From Streptantibioticus silvisoli (GTDB lineage: Bacteria > Actinomycetota > Actinomycetes > Streptomycetales > Streptomycetaceae): a stretch of 64,000 nt of DNA. The stretch lies in the NCBI RefSeq assembly GCF_027947535.2, contig NZ_JAAGKO020000020.1:1-64000 (forward strand), written 5' to 3'. Both the position numbers and the translations under genes were made by a program. Numbering within the stretch: position 1 is the first letter of the stretch; every line of letters starts with the position of its first letter. Below the pieces are notes generated by a model. The model made no database searches. It saw only the letters and a list, made by a program, of their open reading frames with translations, and was not told the origin of the DNA. Shown here piece by piece: positions 1 to 64,000 of the stretch.

Positions 1-266
1 CTTCATGGGTGGGGGTGGCTGGGGGCGGGCGGTCGGCGTTTGGGGGTGAGCCGGCGGCGGCCAGATGGCGTAGTGGAAGGGACGGGGCCGGGGGTGGGGG
101 CAGGCAGCTGGGTGGCCGTTCGTCGCGGGTCGGCAAGGCGATCCGCGGGGAAGGCGGACCGCGCCTCACCAGGCCGTCGACCGTGATCCCGGGCGTGATC
201 GGACCGCCTCAGATCTTTGCTATGGTTTACCCCGTCGCCAGGCTTACGGCCCAGGTGGCACACCCC
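1..266. other. Left flank with no confident gene
   Basis: This GC-rich stretch precedes the tRNA-Leu gene. Open frames exist on both strands, but their translations are rich in Arg, Pro and Gly, lack recognisable domains and have no convincing ribosome binding site. A TATGGT-like hexamer near 221-226, about 40 nt before the tRNA, could be its -10 element, but no clear -35 is visible. It is probably the host side of the integration junction. Confidence 0.4.
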
Positions 267-351
267 GTCCGGGTGGCGGAATGGCAGACGCGCTAGCTTG
301 AGGTGCTAGTGCCCTTTATCGGGCGTGGGGGTTCAAGTCCCCCCTCGGACA
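267..351 (+). tRNA. tRNA-Leu (anticodon GAG)
   Basis: The 85-nt sequence folds as a class II tRNA. The acceptor arm GTCCGGG pairs with CTCGGAC (one G-T). The anticodon arm CTAGC/GCTAG closes a 7-nt loop TTGAGGT, giving anticodon GAG. A long variable arm built on TGCCC/GGGCG is typical of leucine tRNAs, and the T arm contains GGTTCAAGTCC. The discriminator is A at 351 and CCA is not encoded. The gene sits at the left edge of the mobile region and is read antisense by the last codons of the serine integrase, so its 3' half is the likely integration target. Confidence 0.95.
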
Positions 352-1993
352 CGCACAGTACGCCCATAGGTGCTGGTCGACTCTCGACCAGCACCTTTTG
401 CGTTTCGTGGTCGTAGGTCAGGGTCAGCCCGAGCTGCCGGTAGACCTCCGCCGAGTCCGCCGGGTCCGCCTTCGACAAGACGGACAGCAGTCCGCCCATC
501 GCGTTGACGAGCCCGCTGATCTCATCGCGGGTGAGTCGTCGCGGGGTCTCGCCGTTCTCGCCAATCTGGGTGAGCCGGACCTGCGCGGTGATGCGTTCGG
601 CTTGGACCTCACGGCTCCAGGAGGCGACGAGGGTCGGGTCGCCGCCGGCCTCGGCGACGGCACGGTGCTGGGCGAGCTTGCGATCGCATTCGGCGATCAC
701 GCGCCGCAGAGCCTGGGCCTCCATGTCCTCCCCCGGCTGAGAGTCCTCCATCGTGGTCAGCGCGTGCTCGATCAACGGTGCGGAGAAGGTCTGGGCGAGC
801 CAGTGGTCGACCGAGTCCTTGAGGTTCGCCTCGCGCAGGTAGACGTTGAGCGGGTGGTCGACCTTGTTCGCGAGGGCGTACTCATTCGGGTACCGGCAGC
901 GGTAGTACGCCTCGTCGTTGGCCCAATTCCCCTGCATACGCCGACCACAACTCTTGTGGAGCAGAAGGCTCTTGAACGCGTAGCTGTGGTGCGTACGGAC
1001 GACCTGGCGGCCGGTCGAGGACGGGCCGCGTTTGCCCAGGCGTTCCTGAACACGCTTGAACCGCGCAGGTGAGGTCAGTTCCTTGTGGGTGGGCTTGTCG
1101 GACAGGACCCAGGCGTCCTTGGGGTTCCACTTCAACTTTGTCTCGTGTCCGAGGGCGACGTCCTCGACGTCGATCAGGACCTCGTCCTTGCGCTGTTTGT
1201 TCCACACCTCATGACCGGTGTAGCGGGGGTTAGTCAGGATGGTGCGCACCGCGCTCTTGGACCAGGCGGTCCCGGTGCGGTGGGGGTTGCGCTTGCGGTC
1301 GTAGGCCGAGGGGCAGGGGATGCCGTCGTCGGTGAGGCGCTGGGCGATGGCGAAGTAGCCGATACCCGAGTCGTACTCCTCGAAGATCCGCTCCACAACC
1401 GGGGCAGTGACCGGGTCTGGCTCCAGCCGATGCAGCCGCTTGCCGTCCGCCGCCTTCGCCGGGTTCGGGTGCGGGCCGGCGTCGACCAGCATGTAGCCGT
1501 ACGGCGGGCGACCTCCGAGGAAGCGGCCCTCGATCTTCGCCTGCGCGGCCATCGCGGTGCGGACCCGGATCTTGATGCGGTTCCGCTCGCCCTTGCTGAC
1601 CCCGCCGAAGACCGACATGACGAGGTCGTGCGCCTCGGACTCCGGGTCGACCGCGCCGCCGACCTCCGGCACCCACAACGGAACGCCGTAGTGGACGAAG
1701 ACGGGAAAGGTGAGCCCGAACTGGTTGCCGTAGAAGGCGCGCTGCGGTTCGCCGATGACGACTGCGTCGAAGCCGCGGTTCGGGTTCTTCAGGGACTCCA
1801 GCAGCCGGGCCGCCTGCGGTCGGCGCTTCCAGGGGATGGAGCGGGACTGGCCGATGTCGAAGAACTCGGTGACGATCTCGCCGTGGGATTCGATGAGGGC
1901 GTTCGCCCGGGTGAATTGCCAGTTCCGTGAGGCGACGGGGTCCTGCTGATCCTCTGTGGAGCATCGGCCGGCGAAGGCGTATTTCACGCTCAT
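293..1993 (-). CDS. Large serine recombinase (site-specific integrase)
   Basis: Expected to integrate and excise the element by serine recombination. The 566-aa protein has an N-terminal resolvase domain with catalytic Ser12 in GRCSTEDQQ and a conserved-arginine segment near SKGERNRIKIRVR. The recombinase domain opens with GGRPPYGY, followed by a Cys-containing ribbon (SCGRRM...YYRCRYP, about residues 345-375) and an Arg/Glu-rich helical segment typical of the C-terminal coiled coil. AGGAGG precedes the ATG by about 4 nt, and the ATG overlaps the stop of the small upstream gene. Its last 19 or so codons are the complement of the tRNA-Leu gene, so this C-terminus is borrowed from the target and would differ in the excised circle. 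Confidence 0.93.
   Translation of the reverse strand: MSVKYAFAGRCSTEDQQDPVASRNWQFTRANALIESHGEIVTEFFDIGQSRSIPWKRRPQAARLLESLKNPNRGFDAVVIGEPQRAFYGNQFGLTFPVFVHYGVPLWVPEVGGAVDPESEAHDLVMSVFGGVSKGERNRIKIRVRTAMAAQAKIEGRFLGGRPPYGYMLVDAGPHPNPAKAADGKRLHRLEPDPVTAPVVERIFEEYDSGIGYFAIAQRLTDDGIPCPSAYDRKRNPHRTGTAWSKSAVRTILTNPRYTGHEVWNKQRKDEVLIDVEDVALGHETKLKWNPKDAWVLSDKPTHKELTSPARFKRVQERLGKRGPSSTGRQVVRTHHSYAFKSLLLHKSCGRRMQGNWANDEAYYRCRYPNEYALANKVDHPLNVYLREANLKDSVDHWLAQTFSAPLIEHALTTMEDSQPGEDMEAQALRRVIAECDRKLAQHRAVAEAGGDPTLVASWSREVQAERITAQVRLTQIGENGETPRRLTRDEISGLVNAMGGLLSVLSKADPADSAEVYRQLGLTLTYDHETQKVLVESRPAPMGVLCVSEGGLEPPRPIKGTSTSS
325..355. other. Inferred attachment site in the tRNA-Leu 3' end
   Basis: The integrase gene ends inside the tRNA gene and element genes start immediately to its right, so one integration junction should lie in or just after the tRNA 3' half. 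The exact crossover cannot be read from one end: large serine recombinases need only a 2-bp identical core, and I found no second copy of the tRNA 3' sequence in the window. The coordinates are therefore only indicative. Confidence 0.35.
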
Positions 1994-2202
1994 GCCGCCT
2001 CCTTTCCTGGTGTTTCCTTTCCGCTCGGGGATGGAGTCGGCAAGGACTGCTGATCGTGGTGTTGTTGGTGAACGGTGCGGATCAGCCGCAGGAGCGCTCG
2101 TGCGGCGCCCGGGGTCAGGAAGGGTGGTTCCGTCGGCAAAACGACGGTGACCGGGACTTCTTCCTGTTGCTCATCCCGTGAGTACTCTCGACCGTCAGCC
2201 AT
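1990..2202 (-). CDS. Small protein coupled to the integrase
   Basis: A 70-aa acidic-to-neutral protein of unknown family. It has a hydrophilic N-terminus, one amphipathic helix-like stretch around residues 30-45 (PGAARALLRLIRTVHQQHH), and a Pro/Ser/Lys-rich tail. Its stop overlaps the integrase ATG (ATGA), so the two are probably translated together, which makes a role in recombination plausible. A recombination directionality factor or DNA-binding accessory is possible, but no motif proves it. No strong Shine-Dalgarno is visible before the ATG. Confidence 0.6.
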   Translation of the reverse strand: MADGREYSRDEQQEEVPVTVVLPTEPPFLTPGAARALLRLIRTVHQQHHDQQSLPTPSPSGKETPGKEAA

Positions 2203-2310
2203 GGCGGAACGCGGAACGTTCAGAAACGTTATGCGGGGCGGCGGCGTTTGAGAATGCTTTTCTGCTCAGCTGGCTGGGAGCGGCGTGGCGTTCGCCACAC
2301 GGCGGGTGTG

Positions 2311-3132
2311 TCACGCCGCGCATGCGATCTCCCGCAACGTGGTTGCCGTCCTGGAAGGCGGCTTTGTGGAGCGAACACGGGGCAATCTCCGTGTTGCCGC
2401 CGACGCGAGAGGGCGGTCCGGAACGCGGAAGATCAGCACGTCGTGGAACTCGGCACCCAAAGATCCGGTCGAGGGTGACCGGAACTGGCGCGCCGGGGGT
2501 GGGATCAGGCGATCGCCGCGCAGTTGCCCAGCCAGTGCGATGCAGTGATCGACGAGGAGAAGCCCGGCGTCCTGCCCGGCCCTCGCGGCATCGTCGATCG
2601 GATCGGTGAAGTTCGGCCCGTCGTGGGTCGTCCGCAGGACGACGGCCGCGTGCGCGCCGGGGCGCAGCAGGGGCAGACAGTGCGCGAGCGTACGGCGCAG
2701 AGCGTCGGCGGGGGCGAGGGCTGGGGTGGGGCGGAGACCGGCGAGGAGGAGATCGACGGTGCCGGTCATGCCGGTCAGCTGTCCGGCGGCGCGGCGCGGG
2801 GTGCCGTCGAGGAGGAGGGCGTCGGTGTGAGCGTCGGTGCGGCGGCGGGTGGCGGTGATGTTGGCGCGGGCGACGGACCACCAGCGTCGGTCGTCGGTGA
2901 TCCCGATGGCATTGCGGCCGGCGCGGAGGGCTTCGACGATGACGGTGCCGGCGCCGCAGCCCGGGTCGAGGACGGTGTCGCCAGCCGCGGTGAGGTGGTC
3001 GATGGCGAGGCGGGCGACGGCCGGGGGCACGCGGTCGGCGTCGTGCACAGTGGCGGAGATGTAGGGGCCCTGACGGAGTTGTCCGCGCGGGCTGGTCTGT
3101 CCAGTGGCCCAGACCGATCCGAGGGCGGTCAT
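2311..3132 (-). CDS. SAM-dependent DNA/RNA methyltransferase-like protein, degenerate catalytic motif
   Basis: A 273-aa Rossmann-type protein. SAM-binding motif I is clear (DTVLDPGCGAGTVIVEAL, around residues 52-70), as in TRM11-type and N6/N4 DNA methylases. The usual catalytic motif IV (D/N-P-P-Y) is not found; the equivalent strand reads VDLLLAGLRPTP, so base methylation may be lost or the substrate may differ. Its ATG overlaps the stop of the upstream partner gene (ATGA), so the pair is translationally coupled. The C-terminal 30 residues are Arg-rich and look disordered. Confidence 0.7.
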   Translation of the reverse strand: MTALGSVWATGQTSPRGQLRQGPYISATVHDADRVPPAVARLAIDHLTAAGDTVLDPGCGAGTVIVEALRAGRNAIGITDDRRWWSVARANITATRRRTDAHTDALLLDGTPRRAAGQLTGMTGTVDLLLAGLRPTPALAPADALRRTLAHCLPLLRPGAHAAVVLRTTHDGPNFTDPIDDAARAGQDAGLLLVDHCIALAGQLRGDRLIPPPARQFRSPSTGSLGAEFHDVLIFRVPDRPLASAATRRLPRVRSTKPPSRTATTLREIACAA

Positions 3133-4067
3133 CGGCGTGCTCCCGTTTCGCGGGCTTCCCGGGCGCCGGGCATGGCGAAGAGGAACAGGTCCGCGTGTCG
3201 GCGTGGCCAGGGAGGTCCGTCGTGGTCCGCGAAGCCAGCGGGCCGCTCAGCCGCCAGGGCGTCGCGCCGGATAGGGACTTCGAGCAGCGGGACGCGGTCG
3301 ATCTGAACGAGTCCGCCTGCGGCGGCCGATCGTCGAAGTGCCGTGCCGAGGTTCCCCACCCGGTTCCCGGATGCGTAACCGTGCGTGATGACGGCCAGAG
3401 TTCCGCCGGGACGCAGGAGATGACTCCACGTGACGCTCGGCACGGCGGCCGGAGCGGGTTTGTGGGCGATGAGGATCACCGTGTCGAAGCGATCCGCGTC
3501 CCACGCCACCGGGTCCGACGGTGTGGTGGTGACGCGGTCCGCGACGTCACCGAGGCCGGCTGCCAATAGTCCGGAGTCTGGACCGAGGTCGGCTTCGGGG
3601 GGCAGGGCCGTGCCGGGCGTCGGGACGGGGTGTGAGTCGCGGTCCGGTTCGGTGGGGAAGCCGGCGGGTCCGGACTTGGGTCCGTCGTGGAGGCGGACTT
3701 CGAGGTGGCGGCCCAGGCGCGCGCCGACGGCGGCGATCTCCATGAGCGGGATCATCTGGCGGCCTCGCCGCCGCGCCGCGTCATCGGCGTTCAGCACGCC
3801 CCGGGTTCCTGACCATTCCGAAACAGCCGCAGCGGCGAGAACCAGAACCCTGCCGCTGGCCGGGGAATAGTGCTCGACGAGCATTTCGGCCGCATTGAGC
3901 ATCCAGGTCGGCGTCGTCCGCGATTCGGGGTGGTCCAGTGCGACGGCCCAGACCTGATTCCGCCCCCATGGCCCCTGGTGTTCTTTGGCGCCCAGGGTGG
4001 CGTTTACCTGGTGATGCGATGAATCGGGGAAAGCGTCGGCTGGACTGGTTGCTGGTTGGTGGGGCAT
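3129..4067 (-). CDS. Partner of the methyltransferase-like gene, Rossmann-like fold without clear SAM motif
   Basis: A 312-aa protein when started at the ATG at 4067, which has AGGAGG about 9 nt upstream; a longer frame exists but its extra N-terminus looks non-coding. The C-terminal half resembles the late strands of a class I methyltransferase (FDTVILIAHKP, then LLRPGGTLAVITHGY), but no GxGxG SAM loop can be seen. The N-terminal part contains WAVALDHPESRTTPTWML and a hydrophobic strand RVLVLAAAAV. Translational coupling to the next gene suggests the two act as a heteromer, with this one perhaps non-catalytic. Confidence 0.55.
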   Translation of the reverse strand: MPHQPATSPADAFPDSSHHQVNATLGAKEHQGPWGRNQVWAVALDHPESRTTPTWMLNAAEMLVEHYSPASGRVLVLAAAAVSEWSGTRGVLNADDAARRRGRQMIPLMEIAAVGARLGRHLEVRLHDGPKSGPAGFPTEPDRDSHPVPTPGTALPPEADLGPDSGLLAAGLGDVADRVTTTPSDPVAWDADRFDTVILIAHKPAPAAVPSVTWSHLLRPGGTLAVITHGYASGNRVGNLGTALRRSAAAGGLVQIDRVPLLEVPIRRDALAAERPAGFADHDGPPWPRRHADLFLFAMPGAREARETGARR

Positions 4068-4607
4068 TTGAGGTGTCCTCCTGGGAGCTGCCGATGTGCT
4101 GGCACTCCAAGAGGCGCGTTTCCGGGCCCTTTTTGGACAGGTCCAGTCGAGGAATCTTCCGGCCAGGATGGGACTGGGCGAGTCCCCGGCTGGGTGGAGG
4201 TGCTGGTCTGTCACCAAGGGCAGGGATTTAAGCGTTCAGGCGACGGGCACGCGGCACACATCAACGAGCAATTCTTCCTTGTCCCAGAGGGCGGGGCACC
4301 ATGGTCAACCGCTGGGGCCCGGTCCGGGGGTTCCACAGCGTGCCGGTGCTCACGATCGACACCTAGATCACGACTAAACCTCCTGATCGGAGGCTATTAA
4401 AGACCCTATCCCCCTCCGTTCGGATGGCCCAGCCTGGTGGCGGCGCGGACCCGGTCGGAGTCGGTCGCGGTCTCTGTATTTAGTCGTTTCTTTTCGCCGG
4501 TCTCGGTGCTTCGGAACGGGACCTTGTCTCTTTCCTGTCCTTTTCTTGTCGGTGGACTGGCTTGCTGGTCGGCGTCACAACTCCTTCGTTCCGGAGAGGC
4601 GCCCAGC
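4068..4607. other. 540-bp divergent intergenic region, regulatory or oriT candidate
   Basis: This region separates the leftward methyltransferase pair from the rightward transfer operon. No gene is supported. It contains a small inverted repeat CCTCC-TGATC-GGAGG at 4379-4393 followed by an AT-rich CTATTAAAG, and a promoter-like CTGTATTTAG at 4474-4483. Its position directly before the transfer genes and the local AT enrichment make it the most natural place for the transfer promoter and possibly the origin of transfer, but no nic-site consensus was recognised. Confidence 0.4.
4453..4483 (+). promoter_or_regulatory. Candidate promoter of the transfer operon
   Basis: GGTCG at 4453-4457 is separated by exactly 18 nt from GTATTTAG at 4476-4483. 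The spacing and the GTATTTAG half match the four leftward repeats at 24588-27270 (GGGAAT-N18-GTATTTAG); the -35 half is degenerate. A transcript starting near 4490 would give a leader of about 120 nt before the ATG at 4608. Confidence 0.3.
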
Positions 4608-5582
4608 ATGGCCACTCAACCCATCACTCCTCGCGGAAGCGCCGGGCGGGATCGGCAGTACCCGCTCGACGTGGCGCGAGATCCCTTCGCTGCTCTGACC
4701 GCCGGCCCATCTCCCGCAGCCGTGGACGGCCGCGATTTTCCCGGCCTTCCGAACCGGAATATACCCCTGGATGAATTGCGGGACCGACTGCTCAGCCGTC
4801 ATTGCTCCCCGACAACCCGTGACGCGGTCTGGCGGTATCTCATCAGCCGTTCCCGAGAAGAGGGGGCAGCTTGGACGCTGGCATGTGCGGGAATGGCGCT
4901 GCCCGCGCTGGCCGGTGTGGCGCAGTGGCTTTCGGCGCGGTTTCCCGGCGAGGTGTACGACGTTCACGCGGAAGTGCTGGCGGGATTCCTGAACGCGCTG
5001 ACGACGGTCGATCTGGACCGGCCGCGGGTGCTGGTGCGGCTGCGGTGGTCGGCCTACCGGCAGGGACTGGCAGCGCTGACCGAGGCGCTGGACGCGCCGG
5101 CCCCCACGAGTCCGGAGTTCCATTCGGCGCCGCCGCGGCCTCCGTGGGGGCATCCGGACCTGGTGCTGGACAAGGCGGTCGGTGCGGGAGTCCTGACCCG
5201 AACCGAGGCGGACCTGATCGGTGATACCCGGCTGGACGAGGTCTCGGTCACTGAGTGGGCCGACCGTAACCATACGACCGGGGCCGCCGCGTACAAGGCC
5301 CGCCGTCGGGCGGAACTGCGCCTGGTCGCCTACCTGCGCGATGAGGCGCGCGACACCGACGGTGACGATCCGGTCGCCACCGAAGCCATGGACACCTTGC
5401 TCGCGGACGCCGGGCGACGGCCCGTTTCATCACTCGATGTGACGGTGATCGGGCGCGGTGGGGGCGAAGAAGTCGCGCGGAGCGTGTCCAAAACGGGGGC
5501 GGATTCCGGTCTTTTGGGGTGCGGGGGCAGTGCGCCCGCTTCGACGCCGGAACCGGACTCGGAGGTGCGCCGATGCGCCTGA
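4608..5582 (+). CDS. First gene of the transfer operon, unknown function, sigma region 4-like segment
   Basis: A 324-aa protein; the ATG at 4608 follows GGAGAGG by about 9 nt, while the frame extends further upstream without a better start. It is predicted to be soluble. The middle part (about residues 60-170) is helical with many Leu/Ala/Trp residues. Around residues 215-250 the segment VTEWADRNHTTGAAAYKARR followed by Arg/Leu-rich sequence resembles a helix-turn-helix such as sigma region 4. The C-terminus is Gly/Ser-rich. Its stop overlaps the start of the VirB2-like gene, so it is co-translated with the conjugation genes. It may be a regulator of the operon, but this is inference. Confidence 0.6.
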   Translation: MATQPITPRGSAGRDRQYPLDVARDPFAALTAGPSPAAVDGRDFPGLPNRNIPLDELRDRLLSRHCSPTTRDAVWRYLISRSREEGAAWTLACAGMALPALAGVAQWLSARFPGEVYDVHAEVLAGFLNALTTVDLDRPRVLVRLRWSAYRQGLAALTEALDAPAPTSPEFHSAPPRPPWGHPDLVLDKAVGAGVLTRTEADLIGDTRLDEVSVTEWADRNHTTGAAAYKARRRAELRLVAYLRDEARDTDGDDPVATEAMDTLLADAGRRPVSSLDVTVIGRGGGEEVARSVSKTGADSGLLGCGGSAPASTPEPDSEVRRCA

Positions 5583-5998
5583 TACCTCAATCCCACCGAC
5601 TCGCCGGGACACTCGTCCCCCTCATGGTCATCCACTGCCGCACGGTCGCGCGGCTGATCCGCCGGTGGCGCCGCCCGCTGGCCCTCACCCTCCTCGCCGC
5701 CCTGGTCACCCTGGCCAGCGGCTCATCCGCCCACGCCGCCACCGGGCATGAAGTGCTGGCGATCGCCAGCTCGGTGGGCGCGATCCTGACGAACATCCGC
5801 AACTGGATCATGGGCATCCTCGCCGGCCTGGCCACCGTGTTCCTCACGATCGGCGGTGTCCGGTACCTGATGGCCAGCGGCGACCCGGGCGAGGTGGAGA
5901 AGGCCAAGACCGCGTTCCGCAGCGCCGGCTACGGCTACGCGCTCGCCGCCCTGGCCCCACTGGTCGTCCAGGTTCTCAAGGGCATCGTGGGTGCCTGA
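5573..5998 (+). CDS. VirB2/TrbC-like pilin subunit of the conjugation system
   Basis: Predicted 141-aa membrane protein. The ATG at 5573 follows GGAGGTGCGCCG and overlaps the previous stop. A positively charged N-terminus and hydrophobic segment end in a signal-peptidase-like site (SSAHA then ATG, residues 51-58). Two further hydrophobic helices follow (WIMGILAGLATVFLTIGGVRY and ALAALAPLVVQVLKGIVGA) with a charged loop ASGDPGEVEKAKTAFRSAGYG between them. This is the classic VirB2/TrbC layout: cleaved leader, two membrane helices, small polar loop. It should form the membrane or surface conduit with the downstream VirB6-, VirB3- and VirB4-like proteins. Confidence 0.8.
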   Translation: MRLIPQSHRLAGTLVPLMVIHCRTVARLIRRWRRPLALTLLAALVTLASGSSAHAATGHEVLAIASSVGAILTNIRNWIMGILAGLATVFLTIGGVRYLMASGDPGEVEKAKTAFRSAGYGYALAALAPLVVQVLKGIVGA

Positions 5999-7769
5999 TG
6001 CCACCGACCACGTTCCGTTCGAACCGGCGGTGTAAGGCGCTCGCCTTGGTCCTCACCACGACCGTGGCGGTAGTCGTGCTGGCGTTGCCCGCTCAGGCGG
6101 CGCCGCCTCAACCGGCCCCGCCCGCCGCACCCACGGCGACTGCGTCCCCCGCCTCCTCCCCGAGCCCCCGTTCGCCGGCTCCGGCATCCACCGCACCCAC
6201 GACCCCGGCAGCCGAGCCGACCGGCGACACGTCCAGCGATTCCGGGGGCGGGATCTCCGGGTGGATCGCCGACTCGATCGTCGACGCGATCAACTCGTTC
6301 TTCAAGGCGTGGTCTCCGACGCGCTCAACCCGCTGCTCGACCTGCTCGGCCGCACCCTGCTGACCACGCCCACACCCGCCCAGCTGCCCAGGATCGGCGA
6401 GCTGTGGAACAACTCCTGGGACATCGTGGTCGCCAGCTACGCGCTACTGGTCACGATCGCCGGCGTCATCGTCATGGCCCACGAGACCGCCCAGACCCGC
6501 TACTCCATCAAGCAGCTGGCCACGCGCATCCCACTGGGGTTCATCGCCGCAGCCATGTCGCTGTTCGTCTGCGGCCAGGCCGTGGTCGTCGCCAACGCGC
6601 TGTCCCGCGCGGTAATGGGCCCCGGCGTCGACGAGAACACCGCGAGCCAGACCCTGCGCAACCTCATCCTGTCCCCAATCAACTTCCAGTCCGGCGGCCT
6701 GTACCTGGTGCTGCTCGGCGGGGTGCTGGCTGGCCTGTTGGTCGCGCTCCTGGTCGTCTACGCGGTCCGGGTCTCGCTGACGGTGATCCTGATCGCCGGG
6801 GCACCGGTGGCGTTGATGTGTCACGCGCTGCCGCAGACCGAGGGGATCGCGCGGTGGTGGTGGAAGGCGTTCGGCGGCCTGCTCGCGATCCAGGTGGTGC
6901 AGTCCCTGACGCTCATCACCGCGATGCGGGTCTTCCTCGGACCGGGCGGGTTCACGATGTTCGACACGACGCAGACCGGCCTGGTCAACCTGGTCGTCTC
7001 CCTGGGGCTGGTCTACATCCTGTTCAAGACGCCGTTCTGGATTCTCGGCAGCATCGGCCTGAGCAACAAGGGCAACTTCGCCAGCAGCCTGGCCAGGGAC
7101 TACGTCGTGGCCAAGTCGATGGGCATGCTGAAGCCCGCCGCCCCCAAGAGCCGCCCGCAGAAGACCACGCGGTCCGCCTCAGCCAGTCCGGCAGCCGCGC
7201 AGCGCCGGGGACGGTCGACGTCCAGCAGCACCCTCGGTTCCGTGCCGGCGGCGGGCCGACCACGCCGGACACTGACCCCGCCCGGCCAACCGCTGTTCCT
7301 GTCCCCGGCGCCCACTCCGGACAGCGCCTCCCGCCCGGCGGAACGCCCCTCCGGGCCACCCCCGGCCCCGGTGTTCCAGGAACCGGGCAAACCACCGAGC
7401 GGCCCTGCTGACCGCACGCCGGTCCCCTCACCGCGGCCTGCACAACCACCGGGTCCACCGGCCTTCCGCCCGCCGGGCGGCACACCGCGCAGGCCACCTC
7501 GCACGGCTCCGCGTTCCGCACCTCCGGCCGCGACGTTCAGCTCGCCGAACCGGCCGCCCGCGCCGGCCCCGCGCCCGTCCGGCACGCCGCCCGCCGCCAC
7601 GTTCTCGCCGCCGGCCACGGCGCCGTCCCCGTCCCCGGTACGGCGACCCTGGCCACCGGCCACCCCCACCTTCAGCTCCCCCCGCCCGGCTCAGCCCGCC
7701 AAGCCGCCGCGCGTCCTGCCGCCCCAGCGATCCCCCCGCCGCAACAGCCCAGGAGGTGAACCCCGATGA
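5998..7769 (+). pseudogene. VirB6/TrbL-like polytopic membrane protein, frameshifted near 6306
   Basis: The gene starts at 5998, overlapping the VirB2-like stop. It encodes a signal peptide (LALVLTTTVAVVVLALPAQA), a Pro/Ala/Ser-rich stretch and an amphipathic segment ending NSFFK at 6306. The frame then runs out at 6363, while the frame one base back continues without interruption to 7769. That part has at least five hydrophobic segments (for example SYALLVTIAGVIVMA and GGLYLVLLGGVLAGLLVALLV), a conserved loop and a long Pro-rich C-terminus. Restoring one G at AAGGCG joins the two parts smoothly (FFKGVVSDALN). No slippery heptamer is visible, so a real deletion or sequence error is likelier than programmed frameshifting. 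Intact, it would be the inner-membrane channel protein. Confidence 0.75.
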
Positions 7770-8809
7770 GCTATCCCGTTCGCATCCCCGCTGACGTCGA
7801 CCGCGAGGACAAGGTGCTGGGCAACCTCACCGCCCGACAGCTCCTCATCCTCGTCGTCGCCGGAACCATCCTGTACGGCGGTTGGTCCGCCACCCGCGGC
7901 CTGGTTCCGCTGCCGGTCTTCGCCGCCGCCTCACTGCCCGTCGCCGTCGTCGCCGTGCTCCTGGCTGTCGGACAGCGCGACGGACTCCCGCTCGACCGTC
8001 TCGTTCTCGCCGCGCTGCGGCAACGGACGACGCCGCGCCAACGGGTCACCGCGCCGGAAGGCGTTCACCCGGCACCGGTCTGGCTGGCTGAGCGGGCCGT
8101 GGTCGAACCCGGAGCCGCCCCGGCCGCACCCGCGCCGCTCAGCCTGCCGGCCGAATCCGTGGGTGAGACCGGGGTGATCGACCTCGGCGACGACGGGTTG
8201 GCGGTGGTCGCGGTGTGCAGCACGGTGAACTTCGCCCTGCGCACCCAGGACGAACAAGACGCGCTCGTTGCCTGCTTCGGCCGCTACCTGCACTCCCTCA
8301 CCGCACCGGTCCAGATCCTCATCCGCGCCGAACGCCTCGACCTGTCCCGGCAGATCGCCGACCTGCGCACCCAGGCACCCGGCATGCCGCACCCGGCGCT
8401 GGAAACCGCCGCACGCGAACACGCCGACTACCTCGCCCAGCTGTCCGGAGGCACGGATCTCCTGCGGCGCCAGGTGCTGCTGATCCTACGCGAACCCGTT
8501 CAGCCGGCCGGACCCGTGGACGGTCTCGGCGGGGCATCCCCGCTGCACCGGCGCCGGCGCCGGCCCACCGGCCGGAGCGAATCCCTGCGCCGAGCCGCCG
8601 AAGCCCGTCTCGCACAGCGGCTCGCCGAGGCGGTCGACCTGCTCGGCCCCGCCGACGTCACCGTGACACCGCTCGACCCCGGGCAGGCCACGGCCGTGCT
8701 GGCCTCCGCCTGCAACCCCGACAGCCTGGTGCCGCTCTCCTCTGCCATGGCCGGTACCGACGATGTGATCACCGCGCAGGGCGGCTCCGATGACTGGGGG
8801 CAGCCGTGA
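7766..8809 (+). CDS. PrgI/VirB3-like conjugation protein
   Basis: 347-aa protein whose ATG overlaps the preceding stop and whose own stop overlaps the GTG of the VirB4-like gene. The N-terminus (MSYPVRIPADVDREDKVLGN) and two closely spaced hydrophobic helices at about residues 28-70 are typical of PrgI-family VirB3 equivalents in Gram-positive conjugation systems. A cytoplasmic domain of about 250 residues follows (NFALRTQDEQDALVACFGRY, helical LARE-rich segments), as in SCO6880-type actinobacterial proteins. It probably anchors or presents the VirB4 ATPase at the membrane. Confidence 0.8.
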   Translation: MSYPVRIPADVDREDKVLGNLTARQLLILVVAGTILYGGWSATRGLVPLPVFAAASLPVAVVAVLLAVGQRDGLPLDRLVLAALRQRTTPRQRVTAPEGVHPAPVWLAERAVVEPGAAPAAPAPLSLPAESVGETGVIDLGDDGLAVVAVCSTVNFALRTQDEQDALVACFGRYLHSLTAPVQILIRAERLDLSRQIADLRTQAPGMPHPALETAAREHADYLAQLSGGTDLLRRQVLLILREPVQPAGPVDGLGGASPLHRRRRRPTGRSESLRRAAEARLAQRLAEAVDLLGPADVTVTPLDPGQATAVLASACNPDSLVPLSSAMAGTDDVITAQGGSDDWGQP

Positions 8810-10683
8810 AGCGCAGGCCGACCCGCACCCCGCACAACCCGGCAGGCGCCTTCGCCCCCGATGCCCTCACCGTCGGCGCCAGGCACCTCGAAGTCGGTGC
8901 CGAACGAGTCGCCTCGTTCGCGGTGACCGGCTACCCCCGTGAGGTCAGCGCCGGGTGGTTGCAACCGCTGCTCACCTACCCGGGACGGGTGGACGTCGCC
9001 CTGCACGTCGAGCCGATCGACCCCGTCACGGCGGCCAATCGCCTGAAGCGGCAGCTGGCCAAGCTGGAGTCCGGGCGCCGGCACACCAGCGAGAAGGGCC
9101 GGCTGATCGACCCGCATGTAGAGGCCGCGACCGAGGACGCCTACGACCTGTCCGCCCGGGTCGCCCGCGGGGAGGGCAAGCTGTTCCGCGTCGGCCTCTA
9201 CCTCACCGTCCACGCCACCAGCGCCGACGACCTCACCGACGAAGTCGCCGCCGTCCGCTCTCTGGCCGCCAGCCTGCTACTGGACGCCAAGCCCACCACC
9301 TACCGGGCGCTCCAGGGCTGGGTGACGTGCCTGCCCATGGGCCTGGACCAGGTCCGCATGCGCCGCACCTTCGACACCGCCGCGCTCTCGGCCGCGTTCC
9401 CCTTCACCAGCCCCGACCTTCCCCCGGCCGACCCGACCTCGGTGGCCGCGCCGGACGGGGTGCTCTACGGCTACAACATCGGCTCGCAAGGGCTGGTGCA
9501 CTGGGACCGGTTCGCCCTGGACAACCACAACGCGGTCATCCTCGGCCGTTCCGGCGCCGGCAAGTCCTACCTCGTCAAGCTGGAACTTTTGCGGTCGCTG
9601 TATCGGGGCATCGAGAACTACGTCATCGACCCCGAGGACGAATACGCCCGCCTGGCTGGTGCGGTCGGCGGGACGTATGTCCGGCTCGGCGAACAGGGCG
9701 TGCGGCTCAACCCGTTCGACCTGCCGGTCCGTACCCGCCCGGACGGTCGGCGGACCGCACCGCCTGACGCCCTCGTTCGGCGTTCTCTTCATCTCCACAC
9801 CGTGCTCGGCGTGCTGCTCGGTGAGCTGGCCCCGGGAGACCGGGCCGTGCTGGACGAGGCGATCACCGCCACGTACGCCGGGGCCGGAATCACCGAGGAC
9901 CCGCGCACCTGGACGCGTCCGGCCCCCGTCCTCGAGGACCTCGCCACCGTCTTGCGGGCCTCGGCCAACAGGACGGCGAAGAACCTCGCCTCGCGGCTGC
10001 ACCCGTTCGTCCGCGGTGCGTTCTCCGGCCTGTTCGACGGCCCGACTACCACCCGGCCGTCCGGCCACCTCGTCGTCTTCTCCCTGCGCGACCTGCCCGA
10101 CGAACTCAAGCCCGTCGGCACCCTGCTGACCCTCGACGCGGTCTGGCAGCGCATCTCCGACACCGCCGACCGCAGGCCCCGCCTCGTCACCGTGGATGAG
10201 GCGTGGCTGCTGATGAAACAGCCGGCCGGCGCGGAGTTCCTGTTCCGCATGGCCAAGGCCAGCCGGAAACGCTGGGCCGGCCTGACCGTCGCCACCCAGG
10301 ACACCCCCGACGTCCTCGCCACCGACTTGGGAAAAGCCGTCGTCGCGAACGCCGCGACGCAGATCCTCTTGCGCCAGGCCCCGCAGGCCATCGCCGACAT
10401 CACCCGCGCGTTCAACCTCTCCGACGGCGAACGGCAATTCCTGCTGTCCGCCGAGCGCGGGCAGGGGCTGTTGTCCAGCGGGACGCACCGGGTGGCCTTT
10501 CAGGCGATCGCCTCGCCCACCGAACACCAGCTGGTCACGACGAATCCCGCCGAACTCGCGGCGCTCGGCGAAATCCCAAACGCCGGGTCCGACTCCTCGG
10601 CAGCTGAGCAGTACCCGCTGCCGGCCGAAGCACGGGAACTCCTCACCGACGACAACGGCGAATTCTTCCTCGACGCGGCCTGA
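8806..10683 (+). CDS. VirB4-like conjugation ATPase
   Basis: 625-aa HerA/FtsK-superfamily ATPase that should energise assembly and transport in the conjugation machine. Walker A is GRSGAGKS at residues 247-254, followed by YVIDPEDEYARLA, a hallmark of VirB4/TraC. Walker B is VTVDEAWLLM around residue 462, with a sensor-like TVATQDTPDVLATDLGKAV and an arginine-containing QILLRQAPQ segment downstream. The N-terminal domain (residues 1-230) is of the type that contacts VirB3. It starts at a GTG overlapping the PrgI-like stop. The gene appears intact, unlike its VirB6- and VirD4-type neighbours. Confidence 0.9.
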   Translation: MKRRPTRTPHNPAGAFAPDALTVGARHLEVGAERVASFAVTGYPREVSAGWLQPLLTYPGRVDVALHVEPIDPVTAANRLKRQLAKLESGRRHTSEKGRLIDPHVEAATEDAYDLSARVARGEGKLFRVGLYLTVHATSADDLTDEVAAVRSLAASLLLDAKPTTYRALQGWVTCLPMGLDQVRMRRTFDTAALSAAFPFTSPDLPPADPTSVAAPDGVLYGYNIGSQGLVHWDRFALDNHNAVILGRSGAGKSYLVKLELLRSLYRGIENYVIDPEDEYARLAGAVGGTYVRLGEQGVRLNPFDLPVRTRPDGRRTAPPDALVRRSLHLHTVLGVLLGELAPGDRAVLDEAITATYAGAGITEDPRTWTRPAPVLEDLATVLRASANRTAKNLASRLHPFVRGAFSGLFDGPTTTRPSGHLVVFSLRDLPDELKPVGTLLTLDAVWQRISDTADRRPRLVTVDEAWLLMKQPAGAEFLFRMAKASRKRWAGLTVATQDTPDVLATDLGKAVVANAATQILLRQAPQAIADITRAFNLSDGERQFLLSAERGQGLLSSGTHRVAFQAIASPTEHQLVTTNPAELAALGEIPNAGSDSSAAEQYPLPAEARELLTDDNGEFFLDAA

Positions 10684-10728
10684 CGAGCCCGCTCGGCAAC
10701 TCCCTCATCTCCTCCCGAAGGGTGAACC

Positions 10729-11559
10729 ATGCCTTTTTCCGATCTGCCCCCGAACCGGCCCGCCCGGCTGCTCACTCAGAACCGTCGACTTCGCGCCATC
10801 GGTGTCTGGAATTGGACCCTGCCCGCATGGGCCGGCCGATTCGCCGACGGCCGCACGTACAACACCTGCCCGTCCGCCGGGGTGTGCCGGGACGCCTGTT
10901 ACGCCCGGCACAGCACGTACCGGTGGCCGAACGTTCTCGCCCGGCATCAGGCGAATCTCCGGTTCGTGCTGGACGACCTGCCGGGCTGGGAACGTGCCAT
11001 GAACACGGAACTCGACCTGCCGAAATTCCGGGGCCGATGGGTCCGCGTACACGATGCCGGTGACTTCTTCTCCGACGCGTACCTGGCTGCCTGGCTGCGG
11101 ATCGTGCGGGATCACCCCGGTACGTCGTTCTACGCGTACACGAAAGAAGTCAGGCGTTTCCGCGAGCTGGTGGAGGGCCGCGCGCCGGAGAATTTCCGCT
11201 GGGTCTACAGCTTCGGCGGCACGCAGGACGCGGGACTCGACCCGGACCGCGACCGCGTCGCCGACGTCTTCCCCGACGAAGCCGCGGCCACTGCGGCCGG
11301 CTGGCACTCCCAGGCGGCCAGTGACCTCCTGTCCGTCCTCGGTCCCCGCCGGGTCGCCGTCCCGGCAAACCGCATCCCCGCCGCGCTCGCCCAGCTCGGC
11401 GACCGCACGTTCCGCCAGTGGCAGGCCGAAGCCGACGAACAGCGGCGCGCCCGCCGCACGGGCCATCCGGTGTTCGGCGAGACGGCCACGGTGGTGCAGC
11501 TGCCGACGCGGTCCCGCGCGGACGGCGGTTCAGCCGGCGAGCAGCGAGCGGCGGCCTGA
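10729..11559 (+). CDS. GP88-like protein with Cys cluster
   Basis: 276-aa soluble protein. Near the N-terminus it carries NTCPSAGVCRDACYARHSTY, a CxxxxxCxxxC cluster that suggests metal or Fe-S binding. Aromatic-rich conserved blocks follow (FRGRWVRVHDAGDFFSDAYL, then GTSFYAYTKEVRRFRELV). These blocks resemble the phage/plasmid Gp88 family, whose function is not established to my knowledge. GAAGGG precedes the ATG. Its stop overlaps the start of the coupling-ATPase gene, so it belongs to the transfer operon, although it has no counterpart among canonical type IV secretion components. Confidence 0.6.
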   Translation: MPFSDLPPNRPARLLTQNRRLRAIGVWNWTLPAWAGRFADGRTYNTCPSAGVCRDACYARHSTYRWPNVLARHQANLRFVLDDLPGWERAMNTELDLPKFRGRWVRVHDAGDFFSDAYLAAWLRIVRDHPGTSFYAYTKEVRRFRELVEGRAPENFRWVYSFGGTQDAGLDPDRDRVADVFPDEAAATAAGWHSQAASDLLSVLGPRRVAVPANRIPAALAQLGDRTFRQWQAEADEQRRARRTGHPVFGETATVVQLPTRSRADGGSAGEQRAAA

Positions 11560-14053
11560 TGATCACACCCCTTCACCTCGCCTCCCTCACCGATCCCCGC
11601 TCACCCGTCAGCCGCTACCTGCGCGACCCGGGCGGCGCCGTGCACAGCCTGCTCGACGGTCTCGGCCACGCTGTGCTCGCATGGGGTCCGGTCGCCGGAC
11701 CGTCGCTCGCCGCCGTCGTCACCGGGCTGTTCGCCGCGCGGGCGTGGTGGCGCTCACGCTGCCGCCGCACCCTGGCCTCCGGGGCGCGGCTGGTCGAGAT
11801 CCTGCCGCCGCCAGCCGCCGACCCGAACGGCGCCGCCGCGCTGTGGTCGAACCTGGTCGGCGTGCTCCGCCCCGCCTGGCGCCGCCGCCTGACCGGCCAG
11901 CCGCATCTGGCGTGGGAGTACGTCTTCGACCGCGAGACCATCCGCATCCGCATCTGGGTCCCCGGCGTCATCCCGCCCGGCATGGTCGAACGCGCCATCG
12001 AAGCCGCCTGGCCCGGCGCCCACACCAAGACCACCGCCGCCCCACCCCTGACCGCCACACCCGACCCTGTTGCCGCAGGCGGCGAACTACGCCTCGCCCG
12101 CAGCGAGGCCCTTCCGATCCGCACCGACTTCCCCGCCGACCCGATCCGCGCGCTCCTCGGCGCGCCGGCCGGGCTCGGCGGCGGGGAGAAGGCGGTGGTC
12201 CAGGTGCTGGCCCGGCCCGTGACCGGGCGGCGCGTGACGTCGGCTCGCCGGGCAGCCCGGCACCTGCGCGTGGGCCATGCCGGTAGCCCCGCCGCCCGGC
12301 TGCTCGACCTGCTCGCCCCCGGCCACCACCGTTCCCCGCGCCGCCGCATCACCGCCACGGTGCTGGACCGCCAGACCACGTTGGAGAACGCCGCCGAGGA
12401 CCGCGTGATCATCGCCAAGCAGCGCGGCACGCCGTTCGAGACCCGCGTCCGCTACGCCGTCTTCACCACCACGACCCTGGATGCCGCCGCCCGGCAGGCT
12501 ACCGAGGACCACCTGCGCGGCCGGGCGCACGCGATCGCTTCGGCGTTCGCCGGGTTCACCGAGCACAACTACTACCGCCGCACCCGCCTGCGCCGCCCGC
12601 TGATCCATCTGGGGGAACGGCGGCTCGACAAGGGCGACTTGCTGTCCATCCCGGAACTGGCCGTGCTGGCTCATCTGCCGTGGGATGAGGCGATCCCCGC
12701 CCTGCAACGCGCTGGTGCCCGCGCCGTTCCGCCGCCGCCCGGCGTCGCCACCTGCGGCCCCGGTGTCCGGCCGATCGGCGTCACCGACACCGGCAACCCG
12801 CGTCCGGTGGGCCTGCGTATCCCCGACGCCCGGCACCACTTGCACATCCTCGGCGCCACCGGATCGGGCAAGTCCGAGCTGATGGCCCGGATGATCCTGG
12901 ACGACGCCGAAGCCGGGCGTGGCGTCGTGGTGGTCGATCCCAAGTCACCGACATCCTCATGCGGCTGCCCGAGGAGCTGGCCGGGAAGGTGACCCTGTTC
13001 GACGCCGACGACCGCACCCGCCCGCCGATCCTCAACCCCCTCGAAGGCGACGACCCGGCCCGGACCGTCGACAACCTCGTCTCGATCTTCTCCCGCATCT
13101 ACGCCTCGTCCTGGGGCCCACGTACCGACGACATCCTCCGCGCCGGCCTGCTCACCCTCCGCGCCATGCCCGGCACACCGGTGCTGACCGACCTGCCCAA
13201 GCTCCTGCTCAACCCCGCCTTCCGGCAACGCGCCCTCGAACACGTCCACGACGACGTCCTGCGCGGTTTCTGGACCTGGTACGAGCACCTGTCCGAACCC
13301 TCCCGCGCCCAGGCCACCGCCCCGCTGATGAACAAGATCCGCGGCCTGCTGCTGCGCCCGTTCGTCCGCTCCGCCATCGCGGGCGGCCCCTCCACCGTCG
13401 ACATGGACGACGTCCTCAACGGCGGGATCTGCATGGTCCGCATCGCCAAGGACGCCCTCGGCGCGGAAACCGCGCATCTCATCGGATCGATCATCGTCGC
13501 CCGCACCTGGCAGGCCGCCACCCGCCGCGCCAGCCTCCCGCAGAGCGAGCGGCGCGACGCCAGCCTCTACATCGACGAGGCCCACAACTTCCTCAACCTC
13601 CCGTACGCCATGGAGGACATGCTCGCCGAGGCCCGCGGCTACCGCCTGTCCATGACCCTCGCGCACCAGTACCTGCGCCAGCTGCCGCGCGAACTCGAAG
13701 AGGGCATCAGCGCCAACGCCCGCACCAAGGTCTTCTTCAACGCCTCACCCGAAGACGCCCGCCACCTCGCCCGGCACACCGAACCTCGGCTGACAGCGCA
13801 CGACCTGTCGAACCTCGACGCCTTCCACGTCGTCGTCCGCCCCGTCGTCAACGGTGCCGAAGCCCCGCCGTTCACCGCGCTGACCCAGCCCTTGCAGCCG
13901 GCCATCCCCGGCCGCGCCCGGCTGATCCGCACCGCGGCCCGCCAAAACGCCGCGCCCCGCACCGTCGGGGCGGTCCAGCTCGGCAAGGGCACCGGTTCCG
14001 CCGATCCCCGCCGCCGCCCCGCTACCCCCGACCTCGCGGAGGACGTCGCATGA
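11559..14053 (+). pseudogene. VirD4/TraB-type coupling ATPase, disrupted at Walker B near 12944
   Basis: Starts at ATG 11559, overlapping the GP88-like stop. A hydrophobic segment lies near residues 45-65 (GPSLAAVVTGLFAARAWW). Walker A GATGSGKS is at residues 432-439, followed by AGRGVVVVDPK at 12915-12944. There the frame goes wrong and stops at 12992. A second frame, open from before 12959 to 14053, continues as VTDILMRLPEELAGKVTLFD and carries later ATPase motifs (SLYIDEAHNFLNLPYAMEDM and RLSMTLAHQYLRQLP). The family motif is DPKGDLV-x-D-I-L, so a loss of about 10 nt (GDL plus one base) explains both frames. As read, the product lacks the Walker B region and cannot couple DNA to the channel. 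Confidence 0.8.
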
Positions 14054-15078
14054 TCACCAACCCGACCCCGCAACGCGCCCTTCGCGGCCACCGCCCGGAA
14101 CGCCCCCGCCCCCGGTTGGCCGCCAGCGGCGAGTACACCGCCCGCCTCGCGGCCCGGCTCACCGAACGCGACCGGTGGCTGGCCCACATGCTCCACGAAC
14201 ACAAGGTCCTGACCAGCAGCCAGATAGCCGCGCTGGCCTGGCCGTCCCTCCGCGCCGCGAACCTGCGGCTCCTTCAGCTCTACACCTGGCGGGTCATCGA
14301 CCGCTTCCAACCGTTCGTCACCTACGGCACCGCCCCCATGCACTACGTCCTCGACGTAGCAGGCGCCACGATCCTCGCCCGCGAGGACGGCATCGAGCCG
14401 ACCGCGCTGAACTACAAGCACGACCGCGCCATCGGACTGGCCCACTCCCTCCGCCTCGCCCACACCGTCGGCACCAACGCGTTCTTCGCAGCCCTCATCC
14501 ACGACTCCCGCCGCCCGGACGCCGCCGGGCACCTGACCGCCTGGTGGTCCGAGGCCCGCTGCACCCGCCACTACGGCGACATCGTCCGTCCCGACGCCTA
14601 CGGCCGCTGGCAACAGCACGACACCGGAGCCGAGTTCGAGTGGTTCCTCGAATTCGACTTCGGCACCGAACGCCCCGAACGCGTCGGCGCGAAACTCGGC
14701 GGCTACGCCAAACTCGCCGCCACCACCGGGATCATCACACCGGTGCTGGTGTGGGTGCCGACACCGGACCGGGAGGTCCGGGTCCGCCGCGCCCTGGCCG
14801 ACGCGCTCGACCTGCTCGACGACCCGGGCTCCGTTCCCATCGCCACCACGAGCGGGGATCTCCAGGAGACCGTGCCAGCCCCGGGAACGTCACGGTGGCT
14901 GCCGCTCTTCCCGAACCGCACCGCGAACCGCCGCCCCCTCACCGACCTCCACCGCGCCTGGCCCCAACTGCCGCGCCTCACCCCGGCCGCCACCCCCGGA
15001 CAGGACGCCTCGGGCAACACTCCGGCCGCCCCGAACCCCTGGCCACCCCGCCCGTCCGTGCGTCGTCCCGGTCGGTGA
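14050..15078 (+). CDS. Replication-relaxation family protein
   Basis: 342-aa protein whose ATG overlaps the coupling-ATPase stop. The N-terminal region (RWLAHMLHEHKVLTSSQIAA) looks like a winged helix, and the core contains HDRAIGLAHSLRLAHTVGTN and FEWFLEFDFGTERPERVGAK. These match the actinobacterial replication-relaxation family found beside conjugation and plasmid genes. The acidic LEFDFGTE and AKL segment recalls nuclease folds, so a DNA-nicking role is conceivable, but a classical relaxase His-triad or Tyr motif is not evident. The C-terminal 50 residues are Pro-rich and probably disordered. Confidence 0.75.
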   Translation: MITNPTPQRALRGHRPERPRPRLAASGEYTARLAARLTERDRWLAHMLHEHKVLTSSQIAALAWPSLRAANLRLLQLYTWRVIDRFQPFVTYGTAPMHYVLDVAGATILAREDGIEPTALNYKHDRAIGLAHSLRLAHTVGTNAFFAALIHDSRRPDAAGHLTAWWSEARCTRHYGDIVRPDAYGRWQQHDTGAEFEWFLEFDFGTERPERVGAKLGGYAKLAATTGIITPVLVWVPTPDREVRVRRALADALDLLDDPGSVPIATTSGDLQETVPAPGTSRWLPLFPNRTANRRPLTDLHRAWPQLPRLTPAATPGQDASGNTPAAPNPWPPRPSVRRPGR

Positions 15079-15084
15079 ACGCGA

Positions 15085-16020
15085 ATGGGAAAGATCGCCG
15101 CCGCGGTCGCCGGACTCGTGGCCCTCCTCGTCCTCCTGGCCGCCGCCGGAGCCGGAAGCCTCCTGTCCGGCTTCGGCGGCGGCACCCAGCAGCCCAACTC
15201 CAGCGCCCTGTCCGATATCCCGCCCGACTACCTGATCCTCTACCGCGAAGCCGCCGCCACCTGCCCCGGACTCCCGTGGTCCGTCCTCGCCGCGATCGGC
15301 AAGGTCGAGACGGACCACGGCCGCTCCACCCTCCCCGGCGTCCACAGCGGCACGAACTCAGCAGGCGCCGCCGGCCCCATGCAGTTCCTGCTGCCGACGT
15401 TCAACGCGGTCGTCCACCGCACCCCGCCACCGCCCGGCGGCGCGAACCCGCCGTCCCCGTACAACCCGCACGACGCCATCTACGCCGCCGCGGCCTACCT
15501 CTGCGAATCCGGCGCCCGGAACGGCAAGGACATCCCCGGCGCCATCAAGACCTACAACCACGCCGACTGGTACGTCGCCGAAGTCCTCACCCAGGCCCAG
15601 GCGTACGTCAGCGCCGCCGGCCTCGGCGCGGAGACCGCCCCGGGCCCGGCGGCACTCGAAGCGATCAACTACGCCGAGGGCCAACTCGGCCTCCCGTACG
15701 AATGGGGCGGCGACGGCCCCGCCGCCGGTGACGCCGGCTTCGACTGTTCCGGCCTCACGAAAGCCGCCTACGCCGCCGCCGGCATCACCCTGCCCCGCGT
15801 CGCCCAAGACCAGTACGACGCCGGGCCTCGCGTCCCCGTGGGACAAGCACTTGAACCGGGTGACCTGGTCTTCTACGGCACGCCGAAGGACATCCACCAC
15901 GTCGGGCTCTACATCGGCGGCGGCCAGATGATCGACGCGCCGAGGCCCGGGAAAGCGGTGCGGATCGAGCCGCACCGGTACGCGGGGGACGGATATGTCG
16001 GTGCCACACGACCCGCCTGA
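15085..16020 (+). CDS. Bifunctional peptidoglycan hydrolase (lytic transglycosylase + NlpC/P60), VirB1-like
   Basis: 311-aa exported protein expected to open the cell wall for the transfer channel. An N-terminal hydrophobic helix (AAAVAGLVALLVLLAAAGAG) acts as signal or anchor. The transglycosylase domain at about residues 50-165 has the putative catalytic Glu in AIGKVETDHGRS and the motif AAGPMQFLLPTF. The NlpC/P60 peptidase domain at about residues 190-311 has catalytic Cys in GFDCSGLTKAAY and His in IHHVGLYIGGGQMID. This two-domain architecture is standard in Gram-positive conjugation operons. It is the last gene of the transfer operon. Confidence 0.9.
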   Translation: MGKIAAAVAGLVALLVLLAAAGAGSLLSGFGGGTQQPNSSALSDIPPDYLILYREAAATCPGLPWSVLAAIGKVETDHGRSTLPGVHSGTNSAGAAGPMQFLLPTFNAVVHRTPPPPGGANPPSPYNPHDAIYAAAAYLCESGARNGKDIPGAIKTYNHADWYVAEVLTQAQAYVSAAGLGAETAPGPAALEAINYAEGQLGLPYEWGGDGPAAGDAGFDCSGLTKAAYAAAGITLPRVAQDQYDAGPRVPVGQALEPGDLVFYGTPKDIHHVGLYIGGGQMIDAPRPGKAVRIEPHRYAGDGYVGATRPA

Positions 16021-16040
16021 TCTACCTTGCGCCTGGACGG

Positions 16041-16065
16041 TACGACGATCTGCTTGTCGTAGAAT
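16041..16065 (+). promoter_or_regulatory. Inverted repeat overlapping a -10-like hexamer before the defence genes
   Basis: TACGAC at 16041-16046 and GTCGTA at 16056-16061 form a perfect 6-bp inverted repeat with a 9-nt spacer. TAGAAT at 16060-16065 overlaps its right arm and sits about 110 nt before the gajA-like ATG. It could be an operator over a promoter, or a weak terminator hairpin of the transfer operon. No good -35 was found at canonical spacing. Confidence 0.25.
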
Positions 16066-16176
16066 TGCCGTCAGTTTCGTCGAAGGATGCTTCTATCTGC
16101 GGCGACGACTTTTGCGCGAGGAAGCGCCAGTGGCGGCAAGTCAGCTGTGCCCTGCTCCCTCGAAGAGGGGGGCGAC

Positions 16177-18015
16177 ATGCAGGTACAACGTGTGATCTTG
16201 GAGAACTTCCGTGGCGTGAAGAGCGGGACCGTTCTTCTGGATGGTCACTCCTTGCTGGTCGGCTCGAACAGCGTCGGCAAGTCGACTGTGTGTGAGGGGC
16301 TAGAGCTTGTACTCGGCCCTGAACGCATGTTCCGACGGCCCGTGGTCGACGAGTACGACTTCTACGGCGGGTGCTACCAGGAACGGGATGGCAAGCTGCC
16401 CGAAGTGAGGATCGAGGTCGTCCTCACCCACCTGTCCGACGCCGCCGAGCGGCGATTCGGCGGCCATCTGCGCCGCTGGTCGACGCGGACGAGCGAATTC
16501 CTCGACTTGGTCCCCGACGCGGTCGAAGATGCCGAGACCGGCGAATGGTGCCTGCCGGTGGTCTTCCTCGGCCGCTACGACCCCCAGGAAGACGACTTCA
16601 TCGGGGGCACCTTCTTCGCACACCCCGAGAGCGTCCCGGATGGTCTTGGCGGGGAGGAGAGCGGGCTCGGTGCAGGGCTGAAGTCCTTCACCCGGGAGGA
16701 CAAGCGGAACTGTGGATTCCTCTATCTGCGGCCCAACCGAACCGGCAGCAGGGCGCTCACATTCCAGCGCGGCTCGCTACTGGACACGATCGTGCGGCTC
16801 GAGGCGGAGTTGGCGGGCCCGCTGTGGGAGAAGGCACTTCGTGACCTGGAGCAAGTCGTCGTCACCGCAGCCGAATCCGGATTCGGGAAGATCCGTACCG
16901 AGATACGCGACCGTGTCGACCGCTTCGTCAGCCTAGGCGACACCGCCGACCCGGTCGATCTAAGGGTGTCTGAACTGACCCGTGAACACTTGCGTGAGGT
17001 ACTGCGCCTGTTCATTGCTACCCAACCCGGACCGCACGCTGTCCCGTTCAACCGGCTAAGCACCGGATCGCTGAACCTGCTGGTGTTCGCCCTGCTCACG
17101 TACATCGCCGAACTCAAGGGCGATAAATCGGTGATCTTCGCGATGGAGGAGCCGGAGATCGCACTCCCGCCGCACGCGCAACGCCGTCTCATCGACTTCG
17201 TGGTCAAACGCATGGGCCAGGTGATCGTCACCTCCCATTCACCGTACGTGATCGAGAAGTTCGAGCCCTCCCGCATCGTCGTGATCAGCCGCGACCCAGA
17301 GGGCGTACTCAGCAGCAACCGTGTCATCCTGCCTGACGACTTCAAGCTGAAGAAGTACCGCGACAACCGCCGGCAGTTCGCCGAGGCTGTCCTGGGCCGT
17401 GCAGTACTTGTGGTGGAGGGCGCTGCGGAAGCGGCCCTGTTCCCGGCCGTCTCGGACGTGCTGGAAGCAGATCCTTCCGTCCCCGGCTACGTCCCCCTGG
17501 ACCTTGCAGGCGTCACGATCTTCGACGCTCAGAACGACGTCTCTGTGCCCCTCTTCGCCCCCGTATTCAAGGGGCTGGGCAAGCCGGTCTATGGAATCCA
17601 CGACCAGCCCGACAAGCCACTCGACGTGAAGACCGCCGCCAAGACCGCCGACTTCACGCACTACACAGTGCTGAACTATAAAAGCGTTGAGAAGCTGCTG
17701 GTCACTGAGGTACCGGTCGAGGCCCAGCGTCGCTTCCTGGCCGCTGCGGCCCAGCGCACGGACTACCCCTCCGGATGCGCCCGCCCCGACCCGTCTGCCA
17801 CGGACCCGGCGGTGAACACCCTCACATATGACGTGTTGTGGGCCCGCAAGGGTGACGGCTATGCCGCGCTGCTCATCGCCGAATGCCAGGGCCGCAGCCA
17901 ACTCCCTGACGTACTGGCCGATCTTCTTCTCCAGATCGACCGCGACCTGGGGACCTTCGCGAGCGGGAGCGAGACCAGCAGCACGGCTCACTCGGACGAG
18001 ACCGATGAAAATTGA
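16177..18015 (+). CDS. gajA: GajA-like OLD-family ATPase/TOPRIM nuclease (Gabija)
   Basis: 612-aa protein from the ATG at 16177 (AGGGGGG just upstream). The N-terminal SMC/ABC-type ATPase has Walker A GSNSVGKST at residues 30-38, a signature-like RLSTGSLNLLVFALL, Walker B KSVIFAMEEPEIALPP and an H-loop VIVTSHSPYVIEKF. The C-terminal half is a TOPRIM domain with the acidic motif VLVVEGAAEAALF (Glu about residue 414) and a later HDQPDKP acidic motif. This architecture, followed directly by a UvrD-like helicase gene, matches the Gabija anti-phage system, in which GajA is a nucleotide-sensing DNA-nicking enzyme. The downstream gene overlaps by 11 nt. A stand-alone class 2 OLD system is the alternative. 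Confidence 0.82.
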   Translation: MQVQRVILENFRGVKSGTVLLDGHSLLVGSNSVGKSTVCEGLELVLGPERMFRRPVVDEYDFYGGCYQERDGKLPEVRIEVVLTHLSDAAERRFGGHLRRWSTRTSEFLDLVPDAVEDAETGEWCLPVVFLGRYDPQEDDFIGGTFFAHPESVPDGLGGEESGLGAGLKSFTREDKRNCGFLYLRPNRTGSRALTFQRGSLLDTIVRLEAELAGPLWEKALRDLEQVVVTAAESGFGKIRTEIRDRVDRFVSLGDTADPVDLRVSELTREHLREVLRLFIATQPGPHAVPFNRLSTGSLNLLVFALLTYIAELKGDKSVIFAMEEPEIALPPHAQRRLIDFVVKRMGQVIVTSHSPYVIEKFEPSRIVVISRDPEGVLSSNRVILPDDFKLKKYRDNRRQFAEAVLGRAVLVVEGAAEAALFPAVSDVLEADPSVPGYVPLDLAGVTIFDAQNDVSVPLFAPVFKGLGKPVYGIHDQPDKPLDVKTAAKTADFTHYTVLNYKSVEKLLVTEVPVEAQRRFLAAAAQRTDYPSGCARPDPSATDPAVNTLTYDVLWARKGDGYAALLIAECQGRSQLPDVLADLLLQIDRDLGTFASGSETSSTAHSDETDEN

Positions 18016-19708
18016 CCCGGTCCGGCAAAAGATCCTCGATGCTCCCGGCCATCTCCTGATCGTCGGAGGCCCGGGCTGTGGCAAGACCACCATCGCTCTT
18101 CTCAAGGCCCAGGCGAGGCTGGGCGCCCTGGAAGCTGAACAGCGTGTACTTTTCATGAGCTTCTCGCGCGCCGCCGTACGCCAGATCACGGACCGGATGT
18201 CCGGAGTAATGGACCGGGCCAGCCACCAGCGCCTGGAAGTACGCACCTTTCACGCCTTCTTCCTCGACGTCGTACGCAGCCACGGACAACTGCTCACCGG
18301 TCGGCCGTCTTCTTTCATCCCGCCCGACCGCGAACGGCAGATCCAGGCCGACTTCGACGGCGACTGGCAGACCGAGCGTCGGCGCCTCGCGACCGAGGAG
18401 AGCCGCTACGTCTTCGACCTTCTCGCTGGCACAACGGCGAGCCTTTTGGAACGCAGCGCCGCCCTGCGGGCCCTTTACAGCAGCATTTACCCACTGATCG
18501 TCGTCGACGAGTTCCAGGACACCAACACCGACCAGTGGCGCGTGATCAAAGCTCTCAGCGGCGCATCCACCGTCATCTGCCTCGCCGACCCTGACCAACG
18601 AATATTCGACCACCTGGACGGTGTCGACGAGCACCGCCTCGATGATGCCGTGGCGTACCTCGCGCCCACGCCATTCGACTTGTCCAAGGACAACCACCGT
18701 AGCCCCGGCGGCGGACTACTCGACTACGCCAACGCCGTACTGAACAACACCCCCCATTCCGAGTCGGGCAACGTCCGCACCTGGACCTATACCCCGGGTT
18801 ACGGTGTTCCCTGGCAGGCTCGTGTCCACAAGGGCGTCATCGCCATGCAGGATTACCTCACCACCCAATTGGGGCGCACACCGGCCATCGCCGTCCTCGC
18901 GAGTGTCAACTCTCTTCTGGGCTCGGTCTCCGAGACCCTGGCCTCTGACACCGTCACCGGCGGCATCACACTTCCTGCCGTCGACCACGCTCTGCAATGG
19001 GATCCCGAACTGACCGCAGCAGCCGGCTACGTCGTGGCGTCGATCATGGAATGGCCTGGGCTGGCTCGCGTGGAGGCCGTCGCCCGGACCGTGCACTCCC
19101 TTGCGGACTTCTACCGGGTCAAGCTGACCGGTGGCGCAGCCAGCGCACGCGGCAAAATCAAAGCCATGGAGAACGGGCTCGTCGCATTCACATCCGGCAA
19201 GACGATCCGTTCCACGACTGTCAAGGCCGTGATCGCTGTCTACGACGCTGGGATTTCCTACATCGGGCAACCGGTCGCCGACTGGCAGACCGCTCGTGAC
19301 CGCCTCCATGGCTCCAGCGAACTCGGAGAAGTTCTCAAGCACGCGCGCCTGTTGCGTCTACTCAACGCTACTGATGCGCTGGCCTGGGGCCTGTCTGATG
19401 TCTGGGACGGCCAGTCCACCTACAGAGACGCGTCAGCCACGGTCCGCGCCGTCCTTGCCGCCGAATCCCTCAATGCAGCCCAGCAAGCAGCAGAACCCGT
19501 CTCCCTGATGAGCATGCACCGCTCCAAAGGCAAGGAATTTGACGGTGTCGTCGTCGTTGAAGGACCGTATACAGGTGCTCTGCTCGACCGCAGTTGGGAT
19601 CCGGAACGTCTCCGCGCCCAGCGACGCCTCCTACGCGTGGCCATCACGCGAGCACGCTCTGTGGTTCTTTTCGTCCGCCCCCAAGGCAGCCAACGGCTCA
19701 CAGGCTGA
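18005..19708 (+). CDS. gajB: GajB-like UvrD/PcrA-family helicase (Gabija)
   Basis: 567-aa SF1 helicase. Motif I is GGPGCGKTT at residues 21-29. Motif Ia is followed by FMSFSRAAVRQI, motif II is LIVVDEFQDTN near residue 167, and motif III is CLADPDQRIF. A motif V-like MHRSKGKEFDGVVVVEGPY and motif VI RRLLRVAITRAR are near the C-terminus. The ATG at 18005 lies inside the end of the gajA-like gene, so the two are translationally coupled. In Gabija, GajB senses single-stranded DNA or ends and assists GajA. Its length is somewhat greater than the roughly 500 aa of the founding GajB, within normal family variation. Confidence 0.82.
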   Translation: MKIDPVRQKILDAPGHLLIVGGPGCGKTTIALLKAQARLGALEAEQRVLFMSFSRAAVRQITDRMSGVMDRASHQRLEVRTFHAFFLDVVRSHGQLLTGRPSSFIPPDRERQIQADFDGDWQTERRRLATEESRYVFDLLAGTTASLLERSAALRALYSSIYPLIVVDEFQDTNTDQWRVIKALSGASTVICLADPDQRIFDHLDGVDEHRLDDAVAYLAPTPFDLSKDNHRSPGGGLLDYANAVLNNTPHSESGNVRTWTYTPGYGVPWQARVHKGVIAMQDYLTTQLGRTPAIAVLASVNSLLGSVSETLASDTVTGGITLPAVDHALQWDPELTAAAGYVVASIMEWPGLARVEAVARTVHSLADFYRVKLTGGAASARGKIKAMENGLVAFTSGKTIRSTTVKAVIAVYDAGISYIGQPVADWQTARDRLHGSSELGEVLKHARLLRLLNATDALAWGLSDVWDGQSTYRDASATVRAVLAAESLNAAQQAAEPVSLMSMHRSKGKEFDGVVVVEGPYTGALLDRSWDPERLRAQRRLLRVAITRARSVVLFVRPQGSQRLTG

Positions 19709-20046
19709 TCCCTTCCTTCGACATTGCGCAGGACGATGCGGTCGCCGAAGCGAGCATTGACGACCACGGCAGAGCCCTTGGCTCAGCAAGAGGAAGTCCC
19801 GGACATGCCGTGACTCGTCGAACCGTCGTGTCTTTGCGGCCAGAAAGGGGGAGGCAAACCACACCACAGCGGGACCGCTCAATGAGCACGAGACGTCCGG
19901 CGCCAACCACGACTCGAATGCGACGCGCTATCCGGTCGCTGACGGACAGCCCCCATCGTTGTCGACCACCTCACGGCCACCGTGAACCAGAGCCACGTCC
20001 CGCTCAAGCTGAGTGCTACGCCAGCAAGCGGGAACAGACGATTGGC
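19709..20046. other. Intergenic region between Gabija and the leftward accessory block
   Basis: The 338 bp separate convergent gene sets. Open frames here are Arg/Pro-rich and unsupported. I see no strong terminator hairpin, no repeat and no recognisable RNA. It probably holds only the ends of two converging transcripts. Confidence 0.4.
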
Positions 20047-20535
20047 TCAGGCGTCCTCGGCGCCCGTTAGGAGCGCAAGCAGCGTTCTGCCAGGCATCGT
20101 CGCCCGCGCCTGCACCGGCACCTCGAAAACCTCCGGGTCGCCGAACACCGGCTCACCGTTCGGCCGGCGGCCGACCGGCACCAGGCCGTAGTCGACGCCG
20201 TCGCCCGCATCGTAGGTCATCCACGTGATGACCTCGTGCTCGCCCTGCCGCAGCGGGAGGTTCGAGACGGCGCGGGCGGCGACGCCCTCTTCCACGATGA
20301 GCCAGACCTGTGACACCGCGAAGGCGAACCGCTGGACGGCGATCCCGCGGGCCTGCTCGGCGGCGCGGTGCTCGAAGGCGGTGGCGGTCTCGTCGTCCCG
20401 GAGGTAGTCGTACTCCTCCATGACGACGGTGCGGTGCCCCTCCAGCGCGACGACGGCCGGGCAGTCCCGTTCACGGACGGCACGTTGCACCCTGCCGACG
20501 ACGTCAAGAAGGAGTTCGCGGCACGCGTCATTCAC
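20047..20535 (-). CDS. Hypothetical protein
   Basis: 162-aa acidic soluble protein of no family I recognise. It has alternating strand-like segments such as CPAVVALEGHRTVVMEEYDY and VSQVWLIVEEG, and a clean codon bias. Its ATG lies 8 nt inside the upstream gene's end, so the two are co-translated. The gene belongs to the leftward accessory block of the element. A structural or DNA-maintenance role would be a guess. Confidence 0.65.
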   Translation of the reverse strand: MNDACRELLLDVVGRVQRAVRERDCPAVVALEGHRTVVMEEYDYLRDDETATAFEHRAAEQARGIAVQRFAFAVSQVWLIVEEGVAARAVSNLPLRQGEHEVITWMTYDAGDGVDYGLVPVGRRPNGEPVFGDPEVFEVPVQARATMPGRTLLALLTGAEDA

Positions 20536-20773
20536 GACGGGAGTCCCCGTCCTGCTCGACGTCCCGCATCTTGAAGTCGTGGTAGACGTCCATGGTCTGA
20601 ACGGCGGCGCGGTCTCCGAGGTGCGACGCGCGGAGCAGCGTGCGCGTCAGCTCGCTCCGGTTTCGGACGCCGGCTCGCGTCGGGGTCTCGTCCACCTCGC
20701 GGCCGTCCAGCTTGGCCAGCTCCTCCGCGAGTTCCGCGACCGTCTGCCGGGCCGCGCTCAGGTCGATACGCAC
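20528..20773 (-). CDS. Small hypothetical protein
   Basis: 81-aa highly charged protein. The N-terminal half (SAARQTVAELAEELAKLDGR) is predicted to be a coiled helix, and the second half is polar (NRSELTRTLLRASHLG). Its end overlaps the start of the 162-aa gene downstream, so the two probably form an operon. No family recognised. Confidence 0.6.
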   Translation of the reverse strand: MRIDLSAARQTVAELAEELAKLDGREVDETPTRAGVRNRSELTRTLLRASHLGDRAAVQTMDVYHDFKMRDVEQDGDSRRE

Positions 20774-20866
20774 TCGGTCCTCCTGGATGGGGTGGGCGAT
20801 CGCAACCCTAGCCTTGAGGTCGGTAGCGCGCAGTCAGCGACCCGAGGCGGCCGGGGCCTGACGCAC

Positions 20867-21760
20867 TTACTGATCTGGCAGCGTGACGGGGAAACCGGCG
20901 ACGTACTCGACGCCGTGCTCGGGCGGGATCGGCTCACCGGTTTCCGGGTCCGTGCAGTAGGCGGCGAACACCTGGGCCGCGGTGAGCGGGCGCAGCCGGC
21001 CCTCGCGGATGGTCCATCCGCGGACCACCTCGCTGGTCTCGCCCTCCGCGGCCGTTGTGCGGGCCACGACGCCGGCGATGCCTCCGGTCCGTAGCCCGGC
21101 CGCGACGTGAATGGTGAAAGCGAGGACGTCCTCCTCGGACAGGCGGTGGTCACTGCCGCCGTCGCTGCGTACCGCGTGGAGTTTGGCCAGCAGCGGCCCG
21201 GTCTCGTCAATGACATTGCACACGAGGTGGTGGGTACCGGTCCCGAGGCCGTGGAGCAGCCCTCCGACAGCGCTCCTGGCGCGGTCGAGGAATTCGTACG
21301 GAGGCACCCCATCGAGGGAGGATGAACCGATGATCTCGACGGCCCTCTTGAGGTGCAGTCGCTTCTCGACCGTCTCCACGAGGTCTTCGATCACATCGGT
21401 GACCTCGTCGCCGTCGTACGGAAGTCCGACATGGTGGACAGCGGCCCCTGCCGCGTACCGGGAACGGCTGGTCGGTGAGTCGGGCTCCAGTTCCTCGTGG
21501 GCGCAGAAGGCCGCGAAGCCGACCGGGTCGAACAGGGTGACGTACGCGCCGGAGGTCTCCATCAGCGAGTCCAGGAGGGCTTGCATCTGGATCAGGTAGG
21601 CGTCGTAGTCGGTGCCCCGGAACGAGCGGTACTGCTGGCGCATCGTCTCGAAGTCGCCCGGTGTGGCCAGCAGGGCGACCACATGGCCGACGTCCTTGCG
21701 GACGCGGCGCAGGTTCGCGGGCCTGGAGCGCGCCGTCTGGTCCGTGGCAGGAGCGTTCAC
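20867..21760 (-). CDS. Hypothetical protein
   Basis: 297-aa soluble protein from a GTG at 21760, chosen because AGGAGGAGAC precedes it and it overlaps the upstream stop (GTGA); the longer frame above it is a shadow. It has a helical N-terminal region (RRVRKDVGHVVALLATPGDF), then FEFL-type mixed segments and a C-terminal part with ETGEPIPPEHGVEYVAGF. No catalytic motif or known domain is evident. Tight coupling to the next upstream gene suggests a shared function. Confidence 0.6.
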   Translation of the reverse strand: MNAPATDQTARSRPANLRRVRKDVGHVVALLATPGDFETMRQQYRSFRGTDYDAYLIQMQALLDSLMETSGAYVTLFDPVGFAAFCAHEELEPDSPTSRSRYAAGAAVHHVGLPYDGDEVTDVIEDLVETVEKRLHLKRAVEIIGSSSLDGVPPYEFLDRARSAVGGLLHGLGTGTHHLVCNVIDETGPLLAKLHAVRSDGGSDHRLSEEDVLAFTIHVAAGLRTGGIAGVVARTTAAEGETSEVVRGWTIREGRLRPLTAAQVFAAYCTDPETGEPIPPEHGVEYVAGFPVTLPDQ

Positions 21761-22203
21761 GTCTCCTCCTGGCGGGTTCCGAAGTTCTCGGAGAAGAAGA
21801 CAAAGGGTTCCTGCTCGGGGTACTCGACGGCAACGAGGCCCGGAGCAACGGCGACGCGATGACCCTCCGCCGCGTAGGTCCCGACCAGCTGCTGAACGAG
21901 CGCCGGGGTCGCGGCCTCCATGTAGCTCGCATAGTCGAAGGGCTTGAACCAGCAGAGGTCGCTCAGGGCCGCGCATGCCTGGGTGATCTCCTCGGCATCA
22001 CTGTGACCCCAGTCGAGCACGAGGGGTATGAGCGTGGCGTAGGCCGTGCCCTTGGACATCAGCCGGAGCGGGGACGACAGGTCGTTCCGCTCCGCGTGGA
22101 TCAGGCACCGCGTTGCCGCTTCCTCGTTCAGCAGCTGTATTCGGTACTTGGGGTCGTACGACTCGTCATGGTGCAGCAGGGCGAACCAGCGGCGGGTTTC
22201 CAT
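21757..22203 (-). CDS. Hypothetical protein
   Basis: 148-aa soluble protein with AAAGGAG about 8 nt before its ATG. It contains RRWFALLHHDESYDPKYRIQ, a helical middle, and a C-terminal strand-rich part (HRVAVAPGLVAVEYPEQEPF). I do not recognise the family. It is the first gene of a two- to four-gene leftward unit and lies 131 nt downstream of the tRNA gene in the same orientation, so the tRNA and these genes may share a transcript. Confidence 0.6.
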   Translation of the reverse strand: METRRWFALLHHDESYDPKYRIQLLNEEAATRCLIHAERNDLSSPLRLMSKGTAYATLIPLVLDWGHSDAEEITQACAALSDLCWFKPFDYASYMEAATPALVQQLVGTYAAEGHRVAVAPGLVAVEYPEQEPFVFFSENFGTRQEET

Positions 22204-22333
22204 GAACGCGGCTCCTTTCAGGGTGGGTGCGCCGGCTGAGCGGCGGGGAGTGGGATGCGGAGCGGCAGCGGTCCCGGCCGGGTGTGACCGCGCCCGTTGA
22301 TGGGGCGGTCCGCGCGGGAGAGGGCTCCGGCTG

Positions 22334-22407
22334 TGGTTGCGGCGGGACTCGAACCCGCGACACGACGCTTATAAGTGCGCCTGCTCTGCCAACTGAGCTA
22401 CGCAACC
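22334..22407 (-). tRNA. tRNA with 8-nt anticodon loop, probable Ile (UAU)
   Basis: Read leftward, the acceptor arm GGTTGCG/CGCAACC is a perfect 7-bp helix. The D arm GCTC/GAGC and T arm GCGGG/CCCGC around TTCGAGT are also perfect. The anticodon stem GGCGC/GCGTC (one G-U) closes the loop ACTTATAA, which is 8 nt instead of 7. Placing T33 at the first T gives anticodon UAU, which would read the rare AUA Ile codon. The discriminator is A and CCA is not encoded. All other arms are canonical, so the gene does not look decayed. It lies inside the accessory block, not at an element end. Confidence 0.85.
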
Positions 22408-22472
22408 GGGTAGATGGGACGACGCTGTTCGATCAGCCGGGGCACGAACCACCGCGGTGGCCGTGTCCGGTC

Positions 22473-22814
22473 TCAGTTCTCGGCGTCGAAATGGAAGGTG
22501 TAGGAGAAGATCACTCGGCGGGGGTCGGCGTCGCTGAGGAAGTGCAGCGTGTCGCCCTCGACCCTGGCCAGCGGTGCCTTCGGCCAGTCAGCCCACCAGA
22601 CGCCGTTGTCCTCAGCCCGCGTGGCGAGTCGGCGAGTCTGGACCTGGTCGACCGTGCGCTCTCCGGACAGCCGGGGATAGAGGTTGTTGACCACGGTGAC
22701 CCGCTGACCGGCGGCAACGCGCCTTTTGAAGGCCGCCAGACTCACCGCGCCCTTCCCCCGTGGCCGGGTCGTGTCAGAGGCAGCGGGCTGTACCTCGGGC
22801 ATGTTGCGTTTCAT
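22473..22814 (-). CDS. Small hypothetical protein
   Basis: 113-aa basic protein from the ATG at 22814, which follows AAAAGGAA; the upstream frame is Arg/Pro-rich and unlikely. The C-terminal part has strand-like segments with conserved-looking aromatics (NGVWWADWPKAPLARVEGDT then FHFDAEN). No family recognised. It is in the same orientation as its DUF4262-like and DUF932-like neighbours and is probably co-transcribed with them. Confidence 0.6.
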   Translation of the reverse strand: MKRNMPEVQPAASDTTRPRGKGAVSLAAFKRRVAAGQRVTVVNNLYPRLSGERTVDQVQTRRLATRAEDNGVWWADWPKAPLARVEGDTLHFLSDADPRRVIFSYTFHFDAEN

Positions 22815-22882
22815 GGAACGGTTCCTTTTCAGCTGAGGGGCGGGGGCGGCCGGGGACGACCGGCCGCCCCCGCCGGTGCGGC

Positions 22883-23329
22883 TCACAGCAGCCGCTGTCC
22901 GGCGGCGGAAACGCCGTATCCGTGTTCCTGGTCGCCGGGGAAGTGGCCCTTGGCGTCCGGCCAGACGGCCTGCCACGCGGGCGGGTCGAACCCGTAGAGC
23001 GCGCCGACGATGCCCAGCGCGTCGGGGCCCTGGACCGGTCGGAGCTGGATGTCGTAGCCGGCGATGATCCCCGGGACCCGAAGGTCCGCGACCGGCTGCA
23101 CCGCCTCGCGGCGCAGGTGCTCGGACAGACGCCGCAGGACCACCGCCGTGGCGCTGGCGTCGAGGCCGCAGACGGCGAGTTCGTAGCCGTCGCTCTCGTG
23201 CAGGCCCACGGTGTAGCCGTACGGCGCTGCCCCGGTGGCGGGGTCGCCGAACACGTACTGCGCGGCGTACCCGTCGCGTTCGATCCGCTCGCGGAGCATG
23301 AGGAGGTAGGTGTCGTACTTGTCGTTCAC
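22883..23329 (-). CDS. DUF4262-like protein
   Basis: 148-aa protein. The N-terminus contains APYGYTVGLHESDGYELAVC, which matches the DUF4262 family pattern (YTVGL, then a Gly-rich turn and a hydrophobic strand). The function of that family is not known to me; it is common on actinobacterial plasmids and elements. Its ATG lies 11 nt after the end of the DUF932-like gene, so the pair is one transcription unit. Confidence 0.7.
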   Translation of the reverse strand: MNDKYDTYLLMLRERIERDGYAAQYVFGDPATGAAPYGYTVGLHESDGYELAVCGLDASATAVVLRRLSEHLRREAVQPVADLRVPGIIAGYDIQLRPVQGPDALGIVGALYGFDPPAWQAVWPDAKGHFPGDQEHGYGVSAAGQRLL

Positions 23330-23340
23330 GCGGTGCCCTC

Positions 23341-24522
23341 TCAGCGCCGGGTCTGGAGCATGAGGCGACGGTGGGCGGTCGACTTCACGTCGTCGTCCGT
23401 GCCCTCGATCAGCCGCAGGCCGCGGGCGCCGAGCGGGTCGCCCTTCAGGCCGGACGCTGCGCTGGGCCGGATGGGCGCGAGGTGGTCGAGGTAGTCGGTG
23501 ACGGCACGCTCAGCGGCGTAGGCCGTGCGCCCGACGCGTTCGCTCTCTTTCGCGAAGACCCCGCGCAGTTGCTCCTTGCGGGTGGCCGCGGTCTTCAGCA
23601 CCCGTGCGGTGGCCGTCGGGTCGACCGGCCACAGGCCGTCCACGAGCTTGGTGAACTCGTCGACCGCCAGGTCCGTCCGGGCGAGCACGGTTTCTTCGCC
23701 GGCCCACTGGTCGAAGTACCGCACGGACAGCCCGAGCGTCCGCTGCGCCTCGCGCACCTTGTCCGTGGCGTTGCGGGTATGCCGCACCGACCAGCTGGTG
23801 ACCGCGTCGCGCAGGGCGAACCGTTCCGTGTTCCCGCAGACCGGCCGCCACGGAGTGACCACGGCCCGGAACGACGAGGACCCGTCGTGCGAGTTCACGG
23901 CAACGATGAACGGCAGGATCTCGTCGTTGATCCCCGCCGCGTCCACCGTGACGTTCTCCGGCAGGCGCAGGGAGACGAAGGTCTTCTTGCCGTCCCGCAA
24001 CGCGCCGGTCGACTCCCAGGTCACGTTGAAGTCGTTCACCAACTCCTGAAGGAACTCGAACGCCTCGCGGTTCTGGATCACCTGGTAGTTCTCGCCGACC
24101 ACGCCCAGCGGGGCGCCGGTGTCGGAGCGGACGGTGTGCCGCTGGCCCGGGTGCACGCGGGTCCCGTCGCCCCAGGGGTACAGGGCGGGCACGGTCTCGA
24201 CCTGGTAGTCGATGCCGCCGAGGTCCAGGACGGTGTCGATGTCCTGGACCCCGCCGGGTATCACTTGGCCGAGGCCGTGCCAGGCAGGCACGGCCGAGTA
24301 CAGGGCCGCGCTGCCCAAAGACATGTCGAGACCGTGCTGCGGTTGGCCCGCGGCGGTCAGGATCTCCCCGGTGTCCCAGCCGCTCAGGACCCGGTACCGG
24401 CCGTCCGGCAGCCGCTCCACCGTGCCGTCGGTGATCCGCTGCTGGAGTTCGGCCGCCCAGTTCCGGGCGGCCTCGACCTGTCCGGCCCGCTCCCGGGCGA
24501 ACGCGTCGTTCACGTCGATCAT
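23341..24522 (-). CDS. DUF932 / phage-plasmid-like protein
   Basis: 393-aa protein with the typical DUF932 layout: SAVPAWHGLGQVIP near the N-terminus, DYQVETVPALYPWGDGTRVH, then GVVGENYQVIQNREAFEFLQ, and the later VNSHDGSSSFRAVVTPWRPV followed by CGNT. DUF932 proteins are widespread on phages and conjugative plasmids and have been discussed as anti-restriction-like or establishment factors; the mechanism is uncertain. One copy of the 36-bp bipartite element ends 66 nt upstream in promoter orientation, so this gene may be expressed from it. Confidence 0.85.
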   Translation of the reverse strand: MIDVNDAFARERAGQVEAARNWAAELQQRITDGTVERLPDGRYRVLSGWDTGEILTAAGQPQHGLDMSLGSAALYSAVPAWHGLGQVIPGGVQDIDTVLDLGGIDYQVETVPALYPWGDGTRVHPGQRHTVRSDTGAPLGVVGENYQVIQNREAFEFLQELVNDFNVTWESTGALRDGKKTFVSLRLPENVTVDAAGINDEILPFIVAVNSHDGSSSFRAVVTPWRPVCGNTERFALRDAVTSWSVRHTRNATDKVREAQRTLGLSVRYFDQWAGEETVLARTDLAVDEFTKLVDGLWPVDPTATARVLKTAATRKEQLRGVFAKESERVGRTAYAAERAVTDYLDHLAPIRPSAASGLKGDPLGARGLRLIEGTDDDVKSTAHRRLMLQTRR

Positions 24523-24587
24523 GTGGATTCCTCTCGTGGGTTTTTCGGCATGCCTGTGACCGCCGCGAGGCGTTGAGGGGGCGGTAC

Positions 24588-24623
24588 CTAAATACGGAAG
24601 TCGAAGACGCCCGATTCCCGATC
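24588..24623 (-). repeat. Bipartite 36-bp element, copy A (promoter-like)
   Basis: On the + strand CTAAATACGG, 14 nt, CGATTCCCGATC. Read leftward this is GATCGGGAATCG-N14-CCGTATTTAG, that is GGGAAT with an 18-nt gap to GTA, very close to the Streptomyces sigma-R type consensus GGAAT-N18-GTT. It lies 66 nt before the DUF932-like start. Three other copies have exactly the same spacing. Confidence 0.7.
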
Positions 24624-24643
24624 ACCGGGGAAAGGGCAGGATT

Positions 24644-25000
24644 TCAGCTGTCGCCGGTGGTCGGCTTGGAGCCGCCGAAGACACGCACCGTGTGCTCCTG
24701 GTCTTCATCAGGGAGGTGAAACGGAAGTTCATCGATCCCGTCGCGCACGGCGCGGGCGAGCCGGTGCCAGCCGTCAATGAGGAGAACAAGTCCTCCGACA
24801 TCGGCAATCCGAACGAGAATGAGAGGACGCCGGAGGTCGACGGAGTCAATGTGGCCGTCATCAAGTGCGATGATCCCGAGGTGCTTGGACCAGTCGCCGA
24901 CGCCCAGTTTCCCGGCCGGGAGGTCGCGGGCGAATTCCTGAGCCTTGGTCACGTTCCATCGGTAGGACAGGAACTGGAAATATTCGCTGTTGTCGTTCAT
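24644..25000 (-). CDS. Hypothetical protein, ParB/Srx-like possibility
   Basis: 118-aa soluble protein with AAGGGGAG directly before its ATG. It has VTKAQEFARDLPAGKLGVGD, then DDGHIDSVDLRRPLILVRIA, GGLVLLIDGWHRLARAVRDG and ELPFHL. The order of strands and the DGWHRL-type motif recall the ParB/sulfiredoxin nuclease-like fold (GxHR motif), as in small plasmid-borne ParB-like proteins. The match is by pattern only. Confidence 0.55.
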   Translation of the reverse strand: MNDNSEYFQFLSYRWNVTKAQEFARDLPAGKLGVGDWSKHLGIIALDDGHIDSVDLRRPLILVRIADVGGLVLLIDGWHRLARAVRDGIDELPFHLPDEDQEHTVRVFGGSKPTTGDS

Positions 25001-25030
25001 CTCCCCTTCCCCGGGTGTGTGGTGAGCGGG

Positions 25031-25360
25031 TCAGCTCAGCCGGAGGGAGTTCCCGAACACCGATGCCTTCTGCTCGGGTGTCCACCGGCGTGGGGCATCG
25101 GCGCTCTCCTCCCCGGCCCCAGCAGTCCGCGCCGTGGGGTCGGACGGGCACCGGGACTCATCCGGAAACCGGGTGATGCAGTCCGTGCCGGCGATCCGGA
25201 ACTCCGCGTCGAGTCCGTCGCTCCGCACCACCCACGGGCGTGAGTCGTTATGCGACCGCGGCGCGTACCGCACCGGCAGGTTCGTCCGGGCTTCCCGGAT
25301 CTCCGCCCCCACTTGTTGTGCCTTCAGCAATCGCTGTGTCCTGCTCCTGCTCCTGCTCAT
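25031..25360 (-). CDS. Small hypothetical protein
   Basis: 109-aa basic, polar protein from the ATG at 25360, which has AAGGAG about 6 nt upstream; the longer frame is not supported. It has an Arg/Ser-rich N-terminus (SRSRSRTQRLLKAQQVGAEI), the segment TNLPVRYAPRSHNDSRPWVV, and a polar C-terminus. No known family. It precedes the ParB-like gene by 30 nt and shares its orientation. Confidence 0.5.
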   Translation of the reverse strand: MSRSRSRTQRLLKAQQVGAEIREARTNLPVRYAPRSHNDSRPWVVRSDGLDAEFRIAGTDCITRFPDESRCPSDPTARTAGAGEESADAPRRWTPEQKASVFGNSLRLS

Positions 25361-25589
25361 GGTCTTCTCCTTCCTGCGAGGTTGCGATGAGTTCATGTAT
25401 TCGGGGCAGCGACGGCGCGCGCTCCCACGGTCCCGCGCCACTCCTGGAGAGCAGCGAGCGCATGATCCTCGAACTGAGTCGATAGGTTCTCGTCGTCGAG
25501 GGCCGCGCATCCTCCAACGCCTTCGCGGCTGACGGGAGGTGACAGCACCCTGGCACGCCCAGATCAGTCACCTCTTGAATCGTCGACAT
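25248..25589 (-). CDS. Doubtful small gene
   Basis: A 113-aa frame from an ATG at 25589 preceded by GAGGAAGTG. The first 40 or so residues (STIQEVTDLGVPGCCHLPSA) look plausible, but the rest is low-complexity (EDHEQEQEQDTA) and overlaps the better-supported gene at 25031-25360 by 113 nt in another frame. It may be a short real gene with a wrong 3' end, or nothing. It is listed because the gap it fills would otherwise be about 310 bp. Confidence 0.2.
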   Translation of the reverse strand: MSTIQEVTDLGVPGCCHLPSAAKALEDARPSTTRTYRLSSRIMRSLLSRSGAGPWERAPSLPRIHELIATSQEGEDHEQEQEQDTAIAEGTTSGGGDPGSPDEPAGAVRAAVA

Positions 25590-25672
25590 ATCGCGCACTT
25601 CCTCTCCTTGGGAGCCCGCGCCCCCTCCAACGGGGGAGAAACGAGGGGGGCGCGGGAGCTGTCGGTCCGCCG

Positions 25673-26392
25673 CTACATCGGGCCGTGGGGGCATCCGGAC
25701 GAGTGCCGGGAGTCTTCTGCGAACTCGGCGTGATATTCGCCGTCGTCTGACGGAAACAGGGAGGTTCCATTGACCAAATGTGCGCCAAGGTCGGCGAGTT
25801 GTTGAACCTCAACCATCGGAACCATGGCGCGACACTCGGGGCACGGCCCGAGGAGGTAGAACGGCTCGTCGCCGTACCTCGGGTCCAGACAGGAGAACGT
25901 GTACGAGGACGGATCGCCGCCCGGATCGTTCACGGTGAGCGTGAGCGGCCCGACAGGACCGAGGCCCCCGCCCCAACGCTGGTCAATACGCACGTCCCAG
26001 AAGCCGATGCCGAGAATCGCGGCGAGTCGCAGGGCCGCACGCTTCGCGTACCCGGCCAGATGTGCGGGGATCTGCGAGACGTCACAGCGCCTCTGTGCGA
26101 GCGTGTACGCCTCGCGCGCGTGATCCGCGATGCTCTCGGCGTGCCCGACCGCGTCCAGCGGGTCGGAATTGACCACGACCCACTTCCCGGCAGAGCTGGA
26201 CCACTGGACGCGGCGCACCCACTCTCCGACATCCGGCGATCTCCGGATTCCCGGGGCGCACTCTGCGGATTGGTCCCGGTAGTCGCGCCACTCCTCAAGA
26301 CGTGGGCACTCGTCCCGCGCATGAAGTTCGTTCAGCGCGGAGGCAACCGCGTGCCAAAGTTCTTCCGTCGACAGTTCACGTGTGGCGATCAC
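25673..26392 (-). CDS. Hypothetical protein with C-terminal Cys motif
   Basis: 239-aa protein from a GTG at 26392, chosen because GAGGAG precedes it; the frame above it is an Arg-rich shadow. It has a helical N-terminal half (STEELWHAVASALNELHARD), a basic segment around RRCDVSQIPAHLAGYAKRAA, and then LGPCPECRAMVPMVEVQQLA, a CxxC pair that with the C-terminal SSGCPHGPM could bind zinc. No family recognised. It is 89 nt from the next upstream gene and in the same orientation. Confidence 0.6.
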   Translation of the reverse strand: MIATRELSTEELWHAVASALNELHARDECPRLEEWRDYRDQSAECAPGIRRSPDVGEWVRRVQWSSSAGKWVVVNSDPLDAVGHAESIADHAREAYTLAQRRCDVSQIPAHLAGYAKRAALRLAAILGIGFWDVRIDQRWGGGLGPVGPLTLTVNDPGGDPSSYTFSCLDPRYGDEPFYLLGPCPECRAMVPMVEVQQLADLGAHLVNGTSLFPSDDGEYHAEFAEDSRHSSGCPHGPM

Positions 26393-26481
26393 GTCACTCC
26401 TCAGATGGGTTGATTGCTGCCCGGTGCAGCCGCAGGGGCGTTCGACCATTCGCCCCTGCGGCTGCGAAGCGTTGGAGCGGA

Positions 26482-26859
26482 TCAGCGAGCGCCGACCAGC
26501 GCAAGGACGCTTTGGAGATTGCTGTTTCCGTACTCCGCGACCACCCAAGCGATGATCGCGGCAACCAGCGCACCAACCCCGGAAACGGCCAACCGCCGGA
26601 ACGCGGACAGCATCCGGGCGCGGTCCGCGTAGAACGCGACGTCGATAACGACTGTGCAGCCGAACAGGGAAGGCGTGAACTCCCGGTGGATGCGACCGAG
26701 TTTGGGATGTGACCGGGTGCAGTGGATCTTGTGCCCGTCCTCGCACGGTGTGATCTTCTCGTAACGCCACGCCTTTCCGGCCGACGTTCCGGCCGACACG
26801 TGGATGGTGGTACCCGGATCTATGGTTCGCCCGGATTCGATGTGCATGAGCCTCTGCAC
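26482..26859 (-). CDS. Small membrane-anchored protein
   Basis: 125-aa protein from a GTG at 26859 (AAGGGGAG 5 nt upstream); an ATG five codons later is possible. The N-terminal 85 residues contain three Cys (ITPCEDGHKIHCTRSHPKLG and SLFGCTVVIDVAF). A single hydrophobic helix follows near the C-terminus (VSGVGALVAAIIAWVVAEYG). Unknown function. The bipartite element copy B lies about 135 nt upstream in promoter orientation. Confidence 0.55.
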   Translation of the reverse strand: MQRLMHIESGRTIDPGTTIHVSAGTSAGKAWRYEKITPCEDGHKIHCTRSHPKLGRIHREFTPSLFGCTVVIDVAFYADRARMLSAFRRLAVSGVGALVAAIIAWVVAEYGNSNLQSVLALVGAR

Positions 26860-26988
26860 GATCTCTCCCCTTATGGATCGCGTGCCTGTAACGGACGGGA
26901 GCCGCACCCCAATTGGAGTGCGGCTCCCATGCGACGCGGCAGGCTGATGTCGTTTCAGCGGGGCGAGCGGTACACGGAGAAATCCGTG

Positions 26989-27123
26989 TCACTCAAATAC
27001 GGATCGCAGGAATGCCCAAATCCCGATCTTGAGTAGAATTTTTCCAAGATCCTTCAAGGCAGAATGTGCGATGCGTACGACCAACTCCCGGGTGCGCTCC
27101 AAGCGCGACCCGGGGTCCGTCAT
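26989..27123 (-). CDS. Candidate 44-aa peptide gene between repeat copies
   Basis: ATG at 27123 directly follows the GTATTTAG half of repeat copy C, and the frame ends inside repeat copy B. The product is polar at the N-terminus (TDPGSRLERTRELVVRIAHS) and amphipathic to hydrophobic afterwards (LKDLGKILLKIGIWAFLRS). If real it would be leaderless or nearly so. A short membrane-active peptide is possible, but chance cannot be excluded. Confidence 0.3.
   Translation of the reverse strand: MTDPGSRLERTRELVVRIAHSALKDLGKILLKIGIWAFLRSVFE
26993..27028 (-). repeat. Bipartite 36-bp element, copy B (promoter-like)
   Basis: On the + strand TCAAATACGG, 14 nt, CAAATCCCGATC. Leftward: GATCGGGATTTG-N14-CCGTATTTGA, giving GGGATT-N18-GTA. 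It is flanked by ACTCAA and TTGAGT, an extra inverted repeat not shared by the other copies. It lies upstream of the membrane-protein gene starting at 26859. Confidence 0.65.
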
Positions 27124-27159
27124 CTAAATACGGACGGCCAACCGCCCCGATTCCCGATC
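27124..27159 (-). repeat. Bipartite 36-bp element, copy C (promoter-like)
   Basis: On the + strand CTAAATACGG, 14 nt, CGATTCCCGATC; both halves are identical to copy A while the 14-nt centre differs, which points to selection on the two halves. It starts 131 nt from copy B and 111 nt from copy D, all in the same orientation. Confidence 0.7.
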
Positions 27160-27234
27160 ATGAAAGAAGTTTTTTCAGCGATCTTTCCGGAGGCTGGCAG
27201 GCGCACTGCCCGGCAGGCGCGAAAGGTGACACGC

Positions 27235-27270
27235 CTAAATACGGCCCACGTGGCATCCCAATTACCGATC
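27235..27270 (-). repeat. Bipartite 36-bp element, copy D (promoter-like)
   Basis: On the + strand CTAAATACGG, 14 nt, CAATTACCGATC. Leftward: GATCGGTAATTG-N14-CCGTATTTAG. It follows directly after the terminator-like hairpin of the sigma-like gene, which fits a fresh promoter for the sequence to its left. Confidence 0.65.
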
Positions 27271-27288
27271 TTGAATCGGGAAACGACT

Positions 27289-27324
27289 GTGCCCCGACGG
27301 TCCCTTCGGGGACCTCCGGGGCAC
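27289..27324 (-). terminator. Hairpin terminator of the sigma-like gene
   Basis: GTGCCCCG at 27289-27296 pairs perfectly with CGGGGCAC at 27317-27324. The stem continues inward (GGTCCC with GGGACC) around a TTCG-type loop. It sits 8 nt after the stop at 27333 in the reading direction. No long T-tract follows, as is common in Streptomyces. Confidence 0.7.
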
Positions 27325-27332
27325 AGAGTGAG

Positions 27333-28133
27333 TCAGGAGCCGTCGGCGGGGGTCGCTGCACCCCGGTACACCAGGTCATCCCGCACGGCGTCGAGGGACG
27401 CACTCAACGCCCGCCACTCCCGCTTCGCGGCATCCTTGGTCCGCTGAACCTTGGACGACGAGTTGCGCGGACCCCCGTGGATGCTCTGCGCCGTCTCGCC
27501 GATGACCCCTGCCCGCCCCAGGTCATCAGCGCGACCCGCAACGTCCAGCATCACCCGGAGCGTGGGGTACTCCGCCCCGTCCGCCCACGCGGACTTGAAG
27601 ATCACTTCGCTGTTGCAGGACAGGTACGGCGCCACCGCGAGCGTGGGCAACTTGTCCGCGTGCGGAACGCCCCGCATCTGCTGGGCGCCCTGCGTGGCGT
27701 CCAACTCGTCGGGCTGGACGTCCAGTCGGTACCTGTTGCGGGCGGCGGCATCCCGAACCGCCCAATACTGGAGGGTCTTACGGCTCACGATGATCACGTC
27801 ACCATCCCGGCGAACGTACTGCCATGCCGACGGCTCCCGGGTCGCCACGGTGAGGGCGGAGACGTCCGACGAACCGGAGACTTCCCGAAGACGCTTAGCG
27901 AACATGAGCACCGCGTCTTGCGTGACGTCGTCGCTGACGTCGTCCGTGCCGTACAGGGCAACGCCGCCCCGCACGGCGGTGGCGCTCCCGTTCATCCGCT
28001 TCCGCGACCGGGTGGAGTCGACCGCGCGGCAGTACCCGCGCGCTATCCGCTGAATCTCGGTGAAGTCCTGCGAGGTGATGAGTTTCATGTCGTCCGCCGT
28101 AACTTCCGTCCGGCGACTGGCGTTCTCGTTCAC
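27333..28133 (-). CDS. Sigma-factor-like protein (putative)
   Basis: 266-aa soluble protein from a GTG at 28133 with AAGGAA upstream. The segment TDDVSDDVTQDAVLMFAKRL (about residues 63-82) resembles the region 2.2 signature of sigma-70/ECF factors (D-D-x-x-D-x-x-Q-x-x-F). The C-terminal LGRAGVIGETAQSIHGGPRN followed by SSSKVQRTKDAAKREWRAL resembles a region 4 helix-turn-helix. The two are separated by a longer and less conserved middle than in typical ECF factors. The four promoter-like 36-bp elements lie just downstream and at 24.6 kb, so it may be their cognate sigma factor. An unrelated DNA-binding protein is the alternative. Confidence 0.45.
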   Translation of the reverse strand: MNENASRRTEVTADDMKLITSQDFTEIQRIARGYCRAVDSTRSRKRMNGSATAVRGGVALYGTDDVSDDVTQDAVLMFAKRLREVSGSSDVSALTVATREPSAWQYVRRDGDVIIVSRKTLQYWAVRDAAARNRYRLDVQPDELDATQGAQQMRGVPHADKLPTLAVAPYLSCNSEVIFKSAWADGAEYPTLRVMLDVAGRADDLGRAGVIGETAQSIHGGPRNSSSKVQRTKDAAKREWRALSASLDAVRDDLVYRGAATPADGS

Positions 28134-28670
28134 GCGCTTTTCCTTCTGATCTTGACGCGCACCTTGCTGTGCTGCGCCCCGATGCGTTCATCCTCTACGT
28201 CTCGTCATTCAATTCAACCCCCGATGCAATATCTTTTCCCAATCTTTATCAATGCCGGTCGATGCCCCGACGTCATGGGAATGGACGGCGGTGCGGCGGA
28301 ATTTAGACATGCTGATCGAATTTCGCCGAGGATGAATTTTAGTTGCACGCGGCCGGCGAGGAGGAATGGGGAGAGTGGACCGTGGAGAGGCAAGCAATCG
28401 GGCGCAATTATTGCGGGGAGGCACCTCTCCCCACGGCCCGACCGTCTGACACACCTGCTCACGCAGTATCCAGTTGCGGGGCACAGCGGAAGGGCCCAAG
28501 CGACCGGCTACCTGCCCTTTTGCGATGCTGCGGGGCTACCGGCCTAGCAGGCAGGGGGTCTGGCAGCCCGTTCGGCAGGAGCAGCCGCAGCCGCAGCGGC
28601 CCCGACATCGCGAAGTTGCCGACTCACGAACGTGAGGTGACCATGGTCGGAGCGGAGGAGGTGGCGCGGC
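28134..28670. other. 537-bp divergent intergenic region, partly AT-rich
   Basis: Lies between the leftward sigma-like gene and the rightward winged-helix regulator. The part at about 28190-28350 is clearly less GC-rich than its surroundings (runs such as CAATATCTTTTCCCAATCTTT). It probably holds promoters for both genes. No tRNA, clear repeat array or convincing gene was found. Confidence 0.4.
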
Positions 28671-29132
28671 GTGTCCCAGAGCGATGAAATTGGGAGAAGT
28701 GCGAACCGCGATCCGCATCCGGAGGCAGGCGCCAACGAGTGCCGCTATTTGCAGAGCATTCATGACCTTCGCCATCTGCTCAACGGCGAGTGGGTGTGGG
28801 ATGTCTTCGTCTCGCTGCGGTCGGGGCCTTTGCAATATACCGGAATCCTAGCCGCGATACGGGAACGGTCTCTGGAAAACGGCTGGCCTGGGCGGAACCA
28901 CACCTATCTTCAGGACAGCACTCTGAATCGCACCCTTCGCCGCCTGGAAGAAGCCGAACTCGTGGATCGCTTGCGGGAGGATAGTTTCCCGTACCGAACC
29001 ACGTACTGGCTGACGCCGCCGGCGGAACAGTTGCTGGCCGCTGCTATGCCCTTCGTCGAGTGGGCGGAGGAGCACTCGGGGCTGCTGGACCGTACACGGC
29101 GGCGGCGAGGCGGTGGCCGTACGGGACTCTGA
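28671..29132 (+). CDS. Winged-helix transcriptional regulator, HxlR/PadR-like
   Basis: 153-aa protein from a GTG at 28671 with GGAGGAGGT about 8 nt upstream. The core LLNGEWVWDVFVSLRSGPLQ followed by YTGILAAIRERSLENG and NRTLRRLEEAELVDRLREDS is the typical HxlR winged helix: GxW at the start, recognition helix, then the 'L..LE..GLV.R' wing. TTYWLTPPAEQLLAAAMPFV completes the family pattern. It is transcribed away from the sigma-like gene and may control the adjacent accessory genes or itself. Confidence 0.75.
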   Translation: MSQSDEIGRSANRDPHPEAGANECRYLQSIHDLRHLLNGEWVWDVFVSLRSGPLQYTGILAAIRERSLENGWPGRNHTYLQDSTLNRTLRRLEEAELVDRLREDSFPYRTTYWLTPPAEQLLAAAMPFVEWAEEHSGLLDRTRRRRGGGRTGL

Positions 29133-29146
29133 GCGGACTCCAACCC

Positions 29147-29359
29147 TCACCGTTCCCAGACGTCCGGCCCGCCACCCCGCCAGTCGAACAGTTCGTCGTC
29201 GAACCGGAGGTCATCGAAGTCCAGGCCGGCCCGGCGGCAGAATTCGAGGACGTCCTCGGTGCTGGTTGCCAGGCCCAGAAACTCCCCGCCGACCCGGACT
29301 CGGCGCTCACCGCCCGCTGCCGGGGGCTCTATGACGACGCGGTGCTGTGCGTTCTCCAT
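29147..29359 (-). CDS. Small hypothetical protein
   Basis: 70-aa acidic protein from the ATG at 29359 preceded by GAGGGT. It has a strand-rich first half (HRVVIEPPAAGGERRVRVGG) and a helical, acidic second half (TSTEDVLEFCRRAGLDFDDL). Similar short proteins are common in Streptomyces genomes without an assigned function. It converges with the upstream regulator, leaving only 14 nt between stops. Confidence 0.55.
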   Translation of the reverse strand: MENAQHRVVIEPPAAGGERRVRVGGEFLGLATSTEDVLEFCRRAGLDFDDLRFDDELFDWRGGGPDVWER

Positions 29360-29665
29360 ACCCTCAGCTTGATACGGACGGGGAAGAAACGCCTTCTGGG
29401 CGCGCGGCGCTGCCGGGTGGCGCCGGCATCGGACCACGCAAACTGAACCCGCCAGTGCCACTGGAGATCGCTATCGGCATGGGAGCGACCTATCCTCGGG
29501 GCCTCGATCCCGGCGACGTCGGCCGATTGCCAGCGCAGCAGCGCCTCCTACGCGGCGCTCTCCGCCTCGTCCGCAGAACCCAGCATCGGGTAGGCGCTGG
29601 CCGTCAGACAGCGGCCGGGTCGCCTCGAACCGGTCAACGTCCCTCGCCATCAAGATGGCCCAGGG
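29360..29665. other. Intergenic region, nothing recognised
   Basis: The 306 bp between the small gene and the lipoprotein gene contain only GC-rich frames without support. A promoter for the leftward small gene should lie at its left edge, but I cannot identify one. Confidence 0.35.
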
Positions 29666-30766
29666 CTAGTTCTTGAAGGGCGAGGTGATGTGAGTGATCG
29701 GTCCCTCCGGTGGATCTTGCGCCGTGTCGCAGTGACCGGCGTTCGACGCTGCCGCCGCGTACCGATAGGCGGTCGATACGTCTGCGTTCTCCTGGTCAAT
29801 GTCCTGGTTGGCGAGGCGGACGTCCTGCCGTGCGGTCGAGATCGCGGCGGAGGCCGCGGTCCGTATGGCGCTGGGCGACGGCCCGCCTCTACCGCCGGCG
29901 TAGCCGGGCTCGATCCGGAGCAGCGTGGCCAGGTCCCCAGTCAGCGTCGAGGTGTCGTTGTGGAATGTGGCGAGGTCAGCCGTCAGGCCGGTCAGGTCGC
30001 CGGAGACACCAGAGGCGTCGCCCGAGATGCCGGACGCGTCCCCGCTCACCCCGGAGGCGTCGCCGCAGACCGTACCGTCGTCCGGGCTGCCGGGTGCCTC
30101 GGCGAGGACGTTGCGCTCGTCGGAGCGTTCGCCGGCCAGGTCGCTGCCCGTGCCAGCAAGGTCCGTCGAGAGGCTGGACAGATCGGTCGTCAGGCCCGAG
30201 CTATCGGTACCGAGCCGCTGGTAGTCGCCGGCGACCTGCTGCTCGGCGCTGGCCTGGCCGTTGGCCTGCTGCTGTTCGGAATTCGAACTGGCCACTGAGG
30301 CGTTGAGGGTGCGGAGAGCGCCGTTGTAGTCGCTGTCGGACGCCCGGTGGTAGACGACGGGCTGGATGCTCCCGTCCTGCTGGACGACGTTCAGGGTGAG
30401 GGCGGTGCCGGACAGGACACCCTGGTCCGTGTGGAAGCCGACGTCGATGCTGACGGTAGTTCCGTTGATGTGTCCGTCGAACTCGTTCCGCTTGACGGTC
30501 ACCTGAGCGTCCGGAACGGTCCCCGACACGGTGGCGTCCAGTTCCGTGCCCTGGAACGTCCCGTCCGATTCCCGCTGCCATTGGAGATAGTCGACTTCGC
30601 TGGCACTGGAGATCAGATATCCGGCCGTGCCGGGGATGTTGACCGGGGACCCGGTGCTGGGGGAAGCCGCAGGAGCAACCCATATGTGTGGTGTGCTGGT
30701 TCCGCAGCTCGTGAGCCCGAGCAGGACAAGCGGATAGGCGATCGCTGCCCGTAGAGCTTGCTTCAT
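29666..30766 (-). CDS. Secreted lipoprotein with DASG repeats
   Basis: 366-aa protein from the ATG at 30766, which overlaps the stop of the upstream lipoprotein gene. The signal peptide ends in a lipobox-like LLGLTSC, so it is probably anchored to the membrane outer face. The N-terminal 160 residues are strand-rich; the C-terminal half is helical and Ala/Gln/Asp-rich. Near residue 250 a short tandem repeat occurs (GDASGVSGDASGISGDASG). The protein is of a type seen in Streptomyces but without known function. An ATG ten codons upstream is an alternative start. Confidence 0.6.
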   Translation of the reverse strand: MKQALRAAIAYPLVLLGLTSCGTSTPHIWVAPAASPSTGSPVNIPGTAGYLISSASEVDYLQWQRESDGTFQGTELDATVSGTVPDAQVTVKRNEFDGHINGTTVSIDVGFHTDQGVLSGTALTLNVVQQDGSIQPVVYHRASDSDYNGALRTLNASVASSNSEQQQANGQASAEQQVAGDYQRLGTDSSGLTTDLSSLSTDLAGTGSDLAGERSDERNVLAEAPGSPDDGTVCGDASGVSGDASGISGDASGVSGDLTGLTADLATFHNDTSTLTGDLATLLRIEPGYAGGRGGPSPSAIRTAASAAISTARQDVRLANQDIDQENADVSTAYRYAAAASNAGHCDTAQDPPEGPITHITSPFKN

Positions 30767-31416
30767 GGGGGGCTTGAGTCTCTGCCGCATGACCACCGGC
30801 CGGTGATGTGGAACTCGACGTTCTCCGGTTCTGCGGGGGTGAGCCAGATATCCAACGTGCCGGACGTCAGGCTCGGGTTGATGGTCACCGTTCCGTCGCC
30901 GCCATCGTGGTCTTGAGGCGTGTAGTAGGTGAACTCGTCGCCATCGGCCGGGGATTCACCATTCGGCCCCTTGCTCGATCCGATGTCGATGCTCACGGCA
31001 TGAGGCACACCGTTGCTGCCGCTGGCATTCGTCTCCCACACGGCGGGATCCCTGCCGGCCTTGGGGAGGCCGAAGTCCGGAGCAGCGATGGCGATCTCCC
31101 AGGCGACCTTGTTCAGCCGGAAACCGATGTTGGCCGTCCACGCGCCGTCATCGGTGGGGAAGACGCACTGGGTGGAGTAGTCCGGCGACGCGTAATCGTA
31201 GTGGGCGCCGGTCTTGAACGGCAGTACATCGCTCGCCTTGGAGACGTGGCCCTTGATGTCCCCGCTGAAGGTCAGGTCTATGACGGGATGGGCCGTGTGC
31301 CTCGCAGATGTCCCCGGGCCTGACGCCGGCCCCTCGGTCGCAGGTCCGCAAGCAGCCGCCGTGGAGGCGAGGAGACCTAACGCCACGAACACCCGTGACC
31401 GGCGAGTGAAAGCCAT
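30763..31416 (-). CDS. Secreted lipoprotein
   Basis: 217-aa protein with an N-terminal basic region, hydrophobic stretch and lipobox STAAAC. The mature part is strand-rich with aromatic and Gly-rich segments (HPVIDLTFSGDIKGHVSKAS, then SLTSGTLDIWLTPAEP and EFHITGRWSC). It may form a disulfide between the Cys near STQCVF and the C-terminal WSC. It is translationally coupled to the second lipoprotein, so the two are likely to work together at the cell surface. No close family recognised. Confidence 0.6.
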   Translation of the reverse strand: MAFTRRSRVFVALGLLASTAAACGPATEGPASGPGTSARHTAHPVIDLTFSGDIKGHVSKASDVLPFKTGAHYDYASPDYSTQCVFPTDDGAWTANIGFRLNKVAWEIAIAAPDFGLPKAGRDPAVWETNASGSNGVPHAVSIDIGSSKGPNGESPADGDEFTYYTPQDHDGGDGTVTINPSLTSGTLDIWLTPAEPENVEFHITGRWSCGRDSSPP

Positions 31417-31460
31417 GGAGGAAGTGTGATCACCGGTCGTCTGGAGTGCAAATTGGAACG

Positions 31461-34292
31461 TCAGGCCGACTCCTTGGGTTCCGTCACCCGCCAGTTCCGA
31501 CTTCGTTTCCCCAGGCCCTCGATGAGCGCAACCGTCTCCGGAGCTGGTTCGTCGTCCAGTTCCGCCAGAGCGCTGACCAGGAGGCCGTACGTCCTGGCGA
31601 TCGCGTCTATCTGCCCCAACTCGTCCTGCACTTCAGCGATCTCGCAGTACACGGCCTCGTTGTACCGGTCCAGCGTGCGGGCATGTTCGAAGAGGACGAG
31701 CGCTCGGCCCGGCGACCCCTGTCGGAGAGCACGGGCGCGGTTGGTGACGGCGTCGAGGACTTCGCGGCGGAGGGCTTCGCGGGGGACGTCGAGCCATTCG
31801 ACGGGGAGTTCGGGGGCGAGGTCGCCGCGGTAGGCGTCGAGGACGCGTTGGAGCACCGCGTCGTTCTGCTCTGGCCGGCCGGTGCGCAGGGCGTCTTCGA
31901 TATCCCACAGGTCGACGGCCAGTTGCTCGGGGTCGAGGGCGTAGGTGCCGTCGTCCTGGCGGGTGAGGTCAGTGACGGCGTTCTCGGTGGCGACTCGGAT
32001 AGCCTTGCGCATCTGGCTGAGGGTGGCGTGGAAGCTGTTGAACGGGCGGTCGCGCGGGGCGTCGGGCCAGATGGAGGCGGTCAGGGCTTCACGGCGGGCG
32101 CCGGTGCGGTTCAGGGCGAGGTAGGCCAGGATCTCGCGGTGCTTCGGGGCCAGGGCGGAGGTGACGTCCACCTCCGTCTCCGCTCCGTCGAGGTGGTGAA
32201 GGAGCTGGACCCGGCCCAGCACGTGGAGCGTCATCGCGCGTGCCGGGGCCGTGGCCACCGTGGTACTCGCGGTGGGCGGAGCTTCGGGGGCCTTCAGCGC
32301 GCCGAGCAACCGGTGAAGGTCTTCCGGCGGCGCGGTGGGGGAAGCGGGCCGGCGCGGGTCCGCAGTGGTTCGCACGGTCATCGTGGTCTTCGGGCGGCGC
32401 AGCAGGGCTTTGGGCGCGGGGCGCTGCTGCGTGCTCGGTTGCCGGCCGTCCGGCTCCCGGGGTGCCGGGTCGGCCGGTTCGGCGAACACCGGGGGCTCCT
32501 CTGCCTTGCGGCCGGCGGGCGTGCTGCTGGCCGCAGCCAGCAGTTCCAGCAGCTCCCGCGTGTCAGCCTCGGGGAGGGTGAACAGCCGGGCGCCGGCCAG
32601 TTCGCTGTTCGGGCGGACGACGGAGACCGTTCCGTCGGGGCGGACGTGCGCGGTCGTGCCGGCGCGCCACTGTCCGAGCAGGATGGCTGTGAGGCCGAAG
32701 GCGGCGCCGTTCTCCAGCAGGGCCTGCAACCGGCGGTCAGCCCATTCGATCGGTGTGGCCAGGAGGATCACCTGCCGACTGGTTTGCGGGCTCGCCGCGG
32801 CTTGTCGGGCTGCGCGGTCGAGGAGTTCCTGCTCCAGCACGTCCAGGGCATCGTTCAACGTGCCGGGCACCCACAGCCACGCGGGTCGGCTGGTGAAGTC
32901 GTCGCCCAGGAGCAGCCGGGCGTCGGGCTCCGGCAGGACGACGTCGACCTGAGTGCGGGACGGGTCCATGCGTTCGGCGAGCTGGGCGGTGAGCAGGGCG
33001 CGGGCGGCGTCGAGGGATCCGGGGCCGACGAGTCCGAGGCCGTGGGCGGTGGCGAGGTTCCAAGCGAGTGCGCGGCCGTCGCGTTCGCCGACGACAGGGC
33101 CGGACGGCGCCACCGGGGCTGGGACGGGCGGCACGGGCATCGGAGCGGCCACCGGGGGCGGGTACGCGTTGCCCGCGGGGGGTTCCGGTTCGGCCGACGC
33201 GGTGTTCAGCGTGGCGTCGTGGGCGATCCGGAGGGCGCGGACCACGGGGGCGATGGTGAGGCCGTCGCGGTCGCGGCTGCCGGGCCGGTACGCCCTGCGG
33301 CGGCGCAGCCGGACGGTGACGAGGGCAGCGGTGACCAGGGCCGCGAGGCCGATGCCGACGTAGCCGCCGGACGGCAGAGCGATGCCCGGCCGGTGGGCTG
33401 GAGCCGACGGTTCCTCGGGGGCCGCGGTGCTGCGGGGTTCAGGCCGGGCGGTGTGCGTCGCCGCTGGCGCGCTTGGTGCAGGTGACGGGGTACTGGCCGG
33501 GAATGTCGGTGGCGGGGAGGAGCGCTGTGTCGGCAGGGTGACGTGCGTCGGGCGGTGCTCGGGCCGGTGGGGCGGGGTGACGTCCTGTTGCTGGCCCGGC
33601 AGGCGGAAGATCCAGCCGGGGCGGATCAGGTTCGGGTTCGTCAACGACCTGCCGTCGGCCTGGGTGACGCCGTGGTTGAGTCGGTATATCTGGGGCCAGC
33701 GGTCGCCGTGGCCCAGGGAGCGCTGGGCAATGCGCCACATGCTGTCGTACACCCCGCCCTCGGGCGCCCGGACTTCCACCGTTCCCGGCGCGGCGTGGTG
33801 GTGGGCGGGGGTTTCCGGGAGGGCCATGGTCGCGGTGACGGCCGGGGGCATCGCCACAGCGCCAACAGCCGGCTGACCGGCCGTCGCAGGGGAAGCCGCA
33901 CCGGGGCGCGACAGCAGCGAGACGACCGCGGCGGTCACGAGCGCGGCGGCCAGGGCGTGCACCGGCCCCACGTTGGGCCGCCGGACCCACGGGCCGCCGT
34001 GGACCAGGTCGGTGACACTGCGGGCGACGTGCCAGGCGAACAGCGCCCACGCCGGCCAGAGCAGGCAGGCCAGCAGGTGCAGGAGGAACAGCGTGGACAT
34101 CGGGTCGAGCAGCGCCGTCTCGATGTCGGACCAGCCCGGCACGGCGTGCGGCAACGGCCAGCCGACGAACTGTACGAGTCCCCAGGGCAGGCCGACCAGC
34201 AGAAGGGCAAGCACGGCCAGGGCGAGCAGGCTACGCACGAGTGCGCCGGCGGTCTCGTCGATGCGGCGGCGCGGGGCCGGGTGGTGAGGCAT
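31461..34292 (-). CDS. Membrane LysM protein with C-terminal BTAD regulatory domain (Tad locus)
   Basis: 943-aa protein. Three hydrophobic helices lie within the first 130 residues, then a LysM-like domain at about residues 175-235 (GVYDSMWRIAQRSLGHGDRW ... NPNLIRPGWIFRLP), a Pro/Ser-rich linker and a further membrane helix near residue 315 (YVGIGLAALVTAALVTVRL). The C-terminal 250 residues start with LHVLGRVQLLHHLDG and AYLALNRTGARREALTASIW, a winged-helix plus bacterial transcriptional activation domain (BTAD) of the SARP type. This layout is typical of regulators at actinobacterial Tad loci, and it could couple cell-wall sensing to pilus gene control. Confidence 0.8.
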   Translation of the reverse strand: MPHHPAPRRRIDETAGALVRSLLALAVLALLLVGLPWGLVQFVGWPLPHAVPGWSDIETALLDPMSTLFLLHLLACLLWPAWALFAWHVARSVTDLVHGGPWVRRPNVGPVHALAAALVTAAVVSLLSRPGAASPATAGQPAVGAVAMPPAVTATMALPETPAHHHAAPGTVEVRAPEGGVYDSMWRIAQRSLGHGDRWPQIYRLNHGVTQADGRSLTNPNLIRPGWIFRLPGQQQDVTPPHRPEHRPTHVTLPTQRSSPPPTFPASTPSPAPSAPAATHTARPEPRSTAAPEEPSAPAHRPGIALPSGGYVGIGLAALVTAALVTVRLRRRRAYRPGSRDRDGLTIAPVVRALRIAHDATLNTASAEPEPPAGNAYPPPVAAPMPVPPVPAPVAPSGPVVGERDGRALAWNLATAHGLGLVGPGSLDAARALLTAQLAERMDPSRTQVDVVLPEPDARLLLGDDFTSRPAWLWVPGTLNDALDVLEQELLDRAARQAAASPQTSRQVILLATPIEWADRRLQALLENGAAFGLTAILLGQWRAGTTAHVRPDGTVSVVRPNSELAGARLFTLPEADTRELLELLAAASSTPAGRKAEEPPVFAEPADPAPREPDGRQPSTQQRPAPKALLRRPKTTMTVRTTADPRRPASPTAPPEDLHRLLGALKAPEAPPTASTTVATAPARAMTLHVLGRVQLLHHLDGAETEVDVTSALAPKHREILAYLALNRTGARREALTASIWPDAPRDRPFNSFHATLSQMRKAIRVATENAVTDLTRQDDGTYALDPEQLAVDLWDIEDALRTGRPEQNDAVLQRVLDAYRGDLAPELPVEWLDVPREALRREVLDAVTNRARALRQGSPGRALVLFEHARTLDRYNEAVYCEIAEVQDELGQIDAIARTYGLLVSALAELDDEPAPETVALIEGLGKRSRNWRVTEPKESA

Positions 34293-34305
34293 GGGGTTCC
34301 CTCTC

Positions 34306-34737
34306 TCACGGGTCTGGGGTGTCGATGCCGCGCACGGGGTGGGCGGTACCGGTGCCGGTGACCGTCAGGGTGCTGAGGCCGAGCAGGCGAAGGAGTTGTG
34401 TGTGCTGGTGGGCGGTGACCGTCACCGTGACCGCGTTCGCCGTGGCGGTCACTGCGCCCGTGTCGGCGGTGTGAGCGAGGTAGCTGCGGGCGAGGGTGCG
34501 GGCGGCGGCCGGCACGAGCTGGACGGTGCCGTGGGCGCGGTACGTGTTCAGGTCCAGCGCTTCGGCGCCGGCGCGGGCGGCTTCCTGGGCTTCGCCGATG
34601 GCGCGGACCTTGGCGGCCAGGGCCAGGCCGCCGTCGAGGACGAGCCCGGTGAACATCAGGATCGCCGTGGCCAGTACGACGATGAACGGGGTGACCTGGC
34701 CGTCCTCGTCGCGTGCGAACTCTCGCAGTCGGTTCAT
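34306..34737 (-). CDS. TadG/TadE-like pseudopilin-type membrane protein
   Basis: 143-aa protein from the ATG at 34737, which overlaps the stop of the upstream TadE-like gene. The N-terminus RLREFARDEDGQVTPFIVVL with a hydrophobic helix is the type found in TadG-like proteins (D-E-x-G-Q-x-T/V motif then membrane helix). The remainder is a small exported domain rich in Thr/Val and Ala. It is one of three consecutive TadE/G-type genes next to the Flp pilin and probably forms a minor pilus or tip component. Confidence 0.75.
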   Translation of the reverse strand: MNRLREFARDEDGQVTPFIVVLATAILMFTGLVLDGGLALAAKVRAIGEAQEAARAGAEALDLNTYRAHGTVQLVPAAARTLARSYLAHTADTGAVTATANAVTVTVTAHQHTQLLRLLGLSTLTVTGTGTAHPVRGIDTPDP

Positions 34738-35189
34738 ACGGCCACGCTCCCCGGACCGCTGTCGTCGGTTCCTCGGTAGACGTCGACAACGGAGGAGAAC
34801 GTCGCGGTGATCTCCTTCTGGCCGGGGACGTGCAGCAGGGCGAGGTCGTGCAGGTCGACGGTGCAGTGGACGGTCACCGTGACCGTGGAGCCGGGCTGCA
34901 TGGTGCCTATGAGGTCGACGGCGAGGTCTTCGCAGGTGACGCCTGTGCCGCCGAGGGCGGACGCGGCGGCGGAGCGGGCGTCGGTCGTGGCGGTGGGCAG
35001 GTCGCGGTCGAGGGTGGCGGCGCGGGCGGCCTGATGGGCGGCGTCCTCGATGCGCAAGCGGTTGTCGGAGAGCCGGCCGCAGTAGACCATGAACCACAGC
35101 ATCAGCAGCAGCACCCCGACGCTGAGGACGAGTTCGACGGTCGCCGAACCGCGCTCGTCCTCGCGGAACCGTCGCAGCGCCGGCCTCAC
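34734..35189 (-). CDS. TadE-like minor pilin
   Basis: 151-aa protein from a GTG at 35189 (GGAGGAACACC upstream, GTGA overlap with the next gene). The prepilin-like segment FREDERGSATVELVLSVGVL has the Gly-x4-Glu pattern before a hydrophobic helix, the cleavage and assembly signature of TadE-type pseudopilins. Its exported domain contains one Cys pair (TGVTCEDLAVDLIG, VTVTVHCTVDLHD) that could form a disulfide. Probably a minor subunit of the Flp pilus. Confidence 0.8.
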   Translation of the reverse strand: MRPALRRFREDERGSATVELVLSVGVLLLMLWFMVYCGRLSDNRLRIEDAAHQAARAATLDRDLPTATTDARSAAASALGGTGVTCEDLAVDLIGTMQPGSTVTVTVHCTVDLHDLALLHVPGQKEITATFSSVVDVYRGTDDSGPGSVAV

Positions 35190-35638
35190 GGTGTTCCTCC
35201 GGCGGCGGAGCGGAACTGTTCGGTGGGGCCGGTCGCGTTGACGTGGATCGGGAGCTTGAGGAACGGCACGACGCTGCTCGCGGTGCCGGTGATGCTCACG
35301 ACGGCGTGGTCGGCCTCTCGGGTGACCATGATGTGCGCGCCGTTGAGGGGGCCGCGGCCGAGCTGGTCGAGCATGCGGTTCGCCTCGGTCTGGCCGACGG
35401 CGGCCGTGCCGTTCTGCTCGCGGGTGACGGCGAGGGCGTCGGCGGCGGTGGCCTGGGCGACCTGGATGCCGTGTGCCCACACCGCGGCCTGCGCGAGGAG
35501 CAGGACGACGGACAGCAGGGCGGGCATGACGAGGACCTGTTCGGCGGTCACCGAGCCGCGTTCGTCGCGCGCCAGGCGCCGGGCGGCAGCGGCGGCCCGG
35601 TGCGTGAGGCGGCGCGTGGTCGCGCGGACGGTGGGCAC
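35186..35638 (-). CDS. TadE-like minor pilin
   Basis: 150-aa protein with the segment RLARDERGSVTAEQVLVMPA followed by a hydrophobic helix, again the Gly-x4-Glu prepilin pattern. The N-terminal leader (MPTVRATTRRLTHRAAAAAR) is strongly basic. It lies 9 nt after the Flp pilin gene and overlaps the next TadE-like start. It should be processed by the prepilin peptidase encoded at 42469-43089. Confidence 0.8.
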   Translation of the reverse strand: MPTVRATTRRLTHRAAAAARRLARDERGSVTAEQVLVMPALLSVVLLLAQAAVWAHGIQVAQATAADALAVTREQNGTAAVGQTEANRMLDQLGRGPLNGAHIMVTREADHAVVSITGTASSVVPFLKLPIHVNATGPTEQFRSAAGGTP

Positions 35639-35647
35639 GGGCCGGTC

Positions 35648-35827
35648 CTACTGGAAGCTGACGGCCTGTGCGGCGGCAAGGATCTTCGGGCCGAACAGCG
35701 CGGTGATGGTGAGCGCGAGCGCGGCCAGGGCGGCGATCCAGATGACGTGCTCGGTCGTCACGCCGCGTTCGTCATCGGCGAGCCGCCGTGCAGCGGACTC
35801 GATCCGCAGCCAGAGGGAGGTCAGCAT
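35648..35827 (-). CDS. Flp-type major pilin (59 aa)
   Basis: Very short gene: ATG at 35827 with AAAGGAAT upstream, stop TAG at 35648. The leader is basic (LRIESAARRLADDERG), followed by VTTEHVIWIAALAALALTIT, one continuous hydrophobic helix with an early Glu, then a short tail ending AVSFQ. This is the size and architecture of a Flp major pilin; cleavage would fall at ERG before VTTE or one residue earlier. It lies between the TadC-like gene and the TadE-like genes, as expected in a tad locus. Confidence 0.8.
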   Translation of the reverse strand: MLTSLWLRIESAARRLADDERGVTTEHVIWIAALAALALTITALFGPKILAAAQAVSFQ

Positions 35828-35857
35828 GTCGGGATTCCTTTCGTATGACTGCGCAGG

Positions 35858-36751
35858 TCACAGGGACGCGGTGATCTGGGTGAGGGCCGGATAGAAGACG
35901 AAGATGATGAAGCCGAAGGCCATGAGCATCCCGGGCAGCGCCATCCGCTCGGTAGCGGAGTTCGCCTTGCCCTCGGCCTCGGAACTGCTGCGGCTGCGCA
36001 TAGCCGCCGCCTTCGCCGCCAGGGAGGACCGCACCCGGGCGCCCTCGGAGCCGGCGAGGGACAACGCGGCGGCCAGCTCGGCGAGTTCGCCGACGTCCAG
36101 CTCTTCTCCAAGCTGCTTGAGCGTCGTCCACGGCGACGTACGCGTAAGCCGCGCGGTGGTCAGCGCGCGGCGCAGCTGCTGGACGGACCAGCCCTGGCCG
36201 ATCTCGGTGGCGTAGGCCAGGGCGCCGTCGACTCCGGCGCCGCCGGCCAGCAGGATGTGGATGAGGTTGAGGTACGCGCCCAGCGCGTGCCGGAACGCGG
36301 CGCGGCGCCGTTCCGCCTCCGCGCGGATCATCAGGTCCGGCAGCACGAATCCCGTCACCGCGACGCCGACCGAGACCGCGAGCGGCAACGCCCAGGGCAG
36401 CGGCCGGCCCGCCAGTGTGAGGATGCCGGCGACCGCGCCGGGCAGCAGGAGGCCGAAGACCGCGAGGGCTGCCTTCTCGGCCAGGAACGCGTCCACCGAC
36501 CGTTCCGTGATGGCCAGGTCTTGCCGGGTACGGTCGTTGGGCAGACCGAGGGCGCGCAACCAGCTGTTGAACGGTGATCCGACCCGCACCGCCCACCCGC
36601 CGCCGTCCGCGGTGAGCAACGGCGCCGGCACCGGGGTGGACTCCAGGCGGGCCACCAGCTCGGACAGTCGCCTGCGGGGTGGGAACAGCCAGATCACCAG
36701 GGCCCACAGGCCCAGGCCGGCGCAGGCCGCGAGCAGCGCGAGCGTGATCAC
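35858..36751 (-). CDS. tadC: TadC-like pilus membrane protein
   Basis: 297-aa protein from a GTG at 36751 (GGAGGTGGCCGC upstream, GTGA overlap with tadB-like). Hydrophobic helices lie at the N-terminus (VITLALLAACAGLGLWALVI), in the middle (FGLLLPGAVAGILTLAG and ALPLAVSVGVAVTGFVL) and at the C-terminus (LPGMLMAFGFIIFVFYPAL). The cytoplasmic part has the T2SSF pattern (RHALGAYLNLIHILLAGGAG ... LKQLGEELDVGELAELAAAL). Platform protein of the Flp pilus assembly complex with TadB. Confidence 0.85.
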   Translation of the reverse strand: MITLALLAACAGLGLWALVIWLFPPRRRLSELVARLESTPVPAPLLTADGGGWAVRVGSPFNSWLRALGLPNDRTRQDLAITERSVDAFLAEKAALAVFGLLLPGAVAGILTLAGRPLPWALPLAVSVGVAVTGFVLPDLMIRAEAERRRAAFRHALGAYLNLIHILLAGGAGVDGALAYATEIGQGWSVQQLRRALTTARLTRTSPWTTLKQLGEELDVGELAELAAALSLAGSEGARVRSSLAAKAAAMRSRSSSEAEGKANSATERMALPGMLMAFGFIIFVFYPALTQITASL

Positions 36752-37641
36752 GCGGCCACCTCCGCGCTGCGCTCGGCCGGCTCGGCGGCCGGGGCGAGGA
36801 ACCGTTCCGGCTCCTCCAACCGGGCCATGCGCCGCAGCCAGGTGAACGCAACGCTGAACAGCCCGCCGATCACGAGCAGCACCAACTGCCCGATGACGGT
36901 GTCGTACGGCGCGAGAAACTGCGGGTTGAGGAGGATCAGGCCGAGGGCGAAGCCCAACGTGGTGACGACCACGACGCGCATCGTGGTGCGGGTGCGGGCG
37001 CGGCTGGCCTCGACGCGCTGCCGCATCTCCACCTGCGAGCGGGCCGTGGCTGCGAGTTCGCCGAGCAACGCGCTCAGCTGGCGGGCCTGGTACTCGGAGG
37101 CCAGCAGCAGCGCGGCCAGCACCAGGTCCGCCGTCGGGTCGGCGAGGTCGTCCGCGAGCTGCTTGAGCGCGACGGGGAGCCGATCCCCGCGTTCCAGCCG
37201 GGCGGCGAGATCCATGACGTGCTGCCGGACCGGCTTCGGCGCGGTCGGGGCGGTGGCAATGATGGTCTGCTCCAGGCCGGCTGCCGCCGCGAGGGTGTCG
37301 CGCAGCATCTCGGTCCACCCGGCGATCCCCTCGATCCGCGCAGTTCGCTCCTCCTCACCGGATGCAGACCCGAGGATGCGCGGCAGGCTCCAGGTGGCCA
37401 TGGCGGCCAGCAGCCCGCCGACCACCCAGCCCGTGATCATCCCGAGCAGCAGCCCGGCCGCGCCGGACAGCAGCAACCACCGTCGTGCGTGACTGCGTTG
37501 GAACACGGCGAACGGCGAACGCTTCCGCGCCGGCACCGCCGGTCGGTGTGCTCCGCGGACGCCGTGCAGGAGCAGCAGGAGGCCCAGGCCGGTGCCGATG
37601 CCGCACAGGCCCAGCAGGGCGGCGAAGCCGGTCAACGTCAC
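36748..37641 (-). CDS. tadB: TadB-like pilus membrane protein
   Basis: 297-aa protein from a GTG at 37641 overlapping the tadA-like stop. It has an N-terminal helix (FAALLGLCGIGTGLGLLLLL), then LLLSGAAGLLLGMITGWVVG and a central T2SSF domain (GWTEMLRDTLAAAAGLEQTI ... LAARLERGDRLPVALKQLAD). Two C-terminal helices follow (VVVVTTLGFALGLILLNPQF and GQLVLLVIGGLFSVAF). Partner of TadC in the inner-membrane platform. The gene looks complete. Confidence 0.85.
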   Translation of the reverse strand: MTLTGFAALLGLCGIGTGLGLLLLLHGVRGAHRPAVPARKRSPFAVFQRSHARRWLLLSGAAGLLLGMITGWVVGGLLAAMATWSLPRILGSASGEEERTARIEGIAGWTEMLRDTLAAAAGLEQTIIATAPTAPKPVRQHVMDLAARLERGDRLPVALKQLADDLADPTADLVLAALLLASEYQARQLSALLGELAATARSQVEMRQRVEASRARTRTTMRVVVVTTLGFALGLILLNPQFLAPYDTVIGQLVLLVIGGLFSVAFTWLRRMARLEEPERFLAPAAEPAERSAEVAA

Positions 37642-39062
37642 CACCGTCCCGTCGGCCGCAGCACGTCCGGGTCCAGCCCGGCGGCCTCCAGCTCGTCCAC
37701 GGTCTCCGCCCGCAACGGCACCCCCGGTGCGGCGCGGCGGTCCGGGCCCGGGCGGAAGACCTCGTTGGAGACGACCTGCTGCCCGTCGGCGTCGATCACC
37801 TCGCGGATGGACGACACCACGCGGTGGCCCTGACCGTCGCGCGGCTTGTCGAGGTGGACGACGAAGTGCAGCGCGGAGGCGACCAGGAGGTTGCTGGCCT
37901 CGATCGGCAGGCGTTCCGGGCCCTGGACGGCGTAGGCGGCGAGCTTGGTGAACGCGCCGGCGCTGCTGCTGGCGTGCAGGGTGGCCATGCTGCCGTCGTT
38001 GCCCTGCGACATCGCGTTGCACATCGGGATCACCTCGGCCCCGCGGACCTCGCCGACGATGACCCGGTCCGGCGACATCCGCAGCGCCCAGCGCACGAGT
38101 TCGGCCTGTGTCACCGCGCCCTGGCCCTCAATGTTCGCCTCGCGGGCCTGCATGGCAACGACGTCCGGGTGGGCGTCGGCGTCCTCGTCGAGTCCCAGCT
38201 CGAAGGTGTCCTCCACCGTCACCAGCCGCTCCCACGGCGGGATCTCCGAGGCCAGCGCCCGCAGCATTGTCGTCTTCCCGATGCCGGTCCCGCCGGTGAC
38301 CACGATGTTCTTGCGCGCCCGGACCAGTGCGCCGAGCATCGCCTCTAGCGGCCGGTCGATCGTGCCGGACGCCCGCAGCTGGGCCAGGGTCGCGCGCTTG
38401 AAGCGGTGCCGGCGGATCGACATCGACGGCCGCGCGGTCACCGCCATCACCGCGAACACCCGCTCGCCGGACGGCAGCTGGAAGTTCACGCCGGGGCTGC
38501 CGCGGTCGAACCGGCGCTCCTCCATCCCGGAACGGGAGGCCAGGTCGCGGATCAGCTCGATGAGTTCCCCGTCGGAGCCGACTATCGGCGGCAGCTGCTC
38601 ACGGGTGCCGTCGGCGTAGCGGACGAAGACCCGGTCGCCGGTGACGTTGATGTTCTCGATCTCGGTGTTCCGCAGCAGCGGCTCCAGGCCGGACAGGCCG
38701 AACACCTCATCCAGCACCGCGGCTATGACCTGCCTCTCGACCTGGGGCGTGACGATGCTCGCGCTCCGGGTCAGCTGCTGGTGGGTGTGGGCCTCGGCCG
38801 CGTCGGCGAGGATGCTCTCCGCCGCCGCACGCCGTTCCTCCGGGCTCATGCCGGGCCGCCCCGCGGCTTCGTCGGCGCGCAGGCGCTCGGACAGCTTTGC
38901 CGACAGCTGCTGCCGCAGGCTCGCCCGCAGCTGCTCGGCTGGCGCGTCCGTGCGGATTCCGGCCGCGGACAGGTCGGCCGGACCTGGCAGGCGGCGCGGT
39001 GGTGCGGTGCGCCATCCAGCGGGCACGGGTTCTTCGTGTGCGGCTTCGTTGAGCGACGTCAC
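37638..39062 (-). CDS. tadA: TadA/CpaF-family pilus assembly ATPase
   Basis: 474-aa secretion ATPase. The N-terminal 100 residues form a variable helical domain. The core has Walker A GGTGIGKTT at about residues 257-265, an Asp box RLVTVEDTFELGL, Walker B DRVIVGEVRGAEVIPM and a His box MATLHASSSAG, all hallmarks of TadA/CpaF/VirB11-type hexameric ATPases. It should power Flp pilus assembly with the TadB and TadC platform. It overlaps genes on both sides by 4 nt. In principle it could also serve the conjugation system, which lacks a VirB11, but its tad context argues otherwise. Confidence 0.92.
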   Translation of the reverse strand: MTSLNEAAHEEPVPAGWRTAPPRRLPGPADLSAAGIRTDAPAEQLRASLRQQLSAKLSERLRADEAAGRPGMSPEERRAAAESILADAAEAHTHQQLTRSASIVTPQVERQVIAAVLDEVFGLSGLEPLLRNTEIENINVTGDRVFVRYADGTREQLPPIVGSDGELIELIRDLASRSGMEERRFDRGSPGVNFQLPSGERVFAVMAVTARPSMSIRRHRFKRATLAQLRASGTIDRPLEAMLGALVRARKNIVVTGGTGIGKTTMLRALASEIPPWERLVTVEDTFELGLDEDADAHPDVVAMQAREANIEGQGAVTQAELVRWALRMSPDRVIVGEVRGAEVIPMCNAMSQGNDGSMATLHASSSAGAFTKLAAYAVQGPERLPIEASNLLVASALHFVVHLDKPRDGQGHRVVSSIREVIDADGQQVVSNEVFRPGPDRRAAPGVPLRAETVDELEAAGLDPDVLRPTGRW

Positions 39063-39862
39063 CGGGCACCCCCGTTCACCGAGACCGCGCGTGCCTTCTC
39101 CGGTTCCGCCATCGCCGTCCCGGGTTCGGGCAGTCGGCGTGCCGGTTCAGGTGATTGCCCGGCAATCACCTGCGCCAGCTCACCCACCGCCCGGCCGAGC
39201 GCCGACCGGCGGACGGCACCGCGCCTTCCGTGGCCGCCGGAGAGCACTGCCGCCCCCTTCGGATCGTGCGGCAGCCGAACCGAGACCGGCAGGCCGAGCG
39301 TCGCGGCGACCTCGGCGGTCGGGTAGCCGTTGCCGACGAGGACGAAGCACGACCGCGTCGACCACGTCGCCAGTAGCGGCAATCGGGTCGCCACGTGCGC
39401 GAGCGCGTCGTCCGTTGCGCGAGCGAGCAGCACCGTGACGTCGGCCCGCTTGACCACCGCCAGCGCGGGCGACCCGGCATCGATCCGGCCGCAGTCCGCG
39501 ACCACGACCGTCTCCGGCTCATCAGCCGCCCGGCGCAGCGCCCCGACGTTCGCGGCGATCTCGCCGAGCGCGGCCGTGGCCTGCTCGGCGGACGGCGGCC
39601 CGACGACGACCAGCTGCCCGCCCGGCAGCTCCTGCGCGTGCTGCCACAGCACCGCCGGATCAGCCGACCGCCGCACCGCCGCCGCCAGGCTGACCACCCC
39701 CGGCGACGTCTCCAGCCGGAACCGCGCCAGCAGATCACCCCCAGCCGGGTCGCACTCCACCAGCACCGCCCTGCCCCCGCCAGGCCAGCGCGCGGCAAGA
39801 CCCAGCGCCGCGGTCGTCACGCCGGGCGAGCCCTTGAAGCTGCACACCGCGATGAGCGTCAC
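39059..39862 (-). CDS. TadZ/CpaE-like ParA-family protein
   Basis: 267-aa P-loop protein of the MinD/ParA fold. The N-terminus IAVCSFKGSPGVTTAALGLA is a deviant Walker A (FKGSPGVTT), followed by AVLVECDPAGGDLLARF (Walker A' region) and ETVVVADCGRIDAGSPAL (Walker B region). TadZ/CpaE proteins localise the pilus machine. The C-terminal 60 residues are Pro/Arg-rich. It lies between the tadA-like and cpaB-like genes with 4-nt overlaps on both sides. Confidence 0.8.
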   Translation of the reverse strand: MTLIAVCSFKGSPGVTTAALGLAARWPGGGRAVLVECDPAGGDLLARFRLETSPGVVSLAAAVRRSADPAVLWQHAQELPGGQLVVVGPPSAEQATAALGEIAANVGALRRAADEPETVVVADCGRIDAGSPALAVVKRADVTVLLARATDDALAHVATRLPLLATWSTRSCFVLVGNGYPTAEVAATLGLPVSVRLPHDPKGAAVLSGGHGRRGAVRRSALGRAVGELAQVIAGQSPEPARRLPEPGTAMAEPEKARAVSVNGGAR

Positions 39863-40557
39863 TGGCCGCCCCCGCTCGTCTCGACCAAGTCGACCTGCCC
39901 GGCCGGCACCGCCGCCAGCTGCCGCGCGTCCTCGACGGCCATCTGCATGGAGACCACCGTCGTCTGGTCCGTCGCGTCAGCCTTCACATCCGTGACGACG
40001 GCATCCCAGGACAACAACGGAGGCGACGAGGACTTCCCCGATACCGCGTTGCCGTCCGGCTCCACGACGACCGTGACGTGGTTGCCGGGCTGGAGCCCTG
40101 ACGGGACCTGCCCCGCCTTCAGCCCGACCGCCGCCACGGCCTGCCCGGCCGGCGGTACCTGCGCGGCCCCGAGCACCTGCCGAGTCAGCAACGTCCCCGC
40201 CGGCAAGCTGTACGCCACCGGCCGACCGATCACCGTCACCAGCGACCGAGCGGGGATCACCGCGAGCCCGGTACCTGCCGAGACGTCGACCTCCCGGACG
40301 TCCCGACCAGTGAGGGCTTGGCCCACGGAGACCGGCCGGGCCAGCTCCAGCACCGGGACACGGTGCCCGAGCCGCAGGGCGACCACGACCCCGGCCGCGG
40401 CGCAGCCGAGAACCAGCAGGATGCCCACCAGGAGGTACGGCACCCGGCGTTGGCGCGGGGCACCGGCCAGCCGGGCGGGCGCACCGTTCTTGCCGACGGG
40501 CGTCCAACTGCCCGGCGCGGCGGAACCGGCCGCCGGTACGCGGGTACTGCTGCTCAC
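39859..40557 (-). CDS. CpaB/RcpC-like protein with SAF domain
   Basis: 232-aa protein with a cytoplasmic N-terminus, one membrane helix (VPYLLVGILLVLGCAAAGVV, about residues 38-60) and a SAF domain (ARPVSVGQALTGRDVREVDV ... YSLPAGTLLTRQVLG) followed by a small beta-rich exported domain. CpaB/RcpC proteins are periplasmic or cell-wall parts of Flp pilus systems. It overlaps the tadZ-like gene and is in the same leftward operon. Confidence 0.8.
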   Translation of the reverse strand: MSSSTRVPAAGSAAPGSWTPVGKNGAPARLAGAPRQRRVPYLLVGILLVLGCAAAGVVVALRLGHRVPVLELARPVSVGQALTGRDVREVDVSAGTGLAVIPARSLVTVIGRPVAYSLPAGTLLTRQVLGAAQVPPAGQAVAAVGLKAGQVPSGLQPGNHVTVVVEPDGNAVSGKSSSPPLLSWDAVVTDVKADATDQTTVVSMQMAVEDARQLAAVPAGQVDLVETSGGGQ

Positions 40558-40614
40558 TCGAACCTCCGGGGAGGGAGTCGGGGTCGCGCTCGGCGCGCCG
40601 TTCGGAGGGGTGGG

Positions 40615-41631
40615 TCAGCCGCCGGAGCCGACGGACTGGCTCTCCGCGACGCGGAACGCCGCCGCCGAAGTCGTCGTCATCGCGGGGAACGTGCCGGTCC
40701 GGCCGGCGCCGGCCCACGTCACCGTCCACCGCACCGTCGCCGACACGGCGAACGCTGCACCGGGCTGACCGGCGGAGGACGACCGGTAGGTGTAACCACA
40801 TGTCGGCGACGCGCTCTTCGGGTTCCCTGCGCTCGACGAGTACGCGGTGCCCGGCCCCTTGCAGGTCACGGTGTGGCCGTCGCCCATCGTCCACGTCACC
40901 GATGTGGGCTTCGCCTTCGCGGTCACCGCGACGCCCGGCACCGACGCGGTCGCGGACACCGTCTTCCACTGCGCCCGGTCCAGCCACAGCCACGTCGGCA
41001 GCCCGACCAGCTGCTCGGCCGCCGGGTTCGCCTCGATCGCGGGCGACGGCAACCCCAGCTCGTTGCGCGCCACGTCAGCCAGCTGCGCCGGCGTCGGCTT
41101 CTTCGCCCCCGGCTTCGCCGCCGGAATCCAGATCGGCGGATGGTAGTACGCGTCGGCCTTGCCGTCGCCGGTGCACTTGTAGACGTACCAGGCGCCGGCG
41201 CCCTGCCCGGCCGTCGAGTCCGCCAGCGGGACGACCCCGCCGTTCACGGCACCGGCCGGGTGGAAGACCGCGGCCATCACGGGCGGGGCCGAAGCCGCCG
41301 GCCCCGGCAGCGGTACGACGTAGGCCGTGGCGACGGCGCCGGGTGGCGACTTGTAGTCCGACTTCACGTACGAGCAGTGCAAGTTCGGATTCGGGTTGAA
41401 CGGCGCCGAGCCGCCGCCGGACCCGCCCTTGCTCTTCGTCGTCCCACCCCTCCCCGGCGCGGTTCCCGTCTTCCCGTGCGACCCGCCGGAGCCGGCGCCC
41501 AATTCGCAACCGGGGTGCGGGTTTTGATCGCACTCGACGGAACCCCAGCCGCCTCCCGCGAATGCCGGGCCGGCTGCCGTGAAAAGCGCGACGACCGCCA
41601 CGGCCACCGTCATTCCAGTTCGTCTCAGCAC
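40615..41631 (-). CDS. Secreted Gly/Ser-rich protein of the Tad locus
   Basis: 338-aa protein from a GTG at 41631, preceded by a GGGGGTGGGG purine run; an ATG six codons later is the alternative. The signal peptide is VAVAVVALFTAAGPAFAGGG. A low-complexity Gly/Ser/Lys region follows. Then come a domain with paired Cys residues (HCSYVKSDYKSPPGAVATAY, YVYKCTGDGKADAYYHPPIW) and a C-terminal beta-sandwich-like part with VTWTMGDGHTVTCKGPGTAY, reminiscent of PKD domains. Probably exported with or by the pilus machinery. Confidence 0.65.
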   Translation of the reverse strand: MLRRTGMTVAVAVVALFTAAGPAFAGGGWGSVECDQNPHPGCELGAGSGGSHGKTGTAPGRGGTTKSKGGSGGGSAPFNPNPNLHCSYVKSDYKSPPGAVATAYVVPLPGPAASAPPVMAAVFHPAGAVNGGVVPLADSTAGQGAGAWYVYKCTGDGKADAYYHPPIWIPAAKPGAKKPTPAQLADVARNELGLPSPAIEANPAAEQLVGLPTWLWLDRAQWKTVSATASVPGVAVTAKAKPTSVTWTMGDGHTVTCKGPGTAYSSSAGNPKSASPTCGYTYRSSSAGQPGAAFAVSATVRWTVTWAGAGRTGTFPAMTTTSAAAFRVAESQSVGSGG

Positions 41632-42227
41632 GTCCCCACCCCCTCGACGGCGAACCGGGTCACCCGCCAGGTGCCGTCTGATCCCCTTTTCACTTCCGCC
41701 GTGATTGCCTGACGTCCACCTGGATCGTTGTCCGCCAACTTCCCCGTGCTTTTCCGGTACTTCAGCCAGTGAGATGAATCCCCGCAGTCCGCGATCATCA
41801 CCGTCGTCGGTACGCCGACCGGATCGACCGACGTCACCATCGGCGACTCCTTCGGCTTGCCCTTGGTGACGAGCCCGTTGAGGTGGTCTGCGTACAGGCC
41901 GCGGGAGATCGTCGAGAGAGCCTCGCCGGTGGCGTGGTGTGCGAGCGCCGGCAACTCCCAGTCGGATGTGGCCGCAGCTCGCGTCATGTCCCGCCACATG
42001 CCCAGGTAGGCGGCGGTGGCCAACGACCGCGCCGAGCCGGACCCCGTCGATGCGGACGGCGTCACCGGGACGCTCGGCGCAGCCGACGGCGTGCTCGCCG
42101 CCTGCGCTCCTGCCGTGCCGGACGACTGGTGGCTGCACCCGCCGAGCGTTACGGTGACCGTCGCACCCGCGACAAGAACAGCAACGGGCATGGCAGCACG
42201 TCTTATTGACGTTTTCCCCATGTACAC
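41625..42227 (-). CDS. Lipoprotein of the Tad locus
   Basis: 200-aa lipoprotein: basic N-terminus, hydrophobic stretch and lipobox VTLGGC, then a Ser/Ala/Pro-rich linker. The folded part (RSLATAAYLGMWRDMTRAAA ... HHATGEALSTISRGLYADHL ... SSHWLKYRKSTGKLADND) has the look of an NTF2/VirB8-like small domain. It is the first gene of the leftward Tad operon, with GAGGTG 5-6 nt before the ATG; a second ATG two codons later is possible. It overlaps the secreted-protein gene. Confidence 0.7.
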   Translation of the reverse strand: MYMGKTSIRRAAMPVAVLVAGATVTVTLGGCSHQSSGTAGAQAASTPSAAPSVPVTPSASTGSGSARSLATAAYLGMWRDMTRAAATSDWELPALAHHATGEALSTISRGLYADHLNGLVTKGKPKESPMVTSVDPVGVPTTVMIADCGDSSHWLKYRKSTGKLADNDPGGRQAITAEVKRGSDGTWRVTRFAVEGVGTC

Positions 42228-42468
42228 ATCACCTCGCGTGAGCCCTGAGATGCGCGCCAGGTAAAGATGGCAAGAAAACGCTTACTCCGAGAATGCGATC
42301 GACTTCAAGGTGCGATCGGCGCTTTGTCCGGTCTAACTTCAGAGTGCGAACGGGTAATTTTGCCAGTCCATTGCTTTGTCGTGATTACCGCTGGCGGTTC
42401 GTTTATGATCCTTGTTCTCCTGGCACCGTTCTGAATCAGGAGGCGCCAAGTCGGGGAGATTGCAAAGG

Positions 42469-43089
42469 GTGATCGCGCTGGTCTGGAGACTTCCTGGTGC
42501 TGGGCTCGCCGGTGCGGCGTTGCGTTCCGTCGAAGGAGACGAAGCCGCTGTTCGCGGCCGTACGGCTCGCGTCGTACTCACCTTGGCCTCTGCGGCCTTG
42601 TGCGGTACCGCGTTCGGCATCAATGCGGGGCGCCACGAACCGCTGTTCGCCGTACTGGCCTTGAGCTGCTTCGTCGTCCACGCCGTCCTGCTGGCCTCGC
42701 TGGACCTCTCGGTGCGGCGGCTTCCGAACCGCGTCCTGCTCAGCGGCTATGTGAGCACCGGCGCGCTCTTCGCCGTGAACGCCTTCGTCACGGGCGACAC
42801 TGGCCGACTGCTGCGGGCGGCCCTCGCCGCCGTAGCGGCCCTCGCCCTCTTCGGCACGCTCTACGTCGCCGCCGCCGGCCAACTGGGCGGCGGCGACGTA
42901 AAGCTCGCCGGGCTGCTCGGGCTGGTGCTCGGCTGGTTCGGATGGGGGACGGTGCTGACCGGGCTATGGGCCGGTCTGGTCCTGGCTCTGGCCGGGGTGC
43001 TCTGTCAGCGGGCTCGCCACAGGACCACCGCGGACCTCCCGCTCGGCGCCTGTCTGATCGCCGGCGCCCTCCTCGTCATCACCGTGTGA
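42469..43089 (+). CDS. Prepilin peptidase (A24 family, TadV/CpaA-like)
   Basis: About 206-aa polytopic membrane protein with six hydrophobic segments. It has the two aspartate motifs of A24 peptidases: LLASLDLSVRRLPNRVLLSG and GGGDVKLAGLLGLVLGWFG. It should cleave the Flp and TadE-type prepilins encoded at 34.3-35.8 kb. The GTG at 42469 was chosen because GGGGAG lies about 9 nt upstream; in-frame TTG codons further upstream, one after AGGAGG, are alternatives. It is transcribed divergently from the rest of the Tad locus, and its 3' end overlaps the convergent gene by 126 nt. Confidence 0.8.
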   Translation: MIALVWRLPGAGLAGAALRSVEGDEAAVRGRTARVVLTLASAALCGTAFGINAGRHEPLFAVLALSCFVVHAVLLASLDLSVRRLPNRVLLSGYVSTGALFAVNAFVTGDTGRLLRAALAAVAALALFGTLYVAAAGQLGGGDVKLAGLLGLVLGWFGWGTVLTGLWAGLVLALAGVLCQRARHRTTADLPLGACLIAGALLVITV

Positions 43090-43545
43090 TCCCCTCCGCA
43101 GCAGCCGCTCGGGCTCTACGAGGTCGTGGAATCGAAGGTGAACGCGGAGGTGGGCCAGGAGGTCCGGAACACTGCGGAGTTGCCCGTCGAGCATCCTGGT
43201 GTGCAGTCCGTCCGGGGCTTCCCCGTGGAGGTGGAGGCCGTAGCAGTCCGTGCCCAAGGCGTAGGCCATCCCGATGTCGACTAGGACGTCGGGATGCCCG
43301 CCGTCCAGCACCGCGACGAGCAGGTCGCAGTGCCCGATCGTCGCGGCGCGGGCGTCCACGAAGTCGCACGACGCGTCAACGGGGTTGGCTCCCTGGGCCA
43401 CCTTGGCGTTCACCGTCTGCGTGGGGTGGTCCGCCAGGACGGTCGTCGCACCCAACGACTCCAACGCGGCACGGAGTTCGTGGCCGAGTGCCTGGTACGC
43501 GTCGATGCCGACCGGGGCGGTGACGTAGGCGAGCACGGCGGTCAC
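42964..43545 (-). CDS. Nucleoside 2-deoxyribosyltransferase-like protein
   Basis: 193-aa protein from a GTG at 43545 overlapping the upstream stop. It has VTAVLAYVTAPVGIDAYQAL at the N-terminus and HCDLLVAVLDGGHPDVLVDI followed by GMAYALGT, matching the nucleoside 2-deoxyribosyltransferase / DUF4406-type pattern (D-x-x-D then E/D-x-G-x-A). Family members cleave or swap nucleobases on deoxynucleosides or (d)NMPs. The C-terminal 40 residues overlap the prepilin-peptidase gene on the opposite strand and look disordered. It is in an operon with an XRE-DUF5753 regulator. Confidence 0.6.
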   Translation of the reverse strand: MTAVLAYVTAPVGIDAYQALGHELRAALESLGATTVLADHPTQTVNAKVAQGANPVDASCDFVDARAATIGHCDLLVAVLDGGHPDVLVDIGMAYALGTDCYGLHLHGEAPDGLHTRMLDGQLRSVPDLLAHLRVHLRFHDLVEPERLLRRGSHGDDEEGAGDQTGAEREVRGGPVASPLTEHPGQSQDQTGP

Positions 43546-44327
43546 CTCCCGATCCGGTCGGCGGTGCTGAGGATGAGATCGCGGGACGCCCGGGGCGGCA
43601 GGGCCGCCGAGCGCAGGTCGGCGAACCGGCGCTCCGCCTCCCGGGCGCCCTCGGGGCCCAGCCAGTACTTCGCGAGTCCGGCATCCACGAAACCCGTGAG
43701 CTGATCGCCGTCCTGCATCAAGGTGACCGGCGCCGTGAACGGGAGGTACTCGCCGCCGTCGAGGGGAAAAACCTGAACGACGATGTGGGGCCGTTCGGCA
43801 AGGTCGGCGAGATACTGAAGCTGGTGGCCGTGTGCCGTTCGGTCGCCGACCACGCGCAGCAGAACGGCCTGGTCCAACACCAGACAGATCCGCGTCCCCG
43901 ACTCCAGGATCTGCCGGCTGCGTCGCAACCAGGTCCGGTCGCCGGTAGTCGAGTCGTCGGTGTCGATGAGGAACAGGTCGGGCAGGACCACCGGCGCGAA
44001 GTAGGACAGGGCCGAGCTGCACTCTTCGGCCCGGCGCACTTCCTGCTCAGAACGGGGACGCTGGCGGACATGCGGCTCCAGCAGGCTAATCGTGCCGTGC
44101 GCGTCACAGACGACCTCCGCGGCTATCAGGTAGGACACGGAAGGGACCCTGCGTCCCAGTTCCACCGAGGCGACCATGTCACTCCCGTAGCCGACGCGCG
44201 TGCCGAACTCCATCTGGTTCAAGCCGATGTGCTTGCGCCATCGTCCGAGAATGGCGCCCGCCAGCCGGAGCACGGCATCCGGCGCATCCGGCGGAAGGCC
44301 CTCGCCGGCAAGGGTTCTGTCGTTCAC
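43542..44327 (-). CDS. XRE-family regulator with DUF5753 (Scr1-type)
   Basis: 261-aa protein from a GTG at 44327 (GTGA overlap). The N-terminal helix-turn-helix (LNQMEFGTRVGYGSDMVASV ELGRRVPS-type, split here by reading) is at residues 35-65. A DUF5753 domain follows, with TGDRTWLRRSRQILESGTRI, RPHIVVQVFPLDGGEYLPFT and TGFVDAGLAKYWLG. Such proteins regulate development and adjacent small proteins in Streptomyces. This copy has no DUF397 neighbour; it is instead in one operon with a deoxyribosyltransferase-like and a Cys-rich protein. Confidence 0.85.
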   Translation of the reverse strand: MNDRTLAGEGLPPDAPDAVLRLAGAILGRWRKHIGLNQMEFGTRVGYGSDMVASVELGRRVPSVSYLIAAEVVCDAHGTISLLEPHVRQRPRSEQEVRRAEECSSALSYFAPVVLPDLFLIDTDDSTTGDRTWLRRSRQILESGTRICLVLDQAVLLRVVGDRTAHGHQLQYLADLAERPHIVVQVFPLDGGEYLPFTAPVTLMQDGDQLTGFVDAGLAKYWLGPEGAREAERRFADLRSAALPPRASRDLILSTADRIGR

Positions 44328-45106
44328 CGCTCTCCCTGCGCCAGCGTCTGGCGGCTGCCGCGCCCGGTCGATGTTCCGTCCCCCGAAGCAGGAACCTCCA
44401 GCCCGGCAGCCGCCAGCTCGGCGCGGATGTCCACCACAGTGCAGCGGCTCAGCCGGGCGATCGGCTGGATGGCGACCATCCACGGCAGCAGCTTCAGGTC
44501 CTCGTACGCGCACCGGTCGACTTCCTCGTCGAGCCGGGGCGTGCCGTCCGCGTCGGGGCGGAAGTAGAAGCCGTCGATGCCCCAGGGGCGGGCCTGCCGG
44601 ACGCGCAGCGCCGGGGCGTCGAGGACGAATGGGCAGGCGAACATGGCCTGTTGGGCGCACGGCAGGCAGACGGGCGGGTGGCAGGTGTACACCACGTCCG
44701 GCCAGTTCAGGTTTCGCCGGCGCGTTTCCGGCTTGGTGAAGAACAGGATGCCGTCGCGAGTGCGGTCCGGCGTGCCATTGCAGCCCTGGCACCGCATGTC
44801 GAGCATGACCTCGCCGGCCCGGCGGGGGTGGACCTTCCTGAACATGGGGATCACCCGGCCCGGCGACGGCGCCCCGGTCCGCAGCCACAAAGCGCCGCGC
44901 CGGTCCCGGTCGCTGGCGGTCTCATCCGGGAACATCACCCCGAGGCCGTCGGGACGCAGGACGACCTTCGGGGTGACGGGCCCCTCGCCCTTCAGCGGGG
45001 TGATGTGCGGGATGAAGCGGCTCGACTCGCGGTCGGCGGGACAGGACGAAGCCGCGGCGGTCTCGGCCGGCGAGGTGATGGCGAGGGGGCATTCGGCGGT
45101 CGTCAT
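44324..45106 (-). CDS. Cys-rich hypothetical protein (putative zinc binding)
   Basis: 260-aa soluble protein. The central part has MRCQGCNGTPDRTRDGILFF and YTCHPPVCLPCAQQAMFACP, a set of CxxC-type pairs likely to bind zinc. Flanking segments are PWGIDGFYFRPDADGTPRLD and EDLKLLPWMVAIQPIARLSR. Similar proteins occur next to DUF5753 regulators in Streptomyces, without known function as far as I know. It overlaps its neighbours on both sides by 4 nt (ATGA, GTGA). Confidence 0.65.
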   Translation of the reverse strand: MTTAECPLAITSPAETAAASSCPADRESSRFIPHITPLKGEGPVTPKVVLRPDGLGVMFPDETASDRDRRGALWLRTGAPSPGRVIPMFRKVHPRRAGEVMLDMRCQGCNGTPDRTRDGILFFTKPETRRRNLNWPDVVYTCHPPVCLPCAQQAMFACPFVLDAPALRVRQARPWGIDGFYFRPDADGTPRLDEEVDRCAYEDLKLLPWMVAIQPIARLSRCTVVDIRAELAAAGLEVPASGDGTSTGRGSRQTLAQGER

Positions 45107-45690
45107 GCTGCGCGTCCCCCGTGGCGCTGCTGAACGGCGGCCACCTTCTTCTCGTGCGGTTCGAGCCCGTACTGCGCCCTACGGGCGTCCAGGTTCTCCG
45201 GATCGTCGACCGGGTACACCTCCACGCCGTCTGGGCCATTCTGGAACTGGGTGCCGAACCACTGCTTGACGCCGGTCAGCGCACAGGACCGGTCGTACAG
45301 GTGAGCCCACCAGGCGGGCTCGGCCTCGCCGGCGGTCACCGCCTTGGCGAGCGCGGCCAGCGCGTCGGCCTGGAACTCGGCGTCGTCCGACCGCAGTGCG
45401 ATCAGCCAGGCGGCGCGCGCCGCGTCGGCCCCGACGAGGGGCGCACCAGGCCACCCGTGGTCGTTCACTACGCTGCGCAGAACCTCCGCGTTGGCACGGT
45501 CCGTTCGCCGCAACTCGGCGAGCTGTTCGTCGGTCCGTTCGCCGACCGGAATGGACCGGATGGTCTCGGCCAGGTTCTTCCGGCGTAGCAGATCACTCGC
45601 GATATCGATTCGGGCGGGCTCCGGCGAGTTGCCCAGAGCGGCGGAGGCAGGCGGGCAGGGCGCCGGCGTGTGGGGAGCGGGTGCGGTCAC
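45103..45690 (-). CDS. DUF6624-like protein
   Basis: 195-aa protein from a GTG at 45690 (GGAGA upstream). It contains LRRTDRANAEVLRSVVNDHG followed by WPGAPLVGADAARAAWLIAL and DRSCALTGVKQWFGTQFQNG. This matches the DUF6624 pattern (D-x-x-N-...-GWPG, then helical H/Q-rich and G-T-Q). Function unknown. It is the first gene of the four-gene leftward operon ending with the deoxyribosyltransferase-like gene. Confidence 0.6.
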   Translation of the reverse strand: MTAPAPHTPAPCPPASAALGNSPEPARIDIASDLLRRKNLAETIRSIPVGERTDEQLAELRRTDRANAEVLRSVVNDHGWPGAPLVGADAARAAWLIALRSDDAEFQADALAALAKAVTAGEAEPAWWAHLYDRSCALTGVKQWFGTQFQNGPDGVEVYPVDDPENLDARRAQYGLEPHEKKVAAVQQRHGGRAA

Positions 45691-45834
45691 GACGTGTTCT
45701 CCGATGGATGGGTGGGCGTAACGGTGTCGAGAGAGGAGTGGGGGCACCGGCCTGCGGGCGGTGATTCCCGGTCGGAGGGGCCCTCGGCTGGAGGAACGGG
45801 GAGCCGAGGCACCAGCCATCGAAGAGGGCACCAC

Positions 45835-46320
45835 TCATGACGGGGCGCCTCCGACACGAACGCGGAGCGCGCACCAGACGGCCGACCGCTCCTCGCTGAA
45901 GCCCCAGTCCTCGGCGAGCGCGTTCACCAGGACGAGGCCGCGTCCGCTCTCTTCGAGGCTTACGGCGTCTCGCAGCACGGGAGGCCGTGCTCCGGGACCG
46001 CCTACCTCGATCCGGATGAACGTGTCGGTCCGGATCAGGCGGACGATCACGTGATCGCCTCCGGCGTGCTGATAGGCGTTGGTAACCAGCTCGCTGAGGA
46101 GCAAGGAGACCGACTCCACGAGCGACTGGAGACCCCAGAAGCGGAGTTCGACGGCAGCCGCCCGGCGGACTTGGCCGGGCACGACCTTCTCGGCCTCGGT
46201 GAAGCCTCCGCCGGCGCTGACGGCGCGGAGCAGGGTGACCGACCACTCGTCTCGATCCGGCGCCCGCCTCGGGGAAACCGCACTGTGCGTAAGCCTGGTT
46301 GACCACGTCAGGGAAGTCAT
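45835..46320 (-). CDS. Anti-sigma factor-like ATP-binding protein (HATPase_c)
   Basis: 161-aa protein from the ATG at 46320 (AGGAGG upstream). It is a GHKL fold: the N-box SLLLSELVTNAYQHAGGDHV is followed by IRIEVGGPGARPPVLRDAVS and the G-box ESGRGLVLVNALAEDWGFSE. Such single-domain RsbW/SpoIIAB-like proteins are very numerous in Streptomyces, commonly beside DUF5753/DUF397 genes, as here. It is divergent from the XRE-DUF5753 gene at 46600. The target sigma factor cannot be named. Confidence 0.85.
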   Translation of the reverse strand: MTSLTWSTRLTHSAVSPRRAPDRDEWSVTLLRAVSAGGGFTEAEKVVPGQVRRAAAVELRFWGLQSLVESVSLLLSELVTNAYQHAGGDHVIVRLIRTDTFIRIEVGGPGARPPVLRDAVSLEESGRGLVLVNALAEDWGFSEERSAVWCALRVRVGGAPS

Positions 46321-46599
46321 CGTCCAGTCCTCCTCAGCTGAAGAAGCGGCGGCGCGCCTCATCTCCCGGACGCGTCAACGGGAAGGCGTTTCCTTGACTC
46401 GCCTTCAGCGCATGAGCTGGTTCAACTACGGTTGCGGCAGGACGCGTGAGCATGCAACTGAATCGCTACAGAAATTTCTACGAGCAGCAGATTGGACTAT
46501 GCAGCGACATGCACTGAAGACTGCGGAGGGAGCACAGAGGGTGGAAGAGCCTGCGCAGGACGATGATCGATCGGCACATGAACCTGGAGAGGTGCACTG

Positions 46600-47496
46600 A
46601 TGGCGGCGAAACGGGGCTCGACCGGACGACGTCTGGAACTGGGTATCCAGTTGAGACAGTTGCGTGAGAACTGCCCTCCCGTGGAGGACGGCCGCGCCCG
46701 CGGGATGACCCGCAAGGCGGCGGTTCGCGGCATGAAGACCCTGTCCGAGCCGACCCTGGCCCGGATCGAGCACGGCGAGTTGAACTTCCGGCGCAACGTG
46801 GGTGACTTGCGCACCCTCCTGAAGCGGTACAGCGTCACCGACGAGGAGTTGATCGACCAGCTCACGGAACTCAACCGGGAGGCACCGAACGAGGACTGGC
46901 TCACGCAGTACAAGGCGTTCATGCCGGCCGGGATGCCGCATTACGTCGGGCTGGAAGCGGAGGCCGTTCTCATCCGCGCGTACCACCCCACCGTGGTGTA
47001 CGGGCTCCTGCAAACCGAGGCGTACGCCAGGGCGGGATTCGAGACCGGCCGTCCAGTCGAGGACACGACGGCCGAGTTCATCCGGCGCAACGTTGACCTG
47101 CGAATGGAGCGCAAGCGCCGAGTGCTGGAGCGCGAAGACCCCGTTCGACTCCGCATCATCCTTGGCGAGGCCGCACTCCGCATCCCAGTCGGCGACGAGG
47201 CCGTCATGAGGGACCAATACCGGGAGATCATTCGCCTGGCGAAGCTGGACCATGTCCAGTTCCAGGTGCTGCCCTTCAGGCGGGGATACCGCTCATCATC
47301 CGACTTCGCCATCATCGACCTGGGCGAACTTCCCGCCCGCGTACAGGCTGACAACGCCTGGGGCGCGGTCAGCACCTCGGACAAGCCCCGCGAGGTGGAG
47401 CGCTTCAACCGCCGGTTCGAGACAATGGTCGGCGTCGCCCTGGGCCTAACCGAGTCCATCGACTTCCTGGAAGAACTAGCAGCAGAAAGGTCGTGA
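46600..47496 (+). CDS. XRE-family regulator with DUF5753
   Basis: 298-aa protein with AGGTGC upstream of its ATG. A helix-turn-helix covers residues 20-80 (SEPTLARIEHGELNFRRNVG). The DUF5753 domain includes EAVLIRAYHPTVVYGLLQTE, DLRMERKRRVLEREDPVRLR, HVQFQVLPFRRGYRSSSDFA and ESIDFLEELAAERS. It is immediately followed by a DUF397-type gene and divergent from an anti-sigma-like ATPase, the standard Streptomyces triad. Confidence 0.88.
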   Translation: MAAKRGSTGRRLELGIQLRQLRENCPPVEDGRARGMTRKAAVRGMKTLSEPTLARIEHGELNFRRNVGDLRTLLKRYSVTDEELIDQLTELNREAPNEDWLTQYKAFMPAGMPHYVGLEAEAVLIRAYHPTVVYGLLQTEAYARAGFETGRPVEDTTAEFIRRNVDLRMERKRRVLEREDPVRLRIILGEAALRIPVGDEAVMRDQYREIIRLAKLDHVQFQVLPFRRGYRSSSDFAIIDLGELPARVQADNAWGAVSTSDKPREVERFNRRFETMVGVALGLTESIDFLEELAAERS

Positions 47497-47500
47497 AGCC

Positions 47501-47740
47501 ATCAACGCTCACACCCCTTCGACGGACATAGCCCCCGAGGAGTCCTGGTTCAAGTCGTCGTACAGCAGCGGCGACACCGGCAACTGCGTTGAGGTGGCCG
47601 ACCTGATCGCCGACGACGGAACGGTCCGCGTCCGCGACTCGAAGGACAAGGCCGGCCCGGCACTCACCTTCAGCCCGGGCCAGTGGACGGCGCTGGTCTC
47701 CTTCGTCCGAACCGATGCGGCGGTCTCGGAGTTTCTCTGA
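47501..47740 (+). CDS. DUF397 protein without a canonical start codon
   Basis: The frame encodes SWFKSSYSSGDTGNCVEVAD, then TVRVRDSKDKAGPALTFSPG and QWTALVSFVR, an unmistakable DUF397 protein of about 79 aa ending at TGA 47740. No ATG, GTG, TTG or CTG lies in frame between the upstream stop at 47479 and the conserved start of the domain. The position where an ATG would be expected reads ATC (47501), with AAAGG about 10 nt before it. Either ATC is used, translation re-initiates from the overlapping DUF5753 gene, or the gene has lost its start. Confidence 0.75.
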   Translation: MNAHTPSTDIAPEESWFKSSYSSGDTGNCVEVADLIADDGTVRVRDSKDKAGPALTFSPGQWTALVSFVRTDAAVSEFL

Positions 47741-47973
47741 CCCCTCGGTAACCGCTTGGGCCAGTCCCCTCGGCGCGCACGAGAGGGCTGAGCCCAAGCG
47801 TCTTTTCGGCCGTCCTTTCACGAGGCGCGCCCGCTGGATGTCCGGTAGGGACAACGCTGTCTCCAATTCGGCCGGCCGCGCAGCGCCTGCCGGCGGCGAG
47901 AAGAAGCGGAACTGCGCTGGCACATCCTCTGAAGAAGAGCGACGGCTAGCGGCTGCTGTTGGTAGCGCGGCCG

Positions 47974-48384
47974 TCAGGCCGCCGGCACGCTCCCGGCCCA
48001 TTCACTGAACTCCTCGCGGCTGGCCGCGGCGGCGTACAGCCGTCTTCCGTGTGCGTCGGTGTAGGAGCGGGTGCGCAGGGGTCCAGAGACGAGCGTCAGG
48101 GCGCTGGATGTCTCCGCGAGGATGATCCCGCCATCCTCGTCGTCGGTGCGGCACAGCTCGCGGAGGCGTCCTCCGAAGTGTGCAAGGGTGGCCCGCCGAT
48201 GCTGCCACCGCGTGAGCCGGCTTGCGGCGGGCCGGGCAAGGCCGGGCCGGGCGTTCAGGACGCCGTCGGCGCCGATATCGGCGCGGCGGGCGGACAGCCG
48301 CACCGGTATCAGCGGTCGCCGTCGCCCCCTTTCCCGACCGGCGTACCGTCGTACCTTGATGCCAGCGCGTACAACCCCCAGCAC
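47974..48384 (-). CDS. Hypothetical protein, doubtful start
   Basis: About 136-aa basic protein; the GTG at 48384 was chosen since the ATG further up would lie inside the divergent HD gene. The C-terminal part (GGIILAETSSALTLVSGPLR and TRSYTDAHGRRLYAAAASRE) looks like a real beta-rich domain, whereas the Arg-rich N-terminus may not be translated. No family recognised. Confidence 0.4.
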   Translation of the reverse strand: MLGVVRAGIKVRRYAGRERGRRRPLIPVRLSARRADIGADGVLNARPGLARPAASRLTRWQHRRATLAHFGGRLRELCRTDDEDGGIILAETSSALTLVSGPLRTRSYTDAHGRRLYAAAASREEFSEWAGSVPAA

Positions 48385-48403
48385 TCGGGATCGGCAGGGT
48401 CGC

Positions 48404-48964
48404 ATGCCAACCGCCAAGGATCAGTGGACTCGGGTAGCCGAAGTGGAGTTGGCCGTCCCCCTCCCGCGCCGTTGGGCGCACTCCCAAGGTGTCGCCCGGC
48501 GGGCTGCGGAGATCGCCGGTGCCGTACCCGACGACGCCGACCTTCTGCACGCCGCCGCTGTCCTGCACGACGTCGGCTACGCCCCACGGCTTGCCACCAC
48601 AGGCTTTCATCCCCTGGACGGCGCCCGCTTCCTTCGCGACGTTCACATTGCCGATGAGCGCCTGACGAGCCTCGTGGCGAACCACACCTTCGCCCTGCTC
48701 GAAGCCGAGGAGCGCGGACTCCGCGAAACCCTGGAAGCGGAGTTCCCACTCCTCGATGACCAGCGCTTAGTCGACGCCCTCATCTACTGCGATATGACGA
48801 CGACGCCCGACGGCGAGGGGACGACCGCCGAGGAGCGGATCGCGGAGATCGTCGGCCGCTACGGCGAGGACAGCATCGTCGGACGGTTCATCCGTCGCGC
48901 GCGACCGGAGATCTTGGCCTCCGTCGCCCGGGTCGAGGGGGCTCTGGCGGTTCAGCCCAGATAG
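48404..48964 (+). CDS. HD-domain phosphohydrolase
   Basis: 186-aa protein from the ATG at 48404. HD motif residues: RRWAHSQGVARRAAEIAG (first His), then DADLLHAAAVLHDVGYAPRL (H-D pair) and later LVDALIYCDMTTTPDGEGTT (Asp). These ligate two metals in HD phosphohydrolases, which act on nucleotides or phosphomonoesters. It may be a nucleotide phosphatase; the exact substrate is unknown. It is convergent with the NUDIX gene, with a 13-nt overlap at the 3' ends. Confidence 0.8.
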   Translation: MPTAKDQWTRVAEVELAVPLPRRWAHSQGVARRAAEIAGAVPDDADLLHAAAVLHDVGYAPRLATTGFHPLDGARFLRDVHIADERLTSLVANHTFALLEAEERGLRETLEAEFPLLDDQRLVDALIYCDMTTTPDGEGTTAEERIAEIVGRYGEDSIVGRFIRRARPEILASVARVEGALAVQPR

Positions 48965-49419
48965 GGGTAGGTGCCGGCGAGGTAGTCGCCGATCTGCTGA
49001 CGCATGCTCGGGTGGATGTCGTACCGGTCGAGGTCGGCGGGCTGCACGTAGCGGACGCCGTCGGCCTCGTTGTTGATGGTGGGCTCGCCACCGACAGGGC
49101 GCCCGATGTAGGTGTTCTCGTACTGCTGGCGGATCTCACCGTCGGTGTAGGCAACGATGTGCTTCGGGTTGGTGTAGACGCCGAGGAAGCCGGTGATCTC
49201 GGCGACGATGCCGGTCTCCTCCAGGCACTCACGCACCGCGCACTGGGCGGCCGTCTCCCCGATGTCCTGGGCTCCACCGGGCAGCGCCCACTGGCCGGTG
49301 TCGCGCCGGCGCTGGAGGAGGATGGCGCCGGTGTCGTCGGCGACGAGGAGGTTGCTGGCGGGGATGAGGGTGTTGGCCTTCGGGGCATTCGGGTCGTTGT
49401 AATACTCAGTCCTGCCCAT
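48952..49419 (-). CDS. NUDIX hydrolase
   Basis: 155-aa protein. The Nudix box is complete: GGAQDIGETAAQCAVRECLE followed by ETG (G-x5-E-x7-R-E-x2-E-E-x-G, with the last part reading RECLEETG). It is preceded by NLLVADDTGAILLQRRRDTG and a WALPGG motif. It hydrolyses nucleoside diphosphate derivatives; the specific substrate is not predictable. The ATG at 49419 lies 14 nt inside the upstream XRE-PLD gene, so the two are co-translated. Confidence 0.88.
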   Translation of the reverse strand: MGRTEYYNDPNAPKANTLIPASNLLVADDTGAILLQRRRDTGQWALPGGAQDIGETAAQCAVRECLEETGIVAEITGFLGVYTNPKHIVAYTDGEIRQQYENTYIGRPVGGEPTINNEADGVRYVQPADLDRYDIHPSMRQQIGDYLAGTYPYLG

Positions 49420-50179
49420 GCGCGGCGGTCCCCTCCTCGTTCGGCGTCCAGGGCCGAGCGGTGGCCCAGACGGCTTCGAAGCTTTGAGCGTAGCTGTCGA
49501 ACCAGGTGCCGGCATCGCTACGTTGGAGATGCAGGACGGGGTTCGCGCTGGCCGGCTGGCCCCAGATGTGGGGGTTGACCAGCATGGTGTCGTCGTAGCG
49601 GAACAGGGAGGCGTAGAGCGTGGTGTCGTGCAGCCGCACGGCGCATCCGGGTATCTCGGGCAGTGTGCGGTAGTACGTAAGCGAGGCCCGAATCTTGGCG
49701 GCCAGGGTGTCTCCGATCCCTTCCTCCTCTCCGCGTCGGGCCACGGCGGACCGGGTGGGGTTCCCGAAGCAGAGGCGGACCTCCACGCCGTCGTCGGCCC
49801 GCGTCGCGAGCATGCGGGCGACGTAGGGGTTGGACTGGGCGAAGAAGGTGCCCGAGAAGACCAGGACGTCAATCCGGTGCTGGGCTTCTTGGAGCAGTGA
49901 GAGCCAGGTCTCGCGCGGGACGCTGGCCCGATCCTGGTAAGTGCCGACCAGTTCGGCTCCCGGCACGGCTCCGGGCCGACCTGTGCCCGGTTGTGGGGGC
50001 GGCCAGAGGAAAATCTCTTCGACGCGCAGGAGTTGTGCGGCCCTGAACCGGTGGCGAGCATGCGGCACTCTCCCGCCCAACCATCGGCCCACCGTCTTCG
50101 GGTCGACCTCGCACGCCTCGGCCAGCGTCTCGGGTGCTACACCGCGCTGGGCGAGTACGGATTGCAGTCGCTCGTTCAC
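49406..50179 (-). CDS. XRE-family protein with phospholipase-D-like sensory domain
   Basis: 257-aa protein. The N-terminal helix-turn-helix (LAEACEVDPKTVGRWLGGRV) is followed by RFRAAQLLRVEEIFLWPP. The C-terminal 170 residues (DVLVFSGTFFAQSNPYVARM, GVEVRLCFGNPTRSAVARRG, and LFRYDDTMLVNPHIWGQPAS) resemble a PLD-like fold without a full HKD motif. This XRE-PLD plus NUDIX arrangement recurs in Streptomyces. It is probably a regulator that senses a small molecule. Confidence 0.75.
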   Translation of the reverse strand: MNERLQSVLAQRGVAPETLAEACEVDPKTVGRWLGGRVPHARHRFRAAQLLRVEEIFLWPPPQPGTGRPGAVPGAELVGTYQDRASVPRETWLSLLQEAQHRIDVLVFSGTFFAQSNPYVARMLATRADDGVEVRLCFGNPTRSAVARRGEEEGIGDTLAAKIRASLTYYRTLPEIPGCAVRLHDTTLYASLFRYDDTMLVNPHIWGQPASANPVLHLQRSDAGTWFDSYAQSFEAVWATARPWTPNEEGTAAHGQD

Positions 50180-50275
50180 GCGCTACATACAAGCCGTGAA
50201 CGGCGTTCCAGTGCAAGGACGTTGTGCGACGCGTAGCCCGACGGCACAGGTGAGCGGGCCGCTTACGCTGGGTGT

Positions 50276-50968
50276 ATGCCGTTGCTCGTCCTGTGGGACA
50301 TCGACCATACGCTCATCGAGAACGCCGGAGTGAGCAAGGAGATCTATGCGGCGGCGTTCACATACCTGACCGGAGGGTCCCCGTCCTCGGCGGCGGTGAC
50401 GGAAGGGCGAACCGACCGGCTGATCATGAGGGAGATGTTCCGCCGGCACCTGCTGCCGGAGCCGCAGTGGGCGGTGGTGAACGAAGCTCTGGTCCGGGCC
50501 GGCGGGGAACGGTTCGGCGAACTCCGCCGCCGAGGACGCGCTCTCCCCGGTGTTCCCGGCGCCCTCAAGGCAATTGCGGCTCCGGGAGATTGGGTGTCGT
50601 CCGTGCTGACCGGCAACATCGCCGAGAACGCCCGCGTGAAGTTGGGCGCATTCGGCTTGGACGAGCTGCTGGACCTTCCGGTGGGTGCGTACGGCGCTGA
50701 CGCACTCCAGCGGTCGGATCTCGTCGATGTCGCGCGTCGGCGGGCGCGGTGCGAACGCGGCCTGCCCGGCGGTAGCCCCGTCGTACTTGTCGGGGACACG
50801 CCCCGCGACGTCGAGGCGGCCCTGACGACCGGTGCCCATGTCATCGCCGTGGCCACGGGAGTCCACTCCGCGGCGGAGCTGTCGGCCGCCGGCGCCTCCA
50901 CCGTTCTGCCCGACCTGTCGGATACCAAGGCGCTGCTCAATCTACTTCAGCAGTTTGAACGCGGCTGA
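50276..50968 (+). CDS. HAD-family hydrolase (phosphoglycolate phosphatase-like)
   Basis: 230-aa protein. Motif I is LWDIDHTLIENAG (catalytic Asp pair D-x-D), motif II WVSSVLTGNIAENARVKL, motif III/IV GSPVVLVGDTPRDVEAALTT. A helical cap lies between motifs I and II. It dephosphorylates a small phosphomonoester. It is separated from the operon starting at 51077 by 108 nt but shares its direction, so it may or may not belong to the same pathway. Confidence 0.85.
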   Translation: MPLLVLWDIDHTLIENAGVSKEIYAAAFTYLTGGSPSSAAVTEGRTDRLIMREMFRRHLLPEPQWAVVNEALVRAGGERFGELRRRGRALPGVPGALKAIAAPGDWVSSVLTGNIAENARVKLGAFGLDELLDLPVGAYGADALQRSDLVDVARRRARCERGLPGGSPVVLVGDTPRDVEAALTTGAHVIAVATGVHSAAELSAAGASTVLPDLSDTKALLNLLQQFERG

Positions 50969-51076
50969 AAACGTCCCGGGACGTCCTGACACCGTCCCGG
51001 GATGCGGTGACGCGGTCCCTTACTTCTGAACCACCATCAGGTCACTCATCTGCCCCTGCCAGCACACAGGAGGTCA

Positions 51077-51769
51077 GTGGTGACGATGCATGCCCGACGG
51101 CCGGACCGGAACGCCCCGGCGCCCCTGCTCGCGCCCGGCTCGGCGCTCGTTCTGTTCGACCTGGACGGGGTCCTTGTCGACACCCTTCCGGTGATGCGGT
51201 CCGCCTGGCAGGCGGTGCGCGCGGAGCACGGGGTCGACGTCGCGTTCGAGTCGTACGCCCAGCACTTGGGTCGTCCCTTCTCCGACATCATGGCGTCTCT
51301 CAGCGTTGAGCAGGTCGAGGAGGTAGCACACACCTACGGGGGTGTGTCGGTCCGCGACGCCCATCTCGCGCGGCCGTTCCCGGGTATCGAGGCTGCCTTG
51401 CGTGACATCACGGCCGACGGTCACCGGATCGGCGTGGTCACCTCGAAGCCACTGGAGCGGGCCGTGCCCTTGTTGGGGCGTCTCGGCTGTCCCTTCGCGG
51501 TTGTCCGCACACCGACACGCGAGCGGGGGAAGCCGGCGCCCGACACGTTGCTGGCGGCGCTCGTTGAGACGGGAAGCGACCCGGCGGACGCGCTCTACGT
51601 GGGTGACATGGCCGTCGACCAAGAGGCGGCCCGACGCGCCGACGTTCGCTACGTGCACGCGGGCTGGGGTTACGGCGAGCCGGCCGAGCCGAAGCCCGCC
51701 ATCGTCCACGAGCCGGCCGAGTTGGTCCGACTTCTGCGTGTGTCTTCCTGTCCCGCGGCGACCGCGTGA
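51077..51769 (+). CDS. HAD-family phosphatase, first gene of the 12-gene operon
   Basis: 230-aa protein from a GTG at 51077 (AGGAGG 4 nt upstream; an ATG three codons later is an alternative). Motif I is LVLFDLDGVLVDTLPVMRSA, motif II IGVVTSKPLERAVPLLG, and the Lys motif is followed by ALYVGDMAVDQEAARRADVR (motif IV). A cap domain is inserted after motif I. It probably removes a phosphate from a sugar or nucleotide intermediate of the pathway. Its stop overlaps the next start (GTGA), opening a tightly coupled operon that runs to 62696. Confidence 0.88.
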   Translation: MVTMHARRPDRNAPAPLLAPGSALVLFDLDGVLVDTLPVMRSAWQAVRAEHGVDVAFESYAQHLGRPFSDIMASLSVEQVEEVAHTYGGVSVRDAHLARPFPGIEAALRDITADGHRIGVVTSKPLERAVPLLGRLGCPFAVVRTPTRERGKPAPDTLLAALVETGSDPADALYVGDMAVDQEAARRADVRYVHAGWGYGEPAEPKPAIVHEPAELVRLLRVSSCPAATA

Positions 51770-53376
51770 ATACGGCGGAGCAGGTCGACGAGCTGATGCT
51801 CGCCCTCGACGAGGGATGCGGCGACGTGGTGAGGACACCGGGCGGTGTCAGCTGGCTGCACACGCATCACGTCCCCGTGCGTCGGTTGCTGGCCCGCGTG
51901 GTCAAACGGCTGACGAGGGAAGTCCCAGGCCGCCGGGTGACGAACGACGAACTGGTCGTCGCGAGCTACGAGCCTTCGGTTGGCTACGTGACCTATCACC
52001 TCTCCGACGCGGGCGCCGCCTACCTCCTCGGCCGCTCGGAGGTAGGGGTGTGCGAGGAGTCGGACCTCCCTGTCCACGGAGAGGCCGACCAGTCCGTGCC
52101 GCCGATGGTCCCGGTCCCCGTCTGCGCGGTGTCCTGGTCCTCCCGCCACGCGGAGACGCTCATGCCGGTTCTGGCCGAGCTCGCCCGACGGGGAATCGCG
52201 AGCACGGTACTGGACCTCGCGATAGACGCCAGCCACGCCGTTCCCGCACCGTCGCACTTCGCGATCACGGTTCTGCAGATGTCGCGGGAGATGCTCAGCG
52301 TGGACGGCGGACCGCCCAACCGCATCCTGGGTGAAGTGGGCGGCAACCGTACCGTCCAGGTCGGCCAGCACACCATCTCCGTCGTCAGGCTGGCCGAAGT
52401 CGCCATGCGTGTCCTGCGGCGCAGCGCGGACCCCACCCAGCCGTCCTGGGCGGCGGCGGTCAGGATCGAGAAGTGGTTCGACCGCGTGCTTTCCCAGCTG
52501 GGTTCCTCGGTCCTGCTGTGCAGCAACGACACGAGCCCGCCCGGGGTCTTGGCGGTCGGCGCGGCCGAGCGTGCTGGCGCCGAGACGGTCTACGTCCAGC
52601 ACGGAGCCTGGGTCGAGGGGCAGATCGCCTGGCGAGCGCAGCACTGCCGGCACATCGCCGTCATGGGAACGCGCGATGTGATCACCGCGCGCTCGTGGAC
52701 TCGGCGAGCCGACGCCCGCGTCTACGTGGTTGGTCAGCCGCGCTTCGACGTTCTGGCCGATGTCGACCGGGCAGGCCAGCGCAGCTACCTGGGGAAGGTC
52801 CTGTCGGACCAGACAGGCGAGGTTCCGCCGAAGATCCTGGTGTGGGCCTGCCAGCCTTTCCGTGAGCAGAGGCTGCGGAGCCAGTTCGACGTCGTCGCGG
52901 AGGGTGTGCGGCAGGCGGGAAGTGAGTGGGGGCTCGTGATCGCCCCGCACCCCGCGCAAGGGGCTGGGGCGTTCGGCCCGTTGCTGAAGGCCGCCGACGG
53001 TCTCCCTGTTGCTCTGGCGGATCCGGGCATCGGGGCCCGCGGTTGCTTGGCCGGCGCGGACGCCTTGGTCTCTGCCTCTTCCACCTGCGGCATCGAGGCC
53101 GTCCTGCTGGACGTGCCCGTACTGGAACTCGTGCTGCCCGCGACACGCACTCTGGGTCTTGCCGATCAGCGAGCCGCACAGCGGTGTCCCACTGGCCCGG
53201 AGGTCGCCACCGCACTGCGGCGTATCGCTGAGGCGCCCGGTTCGGTCCGCCTGCCGGCCACGGCCAAACGAGCGATCTGCCATGAGGCTGGCCGCAGCGG
53301 AGCAGCCGTCGCCGACATCGTCTCCGAGGTGCTCTCGGAGGCCACCGCCACCCCACAGAAAGGCCCGAACCGATGA
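51766..53376 (+). CDS. GT-B-like glycosyltransferase or polysaccharide-type transferase
   Basis: 536-aa protein from a GTG at 51766. It has two Rossmann-like halves: PVPVCAVSWSSRHAETLMPV, LLCSNDTSPPGVLAVGAAER, AGAETVYVQHGAWVEGQIAW, then PKILVWACQPFREQRLRSQF and GLVIAPHPAQGAGAF, and DALVSASSTCGIEAVLLDVP. The final His/Ser/Glu-bearing segments recall GT-B enzymes such as UDP-GlcNAc 2-epimerase-like and CDP-glycerol or Kdo transferases. The N-terminal 120 residues are extra. The substrate is unknown. It overlaps its neighbours by 4 nt on both sides. Confidence 0.6.
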   Translation: MNTAEQVDELMLALDEGCGDVVRTPGGVSWLHTHHVPVRRLLARVVKRLTREVPGRRVTNDELVVASYEPSVGYVTYHLSDAGAAYLLGRSEVGVCEESDLPVHGEADQSVPPMVPVPVCAVSWSSRHAETLMPVLAELARRGIASTVLDLAIDASHAVPAPSHFAITVLQMSREMLSVDGGPPNRILGEVGGNRTVQVGQHTISVVRLAEVAMRVLRRSADPTQPSWAAAVRIEKWFDRVLSQLGSSVLLCSNDTSPPGVLAVGAAERAGAETVYVQHGAWVEGQIAWRAQHCRHIAVMGTRDVITARSWTRRADARVYVVGQPRFDVLADVDRAGQRSYLGKVLSDQTGEVPPKILVWACQPFREQRLRSQFDVVAEGVRQAGSEWGLVIAPHPAQGAGAFGPLLKAADGLPVALADPGIGARGCLAGADALVSASSTCGIEAVLLDVPVLELVLPATRTLGLADQRAAQRCPTGPEVATALRRIAEAPGSVRLPATAKRAICHEAGRSGAAVADIVSEVLSEATATPQKGPNR

Positions 53377-54344
53377 TCACGTTGGCAGCGGATAGCGTCG
53401 CCGAACTCTTCGCCGGCGCCGTCGGTGTCGCTCGCAACGGCCAACTGGTCAGCCCTCGGGGGATGGCGACGCGCGAGGTGCTGGACGTCGGTATCCGGCT
53501 GACGAAGCCGCGTGCTCGTCTGCTCCTCGCTCCTCCCGCCCGCATCCCGAACGCGGCGTTCGCCGTCGCGGAGACGGTGTGGATCCTGTCCGGCTCGGAC
53601 GATCCCTGGATCTACGACTTCAACGGGCAGCTGGCCCAGTACGCCGACGACGGGGTCCTGCGCGGTGCGTACGGACCGCGGCTGCGCCGCTGGGGCGGTT
53701 CCGTGGACCAGATACGGCGCGTCGTCGAGCTCCTCACGGCGGACCCGGACTCCCGGCGGGCCCTGATCCAGCTCTACGACCCCGCCCGGGACGCCGCAGG
53801 CCACCGGGACGTGCCGTGCACGCTCGGCTTCCAGTTCAACCTGCGCAACGGTCGCCTGGACATGGCCACCTCGATGCGCGGCCAGGACGTCTGGATCGGT
53901 CTGCCGTACGACCTGTTCTTCTACACCACGCTCCACGAACTCATGGCCGGATGGCTCGGAGCCGAGCTGGGCGACTACCGGCACCACGTCGGCTCACTCC
54001 ACATCTACGAGCGCGACATGGAGGCCGCGGAGGCGGTCACGTCCTTCACCTCACTGCCGGAGATGCCCGAACTGACGACTGACTGGGACGGGTTCGACGA
54101 TCGCCTTGCCCACGTCCAGGCCGGCGAGCCGACCGGTCACGCCGGATGGGACGCCATGGGCGCCACCCTGCAGAGCTACCGCCTGTGGAAGCAGGGGCAG
54201 CGGGACGAGGCCCGGCGTATCGCCGAGAGCATCACTGGTCCGCTCCACACGTCCATGGCCGCCTGGTACGCCAAGCTGTCCCCTCCTCCGCACGACGGAT
54301 CGGCCGGTTCTGCCCACCGTTGTGGCGAGGTGACGCGGCTGTGA
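53373..54344 (+). CDS. Thymidylate-synthase-family enzyme, probable (d)CMP hydroxymethylase
   Basis: 323-aa ThyA-fold protein. Catalytic Cys149 lies in DVPCTLGFQFNLRNG. The phosphate-binding Arg is R169 and Asp172 follows in MRGQDVWIGLPYDL; His210 and Tyr212 are in GSLHIY. At the position of E. coli Asn177 (GLPFNIAS) it has Asp180 (GLPYDLFF). In characterised relatives (T4 dCMP hydroxymethylase, CMP hydroxymethylases of nucleoside antibiotic pathways) Asp here goes with cytosine specificity, whereas thymidylate synthases have Asn. The His after the catalytic Cys is Thr and Gln165 is Met, again unlike housekeeping ThyA. It likely makes 5-hydroxymethyl-(d)CMP using methylene-tetrahydrofolate. 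Confidence 0.75.
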   Translation: MITLAADSVAELFAGAVGVARNGQLVSPRGMATREVLDVGIRLTKPRARLLLAPPARIPNAAFAVAETVWILSGSDDPWIYDFNGQLAQYADDGVLRGAYGPRLRRWGGSVDQIRRVVELLTADPDSRRALIQLYDPARDAAGHRDVPCTLGFQFNLRNGRLDMATSMRGQDVWIGLPYDLFFYTTLHELMAGWLGAELGDYRHHVGSLHIYERDMEAAEAVTSFTSLPEMPELTTDWDGFDDRLAHVQAGEPTGHAGWDAMGATLQSYRLWKQGQRDEARRIAESITGPLHTSMAAWYAKLSPPPHDGSAGSAHRCGEVTRL

Positions 54345-56065
54345 GGAGACCTCCGTCCGTGGTGCTGGGCCTGTGCGCCTTCACCCACGACTCCGCCGCC
54401 GCGCTGCTGGTGGACGGCAGGCTGGTCGGCTTCGTGGAGGAGGAGCGCCTCTCCGGCGTCAAACACACGAAGGCATACCCCGCCCTCGCTGTCGAGTGGC
54501 TGATGCGCGAGGCCGGCACCGAGCCCGCCGACATCGAGGTCGTTGCGTACAACTTCCGGGCCTCCGGCTATTTCGGCGCCGCCGCAGAAACGCCCCGATG
54601 GATGCTGTCCGCCGAGACCCGGGCGCGTGCGTGCCCGCGGGCTGCGGGATTCACCAAGGTCGGGGTGCGGACACTGCGACGGCTGCGGTCCCTCGGTCAC
54701 CTGTTTCCCCGGGCCGCTGTCCACCCGGTGCTCCATCACCGGGCCCACCAACTCACGGCCTTCGCGGCATCGGGCTGGGACGAAGCAGCCGTCCTGGTCA
54801 TCGACAGCCTCGGGGAGCGGCAGACCACCACCATCGGCCGAGGCCGTCTGCCCTCCACCGGCAAGCCAAGCGTGGACATGCTTCAAGCGCTGCGGGACCC
54901 CGCCTCGCTCGGTTACGCCTACGGAGCGGTCACCGAACACCTGGGCTGGCGGCGCGGCGACGAGGAGGGCACCGTCATGGCCCTCGCCGCCCTGGGTGAC
55001 CCCGCACGGTTCCGCAGCCTGTTCGAGCAGGCGATCCGCATTACCAGCACAGGCTTCACTCTCGACCCCACGGTGTTCCCCCTGCGCGTGCTCAGCTCGG
55101 GCCATCCCCGCGTCTCGTCCCGTTTCACCGACCTGACGTGCCGACCGCGCGCCGCCGGGGAGCCAGCCGAAGCCGTTCACCAGGACCTCGCGGCAGCGCT
55201 CCAGGAGCGTACTGACGAGGTCATGCTGCACCTGGCCCGTCGTGCCCGGGATCTGACGGGCTCGCGACGGCTGTGCTTGGGCGGCGGTGTGGCCACCAAC
55301 TGCGTCACCGTCGGTCGGATCATCGACGCGGGGCTCCTCGACGAGGTGTTTGTTCCGCCGGCACCTGGCGATGCCGGGACGGCCCTGGGCGCCGCGATGG
55401 CCGCTCACGGGGACCACGACGCTGTAGGGCCCCTCGCGGGGATCGCCGGAGCGTGCTACCTCGGCCCCGCCTTCCCGTCCGCGGCGCTCGACCTCAGCCG
55501 CTGGCCGACGCTGCGCGAACAGCAGCTCTCCGGGGACTGTGCCGGTTTCCTGGCGGACCAGCTCGCCGAGGGTGCCATCGTCGGCCTGTTCCAGGGGCGT
55601 GCCGAGGCCGGTCCGCGTGCTCTCGGTAACCGCTCGATCCTCGCCTCGCCGCTCCGGGCGGGTGTGGTGGAGCGGTTGAACGCCACGGTGAAGTTTCGTG
55701 AGCCGTTCCGGCCTTTCGCGCCGATGGTCAGCGCCGAGCGAGCGGACGACTTCTTCACCCTGGGCCAGCGGGCACCGTTCATGTCGATGGCGTCCGGCGT
55801 CACCGATGCGGCGCGGCAGCGGGTGCCGGCGGTCGTGCACGCCAACGGGACCGCCCGGCTCCAGACGGTCAGCCGCACCCAGAACCCGTTCGTCCACCGG
55901 GTGCTGGAGGAGTTCGGCCGTCGGACGGGGGTCCCGGTGCTGATCAACACCTCGCTCAACGTCAAGGGCCGGCCGATGTGCGGCACCCCTGACATGGCAC
56001 TCGCCTGCCTCGCCGGCTCCGGCCTGGACGCTCTGCTGATCGAAGGGCGGTGGATCACCAAGTGA
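54341..56065 (+). CDS. O-carbamoyltransferase (NodU/CmcH family)
   Basis: 574-aa protein from a GTG at 54341. The N-terminal Kae1-like domain begins VVLGLCAFTHDSAAALLVDG with VGFVEEERLSGVKHTKA. The metal-binding region HHRAHQLTAFAASGWDEAAV is followed by LVIDSLGERQT. Then come LCLGGGVATNCVTVGRI and DAGTALGAAMAAHGD. The YrdC-like C-terminal domain has AEAGPRALGNRSILASPLRA, FREPFRPFAPMVSAERADDF and LINTSLNVKGRPMCGTPDMA. This is the complete NodU/CmcH/NovN/TobZ pattern: transfer of carbamoyl from carbamoyl phosphate through a carbamoyl-adenylate to a hydroxyl. The 5-hydroxymethyl group made by the preceding gene product is an obvious candidate acceptor, but a sugar hydroxyl is equally possible. 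Confidence 0.9.
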   Translation: MRRPPSVVLGLCAFTHDSAAALLVDGRLVGFVEEERLSGVKHTKAYPALAVEWLMREAGTEPADIEVVAYNFRASGYFGAAAETPRWMLSAETRARACPRAAGFTKVGVRTLRRLRSLGHLFPRAAVHPVLHHRAHQLTAFAASGWDEAAVLVIDSLGERQTTTIGRGRLPSTGKPSVDMLQALRDPASLGYAYGAVTEHLGWRRGDEEGTVMALAALGDPARFRSLFEQAIRITSTGFTLDPTVFPLRVLSSGHPRVSSRFTDLTCRPRAAGEPAEAVHQDLAAALQERTDEVMLHLARRARDLTGSRRLCLGGGVATNCVTVGRIIDAGLLDEVFVPPAPGDAGTALGAAMAAHGDHDAVGPLAGIAGACYLGPAFPSAALDLSRWPTLREQQLSGDCAGFLADQLAEGAIVGLFQGRAEAGPRALGNRSILASPLRAGVVERLNATVKFREPFRPFAPMVSAERADDFFTLGQRAPFMSMASGVTDAARQRVPAVVHANGTARLQTVSRTQNPFVHRVLEEFGRRTGVPVLINTSLNVKGRPMCGTPDMALACLAGSGLDALLIEGRWITK

Positions 56066-57111
56066 GGATCGGATACAGCTTCTGGGGCTTCCTCGGCCCG
56101 GGGATCACCGACACCCCCGACGGCGGTCGCAGCCACCGCCGCCCCCTGGTCGACGCCCTGCTCGCCCGCGGCCACGAAATCGTGTTCCTGCAAACGGACC
56201 GCGACCGTGTCGAGGCCGGCGACCACCTCGGCGGCGCGTACTCCTTCGACGCCCACGGCTTCCCGGACATCGACGTGCTGTTCCTCGAATGGCGGTGGCC
56301 GATCCAGGGGCGCAACACCACCCCGTGCGACAGCCCGGGGCACAGCTGCGACCTGCACCGCCAGGACGATCTGCTCCGGCACTACGCCCGACCGGACGGG
56401 ACACCGACCCTCATCTGGGACAAGGACCGCCAACTGAGCCCGGAAGACCCCTGGCGCCACACCCTCGGGGTCCACGTGTGCGAGGCCGCCCTCACCCCCA
56501 GCCCCGGTGCCCACCGCCTCCTGTTCCCGGTCGACGACGCGCTGCTCGACGCCGCCGACCCGGTGCGGCTGGCCGAGCAGCCGCGGCCGATCAGCCTCGC
56601 CTACGTGGGCAACCAGTACGACCGGGACAACGCCTTCGACACGTTCTTCGCGCCGGCGGCCCGGCACGTTCCCCACCAGGTCGTCGGCAAGTGGCCCCGC
56701 ACGTCGGCGTGGCCGCACGTCACGTTCCTGGAGCGTATTCCCTTCACCGAGGTGCACCGGCTCTACGGGCGGTCGCTCGCAACGCTCCTGCTGCTGCCCG
56801 AGCGGTACGCCGCGGCCGGGCAGATGACGCAGCGGATCTTCGAGGCAGCCCTGGCCGGATGCCTGCCGCTGGCCCCGGCGAGTATCACCGGCATCGAAGC
56901 GTTCGTCCCGCCCTCGCTCATCGTGTTCGACAGCGACGACGTGGCCCGTCGGATCACCATGCTGCGAGCCATCACCGGGAGCGCGGAGCACGCCGGCCTC
57001 ATCGCCGCGTGCCTCCAGCATCTCGACCTCTTCAGGCTCAGCCGCCAGGTCGAGGCACTTGAGTCGCTGATGGCCGGGGCCGTTGACCGTATGGAAGGAG
57101 CAGCGCGGTGA
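56062..57111 (+). CDS. Glycosyltransferase-like protein
   Basis: 349-aa protein from a GTG at 56062. The N-terminus RIGYSFWGFLGPGITDTPDG and RRPLVDALLARGHEIVFLQT is typical of GT-B enzymes. DAHGFPDIDVLFLEWRWP and SLAYVGNQYDRDNAFDTFFA follow. The C-terminal part TFLERIPFTEVHRLYGRSLA, AAGQMTQRIFEAALAGCLPL and ITGIEAFVPPSLIVF resembles the donor-binding half of family 1-like transferases (C-terminal Glu in FEAALAG). Donor and acceptor are unknown; a CMP- or NDP-activated sugar from the later genes is plausible. Confidence 0.65.
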   Translation: MRIGYSFWGFLGPGITDTPDGGRSHRRPLVDALLARGHEIVFLQTDRDRVEAGDHLGGAYSFDAHGFPDIDVLFLEWRWPIQGRNTTPCDSPGHSCDLHRQDDLLRHYARPDGTPTLIWDKDRQLSPEDPWRHTLGVHVCEAALTPSPGAHRLLFPVDDALLDAADPVRLAEQPRPISLAYVGNQYDRDNAFDTFFAPAARHVPHQVVGKWPRTSAWPHVTFLERIPFTEVHRLYGRSLATLLLLPERYAAAGQMTQRIFEAALAGCLPLAPASITGIEAFVPPSLIVFDSDDVARRITMLRAITGSAEHAGLIAACLQHLDLFRLSRQVEALESLMAGAVDRMEGAAR

Positions 57112-57156
57112 GATCCTGCCTGCCCAGCCTGTCCATCCCCTCTACAGCGGAGCGCA

Positions 57157-57672
57157 ATGCGGAAAGTCACCATCGTCGGCTGCGGCGGCAGCGGCAAATC
57201 TCACCTGGCCCGTCAGCTCGGAGCAGCGCTGGATGCCCCAGTGACGCACCTGGACGCGGTCTACTTCGACGACGAGTGGAACACGCTGCCGATGGAGAAG
57301 TTCGCCGCCGCCCAGCGCACCCTCGTGGCCGAGGCCCGATGGGTGATCGACGGGAACTACAACTCCACCCTGTCGATCCGGCTGGAAGCCTGCGACACCG
57401 TCGTGCTCATGGACGTGTCCACGCCCGCCGCGCTGTGGGGGATCGTCGCGCGGCAGCTCCGGCATGGCGCCGGCCACCAGGGCAACGGCGTCCACAACCG
57501 GATCACCTGGGGCGTCATCAAGTACGTGGCCACCTACCGGCGCAAGATGCGGCCCCGCGTGCTGGCGAAGATCGAGGAACTCGCCTCCCGGCACGCCGAC
57601 GTGGTGCTGCTCAGCAGCCGCCGACAGACACGCCGCTGGCTGCGCGAGATCACGGCCGACCCCACGGGCTGA
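57157..57672 (+). CDS. Adenylate-kinase-like P-loop kinase
   Basis: 171-aa protein from the ATG at 57157. Walker A VTIVGCGGSGKSHLARQLGA is at residues 4-23, then THLDAVYFDDEWNTLP, RWVIDGNYNSTLSIRLEACD and TVVLMDVSTPAALWGIVARQ. This matches the FlaR/topology-modulation subfamily of adenylate-kinase-like NMP kinases. It may phosphorylate a modified nucleoside monophosphate of the pathway. A 45-nt gap separates it from the previous gene. Confidence 0.75.
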   Translation: MRKVTIVGCGGSGKSHLARQLGAALDAPVTHLDAVYFDDEWNTLPMEKFAAAQRTLVAEARWVIDGNYNSTLSIRLEACDTVVLMDVSTPAALWGIVARQLRHGAGHQGNGVHNRITWGVIKYVATYRRKMRPRVLAKIEELASRHADVVLLSSRRQTRRWLREITADPTG

Positions 57673-57715
57673 CGGCCCCCGGCACCGGCGCGCCTTACTG
57701 TGCGGGGGCGAGCCG

Positions 57716-58561
57716 GTGAAGCGCTCCGACAACCCCTTCCTGTCCCCGTCCCTCGAGCAGCTGTACGGCGGCGCCGACCGCCTGGCCGCCCGCACGTCGG
57801 CGCTGGGGCGCGCGAAGGTCTCCGGGCCTCCGGTGCCCCTGACCATCGCGCGTCTGGCCGTCGCACACTCGGCCGCGGACGTTCCGCTGTCCAGGGTGGC
57901 GGACATCGGTTGCGGCCGGGGAACGAGCAGCCGTGTCCTCACCGAGCAGCTCGCCCCTCGCCGGCTGGTCGCCGTCGACGCCTCACGGGCGATGATCGCG
58001 GCGGCTCGGCGACGCGTGGGCGTCACGCCCGGCACCGTCACCGACTTCATCCAGGCCGACTTCCACAACCTCCCCCTGAGAGCCGGTACGTACGACCTGG
58101 TCAGCGCGGCCTTCTGCTTGTACCACTCGCCCCGTCCTGCGGAGGTGGTCGCGGAATTCGCACGTATCCTCGCTCGGCGAGGCGTCGCGATCCTGGTGAC
58201 GAAGAGCGCGGACAGCTACCGCGAGCTGGACCACCTCGTGGCCGCCGCCGGGCTCGACCAGGACGCGCCCCGCCGGGGAAGCCTCTACGCGGCGGCGCAC
58301 AGCGGCAACATCGCCACGGTGACGGCTGGCCCTCTCGACGTGCTGCTTGTCGAACATGAGGAACACCGTTTCCGGTTCACGGACCTGGTGCACGTGGCCC
58401 TCTATCTGGCGACCAACCCCAAATACCGGTTCCCGCCGGACCTGAAGGGTGATCCGGAGGCCATCGCTCAGGCGCTCCGGCGCGGCCGTCCCGACACCCC
58501 GGTGACCGCCACCTCGATCGTCACGTACGTCGTGGCCCGCCCCCGCGGGGGCCACCGATGA
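57716..58561 (+). CDS. Class I SAM-dependent methyltransferase
   Basis: 281-aa protein from a GTG at 57716. SAM motif I is RVADIGCGRGTSSRVLTEQL, motif II LVAVDASRAMIAAARRRVG, motif III DFIQADFHNLPLRAGTYDLV, and AFCLYHSPRPAEVVAEFARI is typical of type 11 methyltransferases. The C-terminal extension (FRFTDLVHVALYLATNPKYR) is a helical cap. The acceptor is probably a small molecule of the pathway. Its stop overlaps the next ATG. Confidence 0.85.
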   Translation: MKRSDNPFLSPSLEQLYGGADRLAARTSALGRAKVSGPPVPLTIARLAVAHSAADVPLSRVADIGCGRGTSSRVLTEQLAPRRLVAVDASRAMIAAARRRVGVTPGTVTDFIQADFHNLPLRAGTYDLVSAAFCLYHSPRPAEVVAEFARILARRGVAILVTKSADSYRELDHLVAAAGLDQDAPRRGSLYAAAHSGNIATVTAGPLDVLLVEHEEHRFRFTDLVHVALYLATNPKYRFPPDLKGDPEAIAQALRRGRPDTPVTATSIVTYVVARPRGGHR

Positions 58562-59328
58562 CGCCGGCCTCGTACACCAAGCACTACACCAGTGCCGAAC
58601 GCTGTCAGCAGGCCGTGCGCAACTACCTGTGGCTGACGCGCCACGCCACGCCGATACGCCTACCCGCCCTCCAGGCGATCGGCTTCAACAGCCTCGTCTT
58701 CGAATTCGTCGAGGGGCGGCACGTTGAGCCGTCGGACCTGCTCCGACTCGCTGCCCACCTGGGCGACGTACACGGAGCCACGTGGCTGAACACTCTGCAC
58801 CGCGCCCGCCTCGACGCTGCCCACGTGCCGGGTCAGGGCCTGGAGCTCGCGGACTACTGCTCATCCCGGCGGAGAGCCCTGGCAGCACGGCACGCGGCCG
58901 GATTCCTCCCGACGGCCGCCGACCTCGACGCCGCCCAGGCGCTCCTGGCGCGGACGGCGAGCGGACCGGTCGCCTTCTACAAGGACGCCAACCCGCGCAA
59001 CTTCCTCATCACGGCGGACAGCATCGTCACGATCGACGTCGACGACCTCACCCTCGCCCCCTTCGGCTACGACCTCGCGAAGCTGATCGTCACCCTGACG
59101 ATGACCTACGGCCCCCTCCCCGCACGAACCGTGCGCGAGGCCCTCGACCAGTACAACCGAACCGCCGCAGGGCACCACGAAACCCTCGGCCGCACGGACA
59201 TGGGGCACCTCACCGCCTGCATGCGCCTGCACGACATCCTCACCGCACCGTACGTCGGCCGGGGCGGCTACCAGCACAGGGCCTCGGACCCTCAGTTCAC
59301 GGACGCGAGATGCGGGGACAGCGGGTGA
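58558..59328 (+). CDS. APH/choline-kinase-fold phosphotransferase
   Basis: 256-aa protein with ATGA overlap. The C-lobe motifs are clear: FYKDANPRNFLITADSIVTI (catalytic loop of H/K-D-x-N-P-x-N type, with KDANPRN) and DVDDLTLAPFGYDLAKLIVT (metal-binding D-x-D). The first half (FEFVEGRHVEPSDLLRLAAH) forms the hinge and the helical subdomain; the N-lobe is shortened. It likely phosphorylates a sugar or nucleoside hydroxyl, or is a self-resistance enzyme. A second APH-fold gene lies two genes downstream. Confidence 0.78.
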   Translation: MTPASYTKHYTSAERCQQAVRNYLWLTRHATPIRLPALQAIGFNSLVFEFVEGRHVEPSDLLRLAAHLGDVHGATWLNTLHRARLDAAHVPGQGLELADYCSSRRRALAARHAAGFLPTAADLDAAQALLARTASGPVAFYKDANPRNFLITADSIVTIDVDDLTLAPFGYDLAKLIVTLTMTYGPLPARTVREALDQYNRTAAGHHETLGRTDMGHLTACMRLHDILTAPYVGRGGYQHRASDPQFTDARCGDSG

Positions 59329-59984
59329 TCATCACAGAATTCGTCCTCGTACGGCACGGTCAAGCGCGGTGCAACGTCGAAGGCGTGGTCGGCGGCCCCC
59401 GGACCTGTACCGGGCTGACGGACCTCGGCCGTGCGCAGGTCCAGGCCGCCGCCGATCGCTTGGCGATCGAGCACGCGGTAGCGCCCTTCACCGCCCTCTA
59501 TACCGGGCCGCGGCTGCGGCTCGTCGAGACCGGCGACATCCTGTCGGCGGCGCTCCGCCTGACGACCTCCGTGGCGGCGGGACTGGACGGCCCTGTCCAC
59601 GGTGATGCCGACGGCAGGCCGTGGCACGAGGTGAAGACCGCCGCCGACGGTGGCCCGCACGCCCACCCCGACCAGCCCTGGGCTCGTGGCTCGGACACCT
59701 GGAACGGCTACTTGCAGCGGGCCGGCGGCTTCCTGCGGGACCTCATCAAGGAACACGAGGGAGGGCGCCTGGTGTTCGCCGCGCACGGCGAGACGATTCT
59801 CGCGCTGCACACGCTGCTCCTGGCCCTCCGGCCGGGGCTTCAAGCCGGATTCACGGTCGACCACGGCTCGATCACCCGGTGGCAGCACCACGTCAACCGG
59901 CTCGGTCAGCGCCGCTGGCTCCTCGACCGCCACAACGACACAGCGCATCTGGACAACCTCCCGAAGCGGGGGTGCGGGGGATGA
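59325..59984 (+). CDS. Histidine phosphatase (phosphoglycerate-mutase-like)
   Basis: 219-aa protein from a GTG at 59325 (GTGA overlap). The RHG motif is FVLVRHGQARCNVEGVVG, followed by GLTDLGRAQVQAAADRL, and the second catalytic His is in RLVFAAHGETILALHTLLLA. It should remove phosphates from a small phosphorylated metabolite; together with the HAD protein it gives the operon two phosphatases. Its stop overlaps the next ATG. Confidence 0.87.
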   Translation: MIITEFVLVRHGQARCNVEGVVGGPRTCTGLTDLGRAQVQAAADRLAIEHAVAPFTALYTGPRLRLVETGDILSAALRLTTSVAAGLDGPVHGDADGRPWHEVKTAADGGPHAHPDQPWARGSDTWNGYLQRAGGFLRDLIKEHEGGRLVFAAHGETILALHTLLLALRPGLQAGFTVDHGSITRWQHHVNRLGQRRWLLDRHNDTAHLDNLPKRGCGG

Positions 59985-60817
59985 CCGCTTGCGACGATCC
60001 CCGCCTGCGACTGGCTCGAAGGGCGCTGGGAGAGATCGACGTCACCGACGAGCCCGGTCTTCCTCCTCGGTTACTGAAGGTCGTCGACCCGCGCGGTCAC
60101 GCCTACGTCGTCAAGGAGCACCAGGACGCCGACCGCTTCGCCCAGGAGATACGCGCCTACACCACGCACCTCCGACACATGCGCGACATCACCGCCACGC
60201 TCGTGGCCCACGACGCCGAAAGCCGGACGCTGCTGCTTTCCCACCTCCCCGGCCGTGACTGCGACGGCATCAGCGTCTCGTCCGAAGACGCGGCACTCGT
60301 CCACCGTCGAGCCGGTGCCGCCCTACGCCGGCTTCACGACAGCTCCCCGGAGAACCGAACAAGCCCGGCCGGCCCCCGCCTCGCCGGGCGCATGCGCGAG
60401 TGGATCGCGCGGGCCGACCACGCCGGCATCCTCTCCCCGGACGACCACCGTCGGCTGCGCGCCCACGCGCTGCGCCTGTCCACCACCGCGATGGAAGGCA
60501 CCATCTGCCACCTCGACTACCAGCCCCGCAACTGGCGCGTCCATTACGACGAGTTGTTCATCGTCGACTTCGAGCACACCCGCCCAGATGCCCGCGTCCG
60601 CGACTTCGCACGGCTCGAACACCGACACTGGACCGGACATCCGGCGTTGCGCAGCGCCTTCTTCGCCGGCTACGGCCAGGCGTTGTCCACCTCCGAACAG
60701 GACCTCCTGCACCTCTTCGGCGCCCTCGAAGCCGTCACAGCGCTCGTCCGCGGCCACGAGAACGGGGACACCGAACTGTTCACGCACGGCCGAGCGCTCC
60801 TGCGGCGCCTCGCCTGA
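59981..60817 (+). CDS. APH-family phosphotransferase (aminoglycoside-phosphotransferase fold)
   Basis: 278-aa protein. The N-lobe has LLKVVDPRGHAYVVKEHQDA with the ATP-binding Lys. The catalytic loop is EGTICHLDYQPRNWRVHY (H-x-D-x4-N) and the metal motif ELFIVDFEHTRPDARVRDFA (D-F-E). All kinase residues are present, so this is an active kinase; the substrate is unknown. It is the more complete of two APH-fold proteins in the operon. It overlaps the histidine phosphatase gene by 4 nt. Confidence 0.82.
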   Translation: MTACDDPRLRLARRALGEIDVTDEPGLPPRLLKVVDPRGHAYVVKEHQDADRFAQEIRAYTTHLRHMRDITATLVAHDAESRTLLLSHLPGRDCDGISVSSEDAALVHRRAGAALRRLHDSSPENRTSPAGPRLAGRMREWIARADHAGILSPDDHRRLRAHALRLSTTAMEGTICHLDYQPRNWRVHYDELFIVDFEHTRPDARVRDFARLEHRHWTGHPALRSAFFAGYGQALSTSEQDLLHLFGALEAVTALVRGHENGDTELFTHGRALLRRLA

Positions 60818-60845
60818 CCTTCGTCTCACCGACCTGGAGAACGCC

Positions 60846-61844
60846 ATGACCGGAACGACCCAGCCCGTACCGCAGGCACCGCACATCCGGCGAGCCGTGG
60901 TCACCGGCTCGGCGGGATTCATCGGCTCCCACCTCGCGCACGCCCTGCTGCGGGAAGGTACCACCGTCATCGGAGTCGACCGCCGCCACGAGACCAGCGA
61001 CCAGTCCGCCGCCGCGAACCTGGCACCGCTCATCGGGCAGCCCGGCTTCATCGCGGTGACGGCCGACCTGCTGAACTGCGCGCTGGAACCCGTGCTGCTC
61101 GACGCGGACGTGGTCTTCCACCTCGCGGGCATGCCGGGCGTACGCCCCTCTTGGGGAACCCAGTTCGGCGCCTACGTGCAGTGCAACATCCTCGCCGCCC
61201 AGCGCGTCATGGACGCCGCGACCCGGCTCGGCGTCCCGCGCGTCGTGGTCGCTTCCTCCTCCAGCGTCTACGGCCCCACGACCTCCCAGGCAAGCCTGGA
61301 AACGGATCACCCGCACCCGGCGTCACCGTACGCGGTCACCAAGCTCGCCGAGGAGCAACTCTGCCTGGCGCACGCCGGCCGTCCGGACTGCCGCACCGGC
61401 GTCGCGGCACTTCGGTACTTCACCGTCTACGGGCCACGTCAACGGGCGGACATGTTCATCCAGCGCGCGCTGTCCGCGGCTCTCACCGGCACCACACTCC
61501 GCGTCTACGGCGACGGCCGCCAAAGGCGCGACTTCACCTACATCGACGACACCGTGGCCGCCACCCTGGCCGCGGCCACCGCGTCGAACGACACCGGCGT
61601 CGTCAACGTCGGCGGCGGAACGAACGCCTCGCTCACCGAGGTGATCCAACTCGCCGAACAGCTGACCGGCCGCACCGTCCCGGTCGAGTACTTCACCACC
61701 CGCAACGGAGACGTCCCGCTGACCCGGGCCGACGGCTCCCGGGCCCTCACCCACCTCGGCTGGAAGCCCAAGGTGGATCTGACGTCCGGCATGGCCGCGC
61801 AGTTGCAGCACCTCATCCGGAGCACGGCACGGCAGGCCGCCTGA
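60846..61844 (+). CDS. NDP-sugar epimerase/dehydratase (extended SDR)
   Basis: 332-aa protein from the ATG at 60846 with GGAGA upstream. It has the NAD(P)-binding motif RAVVTGSAGFIGSHLAHALL, VVFHLAGMPGVRPSWG, the catalytic Ser region VVVASSSSVYGPTTSQAS and the YxxxK motif PYAVTKLAEEQLCL. ALRYFTVYGPRQRADMF and GDGRQRRDFTYIDDTVAATL are typical of GalE- or UDP-glucuronate 4-epimerase-like enzymes. It probably modifies an NDP-sugar or nucleotide-linked sugar for the transferases in the operon. Confidence 0.85.
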   Translation: MTGTTQPVPQAPHIRRAVVTGSAGFIGSHLAHALLREGTTVIGVDRRHETSDQSAAANLAPLIGQPGFIAVTADLLNCALEPVLLDADVVFHLAGMPGVRPSWGTQFGAYVQCNILAAQRVMDAATRLGVPRVVVASSSSVYGPTTSQASLETDHPHPASPYAVTKLAEEQLCLAHAGRPDCRTGVAALRYFTVYGPRQRADMFIQRALSAALTGTTLRVYGDGRQRRDFTYIDDTVAATLAAATASNDTGVVNVGGGTNASLTEVIQLAEQLTGRTVPVEYFTTRNGDVPLTRADGSRALTHLGWKPKVDLTSGMAAQLQHLIRSTARQAA

Positions 61845-61919
61845 ACGGCGCCGTCCGCGTGTTCATGCGAACCGCACCACCATCAGCTTTCCGGCGGCCT
61901 GATCGATCGGAGCAGCACC

Positions 61920-62696
61920 ATGCCCACAACGATGCGAAACACCTCCGGACCGAACCACGTCGCGGTGATCCCCTGCCGCTGGGGTTCCTCCAGATTTCCG
62001 GGGAAGCCCCTCGCGCTCCTCGACGGACACCCCTTGTTGTGGCACGTGCACCAGCGTTGTCTCGAAGCCGACAGGATCACGGAGGCCGTCGTGGCCACCG
62101 ACGACGACCGCATCCGCGCAGCCTGCGAGGACCTGGGCATCCGCTGCCTGATGACTGGTGAACACGCCACCGGAACGGACCGCGTGGCCGAGTGCGCCCG
62201 CCACCTGGATGCCGACGCGATCATCAACGTCCAGGGCGACGAACCGTTTATCGACCCCGACGCCATCGACGCGGTGTCCCTCGCCCTGGCCGAATCACCT
62301 GCCGACGCGCTCGTCGTCGTCAACGCCTGCGCGGAGTTGCGATCGCCGGCAGCCGCCATCGACCACAACGTCGTCAAGGCGGTCACCGCCACGTCCGGCA
62401 ACGCCCTGCTGTTCTCCCGGCAGCCCATCCCCTATCCCCGCGACGCCCATCCGACGTACCTCCGGCAACTCGGCCTCTACGGCTTCACCCCGGAAGCCCT
62501 GCGAACGTTCAGCTCTCTACCGCAAGGCCCGCTGGAGCAAGCCGAAGGCATCGAAATGCTGCGCTTCATCGAGCACGGCCACCAGGTCCGCACGGTGCTC
62601 GTCGCCGACGACGGCATGGCCGTGGATACCCCTGAAGACCTTCGGCGAGCGAGCCGGTTGGAAAAGGAGCGGCGTTCGGCCGCACTGCTTCCGTGA
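61920..62696 (+). CDS. KdsB-like CMP-sugar acid synthetase
   Basis: 258-aa cytidylyltransferase. VAVIPCRWGSSRFPGKPLAL near residues 17-36 is the KdsB nucleotide-binding motif (AR-x-x-SxR-x-PGK). DRITEAVVATDDDRI, RCLMTGEHATGTDRVAEC and IINVQGDEPFIDPDAIDAVS follow the KdsB order closely. KdsB activates 3-deoxy-sugar acids such as Kdo with CTP. A Gram-positive actinomycete has no Kdo-containing LPS, so the substrate is probably a related 3-deoxy-ulosonic acid (for example Kdn, known in actinomycete teichulosonic acids) or a pathway-specific sugar. Last gene of the operon. Confidence 0.88.
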   Translation: MPTTMRNTSGPNHVAVIPCRWGSSRFPGKPLALLDGHPLLWHVHQRCLEADRITEAVVATDDDRIRAACEDLGIRCLMTGEHATGTDRVAECARHLDADAIINVQGDEPFIDPDAIDAVSLALAESPADALVVVNACAELRSPAAAIDHNVVKAVTATSGNALLFSRQPIPYPRDAHPTYLRQLGLYGFTPEALRTFSSLPQGPLEQAEGIEMLRFIEHGHQVRTVLVADDGMAVDTPEDLRRASRLEKERRSAALLP

Positions 62697-62960
62697 AGTA
62701 CTCTGCCCTACATGTCGGTTGACCTCGGTCGGCTCGTCCACAGTGCGCCCGGCCCGGTGCGGGTGGGGACGCGCAGCACATGCCGCCGGCCCCAACCCAG
62801 CACCGCCGCCTGACGGCCGTTTCGCACTGCGCGACGTCAGGACACTCGACAGACAGTGCTCCGTGTGCGGCCGACGGACGCGGCCTCTGCCTCCGCGACG
62901 AACAGCCGGAGGACCGCGACAGCCATGGCGTCCTGCTGAGCTCATCGTCGCAGAAGAAGT

Positions 62961-64000
62961 TCACCCATCGTCGTCTTCCCTCTCGGGCTCCGTGGCCAGC
63001 CCGGCGGCGTCCATCAGATCCGGGTCCAGGTCGTCCCCCGTCATGCTCCACTGCCCCAGCTCTTCAGTGGACTCCACCATCTCCCCTCCTGGACTCACAT
63101 CACTCTCTGCGAGCATCGGCAAGACGTACGCCTGGGCCAGTCCCGCCAGGTGAAGGGGGAGCGGCAGGGACAGCGCCGCGGCATAGTCCGGTGCCTGGCG
63201 CAGCTGGTGTACGGCGAGAGCCAGTGCCTCAGGCTCGTCGGGCTTGCCCAGTGTGGGGGCGGCCGGGTCGTCCTCCACGTGACAGCCAAGAACCGCGATC
63301 TCGACCAAGGTCGGGTTCCAGGCGTTGGTACCTGCCTGTGAGGTGAGGTTGCCCGCGGCGTTGACTCGGGTGGCCAGGCGGTCGAGGGCGGGCGAGACCG
63401 CATGGGTACCGGGGCGTTCCGTGGTGCTGTAGAAGATCCGGTCACGTGAGGGGGCCTCACCCTGCGGCGGGACGGTCTGGGCCCAGAAGCCAGCCGGCTG
63501 TCCGTGCGGCTTACCGGGTTCCGCCAGGCCCCACCACTGCGCGGTCTCCCGTCCGCCACACCCGCGGACGCGCACAAGGCGGAGTTCGTCGTCGAGCCGG
63601 CCCTCGGGGGCGTGGCCCGTCTGGATCAAGTCCCGCTCGGTCCGGCCGTCCTGCAGCCACGGCCAGTGCAGCCTGCTGTTCTGCGCGTGGGTGATCAGCG
63701 CGGTGGGCTGACCGCGCAGGGAGTGCAGTACGCGCTGCAGGAACGCCGAGGTCTCCCTGCGCTGCTGGGCGAGGTTGGTACGCCACTGCTTGCCGGTCAC
63801 TCGCGGTGTCTTGGAGCGCGGGGCACCGTCCTGTAGGTCGGGCTCCGCGCATGCCTCAGGGTCGATCTCGGCCTGCTTCACCAGGCCGAGGAGAAAGCGC
63901 GGATACGGCACCCACTCCCCCGCGGCATCGTCCCAGCCTCGCACGGCCGCCAGTCCCGCCGCGTCCGGCAGCGGGCTGGCCAAGACGGCCACCGGCAGGT
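62961..64000 (-). CDS. pPIWI-RE RNaseH-type protein, C-terminal part (runs off the window)
   Basis: The last 343 or more residues of a leftward gene; the frame stays open to the window end. Recognisable blocks are ITHAQNSRLHWPWLQDGRTE, RIFYSTTERPGTHAVSPALD, GTNAWNPTLVEIAVLGCHVE and LPLPLHLAGLAQAYVLPM, in the order I associate with the C-terminal RNaseH domain of pPIWI-RE proteins (DUF3893). The C-terminus is acidic (EREDDDG). pPIWI-RE is a prokaryotic Argonaute-related protein encoded with a DinG-type helicase and a REase-fold protein in a predicted defence system. The partners would be upstream, beyond 64000, or absent. The match is by pattern only. Confidence 0.6.
   Translation of the reverse strand, partial: LPVAVLASPLPDAAGLAAVRGWDDAAGEWVPYPRFLLGLVKQAEIDPEACAEPDLQDGAPRSKTPRVTGKQWRTNLAQQRRETSAFLQRVLHSLRGQPTALITHAQNSRLHWPWLQDGRTERDLIQTGHAPEGRLDDELRLVRVRGCGGRETAQWWGLAEPGKPHGQPAGFWAQTVPPQGEAPSRDRIFYSTTERPGTHAVSPALDRLATRVNAAGNLTSQAGTNAWNPTLVEIAVLGCHVEDDPAAPTLGKPDEPEALALAVHQLRQAPDYAAALSLPLPLHLAGLAQAYVLPMLAESDVSPGGEMVESTEELGQWSMTGDDLDPDLMDAAGLATEPEREDDDG

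Follow-up and report, generated by a model that had tools for sequence, protein, structure and literature searches.

An actinomycete mobile element with type IV secretion (T4SS) and Tad-type pilus genes appears to use promoters of its own. In the window, the whole stretch of 64,000 nt that was analysed, four asymmetric two-part sites point in the same direction as the gene for a 266-aa protein, and three of them form a tandem array just behind it. The same gene order and orientation recur in related loci, the sites track the presence of the gene across genomes, and part of the protein diverges in parallel with one half of the site. We propose that the sites are probably the cognate promoters of a highly diverged, ECF-like sigma factor encoded by the element. 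The protein is called sigma-like below, a name coined here.

Results

Four oriented copies of a bipartite site

The original prediction described four leftward copies of a promoter-like element whose halves are always 14 nt apart. All four are present (Table 1), with 0 (A), 4 (B), 0 (C) and 2 (D) mismatches to GATCGGGAATCG-N14-CCGTATTTAG. At <=3 mismatches to this consensus the window yields three matches (A, C and D), compared with 0 in 100 dinucleotide shuffles. A looser pattern (<=2 mismatches) applied to the whole 8.7 Mb genome finds A-D and no fifth copy, and the reversed control pattern gives 0 matches in the same 8.7 Mb. Both the invariant gap and the single orientation are kept in relatives. 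The view that the halves are recognised while the centres are unrelated holds only in part: recognition does look bipartite and the centres of class I sites are mostly unrelated, but in classes II-IV (see below) the gap is partly conserved. Conservation also extends beyond the 10-mer, into ARGTGAGAGC. GGGAAT is not conserved in that form: relatives carry GGTAAT, GGTATT or GGGATT, and in other clades its place is taken by GACGGT or GACGAT.

A strong hairpin separates the sigma-like gene from the array and, judging from its sequence, may be a terminator; a terminator scan made no call there because a T run is absent. By eye, equivalent hairpins occupy the same position in the 8 loci inspected.

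Table 1. Sites and neighbouring features in the window
Feature	Position	Strand	Remarks
tRNA gene	22333..22407	-	anticodon TAT by eye; ARAGORN gave none
DUF932 gene	23341..24522	-	downstream of site A; Pfam PF06067, E=1.4e-57
Site A	24588..24623	-	lone copy; 65 nt from its downstream edge to the DUF932 ATG
118-aa protein gene	24644..25000	-	relative in L034 is preceded by a separate site, 44 nt away
141-aa protein gene	26482..26907	-	downstream of the array; homologues at the same position in L027, L028, L029
Site B	26993..27028	-	array copy 3; ~85 nt before the frame of the 141-aa gene (26482-26907)
Site C	27124..27159	-	array copy 2
Site D	27235..27270	-	array copy nearest the sigma-like gene; upstream half GATCGGTAATTG, downstream half CCGTATTTAG
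Strong hairpin	27287..27326	-	between sigma-like gene and array; putative terminator
Sigma-like protein gene (266 aa)	27333..28133	-	directly upstream of the three-copy array

The sites track the sigma-like gene

Among 394 Streptomycetaceae genomes the sigma-like gene occurs in 7 and the site pattern (<=1 mismatch) in 8, namely those 7 and G331, which has one lone match (L030) and lacks the gene; the reversed control pattern gives 0 matches. All carriers have the site (7/7), against 1/387 non-carriers (Fisher p=2.9e-14). Each of these genomes has 1 to 5 copies confined to one contig. G000, G394 and G395 contain only 4, 4 and 5 sites, all of them on the contig of the element. An alignment search of the 394 genomes returns the gene at E<=4.3e-148 in exactly the seven carriers, in each of which it directly precedes the array (the other six orthologues are 57-70% identical). 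An eighth protein match (G350, E=7e-4) was spurious, its neighbours being unrelated genes.

A second family, represented by L053, behaves alike: gene and site are each found in 21 of 250 genomes and together in 20, so that the site is present in 20/21 carriers and 1/229 non-carriers (p=2.6e-27), although this test is only partly independent because its pattern came from loci found via the protein. The discordant genomes are G549, with one 1-mismatch site and no gene, and G463, where the gene is accompanied by nothing better than a degenerate site, seen in its named counterpart L070 (matched by coordinates). Where a genome has two copies of the gene (e.g. G460 and G512), an array stands beside each.

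The protein is encoded in 46 named loci, with all frames open, from Streptomyces, Streptantibioticus, Yinghuangia, Actinomadura, Microbispora, Nonomuraea, Frankia and others. The -10 pattern (<=2 mismatches) occurs no further than about 1 kb downstream of the gene in 41/46 loci, some of these being doubtful and L072 the most so. Class matrices, which were trained on these same sites, place 88 array sites in 42/46 loci and none in L049, L061, L072 and L077. Contig ends truncate L049 and L061 (two site-less loci stop 279 and 119 nt past the match), and the Frankia locus L077 has the gene with no recognised site. Scanned with a weight matrix, the window and nine other stretches give 26 matches, including the lone one in G331, in one orientation per locus; at the same threshold, 10 single-base shuffles of the window give 1 match. 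In most elements the distance between tandem copies is about 90-130 or 217 nt. Neither the genome nor its relatives showed the motif spread widely outside promoter contexts, and the proposed link to the sigma-like protein is borne out by both gene presence and direction.

Site orientation and downstream genes

Every array site lies on the strand of the sigma-like gene (88/88; reversed control 0), and so does every site outside arrays (16/16, of which three are weak and one, L043 +1200, falls just past the array limit). No site stands upstream of the sigma-like gene in the flanks examined. The sites precede genes or a tRNA at usual promoter distances, which agrees with the promoter-like character first ascribed to them. 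Downstream of non-array sites are DUF932 (window site A; L045), the 118-aa gene (L034), the family of the gene at 25031-25510 (L035, L037) and tRNA-Ile(TAT) (L029 and L026/L035). DUF932 relatives occur near the sigma-like gene in 28/46 loci, without exception on its strand. In the window region, no sigma70-type promoter consensus adjoins the sites.

A putative recognition segment diverges with the upstream half

Across loci the downstream, -10-like half, CCGTATTTAAGTGAG, is common to every class and its register is invariant. The upstream half depends on the clade (GGTAWT or GACGRT) and defines four classes: class I, GATCGGTAWTCGGG, mostly in Streptomycetaceae; class II, GTTCGACGATCGGG, in two Streptomyces; class III, GGACGGTCGGG, mostly in Streptosporangiaceae; and class IV, GCCGACGGTTCGG, in Actinomadura. 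Residues 219-233 of the protein, the putative recognition segment, vary alongside. They read GGPRNSSSKVQRTKD in the window protein and typically GGAYGSRRNVIRVRD in class III, and their identity, 84% in class I and 81% in class III, drops to 41% between the two classes, the steepest fall of ten segments. Between-class identity is also low at 89-117 (38%) and 162-201 (40%), two segments that are variable within classes too, and helix 118-141 keeps 74% identity between classes alongside the constant -10 half. Common descent by itself could explain part of this pattern. One feature expected of an ECF factor is present in these loci: cognate -35/-10 sites with a fixed 16-17 nt spacer, diverging together with the helix that would read the -35.

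The sigma-like protein

AlphaFold predicts two helical domains joined by a low-confidence linker (full model: pLDDT 72, pTM 0.51; N-terminal domain alone: pLDDT 84, pTM 0.77). Foldseek gave no match at E<=0.001 for either the full model or the N-terminal domain. On VIA realignment of the full model, sigma chains, some of them classed as such by chain letter, fill 9/10 top rows at Z 5.8-6.4, values that can arise by chance; the best row is the M. tuberculosis ECF sigma-H (Z 6.4, below 8 and in the chance range). For the N-terminal domain, row 1 is Sld7 and rows 2-10 are sigma region 2 chains (Z 4.5-5.4, also in the chance range). These fold matches are suggestive but weak. Pfam (37 members, E<=10) returned no sigma family, leaving no recognisable Sigma70_r2 or r4 domain. 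NCBIfam and PHROGs likewise returned no sigma family for the window protein, a PDB sequence search gave no match, and hhalign against 14 host ECF-like proteins (kept from 30 candidate ECF loci after a motif filter) gave no signal (probability 0.1%). By eye, GTDDVSDDVTQDAVLMFAKRL resembles region 2.1-2.2 and the C-terminus a helix-turn-helix. With sequence profiles empty and fold matches weak, the identification of the protein as a probable sigma factor therefore rests mainly on genetic evidence.

Folding of the array units

Among units with a further site behind them, those of class III are more stably folded than shuffles (mean z -2.32, n=28) and those of class I are not (mean z -0.23, n=9); last units of class I arrays have a mean z of -1.45 (n=10). 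Helices of >=8 pairs involving the first nucleotides occur in 11/43 followed units, against 6.6% in controls. The RNAalifold consensus of 23 class III units is weak (-1.19 kcal/mol). A structure drawn by eye for these 23 units, on an alignment from which 4 of 26 units were dropped and one (L067) added, pairs 84.3% of cells against 82.4% in shuffles (0/500 reach this value) and 33-46% in slid versions. Its covariation score is 0.220 against 0.197 (3/500 shuffles reach it), and pairs changed on both sides are not above shuffles (178/500). Covariation support is thus modest and mixed. In the 4 loci scanned against Rfam nothing reached the gathering score; the part of the window scanned gave the tRNA and one sub-threshold match only.

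The mobile element

The window encodes a VirB4-like ATPase (P-loop_TraG / TraC_F_IV, 8806-10683), a coupling protein (TraG-D_C, 12959-14053) and Tad-type pilus proteins, a TadA-like ATPase among them. Of the 46 loci, 8 have a TadA-like gene in the flanks examined and 17 a gene for a 943-aa protein; the coupling protein is encoded in the flanks of 9 loci and the VirB4-like one in those of 4. T4SS/Tad genes being present in only some flanks, association with the element is established for part of the family. Relatives lie inside contigs of 8.3 and 9.6 Mb (two), and one further record is a chromosome, which suggests that relatives reside in chromosomes; none was found in 72,556 plasmid or 50,697 phage records. 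IMG/VR, searched with the pattern and by tblastn, held no relative of the sigma-like protein; the one sequence there that fits the pattern exactly (L001) has no ARGTGA extension and was judged by eye to be chance.

Discussion

We hypothesize that, once the sigma-like protein is made, RNA polymerase would fire at two kinds of site: the tandem copies directly behind the gene, and the isolated copies dispersed ahead of DUF932, the tRNA-Ile gene and small same-strand genes. Recognition and opening of the constant -10 half (CGTATT) would fall to the N-terminal domain; the C-terminal helix-turn-helix would recognise the -35 half, which differs between clades (GGTAWT in the window clade, GACGRT elsewhere), across a fixed 17-nt spacer. 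Transcripts would start near the conserved GTGAGAGC. Streptosporangiaceae starts fold into hairpins, and short structured RNAs are therefore a probable product of the array in that group; such RNAs could regulate or buffer the transfer programme of the element. Several observations sit uneasily with this scheme. The sigma-like gene has no upstream site in the flanks examined, unlike that of the self-activating SigN (see below); conservation that reaches the presumed transcript start exceeds what a promoter needs; a Frankia gene has no recognised site; the followed class I RNAs show no folding beyond that of shuffles; and Foldseek, Pfam, NCBIfam, PHROGs, PDB and hhalign return no sigma match, with Z values possibly due to chance.

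This last point feeds the most serious competing explanation, in which the 266-aa protein is a non-sigma, site-specific DNA-binding regulator, the halves are paired binding sites and the host polymerase transcribes. Co-occurrence, adjacency and parallel divergence would suit any cognate DNA-binding protein, and neither sequence nor Foldseek searches identify a sigma factor. The sites, however, are asymmetric and strictly oriented, keep a constant -10-like half and stand at usual promoter distances; no sigma70-type consensus lies beside those in the window, and sigma chains top the structural comparison. We consider such a regulator unlikely. Sites of recombination, replication or transfer (iterons, oriT-like or partition sites) seem decidedly less probable still: tandem arrays with hairpins between copies on a mobile element would suit them, but the copies share one orientation inside and outside arrays, single ones lie kilobases away ahead of genes and tRNA, and copy number varies without symmetry.

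Two further readings were rejected and keep, in our judgement, hardly any probability. Control by SigR, or another host ECF sigma factor driving these promoters, was suggested by the near-SigR consensus of the original prediction; SigR recognises GGAAT-N18-GTT, which window copies A and C resemble (with GTA). This resemblance rests on a variable position, since the GGAAT core is not conserved in relatives (GGTAWT or GACGRT), and the -10 side reads GTAT, not GTT. The tight motif is also absent from the remaining host genome, contrary to what a host SigR regulon would predict, and tracks an element gene, so the genome scan and the class comparison both speak against SigR. The repeats could otherwise encode the C-terminal ends of related small proteins (IGNR...VFR-stop), as one frame continues across the site and terminates at the conserved TGA and, by eye, the peptides of classes II-IV look alike. 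Yet an in-frame stop lies within 42 nt upstream at 9/85 sites, openness does not set this frame apart from another (median 37 against 35 codons), some sites precede tRNA genes, and GTA TTT, two codons seldom used by hosts of such high GC content, stays fixed.

The cognate-promoter explanation may extend further, to an undescribed sigma family confined to Actinomycete T4SS/Tad elements and equipped with its own promoter array, each promoter heading a short structured RNA, in which -35 specificity has switched with the recognition helix while the -10 was kept, yielding orthogonal sigma-promoter pairs; for this broader proposal we see the chances as evenly balanced. If true, many actinomycete mobile elements run their own transcription programme via a private sigma factor that standard annotation overlooks. 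A recognition segment and a -35 half changing in parallel would supply orthogonal promoter pairs ready for use in Streptomyces, and the arrays would be a sign of small RNAs, carried by the element, of a class that is still unstudied.

Comparison with known systems

Streptomyces phage phiC31 (L007) likewise repeats a conserved motif upstream of several genes of one mobile element. That early-region motif, which marks early promoters, has another sequence (CGGGTTGCCGACTNCCTTAC), and a weight-matrix scan of phiC31 found no site of the window family. A literature search of partial coverage retrieved no description of this protein or array, and the terms 'sigma', 'Tad' and three others have 0 occurrences in PMC9513070. 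T4SS integrative elements of Actinobacteria also carry VirB4-like and coupling-protein genes; the accessible part of their description (PMC3218068) mentions no element sigma factor, and the Tad-type pilus genes and promoter array are extra here.

Streptomyces ECF factors (sigma-E, SigR) share, as far as the sections available describe them, the two-half promoter, the 16-17 bp spacer, the CGT-type -10 and the two-domain protein, and the 17-nt gap found here is compatible with the 16-17 bp spacer of S. coelicolor sigma-E promoters given in the available part of PMC6767563. They differ in that our -35 sequence is another one, the protein lacks a family match and the sites are confined to the element in the genome checked. 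The nearest functional parallel is SigN of the Bacillus subtilis plasmid pBS32. The available portion of PMC6751061 describes no tandem array of short units, and of the two proteins SigN alone has proven sigma activity. It switches on the gene that encodes it, whereas the sigma-like gene has no upstream site in the flanks examined. SigN is a sigma factor encoded on a mobile element, resembles ECF factors only weakly and reads a private promoter consensus on many units of that element, as the sigma-like protein would.

Genes and boxes associated with the promoter-like sites

Divergent from the gene for the putative ECF-like sigma factor lies a winged-helix protein gene, which is kept in the related loci L025, L027, L028 and L029 and in six of the 46 named loci encoding the sigma-like protein; its product is a candidate switch for the sigma-like gene. 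The one-way bipartite site also precedes tRNA-Ile(TAT) in related elements (L029 and L026/L035), this tRNA being present in L026, L029, L035, L038 and L043. In the loci L034-L079, many sites carry a further conserved box (AAAGAATCTTGAA) or a short inverted repeat 10-35 nt upstream, which may act as an UP element, bind an activator or form the 3' hairpin of an RNA.

Elsewhere in the window, the T4SS genes surround a GP88-family gene, and a Gabija-type defence pair has T4SS genes on one side and the region of the site array and sigma-like gene on the other.

Features of the window and of related elements
Feature	Position	Strand	Basis
GP88-family protein	window 10729-11559	+	PF17338, E=1.8e-57
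Gabija-type pair	window 16087-19708	+	PADLOC profiles: GajA, E=1.6e-229; GajB, E=2.2e-190
tRNA, anticodon TAT	window 22333-22407	-	read by eye
Sigma-like gene	window 27333-28133	-	
Winged-helix protein	window 28671-29132	+	
tRNA-Ile(TAT)	L026 15845-15920		
tRNA-Ile(TAT)	L029 8395-8468
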